Shown here piece after piece: positions 1 to 64,000 of a DNA stretch of 64,000 nucleotides. The translations under genes and the position numbers were made by a program. The notes below the pieces were generated by a model, which saw only the letters and a program-made list of their open reading frames with translations, did not search any database and had not been told where the DNA came from. Numbering within the stretch: position 1 is the first letter of the stretch; every line of letters starts with the position of its first letter. The DNA comes from Pseudomonadota bacterium (lineage in GTDB: Bacteria; Desulfobacterota; SM23-61), in NCBI GenBank assembly GCA_018819135.1, contig JAHJQK010000191.1, positions 1 to 64,000 of the forward strand. The letters run 5' to 3'.

Positions 1-716
1 TCGGAGAACTGCCGCCCATAAACATGGATTAAACCCGGGCTGCTCATGGGTACGGAGAAAGCCACGGCGTAATCCTTATCTTCCGGCGCCATAGCCCGGG
101 TGGGCATGACCACCGTGTAATGGCAATTCAGAGCGCCGGTCTGGTGGGCTTTGGCTCCCCGCACGACGATCCCGTCTTTCTTCTCCTCCACCACATGAAG
201 GTAGAGGTCGGGATCAGCCTGTTCGCTGGGCCGAAGACTTCGATCACCCTTGACATCGGTCATGGCAATGCCCGCGATCAGGTCGTTCTCCTGAAGACGT
301 TTGAAAAAACTTTTAAAACGCTCGTGGTACTTCGTCCCGAACTTCTGATCTACTTCATAGGTGGCCAGGTACATAATGTTCCCGCCGTCGCAGGTGGTGC
401 ATCGCTGAAAGCAGGTGGCCGTCATCTGGCCCAGCAGTCGAAACATCTTGACCTTTTTAACTAGGTCATCGCGGCTCTGGTAGATATGGCAGAAGCGGTT
501 CACCTTCTGCCCGGTGAGGTGTGAGCGGGCCGTCAGCAGGTCTTCGTGGAGGGGGTCATGAGCGAGGTCATAGGTAAGGGCCACAGAGTTTTGGGAGGGT
601 TTAACCATGGGATGATCATGGGGGTCCAGCATTTTCTCCCCGAAAAGATACACTGTGGGATGAGGGTTCATCTCCTTCAGGCTTTGAACATATTCTTTGC
701 CGGTTTTTAGAGCCAT
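1..716 (-). CDS. 4-hydroxybutyryl-CoA dehydratase-like flavoprotein (HpaB/AbfD family), partial
   Basis: The first 238 codons of a minus-strand gene that runs off the window; a GGGAGGAT ribosome site precedes the ATG. The protein belongs to the 4-hydroxyphenylacetate 3-hydroxylase / 4-hydroxybutyryl-CoA dehydratase family. Seen directly: a C-x3-C pair (TCFQRC, residues 102 and 106) at nearly the position of the two [4Fe-4S] ligands Cys99 and Cys103 known from clostridial AbfD, which favours the oxygen-sensitive radical dehydratase branch over HpaB monooxygenases. MTDVKGDRSLRPSEQ and the GAKAHQTGAL block are typical of the flavin-binding part. The remaining histidine and cysteine ligands lie outside the window. 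Neighbouring CoA-transferase, SDR and enoyl-CoA hydratase genes fit a hydroxyacyl-CoA substrate, but the exact substrate is not known. Confidence 0.8.
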   Translation of the reverse strand, partial: MALKTGKEYVQSLKEMNPHPTVYLFGEKMLDPHDHPMVKPSQNSVALTYDLAHDPLHEDLLTARSHLTGQKVNRFCHIYQSRDDLVKKVKMFRLLGQMTATCFQRCTTCDGGNIMYLATYEVDQKFGTKYHERFKSFFKRLQENDLIAGIAMTDVKGDRSLRPSEQADPDLYLHVVEEKKDGIVVRGAKAHQTGALNCHYTVVMPTRAMAPEDKDYAVAFSVPMSSPGLIHVYGRQFS

Positions 717-734
717 TGGCATCCTCCCTCAATA

Positions 735-752
735 GAGAATCATTCTATTCTC
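735..752. repeat. 18-bp palindrome between two operon genes
   Basis: GAGAAT-cattct-ATTCTC forms a perfect 6-bp inverted repeat with a 6-base loop. It overlaps the stop codon of the amidohydrolase and lies 18 bases upstream of the dehydratase start. It could be an operator or a small processing hairpin; nothing more can be said from sequence. Confidence 0.4.
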
Positions 753-1596
753 AAATCCGAAAAAGTTTTTGAGCATTTCGCAGAAGGATTTTCTCTTTTA
801 CTTCCGCCTTCATCTGTATTTTTTCGAAATCGGTCAGCCACCGTTTTGGAGTCAAATAGGGATGATCGGATCCGAAAAGGCACTTATCTTGTAAAAAAGT
901 GTTCGCATACTGGACAAGGGAAGAAGGGAAATATTTGGGAGACCAGCCGGAAAGGTCAATATAGACATTCGCTTTGTGCATAGCCACAGCCAGCATTTCA
1001 TCTTGCCAAGGCCAGGCTGGGTGAGCCCCAATGATCGTCAGCTCGGGAAAATCTGCCGCCAAGTCATCGATATAAGGAATGGGCCGACAGTACTTCAGTC
1101 GAATCCCATCTCCCCCAGGGACACCCGCTCCGTACCCCGTGTTTCCCATATGAAAGAGGACAGGCACCTTTAACTCAGCAATCTTCTCCCAGAGGGGATA
1201 GAACCGCTGGTCACTCGGGTAGAATGCCTGAGCTGCCTGCTGAAACTTAACCCCGCGCAAGCCAAGATCCTTTATGGCTATTTCCACCTCTTGAATGGCC
1301 ACCTTGCCCTTCCAGGGGTCCACCCCGGCAAACCCGATGAAGGTCTTAGGGTATTTCTTGACCAGCCCGGCGACGTATTCATTAGAAAGCCTCTTGTTGC
1401 CGGTATTGGTTTCGGCATCCCACGCCAGAAGAACTCCCATAATGTCCAGAGACTGATATTGCTCGGCCAGAGCTTCTTCGGTCAATACCTCAACCTTTTT
1501 CCCGAAGAAACGAAAGGCGTCTTCAATGTATTTGCCCCCGCAATCGATGACGTCTTCTTTTGTTCCCGGATGAACATGAGTGTCGATGGCTTTCAT
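751..1596 (-). CDS. amidohydrolase 2 family metal-dependent hydrolase
   Basis: 281-residue TIM-barrel hydrolase of the amidohydrolase-2 (PF04909) type. Visible metal-site motifs in order are DTHVHPG near the N-terminus, HMGN in the middle, IIGAHPAWPW, and a late LFGSDHPYLTP that supplies the usual catalytic Asp. Family members are decarboxylases or C-C/C-N hydrolases such as ACMSD-like or 6-oxo-ring hydrolases. The gene is transcribed toward the dehydratase-like gene, 34 bases away, and lies just downstream of the TetR regulator, so a role in degradation of a carboxylic or cyclic acid is plausible. Substrate unknown. The ATG has a good GGAGGGAAG ribosome site. Confidence 0.82.
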   Translation of the reverse strand: MKAIDTHVHPGTKEDVIDCGGKYIEDAFRFFGKKVEVLTEEALAEQYQSLDIMGVLLAWDAETNTGNKRLSNEYVAGLVKKYPKTFIGFAGVDPWKGKVAIQEVEIAIKDLGLRGVKFQQAAQAFYPSDQRFYPLWEKIAELKVPVLFHMGNTGYGAGVPGGDGIRLKYCRPIPYIDDLAADFPELTIIGAHPAWPWQDEMLAVAMHKANVYIDLSGWSPKYFPSSLVQYANTFLQDKCLFGSDHPYLTPKRWLTDFEKIQMKAEVKEKILLRNAQKLFRI

Positions 1597-1626
1597 CTTC
1601 CCTCCTTTCTAAAAAATTGACCGAGA

Positions 1627-2346
1627 TCAAATCTTTGTGGACCTTCTCCCGATTCTTTTTCTAAAAGTTTTTTTCGGCCTAAGGAATTCTCGGAGAGGCA
1701 AGGTGACCATACTGCTCTGAGTCTGGATCCCGGAGACGAAAAAATCATACAGCGGTTTGGTTGCCTCAGTTAAGGTAGATAATCTCCCCAAGATGGACCC
1801 TCGAATGGTGATGTGTTCAATGGCGCCCAAAATTGCATCCCGGAGCAACCTGGAATCAACATCCGACCGAATAACTTTCTCCTTTTTCCCTTCTTCAATG
1901 ATTTGCGCCACAAGCTTGGCGAATTCACGGATCAACTGATACGCCCTCGTGGACTGGAAGCGGGGGTTTAGCCGGATGTTTTGCAGAAGAATCAGCACAT
2001 AATCTTGGTTTTTTTCATAAAAATGGAGATGGTACCAGATAATCTTACGGAGTTTGGAAAGGGTACCTTTGATTCCCTCTAAATGCTCGCGGAGGCTGGA
2101 AAAGAAATTTTCCATCCGTTCTTCGGGGATGGAAAAGAGCAGGTCTTCTTTGTTCTCGAAATAATGGTAAATGCTGCCTTCGGCAATTTTGGCTATCTGA
2201 GCGATCTGGGCGATGGTGGTCTCATGGAAACCTTTTTCGGCGAAGACCCCCGTCGCCACTTTTAAAATCAGCCGCTTCTTGCTTTCCCCTTGGGGGGTCC
2301 TCTTCTTCGGTGAGGAGTCAGAAAACTCCCTTTTTTTATGTGCCAT
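1627..2346 (-). CDS. TetR/AcrR family transcriptional regulator
   Basis: 239 residues. The N-terminal DNA-binding domain is clear: FAEKGFHETTIAQIAQIA followed by the recognition helix IAEGSIYHYFENKEDLL, which matches the fatty-acid-responsive FadR-like TetR branch. The rest is the helical ligand-binding domain. A basic, lysine-rich N-terminus (MAHKKREF...) and a basic tail extend the core. It stands at the head of a minus-strand run with the amidohydrolase and dehydratase and is divergent from nothing; the CoA-transferase lies behind it. An acyl-CoA ligand and autoregulation are inferences from the family and from the operator-like sequence in its promoter. Confidence 0.88.
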   Translation of the reverse strand: MAHKKREFSDSSPKKRTPQGESKKRLILKVATGVFAEKGFHETTIAQIAQIAKIAEGSIYHYFENKEDLLFSIPEERMENFFSSLREHLEGIKGTLSKLRKIIWYHLHFYEKNQDYVLILLQNIRLNPRFQSTRAYQLIREFAKLVAQIIEEGKKEKVIRSDVDSRLLRDAILGAIEHITIRGSILGRLSTLTEATKPLYDFFVSGIQTQSSMVTLPLREFLRPKKTFRKRIGRRSTKI

Positions 2347-2423
2347 GGTAACCTTCTTGCAATGACGAGAAGAGACCGAATACTGCAGGCACGTGACCAG
2401 GTAAAAACGTTCCCAACTTTATT

Positions 2424-2454
2424 CGAATGATACTCAATATGCATCCTTTGTCAA
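2424..2454 (-). promoter_or_regulatory. sigma-70 promoter with TetR-like operator, upstream of the tetR gene
   Basis: On the minus strand TTGACA (2449-2454) is separated by 16 bases from TATCAT (2427-2432, five of six matches to TATAAT), about 80 bases before the TetR start codon. The -10 region overlaps ATTGAGTATCATTC, an imperfect inverted repeat resembling the TGAATGA-n-TCATTCA boxes bound by FadR-type TetR proteins. This suggests autorepression. Seen in sequence; function inferred. Confidence 0.55.
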
Positions 2455-2617
2455 GAAAATTTTTAGTGATATTAAAAAATCTCCTCCTCCCATTTTTTGT
2501 AAAAATATTTTTATTATCATAATTTTATAGGCGTTTCGCCCATGCGGTGGCCAAACCAGATCGAAGGTGAGTCAAATTCGAAGATCTTAAATTCAGAGGA
2601 ATTGCAGGTTCGGAAAT

Positions 2618-3793
2618 TTAAATGACTTTTTCTCCCCACAGACCTTCAATGGCCTCAACAGAGTATCCCAGCTCTTTGAGGATCTCTTCGGTGTGCTGCC
2701 CCAAGGATGGGGCTGGGTGAACTACCTCCCCCGGAGTTTCTGAAAGCTTGATGGGGATGCCGATCTGTTTCCAAGGGCCAGATTGAGCATGTTCTACATC
2801 AATGATCATCTTCCGATGCTTAACCTGTGGGTCCTCGATGGCTTCCCTCATGTCTTTGACCGGTCCCAGGCAAATGTCTTGCCCTTGAAAAAACGCCACC
2901 CATTCATCGCGGGTCTTTTGGCGAAAGGTCTTTTTTAAAAAGGCATAAACCTCCCGGCCTTTTTCCCCCTCGGCCCACTGATGCCCGACGAAATCTTCCC
3001 TCCCCAGAGCCCGACAAAGATTGGCCCAAAAATGCGGCTCCAGAGGCCCTAGAGTAATCGCCTTCCCATCCTTGGTCTCGTAGAGTGAATAACAGGGGAT
3101 GTTTCCAGCCAGCCAAAATTTTCCCCTCCTGGGTGTCTGACCTGTAGAGAGATACTCAGCTAAAGGGGCATGCTGAAATCCGATTACCCCGTCGAGCATG
3201 GAAATGTCCACGAACTGACCTCTTCCCGTCCTCTGGGCTGCCATCAGAGCCAGCAAAATCCCTACGGTGGCCATTAACCCACCTGCACTGTAGTCGGCGA
3301 TAGGCACGGCGGGCAAGGAGGGAGGCCGATCTTCGAACCCTCCCAAGTCCAAGATCCCGCTGTAGCCAAGGTAATTAATGTCATGACCGGCCAACAGCCG
3401 ATAGGGGCCATCCTGACCATATCCGGAGATGGAACAATAAACAATCTGGGGATTCACCTCTTTCATCCGGGAATAATCAATTCCCAGGCGTTCCACTACC
3501 CCGGGGCGAAATCCTTCCACCACTGCGTGGGCGGTCTTGGCCAGCTCGAAGAAGATTTTTTTCCCCTGCGGGGATTTGAGATTTAAAGCCATGCTTTTCT
3601 TGTTGCGATTGAGATTAAGAAAACGAAGGCCCACTCCATTGATCGTGGGCTTATCGCGTCGGAACCAGTCTCCTCCTTCCGGGTTTTCGATCTTAATCAC
3701 CTCTGCCCCAAAATCAGCCAATAGATGGGTACAATAAGGGCCCGGAAGAGTAACGGTCAAATCCAAGATGCGAATACCTTTTAATGCCGACAT
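2618..3793 (-). CDS. CaiB/BaiF class III CoA-transferase
   Basis: 391 residues, the usual length for family III CoA-transferases, which move CoA between carboxylic acids through an aspartyl-CoA thioester. Seen: N-terminal GIRILDLTVTLPGPYCTHLL and LADFGAEVIKIENP, FLNLNRNKKSMALNLKSPQG, and GHDINYLGYSGI. The last contains the conserved Asp (GHDINY) expected as nucleophile. The next minus-strand gene, the SDR, lies 50 bases upstream and is probably cotranscribed. It most likely activates an acid to its CoA thioester for the surrounding beta-oxidation-like enzymes. The donor and acceptor cannot be told. Confidence 0.9.
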   Translation of the reverse strand: MSALKGIRILDLTVTLPGPYCTHLLADFGAEVIKIENPEGGDWFRRDKPTINGVGLRFLNLNRNKKSMALNLKSPQGKKIFFELAKTAHAVVEGFRPGVVERLGIDYSRMKEVNPQIVYCSISGYGQDGPYRLLAGHDINYLGYSGILDLGGFEDRPPSLPAVPIADYSAGGLMATVGILLALMAAQRTGRGQFVDISMLDGVIGFQHAPLAEYLSTGQTPRRGKFWLAGNIPCYSLYETKDGKAITLGPLEPHFWANLCRALGREDFVGHQWAEGEKGREVYAFLKKTFRQKTRDEWVAFFQGQDICLGPVKDMREAIEDPQVKHRKMIIDVEHAQSGPWKQIGIPIKLSETPGEVVHPAPSLGQHTEEILKELGYSVEAIEGLWGEKVI

Positions 3794-3843
3794 CTTAACC
3801 CCTCCATCGATTACAATTATTTATAAATCCCTGCAATTTCCTT

Positions 3844-4428
3844 TTAAATGATCATCCCGCCGTCGCAATAGATCACCTGGCCGGTAATATAAGAGCTTTC
3901 ATCCGAGGCTAAGAAAAGAGCCAAATTCGCGATATCTCGAGGGGACCCCATGCGGTTTAAGGGAACGATAGAGGCTAAGGTCTTCTGCATGTGTTCGAGA
4001 ATCGTTGCAGGCATGGACTTGAGCATATCCGTCCAGATCAATCCCGGGGCAATGGCGTTGACGTTGATCCCCTTGGATGCCAGCTCTTTGGCCGCGGTCC
4101 TGGTCATTCCGATAACCCCCGCCTTCGACGCTGAATAGTTAAGCTGCCCCGGATTTCCTCTCCACATGACTGAAGAGAGATTGATAATTTTCCCATACCC
4201 TTTTTCCCGCATGACCCGGGCCGCACACTGGGTGCAGAGAAATACGCCTTTCAAGTTCACGTCGATGACCTGATCCCATTGCTCATCGGTCATCTTATGC
4301 AGCATGGCGTCGCGAAGGATACCGGCGTTATTTACTTTGGCTCCTTCTTCGACGAAGCGCCAAGCAATCTCTTCTCCAATGCCCCGTCCGGCCCCGGTCA
4401 CTATACCTACTTTGTCTCTAAGCCTCAC
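3844..4428 (-). CDS. SDR family (FabG-like) oxidoreductase with an internal in-frame deletion
   Basis: 194 residues instead of about 245. The NAD(P) fingerprint TGAGRGIG (11-18), NNAG (33-36), Ser of NLSSV, and the catalytic YSASK (Tyr98, Lys102) are all present, and the C-terminus (ITGQVIYCDGGMII) is complete. Between GAKV and NNAG the roughly 50 residues that normally form strand 2 to strand 4 of the Rossmann fold are absent: the reading frame runs GAKVNNAGI without interruption. The fold is unlikely to bind cofactor normally. Start is GTG, chosen because of the GGGGAGGAG sequence just upstream. It is probably a decaying gene, or an assembly collapse. In family terms it would be a 3-hydroxyacyl-CoA/ACP dehydrogenase. 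Confidence 0.8.
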   Translation of the reverse strand: MRLRDKVGIVTGAGRGIGEEIAWRFVEEGAKVNNAGILRDAMLHKMTDEQWDQVIDVNLKGVFLCTQCAARVMREKGYGKIINLSSVMWRGNPGQLNYSASKAGVIGMTRTAAKELASKGINVNAIAPGLIWTDMLKSMPATILEHMQKTLASIVPLNRMGSPRDIANLALFLASDESSYITGQVIYCDGGMII

Positions 4429-4961
4429 TTTCCATCTCCTCCCCTATCCTAACTTTTTTCCCCTCCGCCATCCTCAAGGGAAAAAATGAATGTCAATGGA
4501 TTACAGGAAAGCCCCTCCATTTTAATTCTTTCCCGGCCAAGATTTTTTTAAGCTTTGTATCAACGACGAAAAAGGCTACCGCCCAAGATGTCTATTCATG
4601 ATTCATTACTGCTATCTGTTGAGAAGCTGGATTTAGTAAAAGTTAACCGGAAAACAAGGAAACCCTATTTAAATATTTTTCCCAACCTCTATTAAGGCCG
4701 CCAATGCTTGCGCAACCTGGTCGTTTAAACCACACCTTTTATATCAGATAGATCAGAAAGTTTTCCACCTAAATCGGGAAAAAAGGGTATGAATTAAATT
4801 CAAAAATATTAAGTTTTATGGAGGAAGCAGAATTTAAGGAGCGGGGAAGGGCAGGAAAGAAAAAAGGGTAAAAGAAGTTGAAAAGCTTCCTGCCTTGTGG
4901 TAATTTCCCATTCAAAACGCCAGAGATGGCAGACGGACATTTCCTGCTTGAGGAGGGAGCG
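4429..4961. other. gene-poor stretch with possible relic of a C-terminus
   Basis: No complete gene is visible in this 530-base, A+T-rich gap between divergent genes. On the minus strand around 4685-4785, two overlapping short frames read like one shifted protein end: PDLGGKLSDLSDIKGVV, then NDQVAQALAALIEVGKNI before a stop. This looks like decayed coding sequence of an unidentified protein. The plus strand before 4962 carries GAGGAGGGAG, the ribosome site of the next gene. Confidence 0.3.
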
Positions 4962-5471
4962 ATGGACTACGAAGACATCCTTTACGAGGCCAAAGAGGGA
5001 ATCGCCAAGATCATCATCAATCGGCCCAAGGTGTACAATGCTTTCCGGGTAAAAACCATGGACGAACTTATTGACTCTTTTGAGAGGGCCGAAGCGGACG
5101 AAACCGTGGGGGTGGTCATTTTCACCGGCGCCGGGGAGAAGGCCTTTTGCTCGGGAGGGGATATCTCGGTCATGGGGAAACTCACTCCCAGCATCGGTCG
5201 AGCGTGGTTGGGCAAATGCCTCCAGCTTTCCAACATCATGCGTTGGCTGAGTAAGCCGATCATCGCGGCGGTAAACGGGTATTGCCTGGGTGGCGGCAAC
5301 GAGCTCAACGTGCTCTGCGATATCACCATTGCTGCGGAAACAGCTGTTTTCGGCCAGGTGGGGCCGACGGTGGGCAGCTCTCCCATCTGGTGGGGCATTC
5401 TCCCTATGCCTTTTTGCAAACATTCTTCGAGGGTAAGTCCGGGGACACGGGCCAGAGGTCTTCCAGAGTAA
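4962..5471 (+). pseudogene. enoyl-CoA hydratase/isomerase (crotonase family), C-terminally truncated
   Basis: Starts with a good ribosome site (GAGGAGGGAGCG-ATG). The first 145 residues are a clear crotonase of the MenB/BadI-like branch: IIINRPKVYNAFR, GAGEKAFCSGGD (first oxyanion-hole segment), VNGYCLGGGNEL (second), and FGQVGPTVGSSP. At about base 5395 the similarity stops abruptly: after WWGI the frame reads 24 unrelated residues and ends. The normal roughly 110-residue C-terminal helical part, which makes the trimer contacts and closes the active site, is missing and was not found in other frames. The sequence beyond the break runs into the end of the convergent DUF362 gene. Judged non-functional. 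Confidence 0.75.
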
Positions 5472-5523
5472 ACTCCTCCCCTTATATCCCCCCAGCTCTT
5501 TGCTCTTTGAGCTTTAAGCGAAA

Positions 5524-6513
5524 CTACCGGACCAACAGCAACTGGCCATCATTCTGGATTCCCAGTCCGTGTTTAACTGCAGTTTTGATCTGAGGCAGGT
5601 TCCAGGCATCACCCGTCAGGTGGTTGACGGCGGCGTAATTCTGGAGGAGTCGAACCCCCTGCACGTCAAGAGCCACCGGATCACCGGAAGCCAGGATGAT
5701 TCCCGGATGGACGGCAAGCCCGATAGCCGGCCCACCGCTGACGAAGGAGACTCGTCCATCCATGACGATCAGATCGGGCTTGATGGGGATGCTCATTTCT
5801 ACAGCCCGTTGGGCAACGAACATGTTGTTATCCCCATGGAGTAGGGTTCGGTCGGCCAGGTGGGTCATGCCCACCGTAAGCTTTAGGCTCATGGAAAACC
5901 CAGCCAGGTAGTGGGTCTTCATCGTGGGTAAGTAGACAATTTTATCGAAGCTTTCCAGATCCTTGGGGTAAGCGATGAAGTCGAGGTATTCTCCTGAAAT
6001 GGGTACATTGAAGAATTGGGATTTATCAAAATCCAGCAGGGGGATCTTCATTTCGGCCATCTTGGACAAAAGACCAGCATTCTTCAAAACCTTCTCAGTC
6101 GGCGCCCAGGGCCGTCCTACGCTCTCTCCGACGGAGATTTTCGTACAGCCTTGTTCTCGCAGCAGGTCGATGACGGCCACTAAAAAGTCCAAGGCCGTTG
6201 AGCCTGGGGGTGGGTCATCGCTGTTAAAGTTGGGTTTGAGAAGAATGCGGTCTTGCGGTTTAATGGATTTATCAAATCCCCCCAGCAAGGCCACAGCCTT
6301 ACGGATGTCACTTTTGAGATCATTGCTGGTGAGGACGAAAGAGACCAGGGCTTTGCCCTCCTTATGGTAAGGGTTAGGCCGACGATGGCGCAAAGGCACT
6401 GTCCCGACAACCTCTTTCTTCATCAACGGCGGATAATCTTTAGGTCGCATCTCCGCCATAACGGCCTGGTATTCCTCTCGGTGAAAGACTACCTCTTCGG
6501 GCTTAAATCTCAT
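5524..6513 (-). CDS. DUF362 domain-containing protein
   Basis: 329 residues with the DUF362 core: ILLKPNFNSDDPPPGSTA, VGESVGRPW, KIVYLPTMKTH, SMSLKLTVGMTHLADRT and DLIVMDGRVSFVSGGPA, ending with a GDPVALDVQG segment. Family members are often fused to or located beside ferredoxins and are of unknown biochemical function. The domain is frequent in Desulfobacterota and methanogens. This copy has no CxxCxxC ferredoxin motif. A strong GGAGGAAAGGG ribosome site precedes the ATG. It converges on the truncated crotonase; no function is assigned. Confidence 0.85.
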   Translation of the reverse strand: MRFKPEEVVFHREEYQAVMAEMRPKDYPPLMKKEVVGTVPLRHRRPNPYHKEGKALVSFVLTSNDLKSDIRKAVALLGGFDKSIKPQDRILLKPNFNSDDPPPGSTALDFLVAVIDLLREQGCTKISVGESVGRPWAPTEKVLKNAGLLSKMAEMKIPLLDFDKSQFFNVPISGEYLDFIAYPKDLESFDKIVYLPTMKTHYLAGFSMSLKLTVGMTHLADRTLLHGDNNMFVAQRAVEMSIPIKPDLIVMDGRVSFVSGGPAIGLAVHPGIILASGDPVALDVQGVRLLQNYAAVNHLTGDAWNLPQIKTAVKHGLGIQNDGQLLLVR

Positions 6514-6551
6514 TCCCTTTCCTCCTGTTTACCGGATTGACGATTCAATTT

Positions 6552-6675
6552 TGATGATCTCGTAAAAAGTCCAATAAGCCGTCACTTGTTCAGAACTACT
6601 TGAATGAAATAGATTCCCGCTTTCGGGAATGACGAAAATGGGGGCACGAATACTTTTTACGGATCCATCAATGTT
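6552..6675. repeat. interspersed repeat family C, copy 1
   Basis: An imperfect inverted repeat bounded by GATGATCTCGTAAAAAGTCC and, in the opposite sense, ACTTTTTACGGATCCATCA, with an internal ATTCCCGCTTTCGGGAATGA hairpin. A second, longer copy lies at 47796-47956 upstream of uvrC, and a fragment at 62061-62077 after cobS. Being an intergenic, non-coding palindrome it resembles a MITE- or REP-like element. It fills most of the 327-base gap before the small membrane gene. Confidence 0.75.
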
Positions 6676-6840
6676 GAGATGGGTGAGTCATGAAACGTCG
6701 CTACTTGCTTAATTTATCTTAGCGGGAATTTTTCAAATTGCCAACTAAAAATTGTCAAAATTACCCGGCCAGAGCGACATTTTACTTGGCAACGATCTTC
6801 TGTTGAGAGAAAATAGAAAGGGATAGGAACCTTTTAAACC

Positions 6841-6963
6841 ATGATCCAATACCTGAAAGAATATATCCTCTTCAACCCCATTGTATGGGGGATCGTGGCC
6901 GTCGTCGTATGGATCGTAGGGGCAGCCTTCATCAAGGCTTGGCGTGGAAAGGATGAGGATTGA
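6841..6963 (+). CDS. 40-residue single-span membrane protein
   Basis: Reads MIQYLKEYILFNPIVWGIVA... with one hydrophobic helix (about residues 9-32, rich in Val and Ile with two Trp) and a charged tail KAWRGKDED, so probably inserted with a basic/acidic C-terminus. A stop codon lies two codons before the ATG, so this start is forced; AGGAA sits 13 bases upstream. The stop is followed by a one-base gap and then the zinc-ribbon gene, implying translational coupling. Not recognised. The evidence is the length of uninterrupted hydrophobic sequence and its tight spacing to the next gene. Confidence 0.5.
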   Translation: MIQYLKEYILFNPIVWGIVAVVVWIVGAAFIKAWRGKDED

Positions 6964-6964
6964 T

Positions 6965-7192
6965 ATGGAGAGATTCAAAGAAATGGTTCATTGCTGCAAT
7001 GAAGCCTGCGCTCAACCCATCGAGGTTGAATTTACCGCAGCCACCCGTAAGTTGCGCATCACCTGCCCTTCCTGCGGGCAACTCAATCAGGTTGAGATTA
7101 TTTTTCCCTCCGATCGCGGAGGATCCGCGGATCGGTTCGGCCCACCCCTAAACGGCGAAAAGATGAAAATTGTTGTTGTGCCCGGCGATTAA
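6965..7192 (+). CDS. small zinc-ribbon-like protein
   Basis: 75 residues. A CC-x3-C (HCCNEAC) and a CPSCG motif, 22 residues apart and separated by beta-rich sequence (IEVEFTAATRKLRITC), look like a one-zinc ribbon; the C-terminal part is polar and glycine-rich. The ATG one base after the stop of the membrane peptide is preferred to one 21 bases further upstream because GGATGAGGA provides a ribosome site. The two genes may act together, but no partner or function is recognised. Confidence 0.55.
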   Translation: MERFKEMVHCCNEACAQPIEVEFTAATRKLRITCPSCGQLNQVEIIFPSDRGGSADRFGPPLNGEKMKIVVVPGD

Positions 7193-7485
7193 AAAAGGGC
7201 CGGAAGTTAAATGCCCATTAACCCCAAATAAGTTGGTTTGAAAATCTTCTTTAGATGTCGCCTTTCATTGAGATTTCTGAAAAAGTTTTCTTAATCTTAC
7301 CCGAGGTTTCTTAAGCCCCTTTTATCCACTTTCTCCTATCCCTTTAGCGACCGTCGATACCTGTGAGGTCTCATCGGGAGAGGGTTCCGGCCAGCCCGTC
7401 GGAGCGGAGCGACAATACCTACCTAAGATCCTATCTTCTCCTCCTCAATTCGCCGAGAATGAGGGGGCGGATGGGTGGGAAGAAG
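7193..7485. other. intergenic stretch without recognised genes
   Basis: About 290 bases between convergent genes. There is a GC-rich segment near 7345-7425 (CCGTCGATACC through CCCGTCGGAGCGGAGCGAC) that could fold, but it does not match SRP RNA, tmRNA, RNase P, 6S RNA or any riboswitch consensus I can recognise. Confidence 0.3.
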
Positions 7486-7767
7486 TCATCCTGTAGGCTT
7501 TAATTGTACAAGGGTGGCTCCCCACCCTCCGGCGTCTTCCCCGGCCAAACGATAAGAAACAACACCCGGTAGCCGTTCCAATATGGCATGGACGGTCTGC
7601 CGCAGGGCTCCCGTGCCCTTCCCGTGAATCACGCGAACCTGAAGGATCCCATGCTCTCTGCATGCGGTCAGGTAATCGGGTAAGAGATCTTTCACTTCCT
7701 TCGGCTGAAAGGTATGTAAGTCAAGGATTCCATCGATCGGGAGTTCAATAGGTTCAGATTCTTCCAT
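7486..7767 (-). CDS. Smr-domain protein
   Basis: 93 residues consisting almost entirely of a stand-alone Smr (small MutS-related) domain: ILDLHTFQPKEV (the DLH motif), VIHGKGTGALR (the HGxGxG loop) and GGWGATLVQL at the end. Smr domains nick or bind branched DNA, and some are RNA endonucleases in ribosome rescue; which applies here cannot be decided. The gene follows the radical SAM gene on the same strand by 61 bases and is probably cotranscribed with it. Confidence 0.85.
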   Translation of the reverse strand: MEESEPIELPIDGILDLHTFQPKEVKDLLPDYLTACREHGILQVRVIHGKGTGALRQTVHAILERLPGVVSYRLAGEDAGGWGATLVQLKPTG

Positions 7768-7828
7768 TCTTTATCGCCTCAGGAAAATTAGGTTGAGCAA
7801 AAGGTCCTTCGCCCGCCAAGCCGGAAGA

Positions 7829-9544
7829 TTAATTTGCGCCCCGCTGGAAGAGGGCGCGGATGATGTTGGGAAAATTCAAGCGCCACCGGAAGACCGGCCA
7901 CTTAATCTCTCCTTTGTCGCAGACCGTAGACATGCTTACCCGGTCGAAACTTTCCTTCAGAGCCAGGAGCATCTGGCTTCGTTCTGGCTCGTCCAGAAGG
8001 ACGATCTCGTCAACCTTGCGGATCATCTCCCCGGCCAGGAGGATACGCTTCTCGGTCCGGTCAGCGGTCTCCTTGTCCAGCAGGCCAAAATGCTCCTTCC
8101 AGCGGTTTAAACGAAGGCCGGCTTGGTAGGAACTCACGACGATATCATCGCGGGTCATCCACCTTGTCTCGTAACTCAGAGTATACTTCCAGCTTGGAGC
8201 CAGGAGGGCTTTTCGGTAGTCTTCCAAATTTTTGCAGAACACCCGGTAGCCGGTCTCATCGGCTTTTTCGAAAGCAATGGAGCCAGGATCGAGGAAGGGA
8301 GCCAGCGGGGAGATGAAAGGATTCAGGCGCCGGCCAAAAGTTTTCATCAGGTATGCGCAGTAATCGATGGTCTCCATCACCGAAACGGGGGTCTGCTGGG
8401 GAAGTCCGATCATGAAGAAGACGTCGAACTTGGAGCAGCCATGGTCCAGGGCGAAACGGATCGACTTCTCCATCTCTTGGTTGGTGAAATATTTCCCCGT
8501 AGCCCGGCGGACCTTTTCGTCGTGGGATTCGGGAGAGGTCTCAAAATTAAAGTTGGGAAAAGCTTCGGCGACCATCTGGAAATAGGATTCCGGAGCCGGG
8601 GTGAAAAGCTCCAAGACTACCTGATTTTTCGGCCGGACAGGCCGGATACGCGAAAGAAGGGTTTGACCATAGCTCTCCCCGGCCTGCCGCAGGTCTCCAA
8701 CGACGAAGATGGGAGCATTGGTGTACCTGGAGATGGAAAGGATATCATCGGCAACCTTTTCCGGACTGCGAAAGGCGCAGGATTCCCTGGAACAGAAGCG
8801 ATCCAGCCCGAAACGAGATCCCCCGCAGAAGACGCAGTTGTGGGTACACCCCCGGCAGGTCATCACCGCCGTTATGGGATATTCCCACCAATCATGGATG
8901 GGGATCAAAGATTTCAGGTCAAAATATTTTATCACCGAGCGGAAGAAGGTGGAGTAGTTATTGGAATATTCGTCTAAGTCCGGAAGGACATGGGTCAGGG
9001 GATTAGCATGCACCTCTTTCTTTCCATCTTTCCAGGTTAGGTTCGGGACCTCTCCTAAGGATTTGTTCTCCTTCAGGGCCACCAGAAGTTGGCGCAGAGG
9101 TTCTTCTGCCGAATCTCCCCGGACCACAAAATCCACCTGGGGGTAGCGGATCAGTTCTTCGTGAAAGTAGGTGGCGGAATAGCCGCCAAGGATTACGGGA
9201 ATATCAGGGTGACGTTTTTTGCAGAGCGCGGCAACCTCTAAGGAGCCATGGGCGTGGGGGAGCCAGTGCAGGTCAATACCGAATGCACGGGGATGAAGTT
9301 TGGCAATGAGTTCTTCGGGGTCAAAATCTTTGTCTTTCAGCATCCGCAGAGCGAGGTTAATGATCCGCACATGAATGCCGTTCCTTTCCAAATGCTCGGC
9401 AATGGAAGAGAAACCGACCGGGTACATCTCAAAAATAGGCGTTGACGGAACAAGATCAGAGATGGGCCCGAAGAGAATCGGGAGTTTACGGAAATCATAG
9501 ACGGAGGGAGCGTGCAGGAGAATTAAATCTGGCCTGAAAAACAT
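7829..9544 (-). CDS. B12-binding domain radical SAM protein
   Basis: 571 residues. An N-terminal cobalamin-binding-like domain (PVILGGYSATYFHEEL, RYPQVDFVVRGDSAEEPL) is followed by a radical SAM core with CRGCTHNCVFCGG near residue 230, a C-x3-C-x2-C cluster motif, and later FDVFFMIGLPQQTP. The remainder is a long helical C-terminal domain. The HNCVFCGGSRFG context resembles the Ta0216-type subfamily of B12/radical SAM proteins, whose reaction is unknown; this is recollection, not a search. Start at ATG 9544 rather than TTG 9550. The window's cobalamin operon could serve it. Cobalamin in this family may be used for methyl transfer, but many members only retain the fold. Confidence 0.85.
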   Translation of the reverse strand: MFFRPDLILLHAPSVYDFRKLPILFGPISDLVPSTPIFEMYPVGFSSIAEHLERNGIHVRIINLALRMLKDKDFDPEELIAKLHPRAFGIDLHWLPHAHGSLEVAALCKKRHPDIPVILGGYSATYFHEELIRYPQVDFVVRGDSAEEPLRQLLVALKENKSLGEVPNLTWKDGKKEVHANPLTHVLPDLDEYSNNYSTFFRSVIKYFDLKSLIPIHDWWEYPITAVMTCRGCTHNCVFCGGSRFGLDRFCSRESCAFRSPEKVADDILSISRYTNAPIFVVGDLRQAGESYGQTLLSRIRPVRPKNQVVLELFTPAPESYFQMVAEAFPNFNFETSPESHDEKVRRATGKYFTNQEMEKSIRFALDHGCSKFDVFFMIGLPQQTPVSVMETIDYCAYLMKTFGRRLNPFISPLAPFLDPGSIAFEKADETGYRVFCKNLEDYRKALLAPSWKYTLSYETRWMTRDDIVVSSYQAGLRLNRWKEHFGLLDKETADRTEKRILLAGEMIRKVDEIVLLDEPERSQMLLALKESFDRVSMSTVCDKGEIKWPVFRWRLNFPNIIRALFQRGAN

Positions 9545-9573
9545 TTCCAATCCATGAATACCTTCAAATTCAA

Positions 9574-9717
9574 TTGTATAGAAATTCCCTTTTTGGACAC
9601 GGATTCACCTTGTTAGATGTTTACTATCTAACAGGATAAACCCAGATTACCAGGATAAACCAAAAAGAAAATAATGATCCGTTGTTATCTGCGCAAATCG
9701 GTGTCCTATTAAATTTA
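9574..9717 (-). repeat. interspersed repeat family A, inverted copy with insertion
   Basis: The reverse complement of the element seen at 21699-21815 and 33125-33208: TTGTATAGAAATT...TTTTTGGACACGGAT at one end and GTGTCCTATTAAATTT at the other. Relative to those copies it has an extra hairpin, TGTTAGAT-gtttact-ATCTAACA, in the middle. It lies upstream of the radical SAM gene. Confidence 0.75.
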
Positions 9718-9771
9718 AAGAAAGTTTAAAATAACAGGGGATATTGAAAAAAACAAGGAATTTCTCTCTTG

Positions 9772-9814
9772 AAAATGGGACAATTGTAATGTGCTCAGAC
9801 GTGATTTGTTCGCA
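9772..9814 (-). other. possible truncated attC half-site abutting a transposon-end-like sequence
   Basis: On the minus strand, directly after the ParE relic, TGCGAAC (9808-9814) is followed by AAATCACGTCTGAGCAC, similar in layout to the left half of an attC site. It then breaks into ATTACAATTGTCCCATTTT. The last 19 bases (9772-9790) recur with one mismatch at 39535-39553. ACAATTGTAAT next to GGG is reminiscent of some IS ends. Both readings are tentative. Confidence 0.3.
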
Positions 9815-9819
9815 GGGAT

Positions 9820-9897
9820 TTAGATTCTTTCTTGCCAGCTCTGGGGATTACGTTTGGCATGGAATACAGCGAGAATAACCACGGTGTCTGGTTCAAC
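9820..9897 (-). pseudogene. C-terminal relic of a RelE/ParE-type toxin
   Basis: In the frame next to that of HepT, the minus strand reads EPDTVVILAVFHAKRNPQSW followed by QERI and a stop. This is the characteristic last strand and tail of RelE/ParE toxins (a hydrophobic VxxLAxxHxxR followed by xPxxW). No upstream part of such a toxin is present: the relic joins the HepT frame a few bases before the HepT stop. It marks a deletion that fused two toxin-antitoxin loci. Confidence 0.65.
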
Positions 9898-10141
9898 CCT
9901 TTTCGACTGCCGAAAGCAGAAGGTCTCTATGCCAGGATTCCCCTTGTGGGATAGGAAATGCTTTTGACTGGAAGACTTGTTTGAGAATGTTCTCGATACC
10001 GTTGTAGAAGTTATGTAACAGCGCCCCTACACCGGCAAGCTCAAGCATGGAGAGGGTCGATAGTTGATGGGAAGGCAGTACAGAGAGTGAGTTCTCAATA
10101 GCCTCGTACTCGGCCTCGATACGAAGACGGTAGTCAGGCAT
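9893..10141 (-). pseudogene. HepT-like HEPN toxin, C-terminally truncated
   Basis: 82 residues ([20 protein letters not shown]...). It carries the HepT/nucleotidyltransferase-substrate-binding core [20 protein letters not shown] and [12 protein letters not shown], then stops. The usual continuation, which includes the RNase motif R-x4-6-H-x-Y (typically RHFFVHAY), is absent. Known HEPN/MNT biology makes HepT an mRNA or tRNA nuclease toxin neutralised through AMPylation by its MNT partner. Without the motif this copy should be inactive. Its ATG overlaps the MNT stop by eight bases, a normal arrangement for intact modules. The end is fused to a ParE relic. Confidence 0.78.
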
Positions 10142-10403
10142 AGAGAGGCACGCCCTCCCGCTGGATGAGTTCAACGAAACGGCTCTTAGTGGACAGGTCT
10201 ACGACATCAACCGGTTTTGATAAGGCGCACAGAAGCTCACCATAGAAGGTGAAAAAATCCTTGTCCTCAATACCTTCTACCCCGATGTCGATATCGCGGC
10301 TTTCCTTGTCAGGAGACAGGCTGGACCCAAACAATACCACCCGCTTTGCATGGTACTTGGCGGCCGTCTTCTCGATTATCTGTCTGTCCTTATCGGCAAT
10401 CAT
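10134..10403 (-). CDS. MNT-domain nucleotidyltransferase antitoxin (MntA-like)
   Basis: 89 residues of the minimal nucleotidyltransferase fold: [20 protein letters not shown] carries the GS-x(n)-DxD active-site signature, and [11 protein letters not shown] supplies the third-acid segment. In HEPN/MNT systems this protein AMPylates and silences the adjacent HepT. Here it looks complete while its toxin is truncated, so only the antitoxin may survive. The ATG lies 47 bases behind the attC-like site at 10450-10512, the distance expected for the first gene of an integron cassette. Confidence 0.82.
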
Positions 10404-10464
10404 GCGCCCATTATATCATATCCCGATAGAATTGGTTCCTGTTTTCAGGTGCTAACGCTCGGCC

Positions 10465-10984
<520 letters not shown>

Positions 10985-11001
10985 TTAATTTCCTTTTTGG
11001 G

Positions 11002-11097
11002 GCCGAACGTGCTCGCGGCTGAGCTGTGGGCCGAAGGTTTGTCTGCTCCAGTCCCGCTGAGCGGGATTCCAGCCGTGATCAGCGGGGCGCATTACGC
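11002..11097 (-). other. second attC-like site, degenerate left box
   Basis: Minus-strand order: GCGTAAT (11091-11097, a poor RYYYAAC box), inner left TGCGCCCCGCTGATC, a strong hairpin TCCCGCTCAGCGGGA, inner right GCTCAGCCGCGAGCA, and outer right GTTCGGC (11002-11008). The inner arms are complementary apart from a few mismatches and one extra base. The site lies between the HepT relic and brnT, in the same orientation as the site at 10450. Its outer right box is the reverse complement of the outer left box of that site. Confidence 0.42.
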
Positions 11098-11115
11098 ATC
11101 CAGTGGATCGTATCA

Positions 11116-11360
11116 TCAAGACATGGCGTTTTCAATCTCGCCTTTTAATTTTATGAATACCGGCTCAGCATCTCTTACAAGCGACTCCATCCGTTCAGGG
11201 AAGAGGTTGAGAGCATAACCGTTGCCGAAAAGTGGCCATGGGCAAGATAGCTGTTCAAATAGTCCAGCTGTTTGAGAACGTTTTCGATCCTATTGTAGAA
11301 ATTGTAAAGCAGTGCTGCTACACCGGCAACTTCAAGCTTGGAGAGAGTTGATAGGGGCAT
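11116..11360 (-). pseudogene. second HepT relic, N-truncated and frameshifted
   Basis: The minus strand reads STLSKLEVAGVAALLYNFYN then RIENVLKQL, closely similar to the HepT copy at 9893-10141 ([20 protein letters not shown] then GIENILKQV). After about 15 further residues the frame shifts; the next frame continues FFGNGYALNLFPERMESLVR and DAEPVFIKLKGEIENAMS to a stop, which is a typical HepT C-terminus. The N-terminal third and the piece carrying GESWHRDLL are gone, and the RNase motif is disrupted. No MNT gene accompanies it. Confidence 0.7.
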
Positions 11361-11406
11361 GTACGTATTATATCATGCTTTAAAGGGATTGGTCTTCATT
11401 ATTTCT

Positions 11407-11450
11407 TGCTAACGAGCCCTTAGACGCGAGCACGTTCCTCCGGAACACCA
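11407..11450 (-). other. third, partial attC-like right end
   Basis: On the minus strand a hairpin GTTCCGGAGGAAC is followed by GTGCTCGCGTCTAAGGGCTC and the box GTTAGCA (11407-11413). The stretch GAACGTGCTCGCG recurs in inverted orientation at 11006-11018 inside the second site. A left half could not be identified with confidence; it would fall in the 3' end of the DUF488 gene. Confidence 0.3.
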
Positions 11451-11489
11451 TGATCTGCACTCATGTCGCTTGAAAGAACATCCTTGCGG

Positions 11490-11951
11490 TCAGGAGTCCT
11501 TTCGATCATCAAGTTTATCTTGCCAGGTTTTTTCCTCATCGAGGATATGCACAACCTTCCACCCCCGCTCCTGCAAGCTCCGTCCGATGAATCGGCGGTG
11601 GCAACGCCAGGGCAGGCGTTCCGCACAAACGATGGCGCAGCGACAACGCGAAGCCATCCGTTCCAAAAGCTCCATGCCTGCCAGGTATTCAAGGGTCTGG
11701 GTATAAGCTTCATAACCACCCTTGCGGTACCCTCCCAGTTCCTTGCCCAGATAGTAATACCCCCATCCCTGTTCACCTAAAGATTGCAGGAGGGTCTCTT
11801 TTTCGAAGTGAGGGAATTTGCTGGTAGGAAAGCTGCGCACGTCCACCACCATCTCGAGGGCATACGATTGCAGCAGTTTTACAAACTCGCCAAAAGTCCG
11901 GTTGCTGGTCCCCAAAGTAAATATAATATTCTCTAAAACCACATCTTTCAT
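11490..11951 (-). CDS. DUF488 family protein
   Basis: 153 residues with the DUF488 hallmarks: FTLGTSNRTFGEFVKLL, VVDVRSFPTSKFPHF, YYYLGKELGG, and the CAIVCAERLPWRCHRRF segment with paired cysteines and histidine near the end. The family is widespread, of unknown function, and often carried on mobile or defence-rich islands. Here it heads the minus-strand row of toxin-antitoxin remnants and could be the outermost cassette of that array. It looks complete. Confidence 0.85.
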   Translation of the reverse strand: MKDVVLENIIFTLGTSNRTFGEFVKLLQSYALEMVVDVRSFPTSKFPHFEKETLLQSLGEQGWGYYYLGKELGGYRKGGYEAYTQTLEYLAGMELLERMASRCRCAIVCAERLPWRCHRRFIGRSLQERGWKVVHILDEEKTWQDKLDDRKDS

Positions 11952-12284
11952 TATCGCTTTTCACCTTGTGCCTTATACATTTTTTATTAACACGTTTTCC
12001 CTGGCAGAGCAAGAATGCCATAGAAAATTATCGGGATAAATGATATATTTTAAAAGCTTTCTGCTATTCTCTACAGACGATCCAAGAAAGATATTTCAGT
12101 AAAAAAATTCGGATTGCGGCAAGCGGATCGTCCTCTGGCAAAGAGCTGATAAAGGGAAGAATGTGGTGAGCGCGATCTTATCCATCATCCTGTTCAACGT
12201 GTTGCTGACCCTGTTGTTTTACCTGTGATCCTAAATCGGCTCAAACAAGACGGAGCCAAATCTGGGAAACGAAGGAAGAAAAAA

Positions 12285-13123
12285 ATGATAATTCGATGCT
12301 GGGGAGCAAGGGGCTCCATTCCAGTTTCCGGACCAGAATACCTAAAGTACGGGGGAGATACCACCTGCATTGAAATCAGAACGAGCGAGGATGAAATCAT
12401 CATCATTGATGCCGGCACGGGCATCCGGAAGTTAGGGAGTCGATTGCTGGAAGAAGAAAGATTTCAATACAATATGATTTTTACCCATTCCCATTGGGAT
12501 CATATTTTGGGATTCCCCTTTTTTAAACCGATCTACCGGAAGGAAACGTCCATTCGCATGTTTGGCTGTCCTTTTACTCAGGATTCCATAAAAAAATGAT
12601 CTCCAAAGTCATGGCGGCCCCCAACTTTCCGGTGGATTTCGAGAATGTGCAAGCGAATATTTCCTACCATCAATCCTGCGAAAATAGCTTTGCCATTAAA
12701 TCCATGAATGTGACCCCCATCGCCACCAGTCATCCCAATCCGGGGATCGGATACAAATTCATGGAGGACGGCCGGGCCTTTGTTTTCCTCACCGACAATG
12801 AGCTGACTTTTATACATCCCCGCGGACTGGATTATAAGGACTATGTTGATTTCTCCTCCGGCGCGGACCTGCTCGTCCATGATTCTGAATACACCGAGGA
12901 AGAATATAAAACGAGAAAGTCTTGGGGCCACTCGGTTTATAAAGATGCGTTGAGGTTAGCCCTGGACGCTAAGGTGCAGAAATTTGGCTTGTTTCACCAT
13001 AACCAGGAAAGAACAGACGCCAGCATAGAAGAAATGATCCAAGACTGCCGGCAGATAATCGGGGATCAAAAGGCCAATATGGAATGCTTGGGGATTTATG
13101 AAGGAATGGAAATCCAGTTGTAA
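12285..13123 (+). CDS. MBL-fold metallo-hydrolase, split by a -1 frameshift at A7
   Basis: Two plus-strand frames make one protein of 279 residues. The first (12285-12599) holds CWGARGSIPVSGPEYLKYGG and the metal-binding THSHWDHILGFPFF. The second (in frame from 12596) holds HPNPGIGYKF, FLTDNE, DLLVHDSEYT and GLFHHNQERTD. Neither half has all metal ligands. The join falls in A-AAA-AAA (12590-12596) just before a TGA, and a one-base backward slip there gives a seamless sequence (QDSIKKMISKVM). It may be programmed frameshifting, a recent indel, or a homopolymer assembly error. The family resembles phosphodiesterase-like MBL proteins often fused to response regulators; the substrate is unknown. 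Confidence 0.78.
12590..12599 (+). other. slippery heptamer A AAA AAA followed by UGA
   Basis: Zero-frame codons read ATA AAA AAA TGA. A -1 slip on the two lysine codons would avoid the TGA and enter the downstream frame with ATG ATC. A AAA AAA is among the efficient bacterial -1 slippery sequences. No obvious strong downstream hairpin or upstream Shine-Dalgarno stimulator is visible, which weakens the case. Confidence 0.4.
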
Positions 13124-13132
13124 GTATTTTTT

Positions 13133-13313
13133 AGCCACAGAGCACACAGAGACCACAGAGCTATAATCAAAATCTTAAAAAAAACTGAAGAGAGACACAA
13201 AGAAAAAGGGCAAATGATGCCAATAAAACATAAAAGATATGCAATTTAGGCCTTTGGTCTTTAACCTTAAAGTTTGATATTTTTACCTCTGTGTTCTCTG
13301 TGAACTCTGTGGC
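13133..13313. repeat. repeat family B, inverted pair in front of mlaF
   Basis: Left arm GCCACAGAGCACACAGAGAC (13133-13161) and right arm CCTCTGTGTTCTCTGTGAAC plus TCTGTGGC (13286-13313) are inverted copies around 125 bases of unique sequence. The right arm ends 11 bases before the ATG of the ABC ATPase, and no Shine-Dalgarno sequence remains between them. Similar pairs occur at 30626, 54457 and 59516, and a single arm at 33273. Confidence 0.8.
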
Positions 13314-13324
13314 CAAAACTGATT

Positions 13325-14065
13325 ATGGATATTATTCTTGAAGCCCGTGACCTTGCTTTCAGCCTTGATGGAAGGCAGATCTTCCAGTTCCAGAATCTGA
13401 ACTTTCGCTTACAGCGGGGCGAAATTTATGTGGTTTTAGGGGAGAGCGGCAGCGGAAAGTCAGTCCTTTTGAAGCTTTGCAGCGGGCTTTTTTCTCCAGC
13501 CAATGGAAGGGTGGAGATCGCAGGAATCAACCTGGCTACCGCCTCTAAAGAAATCTCACAAGCCATGCGGATAAAGATGGGCTTTGTTTTTCAGGAAGCC
13601 GCGTTAATCAGTAATATGTCGATCTATGATAACGTGGCGCTGCCTTTACGGTACCATACCAGATTAAAGGAGGCTGAAGTACAGGCCCGGGTTGCTGAAA
13701 AAATGGCCCTTTTCGAAGTGGACCGGCAATATGACCGCTCCATCCCTGCTCAGTTGAGCCTGGGAATGCGCAAGCAAGCGGCTTTAGCCAGAGCCCTGGT
13801 CCTGGAACCCGAACTTCTTTTTCTGGACGAACCGGGTACGGGCCTGGGGGGAGAAGCCGAATATCTGGTCTTCAAAGCTTTACAGGAGTATCATCAGAAA
13901 ACCCGGGCAACCTTTTTGATGGTCACAAGCGAAGGACCTTCCGCTTTTACCATTGCTGACCGTATCGGCCTCTTGGAAAAAGGGCGTATCGTAACCGAAG
14001 GTCCAGCCCAGGAGATGCAGGAACGGTTGGCCCAGGTGAAACAACCGGCGTCTGGGTCCACATGA
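13325..14065 (+). CDS. mlaF: MlaF-like ABC transporter ATP-binding protein
   Basis: 246 residues with Walker A GESGSGKS, Q-loop GFVFQEAALISNMSIYDNVA, signature region LSLGMRKQAALARALVLEP (a variant LSxGM typical of Mla ATPases rather than LSGGQ) and Walker B LLFLDEPGTGLG. MlaF energises phospholipid traffic between the inner membrane and the outer membrane. The next gene encodes the MCE partner MlaD, 17 bases downstream. The permease MlaE, normally located between them, is not present in this window. Translation starts directly behind a family B repeat without a clear ribosome site. Confidence 0.86.
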   Translation: MDIILEARDLAFSLDGRQIFQFQNLNFRLQRGEIYVVLGESGSGKSVLLKLCSGLFSPANGRVEIAGINLATASKEISQAMRIKMGFVFQEAALISNMSIYDNVALPLRYHTRLKEAEVQARVAEKMALFEVDRQYDRSIPAQLSLGMRKQAALARALVLEPELLFLDEPGTGLGGEAEYLVFKALQEYHQKTRATFLMVTSEGPSAFTIADRIGLLEKGRIVTEGPAQEMQERLAQVKQPASGST

Positions 14066-14082
14066 ATTGAGGAGAAGTTGCC

Positions 14083-15183
14083 ATGCAGATGTATTTTCGA
14101 ATCAAACATTTCGATCGCTACGTGGGAATCTTTGTTATTCTGGCCCTGGCCCTGATCGTCGTGAAGCTGGTCTTCATCGCCCGGGGGCAGAAGTGGTTTG
14201 AAAAACGTTACCATTACTCGGTGGTATTCAATAGGGTCATCGGCCTGAAGCCGGGTACGGGAGTGACCATTTCCGGAATGGAAGTGGGCAATGTAAAATC
14301 ACTGCGCCTGAATCCCCAGAATAAGGTAGAATTAACCCTGGAGATTCTGGAGACCTACAAGGATAACATCCGCCAAGATTCGCTGGCGAAGATTGTCAGC
14401 ACTCTCCTGGGCGCTAAAACGGTAGAAGTCACCATGGGCTCACCGGACCAGCCGCCTCTTCCGGTAGGAGGAACTCTCGTTTCCGATGAGCCCAAGGAAC
14501 TGACCGACATCTTGAAAGAGGTCGATGTCGAGACTCCCCTCAAGAAGCTGGACGAAGCTTTGGAAAACCTGAGGTCGGTAACAGGAAAACTCAATAACCC
14601 GCAGGGAAAACTTTTCACTCTACTGACCAATGTGGAATTTATCACCGCTCAGCTAAAAAACGGCCAAGGAGGCATGGGGGCTCTTCTCCAGGACAAAAAG
14701 ATGCATGGAGAGATAAAAGCGGCCATCGAATCTATCCGCCGTTCTGCGGCCCAGGTAGAGGAGACAACGCAGCATGCTTCCCAATTTTCCAGAGACCTGC
14801 CCGGGGTGATGGCCGAAATTGACCGAACCTTAAAAGAGATTCCCACGGTTTTGGAGGATATAAAAAGGGCTGCTGCCGATCTGCCCCAAGTCACGAAAGA
14901 TGTGCTCAAAGCCACAGGAGAGACACCAGCGATCACAGCCAATGTGAAGGATATCACCACCGACATGAAAGCCATTACGGGGAGTGTGAAGAAGGCTGCC
15001 CCGGAGATTCCCGATTTGCTGGCTTCAACCCATGAAAGTGTGGAGGAAGCGGAAAAATTAATCCAGGGGCTACAGAAGCACTGGCTGCTCAGAGGCTCGA
15101 TGCCCAAAGCCCGGAGCGACACGCCGTTAGAGATCAGCCAGCGGGAGAGCCCGTATGAAAAAAAGGGGGAAAATTCTCGATGA
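14083..15183 (+). CDS. mlaD: MlaD-family MCE-domain protein
   Basis: 366 residues. One N-terminal membrane helix (about 13-33, YVGIFVILALALIVVKLVFI) anchors a periplasmic MCE/MlaD domain: YSVVFNRVIGLKPGTGVTIS, GMEVGNVKSLRLNP and STLLGAKTVEVTMG. A long helical C-terminal part follows, with repeating DLPxVxxDIxxxxxxxP segments (about 215-330) suggestive of a coiled or needle-like extension. MCE proteins form hexameric rings that carry lipids. Overlaps ccdA by four bases (ATGA). Longer than E. coli MlaD (about 180 residues), as is common for PqiB/Mla4-like versions. Confidence 0.85.
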   Translation: MQMYFRIKHFDRYVGIFVILALALIVVKLVFIARGQKWFEKRYHYSVVFNRVIGLKPGTGVTISGMEVGNVKSLRLNPQNKVELTLEILETYKDNIRQDSLAKIVSTLLGAKTVEVTMGSPDQPPLPVGGTLVSDEPKELTDILKEVDVETPLKKLDEALENLRSVTGKLNNPQGKLFTLLTNVEFITAQLKNGQGGMGALLQDKKMHGEIKAAIESIRRSAAQVEETTQHASQFSRDLPGVMAEIDRTLKEIPTVLEDIKRAAADLPQVTKDVLKATGETPAITANVKDITTDMKAITGSVKKAAPEIPDLLASTHESVEEAEKLIQGLQKHWLLRGSMPKARSDTPLEISQRESPYEKKGENSR

Positions 15184-15920
15184 GCGGAGCCCAGGACCTT
15201 TCTCTTTACCTTGCTTTTGCCGCCGGAGTTCTATCCTTTCTCTCGCCCTGTGTTTTGCCGTTGGTCCCTTCCTACGTGGCTTTCCTCACCGGCCTTTCCT
15301 TCGAGGAACTCACCTATGAACATCCGAAGCAGAAAATGCGCTGGATTATCCTTAGCCATTCTTTGCTTTTCATCTTGGGGTTCAGCGCACTTTTCACCCT
15401 CCTGGGAGCTTCGGCCACGCTCATCGGCCAATTCCTGGCGGCCCACCGGGACACCATCCGCATCGTGGGCGGAGTCATGGTCATCCTCTTCGGACTTTTC
15501 ATCAGCGGGGTCTTCTCTTGGGCTTTTTTGCAGCAGGAGAAGAAAGTGCATCTCCGCGCCAAACCTTTGGGGTACGTAGGTTCCTTCCTGGTTGGCGTGA
15601 CCTTCGCTGCTGGCTGGACCCCCTGTGTCGGACCGATCCTCTCCTCCATCCTGCTTTATGCCAGCACGGCCGAGGACATGCGATCGGGGATTTTACTCCT
15701 GATTTTCTATTCTTTAGGGTTAGGGCTTCCTTTTTTCGCCTGTTCTTTGGCTCTGAATTCCTTCCTGAGCGTCTTCCAGAAAGCCCGCAGGTACCTTGGA
15801 GTATTCAACAAGGTAGGCGGAGTCCTATTGGTCATTGTGGGTATCCTCTTGCTGACCAATTCTTTCGAATTCCTGAACCGAGTCCTAGGTCGATGGCTCC
15901 CAGCGCTGACGCTGCCGTGA
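15180..15920 (+). CDS. ccdA: cytochrome c biogenesis protein CcdA (DsbD transmembrane family)
   Basis: 246 residues with six hydrophobic helices. The two redox cysteines are visible in the standard places: FLSPCVLPLVPSYVAFLTG near residue 24 and GWTPCVGPILSSIL near residue 144. CcdA passes reducing equivalents from cytoplasmic thioredoxin across the inner membrane to periplasmic thiol proteins for haem attachment or disulfide isomerisation. It starts inside the mlaD stop (ATGA), so is translationally coupled to the Mla genes. No CcsA/CcsB or thioredoxin partner gene is nearby. Confidence 0.9.
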   Translation: MSGAQDLSLYLAFAAGVLSFLSPCVLPLVPSYVAFLTGLSFEELTYEHPKQKMRWIILSHSLLFILGFSALFTLLGASATLIGQFLAAHRDTIRIVGGVMVILFGLFISGVFSWAFLQQEKKVHLRAKPLGYVGSFLVGVTFAAGWTPCVGPILSSILLYASTAEDMRSGILLLIFYSLGLGLPFFACSLALNSFLSVFQKARRYLGVFNKVGGVLLVIVGILLLTNSFEFLNRVLGRWLPALTLP

Positions 15921-15974
15921 GCCGCATTCCGGCCGCAAAGCGATCAAAAGGATGAAGGCGCCTGGAAAGAAGCG

Positions 15975-18900
15975 ATGGCCATGATTCCGCAGATGGATAA
16001 AAACTCTCCCCTTCATCCTGTTGTTGCTTTTATCGAAAAAAGAGACCCCCTTTTGCGCATCCATGGCCTGAAGGGCTCCTCGGCGGCCTACGTTCTCTCC
16101 CAGATCGCCCGCCAGGCCCATTATCCCCTTGTGGTCATCACCGCCGACGAGGAGCAAGCAGAGCGCTTCTTCCAAGAGCTTCTCTTTTTCGTCGAACCCG
16201 CCCAGGAGGTGATCCATTATCCGAGCTGGGATCTGAAACCTTTCGAGAAAATCTCACCGCCGTCCGAGGTCATGGGGCAACGATGGAAGGTGAGAAATCG
16301 TCTCCTGGCCGATCCTGGCCCACGAGTCATTGTCGCTTCTTTGGCCGCAGTGCTTTCCCGCGTGCCTCCGCGAGAAGTTCTTCGCCGCTTTTCTTTTTGG
16401 TTATCGCCCGGACAGGAATTTTTGCGGGAAGAATTGATTGCCCGGCTGGAAGGGATGGGCTACTCCCGCGCCAGCCTGGTCTCGGCCAAGGGGGAGTTTG
16501 CCGTACGGGGACATCTGGTGGATATCTTTTCCCCTTCTGCCCGGTCACCCCTGCGAGTGGAATTGTCAGGGGATAACATAGAATCGATTCGGGCCTTTGA
16601 TCCGGACAGCCAGCGTTCTTCGGAAGCCTTGGAGCGGGCCCTGATCCTGCCGGTAAAGGAGGTTTTGTTTTTCCAAGAATTCATCGAGCATGCCGCTGGC
16701 AAGCTCACCGCTGTCTTTGCCGATAACCCCGCTCTACAGGAATCCGCCAAAGGGCTTCGGGAAAAGATCCAACAAGGTATTCCCTTTCCAGCCGTGGAAT
16801 CTTACCAGCCTCTTTTTTATCCCGCGCTGGAGACTTTCTTCGATTACCTCCCCCCGCAAGCGGTAATTTTTCTTGAAGAACCACCTGAGCTGGAGGAAGA
16901 ATTGGCTCGCTTCGGGGAAGAGGGCCGGGAATATTGGCAGCATGCTTTGGCCCGGGGGGAATTCTGGCCGAAACCGGAAGAACTTTTCCTATCCCAGGAA
17001 GAGTTTGCAGATCTGAGCAGAGCATTTTCGCGGGTCGCTTTTCAAGGTTTGGAGGTAGGGGAGAAAGAACAGGCCACGGCGGTTTTACGCCTGGAGACAG
17101 AATCGAATGAACGTCTACGGTCCGAGCTCCTTGCTTCCAAGTCGACAGAAGGAATTTTACAGGTGCTGGCCCAACGCATTCGTTCCGGGGCAGAAAAAGG
17201 GGTGGTCACCCTTCTGACCAGTTCCGGTATGCGCTCCGCCCAGCGACTGGAGGAAATGCTCACCCGGCATGCTCTGAGCGTACAGACCCTGAGCAAACCC
17301 TTCTTCTCCTGGACTCCTGTCGATTCTGCAGGATGGAATGTTACCCTGTTGATCGGAGACCTTTCCCGGGGCTTTGTATTCCCGCAAGCCGGGTTGATGC
17401 TCATTACGGAGAGTGAACTGTTTGGCGACAAACGCCCGAGAAAACGCCCGGCCGTTCCTCGTAAGGATCATGCTCTGACCGCTTTTAGCGAGCTTACCGT
17501 GGACGATTATGTCGTCCATATGGATCATGGAATCGGAATCTATCGCGGTCTGATGAAGCTCATCTTGGGTGAGGAAGAACATGATTTTCTCCTCATCGAA
17601 TACCAGGGCGGCGATAAACTTTATCTTCCCGTCTACCGCCTGAATCTGGTGCATAAATATGTAGGCAGCGGAGAAGATGGACCGCGAGTGGATAAACTCG
17701 GGGGCACTTCTTGGGAGAAAGCGAAACAACGGGTCAAACATTCCTTGCGAGAACTGGCCGAAGATCTGGTCAAGCTCTATGCCGCCAGGGCTGTGGTCAA
17801 AGGACACGCCTTCGCCTCTCCCGATGAATTTTTTAGAGAGTTCGAGGCATCCTTCGAATACGAAGAGACTCCCGATCAAATGCAGGCCATTGAAGATGTC
17901 CAGGGCGACATGGACAGGGAAAAGCCCATGGACCGTTTGATCTGCGGAGACGTTGGCTTCGGAAAAACCGAAGTGGCCCTCCGGGCTGCCTTCAGAGCCA
18001 TAATGGATGGCAAGCAAGTCGCGATGCTGGTGCCCACGACCGTTCTCGCCCAACAGCACTTCCAGACGTTCTCCCGTCGTTTTACCCCTTATCCTTTCCG
18101 GGCGGAAATGCTCAGTCGTTTTCGGTCCCGGGCTGAACAAAAACAAATTTTGGAAGACCTGGCCAAAGGAAAAGTGGACTTGGTCATCGGCACGCATCGC
18201 CTGTTGCAGCGGGATGTATCCTTCAAAGATTTGGGCCTGTTAGTCATTGATGAAGAGCACCGCTTCGGCGTTAGGCATAAAGAGAAACTCAAGCACATAC
18301 GGTCCAACTTGGACGTCCTGACGTTGACCGCTACCCCCATTCCCCGGACGCTGCAAATGTCCCTGGGGAGTATTCGTGACCTGAGCGTAATCGAGACTCC
18401 GCCGGAAGATCGACTGGCCATTCGTACCTATGTAACCGAATTTGATGAAGAAGTAATCCGCGATGCCATTCGCCGCGAACTCCGCCGTGGTGGACAGATC
18501 TTCTTTGTCCACAACCGGGTGCGGTCCATCCCCGCCATGGAGAAATTACTGCGAAGGCTGGTACCAGAAGCTCGCCTGGCCATTGCCCACGGCCAAATGG
18601 CCGAGCGGGACCTGGAAAGGGTCATGCTGGCCTTTGTCCGCAAAGAGGTCGATCTGCTACTGACCACCACCATTATTGAATCCGGCCTGGACTTTCCTGC
18701 AGCCAATACGATTATCATTAACCGGGCGGATAAATTGGGATTGGCCCAAATGTACCAGCTGCGGGGTCGGGTAGGAAGGTCAAAGGAAAGGGCCTATGCC
18801 TATCTTTTAGTTCCCGGTTTGGCCTCAATGGGGTCTGATGCTCGTAAGCGGCTGGAAGCCCTTCAGGAAGTGACCGAGTTGGGTTCCGGGCTGAAGCTGG

Positions 18901-19481
18901 CCATGCATGATTTAGAAATTCGGGGCGCGGGGGCACTTTTGGGAGATGCTCAATCCGGCCATGTCGTGGCTGTGGGCTTTGACATGTACCTGCAAATCCT
19001 GGAACAGGCAGTCCAGGAATTGAAGGGAGAAGAAGTAGTTGTGGAGGTCGAGCCGGAGATTGACTTGCCGATCCCGGCATTTATCCCCGGCGATTATGTC
19101 GAGGATATTAACCAGCGGCTTGTATTTTACCGGCGTTTTTCTATGGCCAAGACCAAAGAAGAGGTACAGGAAATCGGAGAAGAGCTGCGGGATCGTTACG
19201 GTTCCTTTCCTCAAGTCTTAGAAAATCTGCTGGAGGTCATGAATTTGAAACTGCTTTTAAAGAAAGGAAAGGTCCGCCGGGTATCGGCAGAGAAAGAAAG
19301 GGTTATCCTTACCTTCGACCCCAATTCCCCCGTTGATCCCAAGCGGCTGGTGACTGCCGTGGCCCAGGGGAGAGGGAAGAGAGAATTTACTCCAGATCAA
19401 CGCCTGAAGCTCCGTCCAGTCGAAAAAGGATGGAAAGGAATGCTGGAAGAAACCAAAAAATTATTGCTGGAGATCCTTTGA
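15975..19481 (+). CDS. mfd: transcription-repair coupling factor Mfd
   Basis: 1168 residues, full length. N-terminal UvrB-like domain (DEEQAERFFQELLFF, HYPSWDLKPFEKISPPSE), the RNA-polymerase-interaction/CarD-like domain near 505 (DYVVHMDHGIGIYRGL), helicase motor with GDVGFGKTEVALRAAFRA near 655 (Walker A), DEEHRFGVRHKEKLK near 760, TATPIPRTLQMSL and motif VI QLRGRVGRSKERAYAY, then the TRCF C-terminal domain. Mfd displaces stalled RNA polymerase and recruits UvrA, whose gene lies 2.4 kb downstream. Very similar architecture to the E. coli protein; no missing motif. Confidence 0.97.
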   Translation: MAMIPQMDKNSPLHPVVAFIEKRDPLLRIHGLKGSSAAYVLSQIARQAHYPLVVITADEEQAERFFQELLFFVEPAQEVIHYPSWDLKPFEKISPPSEVMGQRWKVRNRLLADPGPRVIVASLAAVLSRVPPREVLRRFSFWLSPGQEFLREELIARLEGMGYSRASLVSAKGEFAVRGHLVDIFSPSARSPLRVELSGDNIESIRAFDPDSQRSSEALERALILPVKEVLFFQEFIEHAAGKLTAVFADNPALQESAKGLREKIQQGIPFPAVESYQPLFYPALETFFDYLPPQAVIFLEEPPELEEELARFGEEGREYWQHALARGEFWPKPEELFLSQEEFADLSRAFSRVAFQGLEVGEKEQATAVLRLETESNERLRSELLASKSTEGILQVLAQRIRSGAEKGVVTLLTSSGMRSAQRLEEMLTRHALSVQTLSKPFFSWTPVDSAGWNVTLLIGDLSRGFVFPQAGLMLITESELFGDKRPRKRPAVPRKDHALTAFSELTVDDYVVHMDHGIGIYRGLMKLILGEEEHDFLLIEYQGGDKLYLPVYRLNLVHKYVGSGEDGPRVDKLGGTSWEKAKQRVKHSLRELAEDLVKLYAARAVVKGHAFASPDEFFREFEASFEYEETPDQMQAIEDVQGDMDREKPMDRLICGDVGFGKTEVALRAAFRAIMDGKQVAMLVPTTVLAQQHFQTFSRRFTPYPFRAEMLSRFRSRAEQKQILEDLAKGKVDLVIGTHRLLQRDVSFKDLGLLVIDEEHRFGVRHKEKLKHIRSNLDVLTLTATPIPRTLQMSLGSIRDLSVIETPPEDRLAIRTYVTEFDEEVIRDAIRRELRRGGQIFFVHNRVRSIPAMEKLLRRLVPEARLAIAHGQMAERDLERVMLAFVRKEVDLLLTTTIIESGLDFPAANTIIINRADKLGLAQMYQLRGRVGRSKERAYAYLLVPGLASMGSDARKRLEALQEVTELGSGLKLAMHDLEIRGAGALLGDAQSGHVVAVGFDMYLQILEQAVQELKGEEVVVEVEPEIDLPIPAFIPGDYVEDINQRLVFYRRFSMAKTKEEVQEIGEELRDRYGSFPQVLENLLEVMNLKLLLKKGKVRRVSAEKERVILTFDPNSPVDPKRLVTAVAQGRGKREFTPDQRLKLRPVEKGWKGMLEETKKLLLEIL

Positions 19482-19620
19482 AGTGTTAACATCTATTATT
19501 TAGGTCCCTGGCGATAAATTCGCAACACGAAATTCGAAACCGATGCCCAAAAATATATAAAATGCGGATGGCGAATTTCTCCATGATCCTCTTGGATAGA
19601 GGCGGTGCTGGTTCGAGCTT

Positions 19621-20583
19621 ATGAAAATTATAATTTATCTGCTGGTTGGGCTATTCTCCCTTTCCCCCGGAAGCTCCCGGGGTGAGGTTGTGGAACGGAT
19701 TGTGGCCCTGGTCAACAACGAAGTTATAACCTTGTCAGAATTGGAGGAAGCCGGGGCGCGTTTCTTCTACCAGGTAAAAGAATCCACCCTTCCTTCGGAG
19801 CGGGAGGAGAAACTGAAGAAAGCCCGGGAAGAAATCCTGAATCAGCTGATCGAGAACAAGCTTTTGGAGCAGGAAATTAAAAACAGGAAGGTGGAGGTCT
19901 CGGATAGGGATGTGGACTCGGCCATCGAGGGAATTAGGAAGGAAAATCGTCTGAACGAGAACGAGCTGAAGATGGCTCTGGCCAAAGAAGGAATGACCTA
20001 TTCCGTCTACCGGCGTCATATCCGCGAGGATCTGGGGAAAATGCGCCTGGTCAACCGGGAGATTAGATCAAAGATTGTTTTAAAAGAAGAAGACCTGCGC
20101 AAGATTTATCAGGAAAATATAAAAGACTACACTGATCCCTTGGAAGTCAAGGTGCAACAGATCTTTCTTCCCGTGCCTCCGGGGGCAACGGATGAACAAA
20201 TCAAGGCCATCCGTAAAGAAGCTGAGACTCTTCTGGAAAGGGTCCGAGCAGGCGAAGATTTTACTCAACTGGCTAGGGCGCATTCCCGGGGGCCAGGAGC
20301 CAAGGAAGGGGGAGTCCTTGGCTTTTTCAAGGAAAAAGAATTGGTCCCCGAGCTGGAGAAAGCAGCTTTTCCCCTGAAAGTGGGGGAAGTGAGTGATCTG
20401 GTCCAAGGACCGGATGGGTTTCATATCCTGCGGGTGCTGGAACGCAAGGGCGGGGAACCCAGGGCATTTGCCGAGGTCCAGAACAAGATTCGCGAGGCCA
20501 AATTATTAGAGGAATCCGAGCAAAAATTCAAAGAATGGATGAAGACCCTGAAGGACAAAGCCTACATCGAAATCAAGCTCTAA
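19621..20583 (+). CDS. SurA/PpiC-type periplasmic peptidyl-prolyl isomerase
   Basis: 320 residues. A signal peptide (MKIIIYLLVGLFSLSPGSSRG) precedes a SurA N-terminal chaperone domain (VVERIVALVNNEVITLSELE). One parvulin domain is centred on residues 175-270 (VKVQQIFLPVPPGATDEQ, FTQLARAHSRGPGAKEGGVL, VSDLVQGPDGFHILRVLE). E. coli SurA has two parvulin domains, this has one, as is usual for PpiC/SurA-like proteins in Desulfobacterota. It probably assists outer-membrane protein folding. It is followed 65 bases on by pdxA, echoing the surA-pdxA order of E. coli. Confidence 0.9.
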   Translation: MKIIIYLLVGLFSLSPGSSRGEVVERIVALVNNEVITLSELEEAGARFFYQVKESTLPSEREEKLKKAREEILNQLIENKLLEQEIKNRKVEVSDRDVDSAIEGIRKENRLNENELKMALAKEGMTYSVYRRHIREDLGKMRLVNREIRSKIVLKEEDLRKIYQENIKDYTDPLEVKVQQIFLPVPPGATDEQIKAIRKEAETLLERVRAGEDFTQLARAHSRGPGAKEGGVLGFFKEKELVPELEKAAFPLKVGEVSDLVQGPDGFHILRVLERKGGEPRAFAEVQNKIREAKLLEESEQKFKEWMKTLKDKAYIEIKL

Positions 20584-20647
20584 AAAAAGGAAAAATTCTA
20601 AATTTCAATCTTGACCATCGCCGTTGATCAGCATTCATAGAATTCTT

Positions 20648-21700
20648 ATGGCTTTCCAAAAAAAAGACCTGCAACCTAAAATCGCCATCACCATGGGGGA
20701 TCCGCGGGGAATTGGTCCAGAAGTAGTCCTCAAGGCCTTCGCCCGGCTCTCCCATCAAAGAGTTTGCGTACCTCTGGTTCTCGGAGACTTCAATATTCTG
20801 ACCCGCACCGCGCAGGCCTTAAATTTAAAGCTCAAGGTAGTGGAGGTTGCCGAAGGATTCCGAAATTTTCAACCGGAATCGGTGCCAGTCCTTTCTCTTT
20901 CCAGGTTTTCGGGGAAGAAATCTCCCGCGGATATTCCCTTCCAGGAAAGTTCCCGCGCCGCTTTCGCTTATGTGGAAAAAGCAGCGCATTTGGCCGTGAC
21001 CGGAAAGGTGCAGGCAATCGTGACTGCCCCTGTGAGCAAGGAAGCGATTTCCAGGGTAGGAATTTCCTTTCGTGGTCATACCGAATATCTGGCCGAAGCT
21101 TCCGGGACCGAGGAATTTGTCATGATGCTTGCCGGCCAACGGTTGAAAGTGGCTTTGGTGACCACTCATCTTCCTTTGCGTGAGGTATCCGGTCTTGTAC
21201 AAGCGGAAAGAATCTGTTCCGTCATCGAAATCACCAACCAGGGGTTACAGGATTACTTTGAGGTAAACCACCCGCGGATCGCTGTGGCGGGCCTTAACCC
21301 CCATGCGGGGGAGAACGGACTTTTCGGGGAAGAAGAATTAATCATCTCCCAGGCTGTTCGCCGGGTCTCTCAAAAAGGTCTTTTCGTTTCTGGCCCCTGG
21401 CCGGCGGATACTCTTTTTTACCGGGCGAAACAGGGTGAGTTCGATGCCGTGGTCTGCATGTACCATGACCAGGGTTTGATTCCCCTGAAACTTCTCCATT
21501 TCGAAGACGCTGTAAACATCACCCTGGGTCTCCCTTTTATTCGCACCTCGGTGGATCATGGCGTGGCCTATGATATTGCCGGCAAAAATAGGGCCAATGC
21601 CCGTTCTATGCAAGCAGCCATCCAATTGGCCGCCCAAATGGCCACTAAAAAACGTAAATCGCAAAATCTAAAAACCAATAATCAAAATGAAGAAAAATAA
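20648..21700 (+). CDS. pdxA: 4-hydroxythreonine-4-phosphate dehydrogenase PdxA
   Basis: 350 residues. Oxidises 4-phospho-hydroxy-L-threonine in pyridoxal phosphate synthesis. Seen: ITMGDPRGIGPEVVLKA, VTAPVSKEAI, FRGHTEYLAEASGT with the metal-binding His, LNPHAGENGLFGEEE, and VCMYHDQGLIPLKLL with the second His; also LPFIRTSVDHGVAYDIAG. The ATG at 20648 is chosen over an in-frame TTG 24 bases upstream. The basic, Asn/Lys-rich tail (KKRKSQNLKTNNQNEEK) ends exactly where a family A repeat begins, so the stop codon sits at the repeat edge. Confidence 0.95.
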   Translation: MAFQKKDLQPKIAITMGDPRGIGPEVVLKAFARLSHQRVCVPLVLGDFNILTRTAQALNLKLKVVEVAEGFRNFQPESVPVLSLSRFSGKKSPADIPFQESSRAAFAYVEKAAHLAVTGKVQAIVTAPVSKEAISRVGISFRGHTEYLAEASGTEEFVMMLAGQRLKVALVTTHLPLREVSGLVQAERICSVIEITNQGLQDYFEVNHPRIAVAGLNPHAGENGLFGEEELIISQAVRRVSQKGLFVSGPWPADTLFYRAKQGEFDAVVCMYHDQGLIPLKLLHFEDAVNITLGLPFIRTSVDHGVAYDIAGKNRANARSMQAAIQLAAQMATKKRKSQNLKTNNQNEEK

Positions 21701-21815
21701 ATTTAATAGGACGCAGATTTACGCAGATAACCGCAGATAATTATTTTCTTTTTAGTTTATCCTGATAATCTGTGTACATCCGTGTCCAAAAAGCAATTTC
21801 CTATACAATAAATTT
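21699..21815 (+). repeat. repeat family A, copy adjoining the pdxA stop
   Basis: AAATTTAATAGGACGCAGAT, then TTACGCAGATAACCGCAGAT, then CTTTTTAGTTTATCCTGATA and an end resembling TTTCCTATACAATAAATTT. Full relatives lie at 33125-33208 (same sense) and 9574-9717 (opposite sense). A shorter hairpin of the same family follows at 21833-21912 (GGACGCTGATAAACGCAG ... AAAATCTGCGTCCC), just upstream of uvrA. Internal short direct repeats of CGCAGAT are evident. Confidence 0.8.
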
Positions 21816-21929
21816 AAAGCATCAGAAATTTTTTGGACGCTGATAAACGCAGATGAGCAGGATTTTTAATATATTTTTTTCTGCGGATAGCGGCGAAAAT
21901 CTGCGTCCCAATAAAAAAGTTCTTTGCCC

Positions 21930-24809
21930 ATGGCTACCGAAAAGATCATCATTCGCGGCGCCCGCGAACATAATCTGAAAAACATCCATGTGGAAATTCC
22001 CCGCAACCAGTTGGTGGTGATCACCGGCCTCTCTGGTTCGGGTAAATCTTCCCTGGCCTTTGACACCATCTATGCCGAGGGCCAGCGGCGTTACGTGGAA
22101 TCCCTTTCCGCCTACGCCCGGCAGTTTCTGGAACAGATGGAGAAGCCCGATGTGGAATCCATCGAGGGGCTTTCTCCGGCTATTTCTATCGAGCAGAAGA
22201 CGAGATCCAAGAACCCCCGCTCCACCGTGGGAACGGTCACCGAGATCCACGATTACTTGCGCCTGCTCTTTGCCCGTATCGGCAAACCCCACTGCCCCCA
22301 GTGTGGCCAAGAGATCAAATCTCAGACCGTCCAGCAGATTGTGGACCAGGTCATGGCCCTGGCACCCGGCACACGGTTACAAATTCTTTCTCCCGTCATT
22401 CGGGGGCGAAAAGGGGAATATCGCAAAGAATTTGAGCACCTGCGCAAGAGCGGTTTTGCCCGGGTCAAAGTGGATGGAATCATCCGGGATCTGAGCGAAG
22501 AGATCATCCTGGACAAAAATAAAAAGCATACCCTCGAGGTCCTGGTGGATCGGCTGGTGGTCAAAGAAAAAGCGGAGAAACGTCTGGCGGATTCGCTGGC
22601 TACGGCTCTTGGCCTCTCGGAAGGGATCGCCAAGGTGGAGATTGTAGGGGGAGAAGAACTGGTCTTCAGCGAAAAATTCGCCTGCGTCGATTGCGGGGTG
22701 AGCCTTCCTGAGATCAGTCCCCGCATGTTCTCCTTCAATAACCCCTATGGAGCCTGCCCCCAATGCGATGGCCTGGGAACGATGATGTATTTCGCCCCGG
22801 ACCTGATCGTACCCAACAATAACCTTTCCATCCGGGAGGGGGCGGTCATTCCCTGGCAGGGGCGCAGTTCCATGCCTTTCCACCAAATGCTCGATTCTCT
22901 GGCCGAACATTACCGGATTGACCTCTATGCCCCTTTCAAGACCCTTTCTCCGCAAGTGCAGAAGGTCATTCTGCATGGGTCCAACGGGGAACAGATCAAA
23001 TTTTATAGCGACCGGGATGACCGGCGGCATTTCTACTTCCGGGAATTCGAAGGGGTCATTCCCCATCTGGAAAAAAGGTACCGGGAGACCGACTCGGAGA
23101 TCATTCGGGAAGAGATGGAACGGTACATGAACATTCGGGCTTGCCCGGGGTGCCAGGGAGCCCGGTTGCGCCAGGAAAGCCTTTTTGTCAAAATCAACGA
23201 GCTGAACATCCACCAGGTTACGGGAAAATCCATCCGGGAAGCCTTAGATTTTTTTTCCAACCTGACCCTTTCCCCGCGGGAACGAGAAATCGGCCGCCGC
23301 ATCTTGAAAGAAATCTCCGAGCGTCTGGGGTTCCTGGTCAATGTCGGCCTGGATTACCTGACCCTGAACCGGTCTTCCGCGACCCTATCCGGCGGGGAAT
23401 CGGAACGTATCCGCCTGGCGACCCAGATTGGCTCGGGCTTGGTCGGAGTACTCTATATCCTGGACGAACCGAGCATCGGTTTACACCAGCGGGACAATAC
23501 CAGACTCCTGGCCACCTTGAAGCGGCTGAGAGACCTGGGCAATACCATCCTAATCGTGGAGCACGACGAAGAAACCATCTTGGCCGCAGATTATGTCCTG
23601 GATCTCGGGCCGGGAGCGGGAGTCAACGGGGGGGAATTGGTATTTACCGGCACGCCGCAGGAATTGATGCAGGCAGAAAATTCTCTTACGGGCAAGTACC
23701 TGTCGGGGAAGCTAAGCATCCCCGTTCCCGCCTCGCGCCGAAAGCCCAAAGGGAAGTTTTTAACTTTAGTCCGGGCCAGCGAAAACAACCTCAAGGATAT
23801 TACCGTAAAATTTCCCCTGGGCCTGTTCACCTGTGTGACCGGAGTCTCCGGCTCCGGTAAGAGCACCCTTGTTTTGGATACTCTGCACCGGGCCTTAGCC
23901 CAGAAGATCTACCATTCCAAAGAAAGACCGGGCAAGATGCAAGATCTTCTGGGGATCTCGGAAGTCGACAAGGTGATAGAAATCGACCAATCTCCCATCG
24001 GGCGCACGCCGCGTTCCAACCCGGCCACATATACGGGAGTCTTCACCTACATCCGGGAACTTTTTGCGCGGCTTCCCGAGTCTCGGGTCCGGGGGTATAC
24101 TCCGGGGCGGTACAGTTTTAACGTCAAAGGCGGGCGTTGCGAAGCCTGCGGGGGCGACGGGATCATCAAGATCGAAATGCATTTCCTGCCTGACGTTTAC
24201 GTGACCTGTGAAGTCTGCCGGGGGAAGCGCTATAATCGAGAAACCCTGGAGGTGCAATACAAGGGAAAAAACATCTGGGATGTTTTGGATATGACCGTGG
24301 ACCAAGCGCTCAAGTTCTTCGAGCCCATTCCCAAAATCCGCGGCAAGCTCCAGACCTTGGCCGATGTGGGCATGGGATATATCAAGCTGGGGCAGCAAGC
24401 GACTACCCTTTCGGGTGGAGAGGCCCAGCGAGTCAAACTTTCCCGGGAACTCTCCAAACGATCTACGGGTAGGAGCGTGTACATTCTGGACGAACCCACC
24501 ACCGGTTTACACTTCGACGATATCCGCAAACTGCTGGAAGTCCTCAATCGTCTGGCCAACACGGGTAACACCGTGATCGTCATCGAGCATAACTTAGAAG
24601 TCATCAAGACCGCCGATTACGTCATCGACCTCGGCCCCGAAGGGGGAGACGCTGGAGGAGAGATTCTGGCCCAAGGAACTCCCGAGGAAGTAGCCAATAT
24701 GCTCCCTTCTTATACGGGCCAGTTTTTGCGGAAGATCTTTGCCCGGGACCAGGCCCGCAGAATGAATCGTTCGGAGTTCGGAGTTCGGAGCCCGGAACTC
24801 AGAAACTAA
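21930..24809 (+). CDS. uvrA: excinuclease ABC subunit UvrA
   Basis: 959 residues. Damage-recognition ATPase of nucleotide excision repair. Two ABC modules are present: Walker [15 protein letters not shown] (33 onward) and [14 protein letters not shown], signatures [12 protein letters not shown] and [12 protein letters not shown], and Walker [13 protein letters not shown] and [12 protein letters not shown]. Zinc-finger cysteines are visible ([36 protein letters not shown]). Start at ATG 21930, six bases inside an upstream TTG. The last 14 residues ([14 protein letters not shown]) are not UvrA-like: they are translation of the family D repeat that follows. Confidence 0.97.
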
Positions 24810-24838
24810 ATACTCCGAACTCATTACTCCGAACTCTT
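24770..24838. repeat. repeat family D between convergent uvrA and rlmB
   Basis: TTCGGAGTTCGGAGTTCGGA and the facing ACTCCGAACTCATTACTCCG form a long imperfect hairpin, which extends into the 3' end of uvrA and up to the rlmB stop. It probably also acts as a bidirectional terminator. A second copy occurs at 29234-29382. Confidence 0.7.
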
Positions 24839-25585
24839 TTTTCCGTTTTTAAGTTGTTGGCGCAGGATTTCGAAGAGGATGATGGCTCCGGCGACGGCTG
24901 CATTCAGAGAAGAAGTTTTTCCTTTCATGGGGATCGAGATGGCATAGTCACATTTTTTTAGGATAAGCGGGCGAATTCCTTTCCCCTCGCTGCCGATGAC
25001 CAGGCCCACGTTCATATCAAATTTCATCTCATAAAGACTTTTTTCTCCGCGGGCATCCGCGCCCACGATCCAGAAATTTTCTTTTTTCAGCTCTTCCAGA
25101 GTGTGGGCTAAGTTAGTGACCCGCACTACCGGGATGTGCGTAGCCGCGCCGGCCGAAACTTTGACTACGGCGGGGGTAACGCCTACCGCCCGGTCCTTGG
25201 GAATGATGATTCCTTTTACGCCGCAGGCTTCGGCCGTCCGAATAAGCGAGCCGAAATTCTGAGGATCTTCAATACTGTCCAGTATGAGAACCAGAACCTG
25301 GCCAGGCGCTGAACGGATCGACGACAATAAATCCTCCCAGGAAGTATATGGCGACTGAGATCGCCAACCAATAACTCCCTGATGGTGGCCGGTCCTTGCC
25401 AGTTGATTTAAAATTTCTCTGGGGCAAACCTGGATGGGGATCTTTTTTTCCTGAGCCAGCCGCCGCAAGGTGCGGAGGGGAAGGCTCTCCCTTCCTTCAG
25501 CCAGCATGACCTTATGCAGAATTTGCCGATCCGCCTTCAAGGCTTCGAGGACCGGGTTGATACCGTAAATGACGTCAGCACTCAT
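24824..25585 (-). CDS. rlmB: 23S rRNA (guanosine-2'-O)-methyltransferase RlmB (TrmH/SpoU family)
   Basis: 253 residues. An N-terminal substrate-binding domain (VIYGINPVLEALKADRQI, HHQGVIGW) is followed by the SPOUT knot: LDSIEDPQNFGSLIRTAEAC (motif 1), GLVIGSEGKGIRPLI (motif 2) and ISIPMKGKTSSLNAAVAGAI (motif 3). RlmB methylates G2251 of 23S rRNA. Start is ATG 25585, with an in-frame TTG six bases earlier rejected. A family A fragment separates it from the rhomboid gene upstream on the same strand. Confidence 0.92.
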   Translation of the reverse strand: MSADVIYGINPVLEALKADRQILHKVMLAEGRESLPLRTLRRLAQEKKIPIQVCPREILNQLARTGHHQGVIGWRSQSPYTSWEDLLSSIRSAPGQVLVLILDSIEDPQNFGSLIRTAEACGVKGIIIPKDRAVGVTPAVVKVSAGAATHIPVVRVTNLAHTLEELKKENFWIVGADARGEKSLYEMKFDMNVGLVIGSEGKGIRPLILKKCDYAISIPMKGKTSSLNAAVAGAIILFEILRQQLKNGKKSSE

Positions 25586-25607
25586 ATCCAATTCGGTTAA
25601 CCTTAAC

Positions 25608-25624
25608 AGGACGCAGATTTACGC
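25608..25624. repeat. family A fragment supplying the rhomboid stop codon
   Basis: AGGACGCAGATTTACGC on the plus strand; its complement contains the TAA that ends the rhomboid gene. Confidence 0.65.
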
Positions 25625-26305
25625 CCACTTTCTCCTGCTCCTGGGCTGTTTCGGCTGAAAAAGTTTCACCAGGGCCAATCCAGAAATGAATCCACCGATG
25701 TGGGCGAAAAAAGCTACATTGGAAATCGCTCCTCCTCCTACGCTGAGTAACTGGATAAAGAACCAGAATCCCAAAACGACCAAGGCCGGTATGCGGACAA
25801 TCTTAATAAAGATGAATATAAAGATCAGGGTGAGAATCCGGGCGCTCGGGAAGAGGAGCAGATAGGCTCCCAAAATGCCACCGATGGCTCCGCTGGCGCC
25901 GATCATAGGGACCGTAGAATTCGGGTCGGAAAGAACCTGCGCCGCGCCTGCGGAGAGCCCGCAAACCAGATAAAAAAGCAAGAAGCGAAAATGTCCGAGG
26001 GCATCTTCAATGTTGTTGGCAAAAATCCAGAGATAAAGCATATTGCCGAAAAGGTGTAAAAATCCCCCATGAAGAAACATGGAGGAAAATAGGGTCAGGG
26101 GAAGGGGAATCGTGGGGAGTACGTGGATAACCTCTCCATGGGTGAGCTGATAAGGGACAGCACCCCATTGAAAAACAAAGCGTTGACTGGCAGCAAAATC
26201 CATAGTGAGCTGATGAAAAAAAATGAATCCATTGGCCAGGATAATCCCGATCGTTACAAAGGGGAAAGAAGAAACGGGGTTGTCGTCTTTGAGGGGGAGC
26301 AGCAA
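25619..26305 (-). CDS. rhomboid family intramembrane serine protease
   Basis: 228 residues with six hydrophobic helices. Seen: FLHGGFLHLFGNMLYLWIF (conserved H and N of TM2), GASGAIGGILGAYLLLFP with the catalytic Ser, and FFAHIGGFISGL with the catalytic His. This is the shorter, 'secreted-type' rhomboid with N-terminal FPFVTIGIILANGFIF. It cleaves transmembrane substrates; natural substrates are unknown. The stop codon TAA is part of a family A repeat fragment, so the original C-terminus may have been altered. Confidence 0.92.
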   Translation of the reverse strand: MLLPLKDDNPVSSFPFVTIGIILANGFIFFHQLTMDFAASQRFVFQWGAVPYQLTHGEVIHVLPTIPLPLTLFSSMFLHGGFLHLFGNMLYLWIFANNIEDALGHFRFLLFYLVCGLSAGAAQVLSDPNSTVPMIGASGAIGGILGAYLLLFPSARILTLIFIFIFIKIVRIPALVVLGFWFFIQLLSVGGGAISNVAFFAHIGGFISGLALVKLFQPKQPRSRRKWA

Positions 26306-26410
26306 AATAAAATTCCTTTAATCATGGTCGCCACATATGGTAAAAATTTAAGGCTTCTGAGGGCAGATTGTCAAGGAATTTTGCCGTCTTTGAACTAAAA
26401 AAGTCTTAAA

Positions 26411-27172
26411 TCAAGGGCAATCTGAAAAAGAATAAACAAAAAGTTCCTGCGCTTCAGAGGTGTAACCCCCTGCAGAATCATAGAGGAATCGAGGAGGGAG
26501 AACTTTGATTTGAGCGTGTCCTTCTTTGATCGCTTCCACCAGCATCAGGCGGGCTTCGTCTTTCTGATGAGAGTGAATAAACTGCAGGCGCTTGGGCTCC
26601 AGGTGAGACTTGCGCATTTCTTGAATCAAATCAGCTGCCCGGGAGGCCGGGTAGATCATATTCAAACGTCCCTTCTCTTTTAGGAGATGATGGGCGACCT
26701 GGAGGATATCATTCAGGGTTGCCTTGATTTCATGGCGGGCCAGGGCTTTCTCCAACCGGGGGTTGATCCGGCCGGCACCGACTTGGCGGTAGGGCGGGTT
26801 GCTTAAAATCACGTCAAAAGTACCCCCCAAACTTTCCCCTTTTAAGGTCTTCAGATCTTCCTCCCAGATCTCAATATGGGAAGATAAATGATTCAACGCG
26901 GCATTCCGCCTGGCCAGGTCGGCAAGGGAGGGCTGGATTTCCACGCCAATAACCGCTCCCACTTTATGGCGAAAAATTAAAATCAGCGGGATAATGCCGC
27001 AGCCTGTACCCAGGTCAAGAATCCGGTCTTGCAGACCCGCCTCGATAAATTGAGCTAGGAGAAGGGCGTCGATGGAGAAACGGTATCCACTTTTTTTCTG
27101 AAGGATTTTGAGCCGGCCCTCGAAGAGGGTATCGAGGGTCTCTTCCTGTTCATTCGACGACAATTTCTTCAT
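26411..27172 (-). CDS. TrmN6-like tRNA1(Val) adenine-N6 methyltransferase
   Basis: 253 residues. Class I SAM methyltransferase with ILDLGTGCGIIPLILIF (motif I), GVEIQPSLADLARRNAALN (motif II) and the N6-adenine catalytic tetrapeptide NPPY (LSNPPYRQVGAGRINP). The order and the NPPYR-x4-RINP context match the YfiC/TrmN6 family, which methylates A37 of tRNA1Val. ATG at 27172 is the natural start; it overlaps the 3' end of the DUF1015 gene by 23 bases on the same strand, implying coupling. A related assignment (PrmC-like) is less likely because of the short N-terminus. Confidence 0.85.
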   Translation of the reverse strand: MKKLSSNEQEETLDTLFEGRLKILQKKSGYRFSIDALLLAQFIEAGLQDRILDLGTGCGIIPLILIFRHKVGAVIGVEIQPSLADLARRNAALNHLSSHIEIWEEDLKTLKGESLGGTFDVILSNPPYRQVGAGRINPRLEKALARHEIKATLNDILQVAHHLLKEKGRLNMIYPASRAADLIQEMRKSHLEPKRLQFIHSHQKDEARLMLVEAIKEGHAQIKVLPPRFLYDSAGGYTSEAQELFVYSFSDCP

Positions 27173-28538
27173 CGGGTTCCAGCGGATTGATGACCAAGCC
27201 GCTGAGCAACTTGGGGTAGAAGAAAGTGGATTTTGAGGGCATGGTCTCCCCGGCCAGGGACACATCCCTGACCTGGTACACTTTGGTGGGGTTAAGGAAA
27301 AAAGCGATCTGCCCTCGACCGGATTGTACTGCTTGGACGGCTTCCGGGGGTTCTTTGAAATAGAGCACATTTTTGCCAGCGGCCAACTCCTGGGGGCCGA
27401 TTTGCAACAATTTCTGAAAGACGAGGATATGGAGTAGATTCACATCCAAGTCTTTCAAAGTCGGGGACATTGCCGGAGCCGCTTCATCCAGGAAGCGTCC
27501 ATCTTTCAGGGAAAGAAGAAAATATTGGGTGGTCTCACCCAGCAGCATTCCCAGGGTCCGTCCCTCATCAGACCGGGAGGCAAGTTCCCGCAGAAATTTA
27601 TCCCTGACCATCCCTTCGTTCTTGGCATTGAAAGCGAAGGATTCGACGGAAAAGTTGGCGCTAAGTTTTTCCATGAAACTGGAAGCCTGAAATTTTTCTA
27701 CTCCCCCAACGACCCGGTGGGTAGGAAGGATCACCAGTCCCTCATCTTCCATGGCTGCCAGGTACATCATGGTAAAATGATAGCTTTCTCTCCCCGTGCT
27801 GTTGGGAAAGCGGCCAAGCTGTCGTTGTCGGTAGGCCAGGGCGGTTTCATAACGGTGATGTCCATCCGCAATGTAAATTTTTTTCGGCTTCATGATTTCC
27901 GTTATTTTACTGAGGATTTGCGGGTCGCTGACCATCCAGAGCCTGTGGCGAATCCCGTCGTCGTCCGTGACGTCCCTGGCTGGTCCTTCCGGGGAAGAGA
28001 AGACCTTTTCGTAGATGGGAGCCATAGCTCCATCTACGTCGGTATAGAGCGAGAAAATCTGGCTGAAGTTGGCTCGGCAAGCCTCCATCAATGCCAGACG
28101 ATCTGCTTTAGGTTTAGCCTGGGTTTTTTCGTGGGGCAGGACCACGCCGGTCCCGAATTCTTCCAGGCGGATGAGTCCGATGAATCCCCGGCGAATCTTC
28201 CCGGTTGCCGGGAGAGCGCCATCAGTGGGAAGGCTGAGCGCAGCGTCGAATTCTTCCTGTAAAAAATAAAATTGAGGCGCCCGGGAACGGGCCAGGATTC
28301 CCTCTTCCAGCCAGGTACGATAGTGAGCTGCGGAGCGGGTATAGCGGTTGTTCTGCGGATTATCTTCGGATGTTTCCTTGTTCAGGATCAGGCGGATCAC
28401 GTTCTGAGGGTGTCGCTGGTAAAAGGAATCCTGAGCCTGGGGGGAAATGACATCGTAAGGAGGAGCGACCACCCGGCGGATATCGCCCACCTTTTTTTGA
28501 TTATATAAAATGCCCTGGAAAGGGACGATCAAGGCCAT
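27150..28538 (-). CDS. DUF1015 family protein
   Basis: 462 residues, full length for DUF1015. Seen: VVAPPYDVISPQAQDSFYQR, FTMMYLAAMEDEGLVILPTH and YIADGHHRYETALAYR (the characteristic DGHHRYETA signature). The family is common in anaerobes and often located near serine or glycine metabolism genes; a role has not been established. Overlap with the downstream TrmN6-like gene suggests cotranscription. No signal peptide or membrane helix is visible, so it is cytoplasmic. Confidence 0.9.
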   Translation of the reverse strand: MALIVPFQGILYNQKKVGDIRRVVAPPYDVISPQAQDSFYQRHPQNVIRLILNKETSEDNPQNNRYTRSAAHYRTWLEEGILARSRAPQFYFLQEEFDAALSLPTDGALPATGKIRRGFIGLIRLEEFGTGVVLPHEKTQAKPKADRLALMEACRANFSQIFSLYTDVDGAMAPIYEKVFSSPEGPARDVTDDDGIRHRLWMVSDPQILSKITEIMKPKKIYIADGHHRYETALAYRQRQLGRFPNSTGRESYHFTMMYLAAMEDEGLVILPTHRVVGGVEKFQASSFMEKLSANFSVESFAFNAKNEGMVRDKFLRELASRSDEGRTLGMLLGETTQYFLLSLKDGRFLDEAAPAMSPTLKDLDVNLLHILVFQKLLQIGPQELAAGKNVLYFKEPPEAVQAVQSGRGQIAFFLNPTKVYQVRDVSLAGETMPSKSTFFYPKLLSGLVINPLEPDEEIVVE

Positions 28539-28752
28539 CTGATTTTTTCTCCTTTTTAGAGATTTTGTTTTCTAAAGCGAATGAGTGTTTATAACACAAA
28601 AAGGGGATCAAAACAAGGTAGGTTAAATTCAGAATGTGGATTGCGGATTGGCGCCTTTTAATGGGTGCCTACCTTCACTTTCAATATGCAGTTGTAAATT
28701 CAAAAAGATTGGCAAGGAGGAGGCAGGAAGGTGGGCAAGCAATCGGTGGTTG

Positions 28753-28780
28753 TTGACAAAAGCACTTAAGTATATTACTT
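28753..28780 (+). promoter_or_regulatory. possible promoter of the NIL-ferredoxin gene
   Basis: TTGACA (28753-28758) is followed by AAAGCACTTAAGTATATTAC. The best -10 candidates (TATATT after 12 bases, TACTTT after 17) are imperfect in spacing or sequence. It lies 30-60 bases before a strong GGAGGAAGGCC ribosome site and ATG. Confidence 0.35.
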
Positions 28781-28810
28781 TTAAATCAGTTCTTTTGCAG
28801 GAGGAAGGCC

Positions 28811-29221
28811 ATGACCTCTAAGAAGATCGTTCTCCATTTTTCCAAGGAAAACTGGAATAAACCCATCGTCTACAAGCTGGTTAAGGAATTCAACCTGAGC
28901 TTCAACATCCTTAAAGCCAGCGTTCTGCCCCGGCAGGAAAGTTTCATGGTCCTGGAGTTGAGCGGGCCCAAGGCCGATTTTAAAAGGGGCCTGGAATACC
29001 TGGCCGAAGTTGGCGTAGGCGTTGAGCCTATCGAGAGGGACATTGGCCGGGATGACAATAAATGCACTCACTGCGGAGCCTGTACCGCAGTTTGTCCAAC
29101 GGGATCTTTATCCATCAAGCGCAAGACCATGGAGGTTTTATTCGACTCGGCGAAGTGCAGCGCCTGCGAACTTTGCATCAAAGCCTGTCCCCCTCGGGCC
29201 ATGGAAACCCGATTGATATAA
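28811..29221 (+). CDS. NIL-domain 2[4Fe-4S] ferredoxin
   Basis: 136 residues. The first about 75 form a NIL domain (VLHFSKENWNKPIVYKLVKE, LPRQESFMVLELSG), a ligand-binding fold also found at the end of methionine ABC ATPases. Then come two ferredoxin motifs: CTHCGACTAVCPTG and CSACELCIKACPPRAM. Such proteins are typical of sulfate reducers and methanogens and are implicated in homocysteine or sulfur assimilation in methanogens; here the neighbour is a cysteine desulfurase, which supports a sulfur-transfer role, by inference. It begins a plus-strand block NIL-Fd, NifS, MnmA, MtaB. Confidence 0.9.
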   Translation: MTSKKIVLHFSKENWNKPIVYKLVKEFNLSFNILKASVLPRQESFMVLELSGPKADFKRGLEYLAEVGVGVEPIERDIGRDDNKCTHCGACTAVCPTGSLSIKRKTMEVLFDSAKCSACELCIKACPPRAMETRLI

Positions 29222-29233
29222 AATATGAGAAAT

Positions 29234-29382
29234 AATTCGAATTCTGAATGCGGAATGCAGAATGAGAAAAAATTCAGAGTAATGAGTTCGGAGTTTAGAG
29301 TTCGGAGATTAAAATCAACGCTCCGAACTCCGAACTAATTACTCCGAACAATTCATTCCCCATTCCGCAATTCCTGATTCCG
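29234..29382. repeat. repeat family D, second copy (nested hairpins)
   Basis: Outer arms CGAATTCTGAATGCGGAATG and CATTCCGCAATTCCTGATTC enclose inner arms GTTCGGAGTTTAGAGTTCGG and CGCTCCGAACTCCGAACT. The whole gap between the ferredoxin and cysteine desulfurase genes is this structure. The inner part matches the uvrA-rlmB repeat at 24770. Confidence 0.7.
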
Positions 29383-29439
29383 TTGAACTCTTTTAACAAC
29401 CCCCGAGAAGAAGCGAAAATTTTTGCGAGGAGCCAAACC

Positions 29440-30618
29440 ATGCGGCGCGTTTACATGGATCATAACGCCACGACCCCCGTCCATCCGGAAGTATTAGAGG
29501 CCATGATGCCCTTTTTCCAGGACCAGTTCGGGAATGCTTCCAGCATCCACTGGGCCGGGCGGGAGGTGAAAAAATATTTAGAAGAAGCCAGGGAAAAAGT
29601 AGCCGCTCTTTTGAACGCTTCTCCTGAAGAAGTCATCTTTACGGGCTGCGGTACGGAGAGTGATAATATGGCCATTAAGGGCGTGGCCTTTGCCCTCCGG
29701 GAGAGTGGGCAGCATATTATTACCACCCAGGTGGAACATCACGCCGTGCTGCATACTTGCCAGTTCCTGGAGAAAATAGGCTATAAGGTCACTTATCTTC
29801 CCGTCGACGGGGATGGCTTGATCAACCTCGAGGAGCTTCGCCGCTCCATCACGGATGAGACCATCTTGATCACGATCATGTTTGCCAACAACGAGACGGG
29901 GACAATTTTCCCGGTACAGGAGATTGGCGAGATCGCCCGGGAGAAAGGGGTGATCTTCCATACGGATTCGGTACAAGCCGTGGGCAAGCTGGCGATTGAT
30001 TTGCAGCGGTTGCCGGTGGACATTCTTTCCCTTTCAGGGCATAAACTTTATACTCCCAAAGGGATTGGTGCCCAGTATATCCGCAAGGGAACCAAGATGG
30101 CTTCCTTGATCCACGGAGGCGCCCAGGAGCAGAATCGCCGTGCAGGTACCGAGAACATTCCTTACATCATTGGGCTGGGCAAGGCCAGTGAAATTGCCCG
30201 GCGGGATTTTCAAAAACGTCGTACCCATCTTACGGCGTTGCGGGACCGATTGCACCAGGGGTTCATCCAGCGGATGCCCCATCTAAAACTAAACGGCCAT
30301 GCCACCCAACGGCTACCCAACACCTTGAACTTGAGTTTTTCGTCCATCGAAGGGGAATCCTTACTGCTGAATTTAGACTTGGAGGGCATAGCCGTTTCTT
30401 CGGGTTCGGCCTGCACCTCCGGATCTCTGGAGCCTTCCCATGTTCTCTTGGCCATGGGAATACCGCACGAGATCGCCCAGAGCGCAATTCGTTTCAGCCT
30501 GGGGTGGAATAACACAGAAGAGGATGTAGATTATGTGTTGGAAGTATTGCCCAAGATTGTGCAGCGACTTCGGGATATATCGCCGCTGTATCAAAAAAAG
30601 GTTGCGACGTTAAAATAG
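29440..30618 (+). CDS. nifS: cysteine desulfurase (NifS/IscS class I)
   Basis: 392 residues. PLP enzyme that releases sulfur from cysteine as a persulfide. Seen: YMDHNATTPVHPEVLEAM, GCGTESDNMAIKG, VEHHAVLHTC, MFANNETGTIFPV, HTDSVQAVGK, LSGHKLYTPKGIGAQYIRKG (PLP lysine in SGHK) and SGSACTSGSLEPSHVL (mobile-loop catalytic Cys). ATG 29440 has GCGAGGAG upstream. A scaffold protein NifU/IscU is not adjacent; the next gene is mnmA, so at least one role is probably sulfur supply for tRNA 2-thiouridine. Confidence 0.94.
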   Translation: MRRVYMDHNATTPVHPEVLEAMMPFFQDQFGNASSIHWAGREVKKYLEEAREKVAALLNASPEEVIFTGCGTESDNMAIKGVAFALRESGQHIITTQVEHHAVLHTCQFLEKIGYKVTYLPVDGDGLINLEELRRSITDETILITIMFANNETGTIFPVQEIGEIAREKGVIFHTDSVQAVGKLAIDLQRLPVDILSLSGHKLYTPKGIGAQYIRKGTKMASLIHGGAQEQNRRAGTENIPYIIGLGKASEIARRDFQKRRTHLTALRDRLHQGFIQRMPHLKLNGHATQRLPNTLNLSFSSIEGESLLLNLDLEGIAVSSGSACTSGSLEPSHVLLAMGIPHEIAQSAIRFSLGWNNTEEDVDYVLEVLPKIVQRLRDISPLYQKKVATLK

Positions 30619-30625
30619 TAAATTT

Positions 30626-30704
30626 TCACCACAGAGCACGCTGAGGACGCAATAGAGTTTCATTCTTACATCACGCCTCTGCGTGCTCGGCGATCTCGAC
30701 GGTG
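30626..30704. repeat. repeat family B, inverted pair in front of mnmA
   Basis: Left arm TCACCACAGAGCACGCTGAG (from 30626) and right arm GCCTCTGCGTGCTCGGCGAT running to CGGTGA (30704) are inverted relatives 25 bases apart. The GTG start codon of mnmA (30702) lies inside the end of the right arm. Confidence 0.7.
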
Positions 30705-31820
30705 AAAGAGAAGGATAAAGATTTGGTGCCGAAGGAAAAAGGCCGGGTGGCCGTGGCCATGAGCGGGGGCGTGGATAGCTCAACAGCCGCAGCCCTCTTA
30801 AAAAATGACGGGTACGAAGTCATCGGCCTGACCATGCGCCTCTGGGACCAGAGGCTCGATGACCAGGGAGAAATTGGCCGTTGTTGTTCCCCGGAAGACA
30901 TCCGCGATGCCCGCCGGGTGGCCGATCAGATCGGCATACCCCACTACGTAATCAACCTGCGCCAGGCTTTTGAAGAGGAAGTGGTAAATTACTTCGTCGA
31001 AGAATACCTGAACGGCCGCACCCCCAACCCTTGTATTCGCTGCAATGACCGGATCAAGTTTTGGCGACTGCTCAGAAAGGCGGAGGAGTTGGGCGCCAGG
31101 GCTTTGGCCACGGGGCATTACGCCAGGATTGAACTGGACCCCTTGAAAAAGAGGTATGTGCTCAGGCGGGGACAAGACCGGAATAAGGATCAGTCCTATT
31201 TTCTTTTTACGATGACGCAGGAGCAGATGGCCAGAGTATTATTTCCTCTGGGGGAAAAATCCAAGGCCGAAGTCCGGCAGCAGGCCTTAAAATTGGGATT
31301 ACGGGTAGCCCGGAAAAGGGAAAGCCAGGAAATTTGTTTCATCCCCGATGACAATTACCGGCGTTTTATGGAAGAGAGGAAGGGAAAAAAATTTTTCCGT
31401 CCGGGCGAGATCGTCAACCGTCAAGGGAAAGTGTTAGGTTTTCATCGGGGGCTTCATTCTTATACCATCGGGCAGCGCCGCGGTCTGGGCATCGCAGCCT
31501 CCCATCCTCATTACGTTCTGGCGCTGGACACCGGAAAAAACCAGGTCGTAGCCGGGAGGAAGGAAGAGCTTATGGCCAATGGCCTATTTGCCGGAGGAGT
31601 GAACTGGATCTCTTTTCCTAAATTGGAAGGGAAAATGGAAGTCTGGGTACGGATTCGGTATCGCCACCCCGGGGCTTTGGCGGTTATTTCCCCTGGGGAT
31701 GATGAAAAGGTGAGGGTGGACTTAAAAATTCCGCAGGAGGCGGTTACTCCGGGGCAGGCCGCCGTCTTTTATCAGGGGGACGATGTTGTAGGGGGAGGAT
31801 GGATCGAAAAAGTTTTTTGA
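30702..31820 (+). CDS. mnmA: tRNA-specific 2-thiouridylase MnmA
   Basis: 372 residues. PP-loop AMSGGVDSSTAAALL near the N-terminus, the first catalytic Cys in NPCIRCNDRIKF, the ATGHYARIE segment, KDQSYFLF, the second catalytic Cys in RESQEICFIPDDNY, and the C-terminal beta-barrel (GQRRGLGIAASHPHYVL). It thiolates U34 of tRNAs for Lys, Glu and Gln using sulfur relayed from a cysteine desulfurase, whose gene precedes it. The GTG start is within a family B repeat; no ATG is available before the PP-loop except inside it. Overlaps mtaB by 22 bases. Confidence 0.95.
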   Translation: MKEKDKDLVPKEKGRVAVAMSGGVDSSTAAALLKNDGYEVIGLTMRLWDQRLDDQGEIGRCCSPEDIRDARRVADQIGIPHYVINLRQAFEEEVVNYFVEEYLNGRTPNPCIRCNDRIKFWRLLRKAEELGARALATGHYARIELDPLKKRYVLRRGQDRNKDQSYFLFTMTQEQMARVLFPLGEKSKAEVRQQALKLGLRVARKRESQEICFIPDDNYRRFMEERKGKKFFRPGEIVNRQGKVLGFHRGLHSYTIGQRRGLGIAASHPHYVLALDTGKNQVVAGRKEELMANGLFAGGVNWISFPKLEGKMEVWVRIRYRHPGALAVISPGDDEKVRVDLKIPQEAVTPGQAAVFYQGDDVVGGGWIEKVF

Positions 31821-33166
31821 AAATTGGCCTGGCCACGTTAGGTTGCAAGACCAACCACAGCGATGCCGCCTCCCTGGCCGCGGAGCTGTCGGCCCAGGGC
31901 CATACCATCATTCCCTTCCATCAGCTCGCCGATGTTTATATCGTCCACACCTGCACGGTAACGCAAAAAACAGATTACCAATCCCGCCAGCTCATCCGCC
32001 GGGCCATTGCCAGGAATCCCAATGCTCAAGTCATCGTTACCGGGTGCTATGCTCAGGTTGATCCGGAAGCTCTCCGCACCATTCCCGGAGTCGATTTTAT
32101 CGTAGGGATAAGAGAGCGGCAGAAGATTCCTGAGATCATTGCCGCGGAGAAAAAGCCCGCAGAAGCATATATCTTATCTTCCTCGGTAGAAGAACGGCTA
32201 TCCTGGGAAGATGGGAGACTCCCCTTATTTTCTGGACGCACCAGGGCTTATCTTAAAGTTCAGGATGGCTGCAACGCTTTCTGCTCCTATTGCATTGTTC
32301 CTTATGCCCGGGGGAGAAGCCGCAGCCTTCCTTTGCCGGATGCGTTGGCGCAGGCAAAGGAACTCGCCGGAAAAGGGTTTAAAGAAATTGTCCTGACGGG
32401 GATCCATCTGGGGGCCTACGGAGAAGATTTGGTTCCCTCGTTGGCCCTGCTGGATCTGCTGCAAGCGCTTGAACAGGAAACCCCGAATATACGGATTCGC
32501 TTGAGCTCAATCGAGCCCAAGGAAATTACCCCGTCCTTGATCGATTTTCTGGCGCAATCGAAAAAAGTTTGCGCTCACTTGCATATTCCCCTTCAGAGCG
32601 GGGATAATAGGATCCTGCAGAGTATGAACCGTACATATTCTGCTGCCTTCTTCGCCGATCTGGTAAACCGTCTGGTGGGGATGATTCCAGACTTGGCCAT
32701 CGGCGCGGATGTGATCGCTGGGTTTCCCGGCGAAGATAAGCAGGCTTTTGAGAATACGATGAGACTGCTCGAGGATCTTCCGATCGCCTACCTTCATGTT
32801 TTTCCCTTTTCCAGACGGCAGGGGACTCCGGCGATGACCCTCCCCGCCCAAATCCCATCACAGGTTATCAAACCTCGCTGTCAGGCCTTGAGGGAATTGG
32901 GGGCAAAGAAACGCAGGCTTTTTTACAGCGCTTTTAAAGGGAAGAAAGGGAAAGTGTTAATCGAAAGCAAGAGGGAACGGGAAAGCGGATGGTTAAAGGG
33001 CTATTCCCGCAATTACATCCTGGTTTTCATCCCGGGTGGAAATGAATTCATCAACCAGGAATTGGATATAGAGATAACGGAAGTTCACGAGGCCAAGGTC
33101 TTCGGAAAGGTCCTGGCGAGATCTAAATTTAATAGGACGCAGATTTGCGCAGATAATAACGGATAA
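31799..33166 (+). CDS. mtaB: tRNA t6A37 methylthiotransferase MtaB
   Basis: 455 residues. UPF0004 domain with the auxiliary-cluster cysteines (LATLGCKTNHSDAASLA, VHTCTVTQKTDYQSR, TGCYAQVDP), the radical SAM motif CNAFCSYCIVPYARG, LTGIHLGAYGEDL, and HLHIPLQSGDNRILQSMNR, then a TRAM-like C-terminal domain. The N-terminal LGCKTN-x-S-D form is diagnostic for MtaB rather than MiaB or RimO. It makes ms2t6A37. The last 13 residues (KFNRTQICADNNG) and the stop are encoded by a family A repeat, replacing whatever C-terminus was there before. Confidence 0.93.
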   Translation: MDRKSFLKIGLATLGCKTNHSDAASLAAELSAQGHTIIPFHQLADVYIVHTCTVTQKTDYQSRQLIRRAIARNPNAQVIVTGCYAQVDPEALRTIPGVDFIVGIRERQKIPEIIAAEKKPAEAYILSSSVEERLSWEDGRLPLFSGRTRAYLKVQDGCNAFCSYCIVPYARGRSRSLPLPDALAQAKELAGKGFKEIVLTGIHLGAYGEDLVPSLALLDLLQALEQETPNIRIRLSSIEPKEITPSLIDFLAQSKKVCAHLHIPLQSGDNRILQSMNRTYSAAFFADLVNRLVGMIPDLAIGADVIAGFPGEDKQAFENTMRLLEDLPIAYLHVFPFSRRQGTPAMTLPAQIPSQVIKPRCQALRELGAKKRRLFYSAFKGKKGKVLIESKRERESGWLKGYSRNYILVFIPGGNEFINQELDIEITEVHEAKVFGKVLARSKFNRTQICADNNG

Positions 33167-33208
33167 TAATTTTCTTTTTAATTTATCATGATAATCTGGG
33201 TGCAAAAA
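33125..33208 (+). repeat. repeat family A, copy reading into the mtaB 3' end
   Basis: AAATTTAATAGGACGCAGAT, TTGCGCAGATAATAACGGAT and CTTTTTAATTTATCATGATA, closely matching 21699-21815. The stop codon of mtaB lies 42 bases inside it. Confidence 0.8.
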
Positions 33209-33272
33209 AAACTTCTGGGTTTAAAATCTTGAAAATCCACGTTCCTCTGCGTCCGAATAAAATTTTCTTAAT

Positions 33273-33300
33273 CCTCTGTATTCTCGGTGAACCCTATGGC
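33273..33300 (+). repeat. repeat family B, single arm containing the rnc start codon
   Basis: CCTCTGTATTCTCGGTGAAC followed by CCTATGGC. Compared with the other right arms (…AACTCTGTGGC) the change of CTGTGG to CTATGG creates the ATG used by RNase III. No matching left arm was found. Confidence 0.65.
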
Positions 33301-34024
33301 TAATAATGAACGCAAAAAAGAGCTGAAAACGCTCCAGAAAAAGATCCATTACCGCTTTAAATCCCTCGACCTTCTCGATCAGGGATTGAGGCATAAGTCT
33401 TACGTCCATGAAAATCATGAGGCCGGTGGACAAGACAATGAGCGGTTGGAATTCTTGGGGGATGCCGTCCTCGATCTGGTTATCAGTCATCTGATCATGG
33501 AGCGCCATCCTGATTACTCCGAAGGGAATCTTTCTCGCTTGCGGGCGGCCGTGGTCAATGAGACTCGCCTGGCCAAGATTGCCAGAGAACTGGCGCTGGG
33601 GGATTATCTCTTGCTGGGCAAAGGCGAAGAGATGACTGGGGGAAGGCAAAAAAACTCCATTCTGGCCGCTGCCCTGGAAGCTATTTTGGCAACCGTTTAC
33701 CTGGATGGGGGGTTTAAAAAGACTTGGCAGGTGATCTCCCAGCTTTTTTCTTTTCATCTGGACCAAGCCGAGCAGGAAGGGTTCTATCAGGACTTTAAAA
33801 CCGAACTGCAGGAACTTTCCCAGGAAACTCTCAAAGCCACCCCTCGTTACATGCTGGTAAAGGAGTTTGGGCCGGACCACGATAAAGTCTTCGGTGTGAA
33901 AGTTTTTATTCAGAATAAAGTGGCCGGGGTGGGAGCGGGAAAGAGCAAAAAAGAGGCGGAGCAGAGGGCAGCGCAAAGGACTCTGCAAAAGCTTCATCTT
34001 TTTCCAAAGGGTAACAATGGCTGA
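33296..34024 (+). CDS. rnc: ribonuclease III
   Basis: 242 residues. The catalytic signature NERLEFLGDAVLDLVISHL, the second acidic site SILAAALEAILATVYLDGG and a C-terminal dsRNA-binding domain (TPRYMLVKEFGPDHDKVFGV, GKSKKEAEQRAAQRTL) are intact. It cuts double-stranded RNA, including rRNA precursors. The ATG at 33296 lies in a family B repeat; an in-frame GTG nine bases earlier is also inside it. Its stop overlaps the era start by eight bases, the widespread rnc-era arrangement. Confidence 0.95.
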   Translation: MANNERKKELKTLQKKIHYRFKSLDLLDQGLRHKSYVHENHEAGGQDNERLEFLGDAVLDLVISHLIMERHPDYSEGNLSRLRAAVVNETRLAKIARELALGDYLLLGKGEEMTGGRQKNSILAAALEAILATVYLDGGFKKTWQVISQLFSFHLDQAEQEGFYQDFKTELQELSQETLKATPRYMLVKEFGPDHDKVFGVKVFIQNKVAGVGAGKSKKEAEQRAAQRTLQKLHLFPKGNNG

Positions 34025-34925
34025 GAAGGATAAAAAAGAAGGATTCAAATCCGGGTTTGTTGCTATCATTGGCCGGCCGAATGCCGGCAAATCTACCCTA
34101 CTCAACAGTCTTTTGGGTGAAAAAATTGCCATCATATCCAATAAACCGCAAACTACCCGGAACCGGATCCTGGCAATTAAAAACTACCCTGCCGCGCAGA
34201 TTATTTTTTTGGACACTCCCGGTATTCATCAGGCCCGCTCGAAGCTCGACCAGGCGATGGTCAAAGTTGCTTTGGCCACCTATAACGAAGTGGATGCGGT
34301 ATGCTTCCTCGTCGAAGCTGACCGGCCGGATCATGAAGAAAACAAATTCATCCTTAAAACTCTCCATCGGGTAAGGAAGCCGGTTCTCCTGGTTATCAAT
34401 AAGATTGACCTGGTTCCCAAAGGCGAACTTCTACCGATCATCGAGAATTATGCCCGCTTGCGCCCTTTTGAACAGATCATCCCCATATCGGCCCTGCTGG
34501 GGGATGGGATGGATATCCTCGTAGCCGAGCTTTTGCGAATCCTGCCTGAAGGGCCTAATCTTTTTCCCGAGGGTATGATTACCGACCTGCCCGAACGTTT
34601 TCTGGCGGCCGAGCTGATCCGCGAAAAAGTGTTTCGCTTGACCCGGGAAGAGATTCCCTATGCCACGGCTGTGGTAATTGAAGAATTTAAGGAAAAGGCA
34701 GAGAAAAATTTGATCGTCATCAAAGCAACGATCCAGGTGGAAAGGGAATCGCAAAAAGGGATCCTGATCGGGGGAAAAGGCCGGATGCTCAAGGAGATTG
34801 GACGCCTGGCCCGGAAAGAAATAGAGGCTTTACTCGGAGCGAAGATTTTTTTGGAACTCTGGGTGAAAGTGGAAAAAAACTGGCGGGAAGACCCCCGGGC
34901 CTTGCGGCGGTTGGGTTATGAATGA
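34017..34925 (+). CDS. era: GTPase Era
   Basis: 302 residues. G1 GRPNAGKSTLLNSLLG, G2 region KPQTTRNRI, G3 DTPGIHQ, G4 NKIDLV and G5 SALLGDG are all visible, followed by the KH domain (IKATIQVERESQKGILIGGK, RLARKEIEALLGAKIFLELW). Era binds the 3' end of 16S rRNA in 30S assembly. It directly follows rnc with an eight-base overlap. Full length. Confidence 0.96.
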   Translation: MAEKDKKEGFKSGFVAIIGRPNAGKSTLLNSLLGEKIAIISNKPQTTRNRILAIKNYPAAQIIFLDTPGIHQARSKLDQAMVKVALATYNEVDAVCFLVEADRPDHEENKFILKTLHRVRKPVLLVINKIDLVPKGELLPIIENYARLRPFEQIIPISALLGDGMDILVAELLRILPEGPNLFPEGMITDLPERFLAAELIREKVFRLTREEIPYATAVVIEEFKEKAEKNLIVIKATIQVERESQKGILIGGKGRMLKEIGRLARKEIEALLGAKIFLELWVKVEKNWREDPRALRRLGYE

Positions 34926-34943
34926 GACCGCGAAAATCCTTTT

Positions 34944-35911
34944 TTATTCGTCCTTCGTGGAGTTAAGGGCCAGCCTTAAATGCTCCAGCGAAGTGTTCCC
35001 GCCAGAACATACCAGCCCTACTTTTTGGCCTTGCAGCTCTTTACGCAGTTGGTAGGCGGCAGCCAAGGGGGCTGCCCCTGCGGCCTCGGAGAGAGTGTGG
35101 GCCCGCGCCATCATCCATACCATGGCTTGCATAATTTCATGATCACCCGTCAGGACAAAATCATCCAGAGCCTCCCACAGGATGGCCTGGGGCAGCTCGA
35201 AAGCCGTGCCGGTGGCCAGCCCTTCGGCAAAGGTGCGGTTGGGAGCTTCCACTAATCTCTTCTGCCGCCAGGACTCGTAGGCAGCCGGAGATGCTTCTGA
35301 CTGCACCCCGATAACCCGGATATCCGGGTTGATGGCCCGGGCCGCGATACAAGCTCCTGCCGCCCCGCTCCCTCCGCCGATGGGGACGATGATGACCTGC
35401 AGGTTAGGCTGGTCTTCCAACATTTCCAATACTTCCGTGGCCACACCTGCGATCAACAAGGGCTCATTACCGGAGTGGATGTAGCGGTATCCAAGTTGGT
35501 CGGCCAGGGCCTCACAGTGCAGTTTGGCTTCATCAAAGGTCGCTCCTTCAAAAATAACTTCCGCACCCATGCCCTTTATGGCAGCTACCTTACCTGGGTT
35601 GGCCTTTTCAGGAATAACAATGCGAGCTTTCACTCCGAATAAACGGGCAGCGCAAGCCACAGATTGTCCATGGTTGCCTGTGGAAGCGGTAATCACTCCT
35701 CCTTCTCGTTCTTCAGAACTGAGTTGGGACACCAAGTTAATCCCCCCGCGAACTTTAAAGGCTCCCACTGGTTGGTAGTTTTCATGCTTGATATATACTT
35801 CAGTACCCACCAGGGCGTTAATCGCCGGATAGCTGTGCAGAGGGGGCGCGGCAGGTAGGGACGGATCTTCTTTTGGGCGAACAATACATCTTTAAACTTA
35901 GGTATTTTCAC
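34944..35911 (-). pseudogene. threonine ammonia-lyase (dehydratase), frameshifted near the N-terminus
   Basis: The main frame holds 288 residues of a PLP-dependent threonine/serine dehydratase: IKHENYQPVGAFKVRGG (PLP lysine), ASTGNHGQSVA, PIGGGSGAAGACIAAR and GLVCSGGNTSLEHLRLAL. The first about 28 residues (MKIPKFKDVLFAQKKIRPYL) lie in another frame beginning at 35911. The shift falls at CGCCCCCTC (C5, 35842-35846): adding one base restores RPYLPRTPLHSYPAINALVG. It is either a recent mutation or a homopolymer error. If the shift is real, initiation at a GTG near 35810 would lack the N-terminal lid. A C-terminal ACT domain is absent, as in catabolic forms. Confidence 0.8.
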
Positions 35912-36124
35912 TGCTTCGCTCCTGAAGCCATAGGAATTATCAAGGAGCCTATCATTATATCTATTGGCAGATCAAGAAGATAATTGGAATGACCCTTCAG
36001 CCCGGGCTGGGAAGCTCCTACATAAAAAACTGGGAGTGGGCCATGGTAATCGACGGCTTGACTTCATCGTAATATTCAGTAATTCTAATAATTATAAGAG
36101 CAATAAACTGCCCCGGAAGAGAAA

Positions 36125-37222
36125 ATGGCTCAGTGTAAATTATGTAATGCTTCAGCCAAAGCCATTTCCAGAGAGCTCGGTCTATGCCTGGCCTGCATAA
36201 GAAAGAGGCCTGAGGATGCTCTTCCGGCGGCTAAGCAGACCCACAGAAAAAGCCGAGCAGCCTTTGCCCTTCCGGAAGAGCCCCCCAAGGACCCTCAAGG
36301 AATTTCCTGCCGTATTTGCGTGAATGAATGCAGGATTCCTGAAGGACAAATGGGATATTGTGGGCTCAGGAAGAACGAAGGGGGAAGTCTTACCGGGGTA
36401 TCCCCCGAACAAGGAAAACTCTCGTGGTACCACGACCCGCTGCCCACCAACTGCGTAGCCGATTGGGTGTGCGCGGGTGGAACGGGTTCAGGTTATCCCA
36501 AGTTTGCTCATTTTTCTGGGCCGGAAAAAGGGTACAAAAATCTTGCTGTTTTTTTTCATGCCTGCTCGTTCAACTGTATCTTCTGTCAGAACTGGCACTT
36601 CCGTAAAGAGACAACAAAACCCTATACAACTCCTTTAAATAGGCTCGTAGCAGATGTCGATGAAAAAACATCCTGCCTATGCTACTTTGGTGGTGACCCG
36701 GCACCCCAGCTTCCTTTTTCTCTCGCAGCGTCGAGAAAAGCACTGGGGGAAAACCAAGGCAAGATCCTCAGGATATGCTGGGAAACGAATGGGTCAATGC
36801 ATAAGACCCTTCTCGATGAGATGGTGGAACTGGCTCTGAATTCCGGAGGCTGCATAAAGTTCGATCTAAAAGCCTGGGACGAAAACCTGCACATTGCCTT
36901 GACAGGGATTACGAATAAAAGAACGGTAGAAAATTTTTCCAGGGCTGGAGAAAAAGTAGGATTGAGACCCACTCCTCCCTTACTTGTAGCCAGTACGCTT
37001 CTGGTCCCCGGTTATATAGATGAAGCTGAAATAAAGTCCATCGCCAGGTTCGTCGCCTCGATCAATCCCGAAATCCCTTACAGCCTGCTGGGATTCTATC
37101 CCCATTTTTTCATGTCGGATATGTCCTTAACTTCCAAAGGTATGGCCTATCGATGCCTTCGGGTAGCCCGGGAAGAGGGCCTCACCAATGTAAGAATCGG
37201 TAATATCCACCTGCTCGTGTAG
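36125..37222 (+). CDS. radical SAM protein (PflA/AmmeMemoRadiSam-like)
   Basis: 365 residues. An N-terminal zinc-ribbon-like part (CKLCNASAKA ... LGLCLACIRKRP), a second Cys cluster CRICVNECRIPEGQMGYCGL, then the radical SAM motif CSFNCIFCQNWHFRKE (C-x3-C-x2-C), CYFGGDPAPQLPF and WETNGSMHKTLLDEM. The CxxC-rich N-terminus plus the QNW motif matches PflA-like activases related to the AmmeMemoRadiSam group, whose targets are unknown. No glycyl radical enzyme gene is nearby. Stands alone between convergent and codirectional neighbours. Confidence 0.85.
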   Translation: MAQCKLCNASAKAISRELGLCLACIRKRPEDALPAAKQTHRKSRAAFALPEEPPKDPQGISCRICVNECRIPEGQMGYCGLRKNEGGSLTGVSPEQGKLSWYHDPLPTNCVADWVCAGGTGSGYPKFAHFSGPEKGYKNLAVFFHACSFNCIFCQNWHFRKETTKPYTTPLNRLVADVDEKTSCLCYFGGDPAPQLPFSLAASRKALGENQGKILRICWETNGSMHKTLLDEMVELALNSGGCIKFDLKAWDENLHIALTGITNKRTVENFSRAGEKVGLRPTPPLLVASTLLVPGYIDEAEIKSIARFVASINPEIPYSLLGFYPHFFMSDMSLTSKGMAYRCLRVAREEGLTNVRIGNIHLLV

Positions 37223-37319
37223 TGGAATGGAGAATGGAGAATTCTCTTGCCACCTGTTCCTAATTGATATTTGAAAATGCGCTCCCAAATTTATCTTATC
37301 ATTGGAATGGAGGGAAAAA

Positions 37320-38021
37320 ATGGAAAGTAAGCCTGGATACCTTGAGCACAGGAAGAGGCTGCGGGAAAGATTCCGTAAGAACGGAGCCGAAGGTATGCAC
37401 GACTATGAAATCCTCGAGCTTCTTTTAACCTATGCCGTCCCGCGCAAAGACGTCAAGCCCCGGGCCAAGGATCTCCTCCAGCGCTTCGGGAGCCTTGCGG
37501 GCGTCCTGGATGCGGGGCAGAAAGAACTGGAAGAAGTCCCCGATATCGGCCCCATTTCCTCGACCCTCATCCGTCTGGTCAAAGAGACCTGTGGAATTTA
37601 TCTGGCCGAGAAGATGAGCAATAAAGACGTGCTCTCTTCTCCCCAGGCCGTACTCGATTTCGCCCGGGTGAAACTGGCCGGTCTTCCCCATGAGGCTTTC
37701 ATGATTATTTTTTTAAACGCCAAGAATAAAGTTCTGGATTACAAGGTTCTCCAGGAGGGAACAGTTGATCGGGCGGTTATATACCCAAGACGCATGGTTG
37801 AGGAGGCTTTGGCCCGTCACGCTGCTGGAATTATTCTGGTCCATAACCACCCCAGCGGAGATGCCGGGCCGTCCCCGGAGGATAAACAATTGACCCGTTC
37901 CCTGGTCGAGGCCGCCCGCACCATCGACCTGCGGGTTCTGGATCATATCATCGTGGGTAAAGAAGGATATTGTAGCTTCTTGGAGTCCCGCCTGATGCCT
38001 GTGCCGGAAAACAGCAGATGA
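37320..38021 (+). CDS. radC: RadC-family JAB/MPN domain protein
   Basis: 233 residues. N-terminal helix-hairpin-helix part (YEILELLLTYAVPRKDVKP, LEEVPDIGPISSTLIRL) and the JAB1/MPN metal-binding motif VHNHPSGDAGPSPEDKQLT near the C-terminus. The family is called DNA repair protein RadC, but the repair role of the E. coli prototype has been withdrawn; the biochemical function is unresolved. ATG 37320 with GGAGGGAAAAA upstream is preferred to TTG 37302. Confidence 0.92.
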   Translation: MESKPGYLEHRKRLRERFRKNGAEGMHDYEILELLLTYAVPRKDVKPRAKDLLQRFGSLAGVLDAGQKELEEVPDIGPISSTLIRLVKETCGIYLAEKMSNKDVLSSPQAVLDFARVKLAGLPHEAFMIIFLNAKNKVLDYKVLQEGTVDRAVIYPRRMVEEALARHAAGIILVHNHPSGDAGPSPEDKQLTRSLVEAARTIDLRVLDHIIVGKEGYCSFLESRLMPVPENSR

Positions 38022-38160
38022 CCAGTGCCCTGGTCAATTAGGTAGATGTATTCTGAGAGGTTTCTTGGCGTTGCCCATTTTAAAAAGGAGTTATGATTAG
38101 GGCATCATATTTTCTTCTTTGACAATAACCCTTCGGACATCCGCTATCCGTTTAATAAAT

Positions 38161-39513
38161 TCATCGGGTGGATCCGAAAACGAGAACTTTGTTGAGCTCC
38201 TGCATATCTTTTTTAGTAAGTTTTTCAAGATTGCCCAGCGCATCGGCAGTCCATCCAATCTTTTCGGTTGGCAATATCCCCTGAGTGAACTTGGCGAAAA
38301 GGGCTTTGAACTGCTCCATGGTCAGAGGCTCTGGGGGAGCTCCGATGGAATGCATCCGTTCCCTGGAAAAGACCCGGCCATCTTTTAGTTGGACATCAAT
38401 ACGGGCCGGGGTATCCATACCGTATTTGGGAACCCATTCCGGGTGATTTAAAATTTCTACTTTCTTGCGGGCTTCCTTGAACTTCGGGTCGTCGATTCTT
38501 TCGAGAGCTACATGGTTGAAGTTTACATCCTTATCCAGCAGGATGGCCGATAGAGCATGGTGAAAACTGAACTGGAGGTCCCCGATACTTTTCGGTTCAG
38601 GGCGATTGCAAACTTCTTCAAGTTTGGAAATATGTACCGTAATCCGCTCCACCTGGTCACAGGAGATTTTTTCTTGCTGCGCGAGTTCTAACAAGGCATC
38701 CAGGTGCCGATGCATATAAAAGCAACACGGATATTTTTTGATCCAGATGTCATGTACCCTCCATTCCTTTCCCAATTTTTCGACGAATTTTTCGGGGACA
38801 ACCCTGTCTTGGCCCAGCAAATGGGTCATATAGGTTACGATGTCCGGATTACTGGCCAAGCCCTCTTTCGCCAGTTCGGCGGCAACCAAAGCCTGTAAAC
38901 AGTGGAGGGAGGTTTCATAATAATGAGCATCGGTTCCAAAACTTACATAGGCGACTGGAACCCCTGACAGAGCAAGTCCCATTGCCGATATCGTTTCAGC
39001 TTCATTGAGTTGCATCGCTCTCGCGACCCCTGCGGCCGGACCCATGACCCCGGGGATCACCGAAAGTCCTAAATACCCCTGGGGATAGAATAGCGTTGTT
39101 CGGGAATGGACTTCAAGCCCCACGGCACAGACCTCGGCCAGCTCCTGACCTGAAAGTCCGAGTTTTTCAGCAAGGGGAAAGTAGACGGGGAAGGTCGTGA
39201 TGTCCCAGGCCGTCCCTCTTAAAAAACTGTCATCTTCTAATTCTGCCCCGTGGGCAAATAGTCCATTATTCAATACGGCGTTCCAGAGAGAAGTCTTATA
39301 ACCGGAGCCCATCACCCCTACTTCTGGAAGATGTCCGCGTTCCTTCGCCGCTTTATTGACCCTTTTTCCCACCGGCATGGTTGATCCTACGAGCATTCCG
39401 GCAACGGTTTTTAAAGCAAGCCCCTTGATAAATTCCATCGTTTTGGGGGGAATGTCTGCCAACTTGGTCTTGACTGAAAATTCAGCCAACTGTTTCGCAA
39501 TCTCTATACCCAT
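38161..39513 (-). CDS. MmgE/PrpD family protein
   Basis: 450 residues of the 2-methylcitrate dehydratase-like family: a helical N-terminal domain (LALKTVAGMLVGSTMPVGKR, AELEDDSFLRGTAWDITTFP) and a smaller C-terminal domain. PrpD dehydrates methylcitrate in propionate oxidation, but many paralogues act on other substrates, and no prpB or prpC is near, so substrate is left open. Good ribosome site GGAGGTAAATC. Just past the stop, an alternative frame continues for 25 residues (SDPPDEFIKRIADVRRVIVK), which may be the original C-terminus lost by a shift. Confidence 0.87.
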   Translation of the reverse strand: MGIEIAKQLAEFSVKTKLADIPPKTMEFIKGLALKTVAGMLVGSTMPVGKRVNKAAKERGHLPEVGVMGSGYKTSLWNAVLNNGLFAHGAELEDDSFLRGTAWDITTFPVYFPLAEKLGLSGQELAEVCAVGLEVHSRTTLFYPQGYLGLSVIPGVMGPAAGVARAMQLNEAETISAMGLALSGVPVAYVSFGTDAHYYETSLHCLQALVAAELAKEGLASNPDIVTYMTHLLGQDRVVPEKFVEKLGKEWRVHDIWIKKYPCCFYMHRHLDALLELAQQEKISCDQVERITVHISKLEEVCNRPEPKSIGDLQFSFHHALSAILLDKDVNFNHVALERIDDPKFKEARKKVEILNHPEWVPKYGMDTPARIDVQLKDGRVFSRERMHSIGAPPEPLTMEQFKALFAKFTQGILPTEKIGWTADALGNLEKLTKKDMQELNKVLVFGSTR

Positions 39514-39534
39514 GATTTACCTCCTACTCAGTTT

Positions 39535-39553
39535 AAAATGGGGCAATTGTAAT
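39535..39553 (+). repeat. 19-bp sequence shared with 9772-9790
   Basis: AAAATGGGGCAATTGTAAT here and AAAATGGGACAATTGTAAT at 9772-9790, same strand, 18 of 19 identical. The core CAATTG is palindromic. It may be the end of a lost insertion sequence or a shared regulatory site. Confidence 0.45.
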
Positions 39554-39710
39554 AAAGTATTTTTTCTTTCCCTTCTTCCGGCAGGAATTCAATATACCAA
39601 ATTTCGAAAAATCATCAATTTTTTTCTTCTTTTTCGTGATAGAATCTCGGACCACGGATTGTTAAATATCAATCAGGGTTAGGCCAATATTTCCTGGAAA
39701 GGAGAAGACA

Positions 39711-40232
39711 GTGAATACGGTAAAATATTTTCTGGCGGCGGCGAAAGAGCTGCACGATAGTCTTTTTGAATCGGTGAAGGGCCTAAGCAATGAACAGCTC
39801 CATTTTCGGCCCCTGGGCAAAGGGAACCATATTGCTTTTATTCTCTGGCACTGTATACGCACGGAGGATTCGGTTATTAATTTTTTGTTGCAAAAAAAGG
39901 CGCCGGTATGGAATGCCGAAGGGTGGGATAAGAAATTCGGGATGGACCCGAGAGCGCAGGGAACGGGTATGACGGCAGAGCAGGCGACGGCAGTGCACAT
40001 CCAGGATCTGGATGGATTTTTAAAATATACGCAGAATGTATGCCGGGCAACGGAAACCTATCTGGCCGGCTTGCAGGAGGAAGTTTTGGGCGAGGTGCGA
40101 GATCTGCCGGTGCTGGGAAAGCGAAACCTGTATCAGGTTATCGGGGGGATTGTCCTTAACCATGGGGCAGGCCATCTCGGGGAAATATGGTATGTGAAGG
40201 GCGTTCAGGGACTGAAAGGAAGCCCGATCTAA
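39711..40232 (+). CDS. DinB family protein
   Basis: 173 residues, four-helix DinB-like fold. Candidate metal-binding histidines are seen in FILWHCIRTEDSV and near the end in VLNHGAGHLGEIWYVKG, the spacing typical for DinB/YfiT proteins (thiol-dependent or detoxifying transferases, most uncharacterised). GTG start with AAGGAGAAGACA upstream. The following gene begins five bases after its stop. Confidence 0.8.
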   Translation: MNTVKYFLAAAKELHDSLFESVKGLSNEQLHFRPLGKGNHIAFILWHCIRTEDSVINFLLQKKAPVWNAEGWDKKFGMDPRAQGTGMTAEQATAVHIQDLDGFLKYTQNVCRATETYLAGLQEEVLGEVRDLPVLGKRNLYQVIGGIVLNHGAGHLGEIWYVKGVQGLKGSPI

Positions 40233-40237
40233 AAGAT

Positions 40238-40786
40238 ATGGCTTCCGCTGTTACCCATGCTTTCTTCTCCTTGGCTTTAGGCAAGGCATTTGCCCGGGAA
40301 GAAATGCCCTGGCGATTTTGGATATTTGCGATCGGCTGTTCAGTCTTGCCCGATATTGATGTGGTCGGTTTTTCCTTCGGGATGCAATACGGAGATATCT
40401 TCGGGCATCGAGGGTTTTTCCATTCTCTATTTTTTGCCTTTCTCCTCAGTATGAGTGTCATTGGTTTGGGTTGCAAAGGTTATGGCAAATTCTCCAGGCC
40501 TTGGTGGGGGCTCTTTTTCTTTTTACTTACTTCTGCTCATGGCGTTCTTGATGCCTTGACTGACGGCGGTTGGGGAGTCGCTTTTTTCTCTCCTTTTGAT
40601 ACCACTCGATACTTTTTCCCCTGGAGGCCCTTGAAGATTTCTCCCCTTGGCTTGGAAGGATTTTTCAGTCCTTGGGGGAGGGAGGTTATCTTATGCGAGA
40701 TGATTTGGGTTTGGGCTCCGTCCATCCTTTTGGTGGCGGTGGTTAGGGGTGGGAGAAAGATCCCTTGCCAGAGGCTTTTAAGATGA
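40238..40786 (+). CDS. YdjM-like membrane-bound metal-dependent hydrolase
   Basis: 182 residues, polytopic. Motifs VTHAFFSLALGKAF, GCSVLPDIDVVGF and IFGHRGFFHSLFFAFLLSMS match the LexA-binding inner-membrane hydrolase family (YdjM, PF04307), with SAHGVLDALTDGGWG and FFSPFDTTRYFFPW later. His and Asp of the HxFHS/LPDID motifs probably bind a metal. Function of the family is little known. ATG 40238 is chosen because the hydrophobic core starts there; the upstream extension overlaps dinB in another frame. Confidence 0.84.
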   Translation: MASAVTHAFFSLALGKAFAREEMPWRFWIFAIGCSVLPDIDVVGFSFGMQYGDIFGHRGFFHSLFFAFLLSMSVIGLGCKGYGKFSRPWWGLFFFLLTSAHGVLDALTDGGWGVAFFSPFDTTRYFFPWRPLKISPLGLEGFFSPWGREVILCEMIWVWAPSILLVAVVRGGRKIPCQRLLR

Positions 40787-40860
40787 GGTAAACTTCAAGG
40801 GGTTAGGTCGAAAAGTTAAGTTGATCGCTTAAATTTTAGAAGAAATTGGAGGTTCGCGCC

Positions 40861-41469
40861 ATGAAGATTAATCCAGCGGTCCTGAATCGCCAAGATGCTC
40901 ATGCTTTATTCGTCGGAGCTATCCTGCCTCGCCCGATCGCCTTTGTCTCTACGATCGGCAAGGACGGGATTTATAATATTGCTCCTTTCAGTTTCTTTAC
41001 GGGCATGTCAACCAAGCCGGCCGTCGTAGGCTTCGGGGTGGGATGTAGAAGGGACGGAACGAAGAAAGACACCCTGGTAAATATCGAGTACACCAAAGAT
41101 TACGTAATTAACCTGGTCCATGAAGGTTTAGCTGAAGCTATGAACCAAGCGGCAGGAGAATACCCCAGCCACGTGGACGAATTCAAAGTTGCCGGCCTGA
41201 CGCCGGTCAAGAGCGATTTGGTCAAATCCCCCCGGGTCGCCGAATCCCCGGTGAATATGGAGTGCCGGCTGATGCAAATATTGGAATTCGGCCAATCACC
41301 AAATTTAAACAGCTTTATTGTCGGAGAAGTAGTTGTTGTTCACGTCCAAGAGGAATCATGGGTTGATGGTGTGATTAAGGCAACCCAGGTGAAAGCAATT
41401 GGTCGTCTGGGAGAAGATTTATATTGCCGGACAAAAGATATATTTGAAATGAAAAGGCCACGGGTCTAA
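40861..41469 (+). CDS. flavin reductase-like domain protein
   Basis: 202 residues. FMN-binding split-barrel: LPRPIAFVSTIGKDGIYNIA, PFSFFTGMSTKPAVVGF, KDTLVNIEYTKDYVINLVHE and NSFIVGEVVVVHVQE. The family comprises flavin reductases and ferric reductase- or flavoredoxin-like proteins, the latter common in sulfate reducers. The ribosome site GGAGG and ATG 40861 decide the start. No oxygenase partner is adjacent, so a flavoredoxin-type role is an alternative. Confidence 0.86.
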   Translation: MKINPAVLNRQDAHALFVGAILPRPIAFVSTIGKDGIYNIAPFSFFTGMSTKPAVVGFGVGCRRDGTKKDTLVNIEYTKDYVINLVHEGLAEAMNQAAGEYPSHVDEFKVAGLTPVKSDLVKSPRVAESPVNMECRLMQILEFGQSPNLNSFIVGEVVVVHVQEESWVDGVIKATQVKAIGRLGEDLYCRTKDIFEMKRPRV

Positions 41470-41496
41470 TGACCCATGGAGGAACATCTCTAAGAG

Positions 41497-43461
41497 TCAA
41501 TTAGGCAGAGAGATTTTTAAGCGCCTTCTTCTTACTTTCTTCACGATAAATCTCACCATCAGGATCAGAACAAGGAAAATTACGACCACAACGGAAAAAG
41601 CCACCCAGGTCACCATCGTTCCCCGCGATAAAAAAGCGAACGGGTTCCAGCTGGCCTCCATGACGATCCTCCCTAATTTGCCCCTGTATTTCTCCGGAAT
41701 ATCGGGTAGGCCATCCCCGTTTGTATCCGCAAAGCTCTTTATATATTCCATGACGCCTATCCACTCTTTGAGCTCCTGGATGCCGGGCTGGTTTTTATCG
41801 GCATCAACCCGGAAGGCTGTGAGGTCAGCAACGGGAATGCCATGGCGGTCTTTGGGAACGATGTTAAGAATCTGGTAGGTATACTTGCCCACTATCTTGA
41901 GGAAAGTGGCATTGTAGATATTGGTGGCTATTCGGTAAAGGTTCTTATTGGACTCGGAATATTCAAGTGGTACGTATCCTTCTTCCTCGCTTCCCAGCCA
42001 GATATGGGTCACCCGGTCAAAAATAACCCTTCTGGGGTTGTAGGTGAACTTCAAGCCTGACACCTGCAGAAAATAGGAACTTCCTTTGAAGGGGTAAACA
42101 CTCGTCAAGATCTCCAGGGCTTTCTTGATCTCCGAGGCGTAAAGGTAACAGCTAATTAGGGGGTAGGCCATCGTATCGTCCATTCCTATGCCCAGCGGTA
42201 TGGATCGGAAGACGTCGCTCACGGCTAAGGCGCCTGTTTTTCCCCGCAAAAGATCATCGCGAATAACGCCATTGGACTCGATGGCCACTACCACCTTGGT
42301 TATCGGGTCTTTAGGATCGTAGTCATGCCGGTTTACATACCAGCGGATAGAGTCAGCGATAAGATTGCCCAGGTTAGATTCATCCTCTTCGATCCTGAGA
42401 TCAAAGGCTGTTTGCCCTATAACCTTTCTGAAACTCAGGTTCACCGGCTTAAGAACATCCCGATCGATGGTACCTATGAACGATTCAATCTTTTTCTGTA
42501 GGGTCATATCCCCGGGAATCTTGTCGTCGACCTCGATAAGCTGGTAATTTTTCAGTTGGACCTTCCCTTTTTCCCAGAGAAGATCGAGAACACCGACCCA
42601 CTTTCCGTATACGCCGGCCTGGATAATCAAGGTGGAATTGACGACGATCGGTTTTTCCAGCTTAGTATGGCTATGCCCCCCAACGATGACGTCAATACCC
42701 TCTACCCCCTTGGCCAGGACCTCGTCTTCCGAGCGGGATTTTTTCTTGCTCACCCCGCTGTGGGAAAGGCAAATAACCATATCTACCTTTTCCTTTTCCC
42801 GCAGGACCTTCACCATCTCTTTGGCAATCTCAACGGGATCCCTGAACTTTACCGGCGAGGCAAAGGGTGCTTTTTCCGCAGCGTCTTTGCCCATCAAACC
42901 GAAAATTCCTATCTTAATCCCTTCTTTCTCCATGATGATATATGGCTTTACCAAGCCCCGGTTGAATGCTTCCTCGAGGGCGTCATCCCGGTCGCTCTCC
43001 TGGCTGAAGATGGCGTTGGAAAAGACGATCGCCGGCATTCCTCCCTTGGCGGCTGCCGCATGAAGGATCCGAGCTAGGCCTTTCGGTTTGAGGTCAAATT
43101 CATGGTTGCCCAGAGTAAGAACATCGTAACCCATGTCTTTCATTACCTGCAGTTCTACAGCCTCTTCCCTGGCAATCATATGGAAGAGGGAACCCATGAG
43201 AAAATCACCCCCGTCCAGGACGAGTACGGGATTGTTTCTTTTTCCCTTCTCCTGTTTGATAACCGAGGCGACCCTGGCCCAGCCTCCCTGGGTACCATCG
43301 TTCCCGATCATATCAGGGCGATAATCAATATTGGGGGAAAACCCCAGGAGATGCGAATGGAGGTCATTGGTATGAATGATGGAGATAATCTTCTCCGCGG
43401 CAAAAAGATTGGCAGACCAGAAAAGAACCGCTAAAAAAACCGAAAGCCTCAGGACTTTCAT
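41497..43461 (-). CDS. membrane-anchored 5'-nucleotidase / metallophosphatase (UshA family)
   Basis: 654 residues. A signal peptide (MKVLRLSVFLAVLFWSANLF-AA) is followed by the calcineurin-like domain with all metal motifs: HTNDLHSHLLG, LDGGDFLMGS, LGNHEFDLKP, CLSHSGVSKK, VGGHSHTKLE. Next comes the 5'-nucleotidase C-terminal domain (ESNGVIRDDLLRG). Close to the end are a Ca-binding-loop-like DTNGDGLPDI and a transmembrane helix (MVTWVAFSVVVVIFLVLILM) with a basic cytoplasmic tail. It is thus exported and held in the inner membrane at both function and location, unlike soluble UshA. It likely scavenges nucleotides or phosphate in the periplasm. Confidence 0.9.
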   Translation of the reverse strand: MKVLRLSVFLAVLFWSANLFAAEKIISIIHTNDLHSHLLGFSPNIDYRPDMIGNDGTQGGWARVASVIKQEKGKRNNPVLVLDGGDFLMGSLFHMIAREEAVELQVMKDMGYDVLTLGNHEFDLKPKGLARILHAAAAKGGMPAIVFSNAIFSQESDRDDALEEAFNRGLVKPYIIMEKEGIKIGIFGLMGKDAAEKAPFASPVKFRDPVEIAKEMVKVLREKEKVDMVICLSHSGVSKKKSRSEDEVLAKGVEGIDVIVGGHSHTKLEKPIVVNSTLIIQAGVYGKWVGVLDLLWEKGKVQLKNYQLIEVDDKIPGDMTLQKKIESFIGTIDRDVLKPVNLSFRKVIGQTAFDLRIEEDESNLGNLIADSIRWYVNRHDYDPKDPITKVVVAIESNGVIRDDLLRGKTGALAVSDVFRSIPLGIGMDDTMAYPLISCYLYASEIKKALEILTSVYPFKGSSYFLQVSGLKFTYNPRRVIFDRVTHIWLGSEEEGYVPLEYSESNKNLYRIATNIYNATFLKIVGKYTYQILNIVPKDRHGIPVADLTAFRVDADKNQPGIQELKEWIGVMEYIKSFADTNGDGLPDIPEKYRGKLGRIVMEASWNPFAFLSRGTMVTWVAFSVVVVIFLVLILMVRFIVKKVRRRRLKISLPN

Positions 43462-43616
43462 CGTCTTTCTCCCCACCTCCATAAGAGGTTGGGCCATAGG
43501 TAATACATGATCCTGCCCAGGATTACTTTCCCGAGGGGAGGTTCGAAGTCCGTCAACCGTCTTCCATTCCAGGCTCAAGGGTTCCATCGCTCAGGTATTG
43601 GATGTCATAATCCTGA

Positions 43617-44009
43617 TCACGCTCTTTTAAGCATCACCCGATATCCTAATAGATATATAATGAGGACCACCAGGATGGCGACCAAAAGGGCTACAATGAC
43701 CACCTCACCATTCCCTCCGACATTCAGTTCATCAAGATTTAAAGCAAGCTGATGAATTTGTTCGTCGGTAAGCAGGTGTAATCTCTTTTGGATCCCCTCC
43801 TCGGGAAACCCCAGCTGCTTGAGTCTTTCGCGGACCATTTTCGATTCCAGAACTTTTTGAATCTTCTGGAGGTCGGAGGGCCTATCGACGGGTGCAAGGG
43901 TAATCCCTTCCGATGGCGAAAAACCCGCATAAACCCTTGGGGTAATCCCGATGAGAAACGTTATGGTGACCATATACCATGTTACCCATTTCGTCATCTT
44001 CCTTTTCAT
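43617..44009 (-). CDS. PA2779-like small membrane protein
   Basis: 130 residues. Signal peptide or first helix (WYMVTITFLIGITPRVYA), a helical soluble part (LESKMVRERLKQLGFPEEGI, LTDEQIHQLALNLDELNVGG), then a C-terminal transmembrane helix (VVIVALLVAILVVLIIYLLG). This layout, including the 'LTDEQIHQLA' stretch, fits the PA2779 family, in other species paired with a C39-peptidase-like PA2778 gene; no such gene is seen here. Function unknown. It lies upstream of the 5'-nucleotidase on the same strand. Confidence 0.75.
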   Translation of the reverse strand: MKRKMTKWVTWYMVTITFLIGITPRVYAGFSPSEGITLAPVDRPSDLQKIQKVLESKMVRERLKQLGFPEEGIQKRLHLLTDEQIHQLALNLDELNVGGNGEVVIVALLVAILVVLIIYLLGYRVMLKRA

Positions 44010-44587
44010 TTTTCTTCTCCTTTCTTTTTTAAAAAGAAGATTTCCAACTTTCCGATAAAGTCCAGGTTTAAAGTTTTATCAGCATCCCTTAGTGTCCTGA
44101 GTCAGAGATTCGTTTTAAAATTTATTTTGCCGACAACCTTGGTCGTGGCCCGGGGGCCGGCTCCGGTTGAGCTAAGCCAAAATGGCCGGCGGGAGAGCAG
44201 GATTTGTTCACTTCCTTAATCTCTCACCCTATCCTTCTCCCCCCGAGGATACTATGTCGTAGCCCGGACGGGAGGGCATGAATGAGGAAACATCGGCGGG
44301 AAGAGAAGTCATCCAACACTCTCCCGCGGGTTTCCGCAAAAGGACGGCGGATTCGAAGGGCCACGGAAATATTTGGTTTGCAGCCCGCCCCGATCCATGG
44401 AAGAACCACTGCGTCGTGATTCCAAGAGAATGCCCTTCCGCCCGGGTCTTCCGATTCCGGGATTACGACACAGTCTCCAGAGGAAGAGGGGAGGCGATCA
44501 AGCTGCTTTAAGATTCATATGAACATGAAACCGGCAACGAAAAAATACCCGGTGTTCTCTGGGCCCTCTTGGGCCAAAGGTATACCC
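44010..44587. other. 578-base stretch with no gene recognised
   Basis: Open frames here are short and biased like random GC-rich sequence. GCCCGGACGGGAGGG near 44265 recurs near 51020, which hints at a further dispersed repeat. No promoter, RNA or relic could be identified with confidence. Confidence 0.3.
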
Positions 44588-45819
44588 TCAATACCCGATG
44601 GCCGCGCCGTCGGAGCGGGGATCGGAGCCGCCCAGGCGTAAACCGTTTTCAGGATGAATGACGATTCCATGGGCACTGCCCATAACCTGCGACCAATTTT
44701 CCACTACATTTACTTGATGCCCGCGCCTTTTTAATTCTGCGATCACCTCAGCCGCAACCCGGCCTTCCATCGTTAATGATCCTTCCGGCTGGTTGACTAA
44801 GTATCTTCCTGATAACCAGCGCGGCGCCTGGCGGCATAGTCTTTAGAGAGAAGCTCCGCGGTAGGGATTTGGACCCTTTCCGGGTCCGAGATATAGCGAT
44901 TGCGATCGGCAAACGCCAGTTTTTTAGCCTCGACCATCAGGTGCAGATGGTCGGGGGATTGATAACCCAAGGAGGAAAGATCATACCCTTCCAGAAGGTT
45001 CAGGATCAACAGGGCTGCCAGGCCCTGGGAGTTGGGAGCTGTTTCATAAACCGTGTAATCCCGATAGGCGGTTGACACGGGCTTGCCCCAGGTTGATTTC
45101 GTTTCCTGCAAATCCTTCTCGCTCAAAAGTCCGCCGTTTTCTTGCGCAAATTTGACGATCTCCCGCGCAATCTCCCCTCGGTAAAAAACATCCCTTCCAT
45201 CCCGGGCGATCTTGACGAAGGACTCCGCCAGCCCTGGATTCGTCAGTAGGTCACCGGGCCTGGGAGCTTTCCCGCCGGGTAAAAAGAGGTTTTGGGAGGA
45301 AGGGAAACGGGATAACTCCGGGACCGCTTCCTGGATCTTGAAGCTCAAGATATGGCTGATGGGGTAACCCTCCCGCGCATAGGCGATGGCCGGTTCCAGA
45401 AGGGTAGGCATTGATAAATTTCCGTAGCGGTGGTGAGCTTCGAACCATCCGTCTACAGCCCCGGGGACGGTGACCGGCAGGAGTCCCCGCAAGGGTACGG
45501 CATCCATCCCGGAGGTTTGGAAATATTCGATGGTGGCCAGATAAGGCGAACGCCCGCTGGCGTTCAGAAAGGCCAGGTCTTTTTGGGCGGCGCTGTAAAT
45601 CAGCCAGAAAGCGTCCCCGCCAATCCCGCACATGTGCGGGTAAACCACATTAAGGGCGGCATTGGTGGCGATGGCTGCATCCACAGCCGTTCCTCCTTTT
45701 TTTAGAATGTCCACTCCGGCCTGGGAAGCCAGGTAATGGGACGAAGCTACCAGGCCGTGGGGAGCCATGGTCACCGGTCGATTTTGCTGGGGAAAAGATT
45801 CAGGGGTTTTCGTTTTCAT
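44588..45819 (-). pseudogene. gamma-glutamyltransferase, catalytic subunit region deleted
   Basis: The 5' part encodes 340 residues of the GGT large subunit: GTAVDAAIATNAALNVVYPH, MCGIGGDAFWLIY, TVPGAVDGWFEAHHRYG, ETAPNSQGLAALLILNLLEG and AKKLAFADRNRYISDP. It ends at AARRRAGYQEDT-stop. About one codon later, in another frame, the true C-terminus appears: MEGRVAAEVIAELKRRGHQV, HGIVIHPENGLRLGGSDPRS and DGAAIGY-stop. Some 170 residues between, including the autoprocessing Thr (normally GDTxxxxxxD) and most of the small subunit, are missing. The product cannot self-process, so the gene is judged dead. Confidence 0.82.
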
Positions 45820-45844
45820 AACCTCCTCAGATTAAAAAATTTTT

Positions 45845-45927
45845 TGGGGACGCAGATTTTCAAGATAAAAGAAATGAATGCCATGGAAAGAATTCAAATA
45901 TCTGCGCCAATCTGCGTCCCAATTAAT
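45845..45927. repeat. repeat family A-like hairpin at the uvrC 3' end
   Basis: GGGGACGCAGATTTTCAAG and the facing CTGCGCCAATCTGCGTCCC form an inverted pair. In uvrC orientation the sequence TTAAATTAATTGGGACGCAG resembles the start of family A, and the uvrC stop codon TAA lies in it. Confidence 0.6.
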
Positions 45928-47773
45928 TTAAGCTCTCTTTTCTCTGGTGAAAAAAATCAAAAATCGTCTGGGCATCTTTTCGGGTCAAGGGCTCAACTCG
46001 GCTGAGCTCCTCCACGGAGGCTTCCTGAATTTTTTGCAGGCTGCCAAAACCCTTGAGTAGGGCTTTCTTTTTGACTTCCCCGATTCCTGGCACTTCGTCG
46101 AGGATCGTCTGTAATCCTTGCTTGCCCCGGAGCTTCTTATGGTAGGCAATGGCAAAGCGGTGTGCCTCATCGCGGATTTGCTGCAAATAACGTAGAGCAA
46201 ATGAATAAGAAGGTAAAAGGATAGGATCTTTGACCTGCGGCAGGTAAATCTTATCCGAACCCTTTCCTTCCCCCTTCATAGGACCTCTATCTTTATCTTT
46301 CGCCAGGCCGATCGCCGAGATGCCGGTTAGTTTAAACTCCGCCAGAACGGCCAGGGCAACGTTTAATTGCCCTTTGCCCCCATCTACGATGAGGAGGTCC
46401 GGCTTTTCCTGCTCTCCGTTTAATCTACCGTACCGGCGCTTTAAGATTTCGTACATCATAGCATAGTCATCCGGAAAGGAGGGGGCCTGGACTTTGAAAT
46501 GCCTGTACCCGGACCTGTCGGGCCGGCCGTCCAGGAAACTCACCATAGAGCCAACAGCCATCGTGCCGAAGAGGTTGGAGATATCGAAGCACTCCAACCT
46601 GTGCGGTAAAGTTCCCAGCCTGAGTTTTTCTTGTAGTTCTTTCAGGGTCAATTCCAGGGTTTCTTTTTCGCTCACCTTCTTCTGGAAGGTATTCTCGGCA
46701 TTTTTCCGGGCCATTTCGACCAGGCGTTTCTTCTGGCCCCGCTGCGGGGTGAGGACTTCTACCCTTTCCCCTTTTTTTTCGGAGAGCCATTCGGAAAAAA
46801 GCCCCTCATTTTCTATAGCCAGGGGAAGGAGGATTTCCTTGGGAATAAAGGGGTCTCCGGCATAATACTGCTGGATAAACGCCGAGAGCGCTTCTTCCTC
46901 GGGTAGGTTCAAGCGGGAGAAGTGGAATGATTTATTGCCCATCAGCAAGCCGCGGCGGTAGAAGAGAACCTGGAATTCCCAGGTGTTTCCCCGGCGGAAA
47001 AAAGCGAACACATCCTGGTCGGTTAAGGTTGGAGAAACAGCTTTTTGTTTTTCCAGGGTTTGCTTCATAGCCTGGATCTGGTCGCGAATACGGGCCGCTT
47101 CCTCGAAGTTCAATTCTTCCGCAGCCGCCATCATCTTTTCCTCCAAGAGTCTGATCAATTGCGAGTTTTTTCCTTCGAGGAAGAGGAAAACCTCCTGGGC
47201 CAGCTCGGCATATTTTTCCCGGGAGATCAGCCGGCAACAAGGCCCCAAACACTTTTTGATCTGGAAGTTCAGGCAGGGGCGGGAGCGGTTCCGGAAATTG
47301 GCCTCGCGGCAGGTGCGTAAGGGGAACACCCGCTGCAACAGGCGGAGGGTTTCTTTGACCGCCGCGCTGGAAGCAAAAGGGCCGAAATAGCGGGCCCCAT
47401 CCCGTTTTATTTTACGGACTAAAGAGAGCTTCGGAAAATCCTCGTTGACGTTGAACTTGAGGCTGAAAAAGGTTTTGTCGTCTTTAAAATTGATATTGTA
47501 TCGGGGCTGGAATTTCTTGATCAGGGTGTTTTCCAGGACCAGGGCTTCTTTCTCCGTGTCCGTGAGCAGGGTTTCCAACTGATGGACTTTGGGCCTGAGA
47601 AAGCGCAGGGAGTAACGGGGGTCATCGGACTTGCCAAAGTACGTCCTCACCCGGTTACGCAGATTTTTAGCTTTACCCACGTAGAGCACGGTCCCTTCTT
47701 TGTCCTTCATCAGGTATACGCCGGGACTTGTGGGCAGGACCTGAATTTGTGCTTCTAAAGACGGAAGTTCCAT
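45923..47773 (-). CDS. uvrC: excinuclease ABC subunit UvrC
   Basis: 616 residues, complete. GIY-YIG nuclease domain (SPGVYLMKDKEGTVLYVGKA, KNLRNRVRTYF), a cysteine-rich loop (CLGPCC), UVR motif (EELNFEEAARIRDQIQAMKQ), RNase H-like second nuclease (LECFDISNLFGTMAVGSMVS, LLIVDGGKGQLN) and tandem helix-hairpin-helix motifs (LDEVPGIGEVKKKALLKGFG). It makes both incisions in nucleotide excision repair. ATG 47773 is preferred: the upstream in-frame extension is only the family C repeat. Located downstream of uvrB on the same strand. Confidence 0.96.
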   Translation of the reverse strand: MELPSLEAQIQVLPTSPGVYLMKDKEGTVLYVGKAKNLRNRVRTYFGKSDDPRYSLRFLRPKVHQLETLLTDTEKEALVLENTLIKKFQPRYNINFKDDKTFFSLKFNVNEDFPKLSLVRKIKRDGARYFGPFASSAAVKETLRLLQRVFPLRTCREANFRNRSRPCLNFQIKKCLGPCCRLISREKYAELAQEVFLFLEGKNSQLIRLLEEKMMAAAEELNFEEAARIRDQIQAMKQTLEKQKAVSPTLTDQDVFAFFRRGNTWEFQVLFYRRGLLMGNKSFHFSRLNLPEEEALSAFIQQYYAGDPFIPKEILLPLAIENEGLFSEWLSEKKGERVEVLTPQRGQKKRLVEMARKNAENTFQKKVSEKETLELTLKELQEKLRLGTLPHRLECFDISNLFGTMAVGSMVSFLDGRPDRSGYRHFKVQAPSFPDDYAMMYEILKRRYGRLNGEQEKPDLLIVDGGKGQLNVALAVLAEFKLTGISAIGLAKDKDRGPMKGEGKGSDKIYLPQVKDPILLPSYSFALRYLQQIRDEAHRFAIAYHKKLRGKQGLQTILDEVPGIGEVKKKALLKGFGSLQKIQEASVEELSRVEPLTRKDAQTIFDFFHQRKESLN

Positions 47774-47795
47774 AACAGTAATTTTGGATTTGAGA

Positions 47796-47956
47796 TTGAT
47801 GAACTCGTAAAAAGTCAAAAAAGCCGTCGCTCCGGCGAAACTTGTCCTCGCGAAAGCGGGGAGCAGGAGTCCAGAGCTACTTGAATTAACTGGATTCCCG
47901 CTTTCGCGGAATGACCAAATGGGAACCAAAAGGACTTTTTTATGGGTCCATCAAGA
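47796..47956. repeat. interspersed repeat family C, copy 2, between uvrB and uvrC
   Basis: GATGAACTCGTAAAAAGTC at one side and GGACTTTTTTATGGGTCCAT at the other, with a central hairpin around CTCGCGAAAGCGGGGAG and ATTCCCGCTTTCGCGGAATG. Same architecture as 6552-6675. Confidence 0.75.
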
Positions 47957-47992
47957 TTTTAGATTACAGATTGCAAATCTACAATCAGCAAT

Positions 47993-49987
47993 TTATCGGT
48001 ATTCCAACTCCCTTTCTTCCAGAGATTTGATCCGGTCCCGCAGCTCGGCCGCCTTCTCGAAATGGAGTTTGGAAGCGGCTGTACGCATCTCTTTTTTCAG
48101 CCGGGACACCAACTTGGGAATTTCAAAGACGGAAACGTAATCCCCGGGCTGCTCGGCAATTAGAGGGACGGTGACATAGTCCGCCTCATAGATTGATTCT
48201 AAGATATCCGGTATGGCTTTTTTGACGGTCTCAGGGGTAATTTTATGCTGGCGGTTATACGCTTGCTGGATTTTCCGCCGCCGTTCGGTTTCAGCGATGG
48301 CTTTCTTCATCGAATCCGTGAATTGCTCGGCATAAAGAATCACCCGCCCCGAAACATTCCGGGCGGTCCTGCCGAAGGTCTGGATGAGCGAGGTCTCGGA
48401 ACGCAAAAAGCCTTCTTTATCCGCGTCCAAAATGGCGACCAGGGAAACTTCCGGCAGGTCCAGGCCTTCCCGCAGGAGATTGATGCCAATGAGGACGTCG
48501 AACTTACCCAGCCGCAGGTCACGGATAATCTCCATCCGCTCTAAGGTCTCGACGTCCGAGTGCAGGTATTTCACCTTAAGGCCCAGTTCGGCGTAGTACC
48601 CAGTGAGGTCTTCGGCCATCCGCTTGGTTAAAGTGGTGACAAGAACGCGCTCTCCTCTGGCCGTGCGGACCCGAATCTCATGCAAAAGGTCATCCACCTG
48701 ATAGCGGGCGGGTTTGACCTCAACCGGCGGGTCAATGAGCCCGGTCGGGCGAATGATCTGTTCAACGATCCGTCCTCGGGATTGCTGCAGCTCGTAAGCG
48801 GCCGGGGTGGCGGAAACATAGATCACCTGGGGAACGCGGCGTTGGAATTCTTCAAAGGAAAAAGGACGGTTATCCAGGGCCGAGGGCAGGCGGAATCCAT
48901 ATTCCACGAGGGTTTCTTTGCGGGTGCGGTCGCCCCAGTACATGCCGTTCAATTGCGGCACGGTGATGTGGCTCTCGTCGATGAAAATCAGGGCATCGGC
49001 GGGAAAATAATCCAGGAGGGTGTAGGGAGGTTCGCCGGGTTTCCGGCCATCCAGATGCCGCGAGTAGTTCTCAATTCCCGTGCAGTAGCCCATTTCTTGG
49101 AGCATCTCGATGTCAAAGTTGGTGCGTTGTTCCAAGCGCTGGGCTGCCAGGAGTTTTTGCTGGGCATACAGCTGCTCCAAACGTTGGGCCAGCTCTTGCC
49201 GGATGGTATGGAGCGCTTGGCGCAACCGGTCTTGAGGAGTAACGTAGTGGCTTCCGGGAAAGATGTGGACATGCCGCAAATGGCGTAGAACTTTTCCTCG
49301 GAGCGGGTCGATCTCCGCAATGGACTCTACCAGGTCGCCGAAAAACTCTACCCGAATCGCTTTCTCCTCCTCATACGCCGGAAAAATCTCCAGCACGTCG
49401 CCGCGCACGCGGAAGGTTCCGCGGTGGAAGTCGTAATCATTGCGCTGATACTGGATCTCCACCAGGCGGGCCAGGACATCGTCCCGGGAAACCTCCTTTT
49501 GATCTTCAACCAGGACAATCATACCCTGGTAGGTTTCCGGCGAGCCCAATCCGTAGATACAGGATACGGAAGCCACCACGACCACGTCCCGCCGGGTAAG
49601 GACAGAATGAGTGGCCGAGTGGCGCATCTTGTCAATCAGGTCGTTGATGGAAGCATCCTTTTCAATGTAAGTGTCGGTTACGGGCACGTAAGCTTCTGGC
49701 TGGTAGTAGTCGTAGTAGCTGACGAAGTACTCTACGGCATTCCCGGGGAAAAGCAGGTGAAACTCCTGAAAGAGCTGGCCCGCCAGGGTCTTATTGGGGG
49801 CGATGACGAGAGTCGGCTTCCGGACCTGTTCAATGACGTTGGCCATGGTGAAAGTCTTCCCGGAGCCGGTGACGCCGAGGAGAACTTGATGAGGCCAGCC
49901 TTGGGTTACGCCCTGGACAATCTTCTTGATGGCCTGGGGTTGGTCGCCTTTGGGTTTGAACTCGGAGATGATCTTGAAATCGGGCAT
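47993..49987 (-). CDS. uvrB: excinuclease ABC subunit UvrB
   Basis: 664 residues, complete. Walker [16 protein letters not shown], the DNA-clamping hairpin region [20 protein letters not shown], motifs [47 protein letters not shown] and TFGRTARN, and the C-terminal UVR helix pair ([20 protein letters not shown]) that contacts UvrC. Helicase-like damage-verification subunit. Upstream on the same strand is a small frameshifted lipoprotein gene 22 bases away. Confidence 0.97.
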
Positions 49988-50009
49988 GAATCAAGCGAGC
50001 CCTAACATC

Positions 50010-50278
50010 CTATTCCTTGGAGGATTCTTTTAATTCCCGGGCCTGCCGGTGGTCGATGGACTCGTACGCCCGGAGAGCCTTCTGGAAATAAGTTAAAGCC
50101 TTCTTGTATTGTCCCTGATAAAAAAATTCTGCTCCTTGGCGATCGAGTTCGGTGGCCCGCGCCCTCTGTTTGAGGATCGGCTGCTTCCCAGCACATCCGC
50201 ACATCCGTATAAAAAGGTAAGGAGAAGAACATCAAGTAAGATTATGACCAAGGGAAGCGGACTTCTTCTTCGTACCAT
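50010..50278 (-). pseudogene. small TPR-like lipoprotein, frameshifted
   Basis: The minus-strand frame starting at 50278 encodes a lipoprotein signal (LPLVIILLDVLLLTFLYGC, with Cys at the lipobox) and then turns nonsensical. A second frame from about 50195 encodes a tetratricopeptide-like segment (DRQGAEFFYQGQYKKALTYF, QKALRAYESIDHRQARELKE). Adding one G to GTGCTGGGAAGCAG near 50185 joins them as CADVLGKQPILKQRARATEL. So an 88-90 residue outer-membrane-linked TPR lipoprotein is the likely ancestor. It may be a real loss or a sequencing error. Confidence 0.6.
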
Positions 50279-50513
50279 CGTTTGGGCCTTTACCGGGTTT
50301 TTACGAGATCCTCAGGCAACGATGTCAGTTTAACAGGGGAGTGAAAAATTATCAAGTGTTACCAGCAGCTTCCGAATTATGAAGAAGCGGCTATCGGTGG
50401 CTACCCATCCACTTGGAAATGATGCCGGGTACATCTGAATCGTATAGGTAGGAAAAGAGGGAAGGATCTTTATAAAGCTTTCAATCTTTGGGGGGTAAGG
50501 CCGCCTTACCTAT

Positions 50514-50753
50514 TTACCGAAAAACAATGGATGTTCCCATAAACTTGGCCGTGCAACTAAGAAAGAGGTTGAAGGATTGTTGCAGAAGAGAAGGGGAGGG
50601 GGAAGCTACCAACTCGGTAGCCTTTATTTGATTCCTTTTTCCTTCTTGCTGGCTATGGTAGGCAGCGATGACTTTATCCGGATCCAGGTGAATGAATTTA
50701 GCATAGCTGCGTAAAAATCCGATGGCAAAAGCTTCCGCTGGCAAGAGGTGAAA
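50514..50753 (-). pseudogene. relic of a RodZ-like (HTH_25) protein
   Basis: The minus-strand segment EFHLLPAEAFAIGFLRSYAK followed by FIHLDPDKVIAAYHSQQ matches the end of the RodZ-type helix-turn-helix domain, in which LPAExFxRGFLRxYAxxLGLDP is highly conserved. The first helices are missing (a stop lies directly before), and after about 25 residues the sequence no longer resembles RodZ and has no transmembrane helix. Probably a fragment of a cytoskeletal/cell-shape or envelope regulator gene. Confidence 0.6.
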
Positions 50754-51245
50754 TTCTTAAATTTAATATTGATTACCAATTATTACGCAAACTTGGGAGG
50801 AAAATAACGGCAATAAAAAATCAATAATTTCTTAATCGTTGTTCAAAATTGTAAAGTTTCTCCCCCTCTCTATTCTCTATTTCCCGTTTACAGAACTTAG
50901 TCCTGGCCCAGCGCAGCCCTGCACCGCCCTGAACCAGCACGGTTCAAGGCACCGCATGGTGTACAGGGCGCAATACCTCCCCGCCGGGTCCGGGTAGAGA
51001 CTGCCCGGCCCGGACGGGAGGGTGAATCTCTCGGGAGCCCGAGGCATTCCTCCTTTCAAGAAACAAGGCGGGGCTGCTAAGGGGGAAAAAGTGTTAGTTT
51101 TTCTTGACATTCTCCCATTTTTTTTTAAGAATGGAAGCAGTCGCATTGCTTTTCCGCCATTCAGTTAAATGAAGCGTCATGAAGAATAAGATAAATAGTG
51201 GCCAACATGGGTTGGCTTTTATTTTTTGGGTGAAAGGAAGAAATT
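50754..51245. other. intergenic stretch before the carboxylase genes
   Basis: 490 bases. A GC-rich inverted segment at 50990-51050 (GTCCGGGTAGAGACTGCCCG, CGGACGGGAGGGTGAATCTC) resembles sequence near 44265. TTGACA at 51105-51110 with AAGAAT 17 bases later (51128) is a plausible but weak promoter for the pycB-pycA pair. No gene seen. Confidence 0.35.
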
Positions 51246-52973
51246 ATGGCGATTAAAATTACGGACACCACTCTGCGTGATGCCCATCAATCTTTGATGG
51301 CCACGCGATTGCGTACGGCCGACATTCTGCCAATTGCTGAAGAACTCGATCGGGTAGGCTTCTTCTCGTTGGAGTCCTGGGGGGGCGCGACTTTTGATGC
51401 CTGCATCCGTTTCCTCAACGAGGACCCCTGGGAGCGTTTGCGCACTTTCAAGGCCCATATTTCCCAAACCCCCCTGCAGATGCTCCTGCGTGGCCAAAAC
51501 CTGGTGGGCTACCGGCATTACGCCGACGATGTGGTGGAAGAGTTTGTGCGCTTGGCCATCAAGAACGGGGTGGGTATCTTTCGGATTTTTGATGCCCTGA
51601 ATGATATCCGGAACATGATTACGGCCATCCAGGCCGTTAAAAAGGACAAGGCTCATGTCCAGGGCACCATCTGTTACACGGTAAGCCCCGTGCATACTAT
51701 TGAAAGCTTTGTCCAGATGGCCATCGAACTGGAAAAAGTAGGTTGCGATTCCATCTGTGTCAAGGATATGGCCGGGCTGATTACTCCCAAAGCTGCCTCG
51801 AATTTGATCCGGGCCCTCAAAAAAGCCGTTCAACTTCCTCTCAGCCTGCACAGCCACTGCACCAGTGGAGTGGCTCCTTTGAGTTACGAGGCTGCTGTTC
51901 AGGCAGGAGTGGACATCCTGGATACAGCCATGGGCCCCTTCAGCGGTGGCACTTCTCAACCCCCGACCGAATCAGTGGTCGCTGCTCTTAAGGGCACCGA
52001 GTTTGACACGGGCCTGGACCTCGAACTTCTGGCCGGGATCAGCGCTCATTTCACGGCCCTGCGGGAAAAATATCAGGGTCTTCTCGACCCCATCGCCCAG
52101 CGTCCGGACGTCAATGTTTTTTTGCACCAGATCCCGGGAGGAATGCTTTCCAACCTCCTCTCCCAACTTAAGGAGCAGAATAAGGTGGAGAAGTACTCTG
52201 AGGTCTTAAAAGAGATTCCCCGGGTGCGGCAGGACCTGGGATTCCCCCCCCTGGTTACCCCCACCTCCCAGATCGTGGGGACACAGGCCGTGCTCAATGT
52301 CATCCTCGGAGAACGGTATGCCCGAGTCACCAAGGAGGTAAAAGAGTACTGCCTGGGTTCCTATGGGAGAACTCCGGCGCCCATCGATCCCCAGATCAGG
52401 AAGAAGATCATCGGCAGGGAAAAACCCATAGAAGGCCGCCCGGCAGACCTGATCAAACCCCAGCTCGAGGACCTGAAAAAGGAAGCCCAGCGCATGGGCA
52501 TCCTGAAAAAAGAAGAGGATTTGATAACCTATGCCCTCTACCCCAACGTGGCTCCCAAGTTTCTCCGGGGAGAGGTCAAGGAAGAAGCTCTTCCCGCTGC
52601 CGAGCCCGTGAGTACTCAGGCCCCCAAACCCATCAGCTCGGAATTTCAGGTGGATGTAGATGGGGAGCTTTTCAACGTGCGCATCTACCCTGTTCCCGGG
52701 GTTCCTTCGATCAAAGAAAGTTCCACGGTTCCGGCCGAGAAGACTCTGCCGAAAGACCAGAAGGGAGCCGTTCTCTCTCCCCTGCAGGGAATGGTCTTGC
52801 GGCTTTTGGTAAAGCCGGGGGATACCGTGGAAAAGGGCAAACCCATCGCTGTCCTCGAAGCCATGAAGATGGAGATGCCCGTGGAATCGCCCCATGCGGG
52901 GGAAGTCCAGGAGATTTTTGTCTTCGAAAGCGAGATGATCAATGCCGGCGACGTGCTGATGGTCATCCGGTGA
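51246..52973 (+). CDS. pycB: pyruvate carboxylase subunit B / oxaloacetate decarboxylase alpha-type carboxyltransferase with biotinyl domain
   Basis: 575 residues. An HMGL-like TIM-barrel carboxyltransferase (ITDTTLRDAHQSLMATRLRT, SLESWGGATFDACIRFL, RGQNLVGYRHYADDVVEEFV, CVKDMAGLITP, LHSHCTSGVAPL), a PYC/OADA helical domain, a Pro-rich linker, and a C-terminal biotinyl domain with AVLEAMKMEMPVES (Lys near 541). Followed 10 bases later by a biotin carboxylase gene. The pair matches the two-subunit ATP-dependent pyruvate carboxylase of methanogens and many anaerobes; a sodium-pumping decarboxylase is less likely because beta and gamma membrane subunits are absent. Confidence 0.9.
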   Translation: MAIKITDTTLRDAHQSLMATRLRTADILPIAEELDRVGFFSLESWGGATFDACIRFLNEDPWERLRTFKAHISQTPLQMLLRGQNLVGYRHYADDVVEEFVRLAIKNGVGIFRIFDALNDIRNMITAIQAVKKDKAHVQGTICYTVSPVHTIESFVQMAIELEKVGCDSICVKDMAGLITPKAASNLIRALKKAVQLPLSLHSHCTSGVAPLSYEAAVQAGVDILDTAMGPFSGGTSQPPTESVVAALKGTEFDTGLDLELLAGISAHFTALREKYQGLLDPIAQRPDVNVFLHQIPGGMLSNLLSQLKEQNKVEKYSEVLKEIPRVRQDLGFPPLVTPTSQIVGTQAVLNVILGERYARVTKEVKEYCLGSYGRTPAPIDPQIRKKIIGREKPIEGRPADLIKPQLEDLKKEAQRMGILKKEEDLITYALYPNVAPKFLRGEVKEEALPAAEPVSTQAPKPISSEFQVDVDGELFNVRIYPVPGVPSIKESSTVPAEKTLPKDQKGAVLSPLQGMVLRLLVKPGDTVEKGKPIAVLEAMKMEMPVESPHAGEVQEIFVFESEMINAGDVLMVIR

Positions 52974-52983
52974 GGAGCGGCTG

Positions 52984-54450
52984 ATGTTCAAAAAAATCTT
53001 GGTGGCCAACCGGGGCGAGATCGCCATCCGGGTCATGCGGGCCTGCCGGGAGATGGGTATCATGAGCGCGGCAGTTTATTCCGACGTAGACCGGCAGGCG
53101 CTTTTTGCCAATTACGCCGACGAGGCTTATTATCTGGGACCCTCCCCAGCCTCAGAAAGTTACCTCAATATTGCCAAGATTATAGCCATCGCCAAGGAAG
53201 CCCAGGCCGAGGCCATCCATCCCGGCTACGGATTTCTGGCCGAGAACCCGAACTTTGCCGTGGCCTGCGAACAGGAGGGAATCAAGTTCATCGGTCCATC
53301 CAGCCGGACCTTGGAGATGGCCGGGAATAAGATCATGACCCGCCAGATCATGGCCCGGGCCGGGCTTCCGGTGATTCCGGGAACTCGGGGTAAGATCAAG
53401 GATTTGGCCCATGCCACCCGTTTCTGTAAATCCACCGGTTATCCGGTAATCATCAAGCCGGCCTTTGGCGGCGGGGGGATCGGCATGAAGGTGATCGAGC
53501 GGGAAGAAGAATTACTTTCCGCCCTGGAGTCCTCCCAGACCATGGCCCGTCAGGCTTTTGGCGATGATGAAATCTTTATCGAGAAATATCTTCCCAAACC
53601 CAGGCACATCGAGTTTCAAATCCTGGCGGATGAACGGGGGAACATCCTGCACCTAGGCGAGCGGGAATGCACCATACAGCGCCGCCATCAGAAAATTCTC
53701 GAGGAGACTCCCTCCCCCATCATGACCCGGGCCCTGCGCCAGGAAATGGGCCGGGTGGCCGTGGCTGCCGCCCGGGCCCTGAATTACACCAACGTCGGGA
53801 CCATCGAGTTCATTTACTCCGAAGGACAATTTTATTTCCTCGAGGTCAACGCCCGCATCCAGGTGGAGCACGCCATCACCGAGATTGTTACCGGCGTGGA
53901 CCTGGTGAAAGAGCAGATCAGGATCGCTGCCGGTCTTCCTTTGGACATCTACCCGGAGGATATCACCCTGAACGGCTGGGCCATTGAGTGCCGCATCAAC
54001 GCCGAAGATCCCTTGAACAATTTTGCTCCCTGCCCGGGAAAGCTCGCGGGCTATCGCTCCCCGGGCGGCATCGGCATCCGGGTGGACAGCGGTGTGCACA
54101 CCCGGTACACCATCCCTCCTTTCTACGATCCCATGATCTCGAAGTTGATCATCTGGGGCCGGGACCGGCAGGAAACCATTGAAAGAGCCAAGCGGGCGCT
54201 TTATGAATACATCATCGTCGGCGTGCGCACGAATATTCCTTTCCTTAAAGCGGTAGTCAGCAACCCCTCTTTTATCAAGGGCGAGATGACAACCCATTTC
54301 ATCGAGGAAGAGCGGGAATTGTTTCAGGACATGCTGCGTATCATCGAGAAGGAGAAGTCCCTACAAGAGAAGCTGGAAGTCATCTTCAATCCCCGGCGGA
54401 AGATGGCGGCTATAGCCATGGCTCTTGAGGCTTACCGGGGGCAGGCGTAG
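52984..54450 (+). CDS. pycA: biotin carboxylase (pyruvate carboxylase subunit A / AccC-like)
   Basis: 488 residues. ATP-grasp biotin carboxylase: KILVANRGEIAIRVMRACRE, HPGYGFLAENPNFA, FGGGGIGMKVI (glycine-rich loop), ECTIQRRHQKILEETPSP, EVNARIQVEHAITE and a C-terminal domain (RIDSGVHTRY-like RVDSGVHTRYTIPPFYDPMI). It charges the biotin of the preceding subunit with bicarbonate and ATP. The C-terminal about 30 residues after the core are charged and helical, as in PycA proteins. No accD/accA genes adjoin, which supports PycA over acetyl-CoA carboxylase. Confidence 0.92.
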   Translation: MFKKILVANRGEIAIRVMRACREMGIMSAAVYSDVDRQALFANYADEAYYLGPSPASESYLNIAKIIAIAKEAQAEAIHPGYGFLAENPNFAVACEQEGIKFIGPSSRTLEMAGNKIMTRQIMARAGLPVIPGTRGKIKDLAHATRFCKSTGYPVIIKPAFGGGGIGMKVIEREEELLSALESSQTMARQAFGDDEIFIEKYLPKPRHIEFQILADERGNILHLGERECTIQRRHQKILEETPSPIMTRALRQEMGRVAVAAARALNYTNVGTIEFIYSEGQFYFLEVNARIQVEHAITEIVTGVDLVKEQIRIAAGLPLDIYPEDITLNGWAIECRINAEDPLNNFAPCPGKLAGYRSPGGIGIRVDSGVHTRYTIPPFYDPMISKLIIWGRDRQETIERAKRALYEYIIVGVRTNIPFLKAVVSNPSFIKGEMTTHFIEEERELFQDMLRIIEKEKSLQEKLEVIFNPRRKMAAIAMALEAYRGQA

Positions 54451-54456
54451 GAATTT

Positions 54457-54603
54457 TGCCACAGGGAACCCAGAGTGCACAGAGAAAACTAAAGCAAATT
54501 TAATTCTTTCATGCTCTAATACGAATTCCTTTCTTCAGCCCATTTTTTTGTTATAATTAATTTTAATGGTGTTTTCCTCTGTGGTCTCTGTGATCTCTGT
54601 GGC
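54457..54603. repeat. repeat family B, inverted pair in front of hisI
   Basis: Left arm TTGCCACAGGGAACCCAGAG (from 54457) and right arm CCTCTGTGGTCTCTGTGATC plus TCTGTGGC (54576-54603) enclose 90 bases. The ATG of hisI follows 18 bases after the right arm, here with an AGGAG ribosome site in the gap. Confidence 0.8.
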
Positions 54604-54621
54604 TAATTTTTAGGAGTTTTT

Positions 54622-55005
54622 ATGAGTGACTTGGAAATTGATTTTGCCAGAGGACAGGGGTTGATCCCGGCCATCGTTCAGGACTGGGAGACGGGTGAAG
54701 TATTGATGGTGGCTTACATGAACCCTGAGAGCTGGGCTAAAACGCAGGAGACAGGCCAGGCCTGCTTCTGGTCCCGCTCCCGCAAGAAACTTTGGCTCAA
54801 GGGTGAAACCTCGGGCCATGTCCAGATCATCAAAGAGGTCTTCATAGATTGCGATAATGACGCCCTCCTGCTGAAAGTGGAGCAAGTCGGCGGGGCAGCC
54901 TGCCATACCGGGTACCGCTCCTGCTTCTACCGCCGGATTGTGAACGATGTGACGGAAACCGTTGGCGAACGCGTCTTTGATCCCAAGGAGGTTTACGGTG
55001 GATAA
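54622..55005 (+). CDS. hisI: phosphoribosyl-AMP cyclohydrolase
   Basis: 127 residues, single-domain HisI. Seen: [56 protein letters not shown], the metal-binding [11 protein letters not shown] and [16 protein letters not shown]. It opens the purine ring of PR-AMP in step 3 of histidine synthesis. Its stop overlaps the hisG start by eight bases (GTGGATAA). Other his genes are not in the window. Confidence 0.95.
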
Positions 55006-55873
55006 AATATTAAAGTTTGGTATTCCCAAGGGTAGCCTGGAGAAAGCGACCATCGACCTTTTCCAGAAGGCCGGATGGGTGGTCAAGGTAAGCACGCGAA
55101 ATTATTTTCCCTCGGTGGATGACCCGCAGCTGTCCTGCGCCCTGATCCGGGCCCAGGAGATGGCCCGCTACGTAGAAGAGGGAGCCCTGGATGCGGCCAT
55201 CACAGGGAAAGACTGGGTGATGGAAAACAACAGCGATGTGGTAGAGGTTCAGGAATTGATTTATTCCAAGGAAAGCCCGCGTCCGGCCCGGTGGGTCCTG
55301 GTAGTCACGGAAGATTCACCCATAAAGCGGTTGGAAGACATGCAGGGCAAAAAGGTGGCCACTGAGCTTGTTTCCTTTACCCGTCGCTACTTTGGCGAGA
55401 AGGGAATCAAGGTCAAAGTGGAATTCTCCTGGGGCACCACCGAAGCCAAGGTTGTGGAAGGGTTGGTGGACGCCATCGTGGACGTAACCGAGACCGGGTC
55501 GACCATCCGGGCTCACGGCCTGCGCATCGTCCACGAACTCATGCAATCCACCCCCCGCCTGATTGCCAACAAAGAATCCTGGCAGGACCCCTGGAAAAAA
55601 GAGAAAATTCAACAGATCGCCACCTTGCTCAAAGCCGCTCTGGGTGCAGACCGGATGGTTGGCTTGAAGATGAACGTTCCTCAAAAACGCCTGGAGGAGG
55701 TGGTAGTGGTCCTTCCCTGCCTGAATGCACCGACCATTGCTTCTTTGTATCAAAGCGATTGGTACTCGGTAGAAGTCGTGGTCCGGGAAGAGGTCGTGCG
55801 GGAACTAATCCCCTTGTTATTGAGAAAAGGCGCCGAGGGGATCATCGAGTATGCGCTGAACAAGGTCATCTGA
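54998..55873 (+). CDS. hisG: ATP phosphoribosyltransferase HisG, long form
   Basis: 291 residues. First enzyme of histidine synthesis. The catalytic domains show [39 protein letters not shown] and the PRPP-binding [19 protein letters not shown]. The extra about 75 residues at the C-terminus ([20 protein letters not shown] and on) form the ACT-like regulatory domain of the long form, so HisZ is not needed and feedback inhibition by histidine is expected. The GTG start within the hisI stop implies coupled translation. Confidence 0.94.
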
Positions 55874-56164
55874 CCGACATTTTTTAATTGACTTTATTAA
55901 TGGGTTTCATTTACACTCACTTTCGTTCGTAGCCCACGCCTTTCTGAAAAACAAAATGAGAAATGAACCAGGCCTTGATCTTTTGGTCGGGGAGGAGTTC
56001 ATTTGGTAGAACCTAAAACAACCTGCCTATCAACGGGAAAGAAAATAAGCAGATATTCCGGGAGAATCTTTTTTTCCTTATGGATCGATTTTTAAGCCTT
56101 ATTAAAGTGAACGGCAAAAGGAACAATCGTGGTGAAGAATCTGCCTAAGGCCGATTCGCAGTGA
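55874..56164. other. intergenic, nothing recognised
   Basis: About 290 bases of A+T-rich sequence after hisG. Frames are interrupted often; no repeat family member or promoter could be identified. Confidence 0.3.
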
Positions 56165-56329
56165 AATAAACTTTTAGAAAACGGCAGGCGGGTGATGCAT
56201 GATACCTCAGATAGATTGAAGGAAAATCCAGATATCAGAGATTTCTATTTAGGGCTCTCTGATATTGGGGAGCGGAAGAGTTTTCGAAAGGTGAAGCATT
56301 ATAAGAGAAGGAAAAGATGGCTCACATAG
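56165..56329 (+). pseudogene. C-terminal relic of a LivF-type branched-chain amino acid ABC ATPase
   Basis: One uninterrupted frame reads LLENGRRVMHDTSDRLKENP, DIRDFYLGLSDIGERKSFRK and VKHYKRRKRWLT before a stop. VLENGRxVxxGxxxELxxNPxxxxxYLG is the standard end of LivF ATPases, and the basic tail HYKRRKRWL is typical for homologues in aromatic- and acyl-CoA-degrading Desulfobacterota. A TGA directly precedes it, and the nucleotide-binding motifs are absent, so only about one fifth of the gene survives. No permease or binding-protein genes are near. Confidence 0.68.
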
Positions 56330-56651
56330 TATCATAAACCGTGTTTGATAAGTAATAAGCAAACCCGTACCCATAGAATTTTGCTGGGGGGATGAATGCC
56401 TTTTCAAAGCGGATCAATTCACCTTTTTTATCTCTAATTCATCAATTTGGGAGGTTATTAAATTAAAAGGTATACTCCCAGGTTTTTCTTGAAATTTTAC
56501 TGATAACTATGTTAGCTTTTTGGGGGTCGCAGGATCAAGCATGGTGGAAAGTTTAAGCCGGTGAATTATCTTATTCTCCCAAGAAACTTTCAATAACTCC
56601 TGACCACACTTAAACTCCATTACATTATTTTTACGAAAGGAGAATAAAGCC
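56330..56651. other. intergenic, nothing recognised
   Basis: 320 A+T-rich bases before nfnA. AAAGGAG (56635-56641) is the ribosome site of the next gene. No clear promoter or relic seen. Confidence 0.3.
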
Positions 56652-57503
56652 TTGTTTCAGATCGTCGATACCAGGCTTCTGGCGGCGGCAGTAAAACACT
56701 TTAAAATCGCTGCTCCGGAGATCGCCAAGAAAAGAAAGCCTGGTCAGTTTATTGTCTTACGCATCAACGAAGAAGGTGAAAGAATCCCTTTGACCATGGC
56801 CGATGCAGACCCGGAGGCAGGGACTATCACCCTCATTTTCCAGGAATTAGGAAAATCCACAGAACAACTCGGAAAGCTTAAGGCCGGGGATATGATCTCC
56901 GATTTAATCGGACCTTTAGGAGTTCCCACCCACATCGAGAAATTTGGAACCGTGGTCTGCATCGGTGGCGGAATCGGCATCGCTCCGGTCTATCCCATTG
57001 CCAAAGCCATGCGGGAGGCCGGGAATACCGTTATCTCCATCATTGGCGCCCGAACCAAGAATCTGCTGATTCTCGAGGACGAAATGGCCAGGGTATCCCA
57101 TTCCCTGAAAGTCTCCACGGACGACGGAAGCTATGGATACCACGGGTTCGTCAGTGATATCCTGCAAAATGTCATCGATGAGGGTACGACCGTCAACTTG
57201 GTCGTGGCCATCGGGCCGGTACCCATGATGCGGGTGATCTGCAATGTTACGCGCAATCAAAAAATCAAGACCGTTGTCAGCTTGAACCCCATCATGGTCG
57301 ATGCCACGGGAATGTGCGGTGCCTGCCGTGTAACCGTGGGGGGAAGAACCCGGTTTGTTTGCGTAGACGGCCCGGAGTTTGACGGACATGAAGTGAATTT
57401 CGCTGAACTGGTCAAACGACAGCGGGCCTACCTAGAGCAGGAAAAACTATCCCTGGAAACTTTCCGCCATCAAGGCGGAGCTTGCCTCGGAGGTAAATCC
57501 TGA
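56652..57503 (+). CDS. nfnA: NfnA-like FAD/NAD-binding subunit with [2Fe-2S] cluster
   Basis: 283 residues. Ferredoxin-NADP reductase fold: GQFIVLRINEEGERIPLTMA (FAD), GTVVCIGGGIGIAPVYPIAK (NAD) and, at the end, the cysteine set GMCGACRVTVGG ... FVCVDGPEFDGHEV that binds a [2Fe-2S] cluster. This matches the small subunit of NADH-dependent ferredoxin:NADP oxidoreductase, related to dihydroorotate dehydrogenase electron-transfer subunits. It starts with TTG, supported by AAAGGAG 11 bases upstream. It overlaps nfnB by one base (TGATG). In NfnAB the pair performs flavin-based electron bifurcation. Confidence 0.88.
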   Translation: MFQIVDTRLLAAAVKHFKIAAPEIAKKRKPGQFIVLRINEEGERIPLTMADADPEAGTITLIFQELGKSTEQLGKLKAGDMISDLIGPLGVPTHIEKFGTVVCIGGGIGIAPVYPIAKAMREAGNTVISIIGARTKNLLILEDEMARVSHSLKVSTDDGSYGYHGFVSDILQNVIDEGTTVNLVVAIGPVPMMRVICNVTRNQKIKTVVSLNPIMVDATGMCGACRVTVGGRTRFVCVDGPEFDGHEVNFAELVKRQRAYLEQEKLSLETFRHQGGACLGGKS

Positions 57504-58915
57504 TGACTGAAACCGGCGAGAAGAAAAAAAGAATCCAAGTTCCCCGGCAGAAGATGCCCGAACAGGAACCCAAAGTCCGGGCCAAAAATTTCGACGAAGT
57601 TCCTTTCGGCTACACTCCGGAACTGGCCGAGCTGGAAGCAGGCCGGTGTTTGCAGTGCAAGAAACCAACCTGCATAGAAGGCTGCCCGGTGTCCATCGAC
57701 ATCCCGGCCTTCATCGATCTGATCCTCCAGGATGATTTCTCGGGCGCGGCCCGCAAGCTCAAGGAGATGAACAGCCTCCCCGCGGTTTGCGGCCGGGTCT
57801 GCCCGCAGGAAGACCAGTGCGAAAAAGTTTGTATCTTAGGCAAGAAGGGTGAACCTGTGGCCATCGGCAGACTGGAGCGTTTCGCTGCTGATTACGAGAT
57901 GGCCCACGGGGAATTCATCATGCCTTCCAAGGCGCCCCCCACGGGAAAAAAAGTAGCCGTTGTGGGCTCGGGTCCAGCCGGTTTGACCCTGGCCGGAGAC
58001 TTGATCAAAAAGGGTCATGAGACGACCATTTTTGAGGCCCTGCATAAACCTGGAGGGGTGCTGGTTTACGGCATTCCTGAATTTCGTCTCCCCAAGGCCA
58101 TCGTCCAGGCCGAGGTTGACTACCTGCAAAAAATCGGCGTGGAGCTCAGGTCCAACATGGTTATTGGTAAGATCTACACTGTGAATGAGCTGATGGCCAA
58201 CGGATACGATGCGGTATTTTTGGGAACAGGCGCAGGTCTGCCGACATTCATGAACATCCCGGGGGAAAACTTCAATGGAGTTTATTCGGCCAACGAATAC
58301 CTAACCCGTTCTAACCTGATGAAGGCCTACCTTTTTCCCCAGTTTGATACCCCCATTGCCAAAGGAAAAAAGGTGGCCGTCTTGGGCGGAGGAAACGTGG
58401 CCATGGATTCGGCGCGCACAGCCCTTCGCCTGGGAGCCGACGACGTTTATATTGTCTACCGTCGTTCGAAGAAGGAGCTGCCTGCTCGAATCGAAGAAGT
58501 ACACCATGCTGAAGAAGAGGGTGTCCAGTTTCATTTCTTAACCCTGCCCGTCGAGATTTTGGGCAACGAAGATGGTTGGATTTGCGGAATGAAATGCCAG
58601 CGCATGGAATTGGGCGAACCCGATGAATCCGGCCGCCGCCGGCCCATTCCCGTGCCCGGATCAGAATTCACCTTAGAGGTGGACATGGTGGTCGTGGCCA
58701 TCGGCACGGGGGCCAATCCTTTGATCCCGTCGACCACTCCGGACCTACAGACCAACAAATGGGGATATATCGTCGCCGATCCCGAGACCGGGGCCACGAG
58801 CAAGAAAGGGGTCTACGCCGGGGGAGATATCGTTACCGGCTCGGCCACGGTCATTCTGGCCATGGGGGCCGGGCGCAAGGCTGCCGATGCCATTCATACA
58901 TATCTGACGGAGTGA
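57503..58915 (+). CDS. nfnB: NfnB-like NADPH-dependent subunit (glutamate synthase small-subunit family)
   Basis: 470 residues. N-terminal Fe-S domain (CLQCKKPTCIEGCPVSIDIP, CGRVCPQEDQCEKVC), FAD site VAVVGSGPAGLTLAGDL, NADPH site VAVLGGGNVAMDSARTALRL with VYRRSKKELPAR, and the terminal GVYAGGDIVTGSATVILAMG. Alone it could be taken for GltD, but fusion-like coupling to nfnA and the lack of gltB indicate the bifurcating transhydrogenase NfnAB, which links NADH, NADPH and reduced ferredoxin pools in anaerobes. Confidence 0.9.
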   Translation: MTETGEKKKRIQVPRQKMPEQEPKVRAKNFDEVPFGYTPELAELEAGRCLQCKKPTCIEGCPVSIDIPAFIDLILQDDFSGAARKLKEMNSLPAVCGRVCPQEDQCEKVCILGKKGEPVAIGRLERFAADYEMAHGEFIMPSKAPPTGKKVAVVGSGPAGLTLAGDLIKKGHETTIFEALHKPGGVLVYGIPEFRLPKAIVQAEVDYLQKIGVELRSNMVIGKIYTVNELMANGYDAVFLGTGAGLPTFMNIPGENFNGVYSANEYLTRSNLMKAYLFPQFDTPIAKGKKVAVLGGGNVAMDSARTALRLGADDVYIVYRRSKKELPARIEEVHHAEEEGVQFHFLTLPVEILGNEDGWICGMKCQRMELGEPDESGRRRPIPVPGSEFTLEVDMVVVAIGTGANPLIPSTTPDLQTNKWGYIVADPETGATSKKGVYAGGDIVTGSATVILAMGAGRKAADAIHTYLTE

Positions 58916-59127
58916 ATTAACCGAGCGCCGAGTGCTAAGCGCCGGGCGTACGCAGCAAGTTGAAAAAAGAATTGACAACCGTTTGCCAAGATGTGAATAT
59001 GTATAAGCATCCAGCAATCAGCTCTCAGCAACCAGCAAATTAATCAAAGGGCATTTTTTCAATTCAAGGCATTCTTACTTATTGGCTGAAAGCTTTTTTT
59101 AAAGGAGGGCGCAAAAAACTTTTTAAC

Positions 59128-59412
59128 ATAGGCCAACCGGGAAGGGAAGGTGGTGCGAGACCACCGCTGCCCCGCAACTGTGATCGGAACGAAACCCACA
59201 AGAAACGAAATAATAGGCAATAGGCGATAGGCAATAGGTGATGGGAAAAAGAAAAAATTTTGTATTTGATGGTAACCCATAGCCTAAAGCCTCGAACCTA
59301 TAGCCTGTTTTTTACGTTTCAGCCACTGGACACTGTCCGGGAAGGCGTGGGGAGTTCGCCATAGGACAGGCGGACAAGTAGGAAGCCGTAAGCCAGGAAA
59401 CCTGCCCGACTT
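59128..59412 (+). promoter_or_regulatory. cobalamin (adenosylcobalamin-type) riboswitch
   Basis: Conserved blocks appear in order: AACCGGGAAGGGAAGGTG, CGAGACCACCGCTGCCCCGC-AACTGTGA, GCCACTGGACAC, CCGGGAAGGCG and the B12 box AAGCCAGGAAACCTGCC (59389 onward). Spacing is normal except between AACTGTGA and GCCACTG. There a stem GAAACG/CGTTTC (59202-59207, 59315-59320) is extended by an inserted inverted repeat of about 98 bases. An intrinsic terminator follows at 59468, so B12 binding should stop transcription ahead of the cob-btu operon. Confidence 0.92.
59211..59308. repeat. inverted repeat (family G) inserted in the riboswitch
   Basis: TAATAGGCAATAGGCGATAG ... GGTGATGGG on the left faces CCCATAGCCTAAAGCCTCGA ... 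ACCTATAGCCTG on the right. The two sides pair as an elongated hairpin with internal direct repeats of ATAGGC. It sits at the top of a peripheral stem, leaving the conserved core intact. Confidence 0.7.
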
Positions 59413-59467
59413 GATTAACATTCTCGACCCTTCCGAGGGGAAGGTGGGCAGAGAATCGCAACGATTT

Positions 59468-59508
59468 AAAACCCCAACTTTCTCCCTTAGAAGGTTGGGG
59501 TTTTTTAT
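59468..59508 (+). terminator. intrinsic terminator of the cobalamin riboswitch
   Basis: ACCCCAACTTTCT, a short loop, AGAAGGTTGGGG and then TTTTTT: a strong hairpin with nine pairs next to the U-tract plus three more (TCT/AGA), placed 55 bases after the B12 box. Confidence 0.88.
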
Positions 59509-59515
59509 TTTATTT

Positions 59516-59653
59516 GGCCACAGAGAGCACAGAGAAGGATAAAGAATAAAAAATTTCGGGTTACGGGTTAAAATCTTTTTGCAGGCCATAAAATATTCTT
59601 TATCTGAATTTTATTTATATTTAAAACTCTGTGTTCTCTGTGACCTCTGTGGC
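59516..59653. repeat. repeat family B, inverted pair in front of cobU
   Basis: Left arm GGCCACAGAGAGCACAGAGA (from 59516) directly after the terminator, and right arm ACTCTGTGTTCTCTGTGACC plus TCTGTGGC (59626-59653), ending 11 bases before the cobU ATG. Confidence 0.8.
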
Positions 59654-59664
59654 AAAAGGGTTTT

Positions 59665-60189
59665 ATGAATAAAAAAATCATTTTTATTACGGGTGGGGCA
59701 CGGAGCGGGAAGAGCCACTTCGCTCAGGAACTGGCCTCAAAATTCCCCGGGCCCAAAGCATACCTGGCCACGGCCCAGCCTCTGGATAAAGAGATGGTCG
59801 AACGAATCCGCAGGCATAAACATATCCGGCCAAAAGATTGGCAGACCCTGGAAGAGCCGTTCCGGGTGGCGGAGGCGATTAGGAAAAACGGAGATCGTTT
59901 CAGCCTTATCCTTCTCGATTGCCTTACCCTCTGGATCTCCAACTTCATGATGGCAGATTGGAGTGAGGAGAAGATCCTCGCGGAAGCGGATCGATTGCTG
60001 AAAGTCTGCCGGGGTACGAAGTGCTCTTTCATCCTGGTGGGCAATGAAGTGGGGATGGGTATCGTTCCCGATAACCCCCAAGCCAGAACTTTTCGCGACT
60101 TGAGTGGGCTGGTTCAGCAAAAAATAGTCCGGGAAGCGGACGAGGTTTATTTTATGGTTTGCGGACTTCCTCAGAAAATAAAGCCGTAG
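59665..60189 (+). CDS. cobU: adenosylcobinamide kinase / adenosylcobinamide-phosphate guanylyltransferase
   Basis: 174 residues. P-loop ITGGARSGKSHFAQELA, then YLATAQPLDKEMVERIRRHK (the RRHxxxR-type segment with the active-site His), W-x-T-x-EEP (DWQTLEEPF), LLDCLTLWISNFM and GNEVGMGIVPDNPQAR. It phosphorylates adenosylcobinamide and then attaches GMP, activating it for the nucleotide loop. First gene of the riboswitch operon. Its stop TAG lies within the palindrome at 60186-60212. Confidence 0.94.
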   Translation: MNKKIIFITGGARSGKSHFAQELASKFPGPKAYLATAQPLDKEMVERIRRHKHIRPKDWQTLEEPFRVAEAIRKNGDRFSLILLDCLTLWISNFMMADWSEEKILAEADRLLKVCRGTKCSFILVGNEVGMGIVPDNPQARTFRDLSGLVQQKIVREADEVYFMVCGLPQKIKP

Positions 60190-60212
60190 GGGCGGGGTGA
60201 CCCCGCCCCTAC
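60186..60212. repeat. 27-bp GTAGGGGC...GCCCCTAC palindrome (family E)
   Basis: GTAGGGGCGGGGT-G-ACCCCGCCCCTAC, 13-base perfect arms around one base. A related palindrome lies at 62747-62774. It contains the cobU stop codon. Confidence 0.85.
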
Positions 60213-60243
60213 AGAGTCGTTAGAGGCCATCAAGGGGGGAATA

Positions 60244-61305
60244 ATGGAAACAGATTTAAAGAAAAGGCTCTCTTCAATTCGACCGATAAAAGAAGAATTT
60301 CTTACCCTCGCCCAGGCCAAGCTGGATAGGCTGACCAAACCCCAGGGCAGCCTGGGTCAACTCGAAGAGATGGCCAAAAAGTACGTGGCCATCGTTGAGA
60401 ATCTAAACCCCAGGATTGAGAAAAAGATTATTTATGTTTTTGCCGGCGATCATGGCGTTGTGGCTGAAAGCGTCAGCGCGTATCCCAAAGAAGTAACTCC
60501 TCAAATGGTTTACAACTTCCTGCGCGGAGGAGCTGGCATTAACGTTCTGGCGCGTCATGCAGGAGTTAGTGTGGTTGTGGTGGACATCGGGGTGGACCAT
60601 GAGTTTGAACCCAGGGAGGGGCTATTGGTCCGTAAAGTTTCCCGGGGGACAGGAAACATCATCTGCGGTCCGGCCATGTCCAGGGACCAGGCATTGCAGG
60701 CCCTATTGGTGGGTTTAGAGATGGCCGATCACGCTAAGGAACAAAAAGCTGATTTGGTAGGCACTGGCGACATGGGGATCGGCAACACCACTCCCAGTAG
60801 CGCCATCCTGGCTGCCCTCACAGGCATGCCGGTGAAAGAGGTGACTCATCGTGGAACAGGAATAGACGATGCTGCCCTGGCGCGCAAAATTCAGGTTATC
60901 GAGAGGGCCATTGCCTTCAACAGACCCGACCCGAAGGATCCACTGGACGTCCTGGCCAAAGTGGGGGGGTTTGAGATTGCCGGAATTGCCGGATTGATTA
61001 TCGGGTGTGCCTGCCACCGAATTCCTGTCGTGGTGGACGGCTTTATCTCGACCGCCGGCGCGATGATTGCGGTAGGTTTGAACCCGGAGATAAAAGGGTA
61101 TCTTTTTGCCTCTCATCAGTCCGTTGAGGTGGGGCATAAGTTCATGTGGGAGTACATCGGCCAGAAGCCTATCCTGAACCTCTCCATGCGGCTGGGCGAG
61201 GGGACGGGCGCAGCCTTGGCCATGTCCATGATCGAAGCGGCGGTAAAAGTAATGAATGAAATGGCCACTTTTTCCGAAGCAGGAGTATCGGAAGCAAAGG
61301 AATGA
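60244..61305 (+). CDS. cobT: nicotinate-nucleotide-dimethylbenzimidazole phosphoribosyltransferase
   Basis: 353 residues. Forms alpha-ribazole phosphate, the lower-ligand nucleotide. Seen: [86 protein letters not shown]-like [20 protein letters not shown] and, near the end, [17 protein letters not shown] with the catalytic Glu. Second gene of the operon, 54 bases after cobU across the palindrome; it overlaps cobS by four bases. Confidence 0.95.
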
Positions 61306-62057
61306 AAAGTTTCTTTCTGGCCTGGCAATTTTTAACCATCCTCCCCGGGAGGAAGAGCGATCAGGAAATAAATCCCCGGCTCTTGGGTCGATCTATGGCT
61401 TTTTACCCGGTGATCGGGCTTCTCCTGGGGCTGATTCTCTGGGCGGCCCACTGGGCCTTTTCCTTAGCGTTCCCCCGCACCCTCGCGGATGGACTGATCG
61501 TCCTGCTTCTTGTAATCCTCACCGGCGCTTTCCACCTGGATGGGCTAGCCGATACCTGCGATGGGCTGGTCTCCGGAAAGACCCCCGAAGAAAGACTGAA
61601 GATCATGAAAGACCACCGGGTGGGGACTTTTGGGGTCGTTGGTTTGATTTTGATTTTGGGAATGAAATTCTTAGCCCTCGATTCTTTACCTGACCCAGCT
61701 GTAGGAAGGACTTTGTTGGTGGCTTTGATTCTCAGCCGCTGGTCCATGGTGTCATTAACCTACTGGGCTCCTTATGCCCGCCGGGAAGGTGGCTTGGGTC
61801 TTCCCTTTAAGGAAAATCTGACTACAAGAGAAATGGTCGTGGCCGCTGCCACTTCCTTAGTTCTCAGCTTTTTCTTCTACCGTTTTTGGGGGATGATCCT
61901 GTGGCTGGTGGTAGGGGTTTTTACTCTTCTCTTCCAAAAATTCTTTGAGAATAAGATCGGGGGCATCACTGGCGATGTTCTTGGCGCGGTGAATGAGGCC
62001 AATGAAGTTCTGGTTTTGATTTTGATGTCCGGGATGTTGTATTGGCATCCATCTTGA
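61302..62057 (+). CDS. cobS: adenosylcobinamide-GDP ribazoletransferase (cobalamin synthase)
   Basis: 251 residues, polytopic inner-membrane enzyme that joins alpha-ribazole (phosphate) to adenosyl-GDP-cobinamide. Hallmarks: [12 protein letters not shown] near the start, [20 protein letters not shown] (acidic, metal-binding), [35 protein letters not shown] and [20 protein letters not shown] near the end. ATGA overlap with cobT. It is followed by a fragment of repeat family C at 62061-62077. Confidence 0.95.
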
Positions 62058-62091
62058 TAACTTTTTACGAGTTCATCGTTATTAAATTGGC

Positions 62092-62706
62092 ATGAAAGAG
62101 ACTAAAACAATGGATCCTGAACGAACCCGAATTTATCTGGCCCGCCACGGAGAAGTGGTCAACCACGGAGTTTATAACGGGCAGACCGACGTTGACATTA
62201 CCCCCACCGGTCTGAAGCAAATGGAGCGCCTGAGCGATCTTTTAAAAGATAAAAATCTCTCTGCGGTTTATTGCAGCGACCTCCGGCGTACCCAAAAAGG
62301 AGCTGAGATCATCGCCAACACGCACCGTCTTGAACCCCAAAGCTTTCCCCATTTCCGGGAGATGCATTTCGGCCGCTGGCAGGGACTGAATTATCAGGGG
62401 GTCTTGGAAAAATACCCTGCGGACATTCCCCAGTGGATCAACAACCTGGAAACCTTTCGCATTCCCGCCGGAGAGAGCATAATGGATATCCATGATCGGG
62501 CCATCCCCAAATTGAAGGAGTTGGTCGAGTTCCACCGGGGCCAGGAGTTCGCCTTGGTTTGCCATGGCGCGCTGAACCGGGTAATTCTGGCCGAGGCCCT
62601 TCATTTATCCTTCGCTCACCTTCTGCGGATCGAGCAGGATTACGGGTGCCTGAACATCATTGAGTATACCCTCTCGGGGACGCTGGTGAAATTAATCAAT
62701 GGGTAA
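62092..62706 (+). CDS. cobC: histidine phosphatase, probable alpha-ribazole phosphatase
   Basis: 204 residues. Phosphoglycerate-mutase-like fold with YLARHGEVVNHGVYNGQTDV (catalytic RHGE), YCSDLRRTQKGAEIIA, FREMHFGRWQGL and FALVCHGALNRVILAEAL (second His). In this operon it most plausibly dephosphorylates alpha-ribazole phosphate or adenosylcobalamin phosphate, though the fold alone does not prove it. ATG 62092, with another possible start at 62110. It overlaps the btuF frame by eight bases. Confidence 0.88.
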   Translation: MKETKTMDPERTRIYLARHGEVVNHGVYNGQTDVDITPTGLKQMERLSDLLKDKNLSAVYCSDLRRTQKGAEIIANTHRLEPQSFPHFREMHFGRWQGLNYQGVLEKYPADIPQWINNLETFRIPAGESIMDIHDRAIPKLKELVEFHRGQEFALVCHGALNRVILAEALHLSFAHLLRIEQDYGCLNIIEYTLSGTLVKLING

Positions 62707-63685
62707 AAAGACAAAGGCGGATTATGAATTACGGATTGGGGCTTCGGTAGGGGCACGCTGCAGCGTGCCCCTACATCTTTCCACGCTCCTCATTGGTCTT
62801 CTGTTGTTCATCAGCAGCAATGTTTATGGGGCTACCTTCACCGATGAGGTAGGGCGAACGCTGGAAGTGAAAGCTCCCCCCCGGCGCATCATCTCCGTGG
62901 CCCCGAGCGTCACCGAGATGCTTTTCGCCGTGGGCCTGGAGGACAAAATTGTTGGCGTCAGCACGCACTGCAATTATCCACCCGGGGCTATGAAAAAAGA
63001 GCAGATCGGCGGGTATATCACGCCTTCCCTGGAAAAAATTATTTCCTTGAAGCCCGACTTAGTCATCGGGACCGCTGACGGGGAATTGAAGCCTTTCGTC
63101 AACAAAATGGCCGGGTTGGGAATTCCGGTGTACATCATCAACCCCAGGAACGTATCTGGGGTGATGGCTTCCATCCAGAATATCGGAGAAATAACCTTCA
63201 GCCAGGCTGCTGCCAAACGCCTGGTTGCTTCCATGCAAGAGAAGACACAAACCATCCAGGATAAAATAAAGGGGCGGCCTCTGTTGCGGGTACTGCACGT
63301 CATGGCTTTCGATCCTTTGATCAGCTCGGGAAAAGGAACGTTTGTGGATAATTTGATCCGCATGGCCGGCGGCGTCAATATTGCCGAGGCTGCCCAGGGG
63401 AGTTATCCCCGGTTAAGCATGGAAGAAGTGATCCTGCAGGATCCGGAGGTCATTATCCTTTCTTCCATGAAGTCGCGAGATCCTCTGACGGAGCAGAAAC
63501 AGTGGTGGGCCAGATGGAAAGAGATTTCGGCTGTGCGTACCCGCAGGATCCACGTTATCGATGCCGACTTGATCCACCGCCCATCGCCGAGAATCGTAGA
63601 AGGTCTGGAGGAGACGGCTAAGGCTATTCACCCCGAAGCATTTATCAAAGGGTTCAAGGGGTCAAGGGTCCCAGGGGCCAAGTGA
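62699..63685 (+). CDS. btuF: cobalamin/corrinoid ABC transporter substrate-binding protein
   Basis: 328 residues from the ATG at 62699. A signal-peptide core LLIGLLLFISSNVYGA is followed by the BtuF/FecB fold: RRIISVAPSVTEMLFAVGLE, VGVSTHCNYPPGA, LKPDLVIGTADGELKPF, FVDNLIRMAGGVNIAEAAQG and PRPSPRIVEGLEETAKAIHP-like end. The first about 20 residues are odd for a signal peptide because a 28-base palindrome (62747-62774) is translated (GASVGARCSVPL). A GTG at 62765, inside the palindrome, would give a conventional MPLHLSTLLIGLLLF start. The last residues (GFKGSRVPGAK) come from repeat family F. Confidence 0.9.
   Translation: MGKKTKADYELRIGASVGARCSVPLHLSTLLIGLLLFISSNVYGATFTDEVGRTLEVKAPPRRIISVAPSVTEMLFAVGLEDKIVGVSTHCNYPPGAMKKEQIGGYITPSLEKIISLKPDLVIGTADGELKPFVNKMAGLGIPVYIINPRNVSGVMASIQNIGEITFSQAAAKRLVASMQEKTQTIQDKIKGRPLLRVLHVMAFDPLISSGKGTFVDNLIRMAGGVNIAEAAQGSYPRLSMEEVILQDPEVIILSSMKSRDPLTEQKQWWARWKEISAVRTRRIHVIDADLIHRPSPRIVEGLEETAKAIHPEAFIKGFKGSRVPGAK
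62747..62774. repeat. 28-bp perfect palindrome (family E) within the btuF 5' end
   Basis: GTAGGGGCACGCTG followed by its exact complement CAGCGTGCCCCTAC. It shares GTAGGGGC/GCCCCTAC ends with the palindrome at 60186. It is in the presumed coding region just before the hydrophobic signal core. Confidence 0.88.
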
Positions 63686-63796
63686 ATAAAGAGTAGGGTT
63701 CAAGGAGGCCAGGGGTCGAGTGAAATGTTCAAAATGGCTAAAGGATAACGATTTTACACTGGATCCCTTGAACCCTTGAATCCTCGAATCCTTTTA
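63649..63796. repeat. repeat family F between btuF and btuC
   Basis: AGGGTTCAAGGGGTCAAGGG, a second direct unit AGGGTTCAAGGAGGCCAGGG, and the inverted unit GGATCCCTTGAACCCTTGAA with TCCTCGAATCC. Together they form a long imperfect hairpin which begins inside the last codons of btuF. Confidence 0.75.
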
Positions 63797-63810
63797 TAAA
63801 GGTTTTTAAA

Positions 63811-64000
63811 TTGTCCCGTTTCACTTTTAAAAGATGGCTCTTCTGGATGATCTTCCTTTCCGTCTGCTTGGCCGGGGTGGGAATAATGGCCGTTTCTCTG
63901 GGGGCGGTCTCGATTCCGCTTTCTAAAAGCTGGGCCATTCTTTTCCACCACTTCTTGGGCACGGGTTCTCCGGGGGCAGGGGATGTAAAAGATTCTTTAA
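63811..64000 (+). CDS. btuC: BtuC/FecCD-type permease, N-terminal fragment
   Basis: The window ends after 63 codons. They read LSRFTFKRWLFWMIFLSVCL, AGVGIMAVSLGAVSIPLSKS and WAILFHHFLG, the first transmembrane helix and the following GAVSIPLSxSW segment of FecCD permeases. With btuF just upstream it is almost certainly the vitamin B12/corrinoid importer permease; the ATPase btuD would be expected beyond the edge. The TTG at 63811 is one possible start; upstream frame sequence belongs to repeat F. Confidence 0.85.
   Translation, partial: MSRFTFKRWLFWMIFLSVCLAGVGIMAVSLGAVSIPLSKSWAILFHHFLGTGSPGAGDVKDSL

Follow-up and report, generated by a model that had tools for sequence, protein, structure and literature searches.

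The cobalamin riboswitch in front of cobU in the window, i.e., the whole stretch of 64,000 nt that was analyzed, carries a hairpin of degenerate 7-nt repeats in its P6 accessory region, and comparison with related genomes makes it probable that P6 is a permissive stem which accepts and exchanges self-pairing heptad hairpins in an otherwise normal riboswitch. The position of the arm, its periodicity, the replacement of its sequence between relatives and its predicted insulation from the aptamer core were all established computationally.

The Riboswitch and Its Heptad Hairpin

The conserved blocks of a cobalamin riboswitch, as named in the preliminary description, are present and were recovered with the Rfam model (Table 1). 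The match extends further on both sides than the span of 59128-59412 given there. Genes for B12 synthesis and transport follow downstream, among them cobU-cobT-cobS according to Pfam, and the host RNA is best explained as a normal adenosylcobalamin-type riboswitch, which would control the operon cobU-cobT-cobS-cobC-btuF. The putative terminator ahead of cobU is weak by itself, with one hairpin found versus 1.3 expected in shuffled sequences. Because stem and T-run are conserved in the relatives G002, G004, G005, and G006, it is the likely expression platform of the riboswitch.

Table 1. Features of the riboswitch and its operon in the window.
Feature	Position	Strand	Evidence
Cobalamin riboswitch aptamer (RF00174)	59113-59423	+	52.3 bits with cmscan (cut-off 31.5); conservation of the core columns in ten relatives
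Heptad-repeat hairpin prolonging the P6 accessory region, GAAACG/CGTTTC closing stem included	59202-59320	+	fold, z-score, lag-7
5' arm, five tandem ATAGGCN/ATAGGTN/ATGGG copies	59213-59245	+	
3' arm, degenerate complementary heptads (CCCATAG CCTAAAG CCTCGAA CCTATAG CCTG)	59277-59308	+	
Intrinsic terminator hairpin with T-run, putative expression platform	59468-59504	+	terminator scan, 16 pairs
cobU, first gene of the regulated operon	59665-60189	+	Pfam CobU 5e-61
cobT	60244-61305	+	Pfam PF02277 (DBI_PRT) 1e-140
cobS	61302-62057	+	Pfam CobS 4e-57
cobC-like histidine phosphatase	62092-62706	+	Pfam His_Phos_1 2e-51
btuF-like periplasmic binding protein	62699-63685	+	Pfam Peripla_BP_2 3e-36

The insert is located between CCCAC and GCCACTGG and comprises 119 nt including the closing stem. 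Its inner part (59211-59308) folds with -33.2 kcal/mol (z = -4.9 relative to dinucleotide-shuffled sequences). Self-comparison of the insert peaks at lag 7 (z = 7.0; all other lags from 4 to 10 at most 1.5), and the unit is therefore the heptad ATAGGCN. This stem of a structured RNA is thus made of degenerate 7-nt repeats which pair with each other. A second extra segment of about 23 nt (59347-59369, GTTCGCC..GGCGGAC) occurs in the riboswitch only within the four genomes of its own genus.

Thermodynamic secondary-structure predictions, which do not include tertiary contacts, left all 49 of 49 core pairs unchanged by the insert and gave no pairs between insert and core, compared with an average of 9.1 for shuffled inserts. 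Over ten riboswitches the mean number of insert-core pairs was 2.2 for native arms, 18 for shuffled ones and 3.4 when the arms of different riboswitches were exchanged; the native cobU arms of G003 and G006 still reached 6.7 and 9.6. The insert is accordingly predicted to fold independently of the aptamer core. Fold, z-score and lag-7 signal bear out the 98-base ATAGGC hairpin of the preliminary description. They also agree with its view that the insertion prolongs the peripheral GAAACG/CGTTTC stem, and the undisturbed predicted core with the view that it is tolerated there.

Arms at the Same Site in Related Genomes

The class to which the window belongs is represented by eight genomes, all of them draft assemblies and most or all derived from metagenomes; searches at the order and class level yielded no genomes beyond these eight of the family. 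Among the named members reached via cobU are Deltaproteobacteria bacterium SM23_61 and a Syntrophaceae MAG. Ten complete insert-bearing riboswitches were compared, six upstream of cobU and four upstream of a TonB-receptor gene (named btuB from sequence resemblance), and in all of them the arm occupies exactly the same point and measures 89-122 nt. In the window's own genome (G000) a further btuB-type copy (L032) also has a heptad arm, the 3' half of which was not delimited, and is not counted among the ten; a compact additional copy (L033) was left out of the comparison.

The repeat motifs at this one site differ between relatives and comprise ATAGGCN, AGGTNAN, AGTGTNA, TTTCGAG, GAGCTAN, and GCGTAAG. 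A lag-7 z above 2.5 was obtained for 11 of 14 inserts, a set which includes L032 and three inserts from more distant genomes, that of UWMA-0184 being delimited too long. The inserts of G004 and G001 have a mixed spacing of 6 and 7 nt (lag-7 z of 1.6 and 1.1), and that of Nitrospirae GWC2_42_7 has a period of 6. Since all ten riboswitches have a hairpin at the same point, usually built from a different heptad, the arm itself appears to be old and its sequence to have been replaced.

The periodicity was present in eight of the ten riboswitches of the class and in none of the 51 others of the phylum sample, which was non-random and consisted of the best-scoring loci and those of 22 mostly low-scoring genomes. 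Outside this sample it was found in the one riboswitch examined from UWMA-0184 and, within a Nitrospirota group, in none of 22 high-scoring riboswitches and in seven of 20 which were picked for their length. The Nitrospirota-group arm is located in a different peripheral stem, between GCCACTG and GGGAAGG. By eye, one riboswitch of UWMA-0184 (L181/L274) seems to bear heptad arms at two peripheral sites, and in one riboswitch of the Nitrospirota group (L325) the arm has a period of 9 instead of 7. The RNase P RNAs of the class (361-373 nt versus a model of 367 positions) have no such inserts, and no other riboswitch class for comparison turned up when 280 kb of G000 and G002 were scanned with Rfam.

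Replacement of the arm can be followed between close relatives. In the btuB riboswitches of G002 and G003 the flanks are 97 and 98% identical and the arms 33%; shuffled inserts had a mean of 28% and a maximum of 40%. The cobU riboswitches of G000 and G004 agree to 85 and 99% (3' flank) on the two sides of the arm and to 25% within it. In the cobU arms of G000, G002, G003, G005, and G006 the heptads are of the AGGY type and the 3' ends are similar, which suggests one old arm altered by gain and loss of units; the cobU arm of G004 would then be a wholesale replacement of it. This G004 arm is 86-88% identical (88% over 100 nt) to the btuB arm of G001, a member of another genus, whereas the flanks are unrelated and no dispersed copy approaches this identity. 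These observations point to a passage of the arm between riboswitches of different genes.

An ordinary variable accessory stem, drifting neutrally and gaining repeats solely by local slippage without any import, would fit the cobU inserts of G002 and G003, which seem partly alignable with gains and losses of units (56%). Wholly unrelated inserts inside near-identical flanks, near-identical inserts in non-orthologous riboswitches and the lack of heptad periodicity in the 51 riboswitches from the rest of the phylum sample make this reading unlikely. Unrelated inserts of equal length in orthologous riboswitches had been regarded in the preliminary description as the mark of such a stem. Inserts of that kind, similar in length and in the same place, do occur in the orthologs, but they are themselves mostly heptad hairpins, so that the site does not behave as an ordinary drifting stem.

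Dispersed Heptads and the Possible Origin of the Arms

The sequence CAATAGGCNATAGGCNATAGG has 107 matches with up to three mismatches in the 4.4-Mb own genome (overlapping windows of one array were counted separately) and none for the reversed control. In the relatives 39-72 matches were found in four genomes and hardly any in three. Regardless of motif, 0.46 Mb of the own genome contained 31 tandem arrays of period 7 versus one after shuffling, and one, four, and eight arrays of periods 5, 6, and 8, respectively; the sample consisted partly of contigs picked for holding repeats, which biases the absolute density. G002, sampled mostly without such a choice, contained 35 arrays of period 7 versus none after shuffling. 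The arrays are mostly intergenic (43 of 50 between genes, at a coding fraction of 0.83), comprise many motifs and often form two complementary arms. The heptads GAGCTAN, TTTCGGG, GCGTAAG, and AGTGTNA are rare in the sampled DNA of the relatives which carry them, and the count for AGGTNAN was uninformative, as the pattern is too degenerate and the control as high as the signal. A dispersed donor pool is therefore clear only for ATAGGCN and indicated in part for other heptads.

Several further repeats were observed. In the window, an AGCTGA/CAGC heptad hairpin (59009-59090) precedes the riboswitch by about 40 nt, and its motif is kept within the genus, unlike the internal arm of the riboswitch. 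An inverted repeat of the nonad CACAGAG (period 9; 59516-59655) is located between terminator and cobU; this family is dispersed as well (19 clusters versus none in the control in 0.46 Mb) and differs in relatives. More heptad hairpins, with the motif GGAGTTC, are found at 24760-24843 and 29246-29373 of the window, and in G002 a CCCATTG heptad array of 250 nt lies within an open reading frame (C6:5021-5268, L149).

In the syntenic segment around btuB in G002 and G003, several heptad and CACAGAG-type elements of one species are missing from the other or occur there in reduced or replaced form. Unclean junctions and the lack of a recognizable target duplication make insertion and deletion indistinguishable in this segment.

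A more far-reaching reading takes the heptad hairpins as self-propagating elements: a dedicated or host-enzyme mechanism would target or rewrite arms in several phyla, including sockets in structured RNAs, and the accessory arms of riboswitches would be cassettes exchangeable between them. We consider this decidedly unlikely.

Recent transposition of a mobile ATAGGC-family repeat (MITE-like or REP-like) into the riboswitch would fit the dispersal of the family in the own genome and the presence or absence of intergenic heptad elements between species. However, this position is occupied by an arm in every complete insert-bearing riboswitch of the class, and the cobU arms of G002, G003, G005, and G006 have heptads similar to ATAGGC (AGGT type) and the GCCTG/ACCTG-TTTTT end in common, which suggests an old arm. 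Neither a clean empty site nor a target duplication was seen among the riboswitches compared, so that insertion as such stays hypothetical. At this locus a recent transposition is largely refuted by the same-site arms of the orthologs, and the reading as a whole is very unlikely. From the movement of an ATAGGC repeat into the riboswitch, as originally proposed, the dispersed repeat family is retained, with the 107 matches as its evidence, and the one-off event is not.

The hairpin and the T-run behind it (GTTTTTTACG) could also act as a pause site or early terminator, located at 59309-59314 and timing co-transcriptional folding, and five or six T do follow the long stem in the cobU riboswitches of G000, G002, G003, G005, and G006, but G004 and G001 have no T-run and the terminator scan did not report the insert hairpin, which leaves this function highly improbable.

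A Probable Permissive Stem and Its Known Parallels

We thus favor a permissive P6 stem with exchangeable heptad hairpins. The P6 accessory region of this class-level lineage would hold an old arm, maintained in length, which is always a self-complementary hairpin. It usually consists of degenerate 7-nt repeats, and the intergenic heptad hairpins found throughout the genome would be the pool it is taken from. Rewriting of the arm may proceed by duplication and deletion of units through slippage, by copying from arm to arm at the palindrome, and occasionally by import of a whole hairpin via recombination with another copy. Selection seems to retain whatever self-pairs, and we propose that it does so because self-pairing insulates the aptamer core from misfolding. 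Mechanism of replacement and selection for self-pairing are, like any regulatory effect, what we infer from the comparisons; the main role of the arm is best explained as architectural or tolerated and not as a new ligand-sensing function.

The usual view of variable arms in structured RNAs is that of drifting filler, and here wholesale replacement occurred within flanks that are 97-98% identical. Since such close species pairs provide the states before and after, the origin of peripheral RNA domains becomes directly testable.

At specific sites riboswitches accommodate long inserted stem-loops (PMC2258182), and swapping of the P6 accessory region of adenosylcobalamin riboswitches can alter corrinoid selectivity (PMC9600662). 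The parts of these two accounts available to us mention neither heptad repeats nor abrupt replacement of the stem. A description of heptad repeats in riboswitches was not found in the literature searched, the coverage of which is thin for subscription journals. Vioque is said to have described in 1997 STRR heptamers within the RNase P RNA of heterocyst-forming cyanobacteria. Those are likewise short tandem repeats in a structured RNA, but no such insert is present in the RNase P RNAs of the class studied here. Heptameric tandem repeats are over-represented between genes in Xanthomonas and Nostoc, too, and variable between close relatives (PMC4692102); those examined in that work form G-quadruplexes, whereas the heptads described here are degenerate and form two-armed hairpins.

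The closest match in behavior is P6b of the group I intron in tRNA-Leu(UAA) of Nostoc, a stem which likewise lies at the periphery of a structured RNA and is built from 7-nt repeats. It always contains one of two heptads (TDNGATT or NNTGAGT) and undergoes indels of units and repeated shifts of motif class (PMC4476775). In our case there are many motifs instead of two and the replacement took place inside 97-98% identical flanks. As the host RNA is a riboswitch and the relatives are of deltaproteobacterial type, the heptad arm works like the trnL P6b and STRR stems without being a member of that family. The phenomenon of heptad stems, known from cyanobacteria, is thereby extended to riboswitches in two other lineages, one of Desulfobacterota type and the Nitrospirota.
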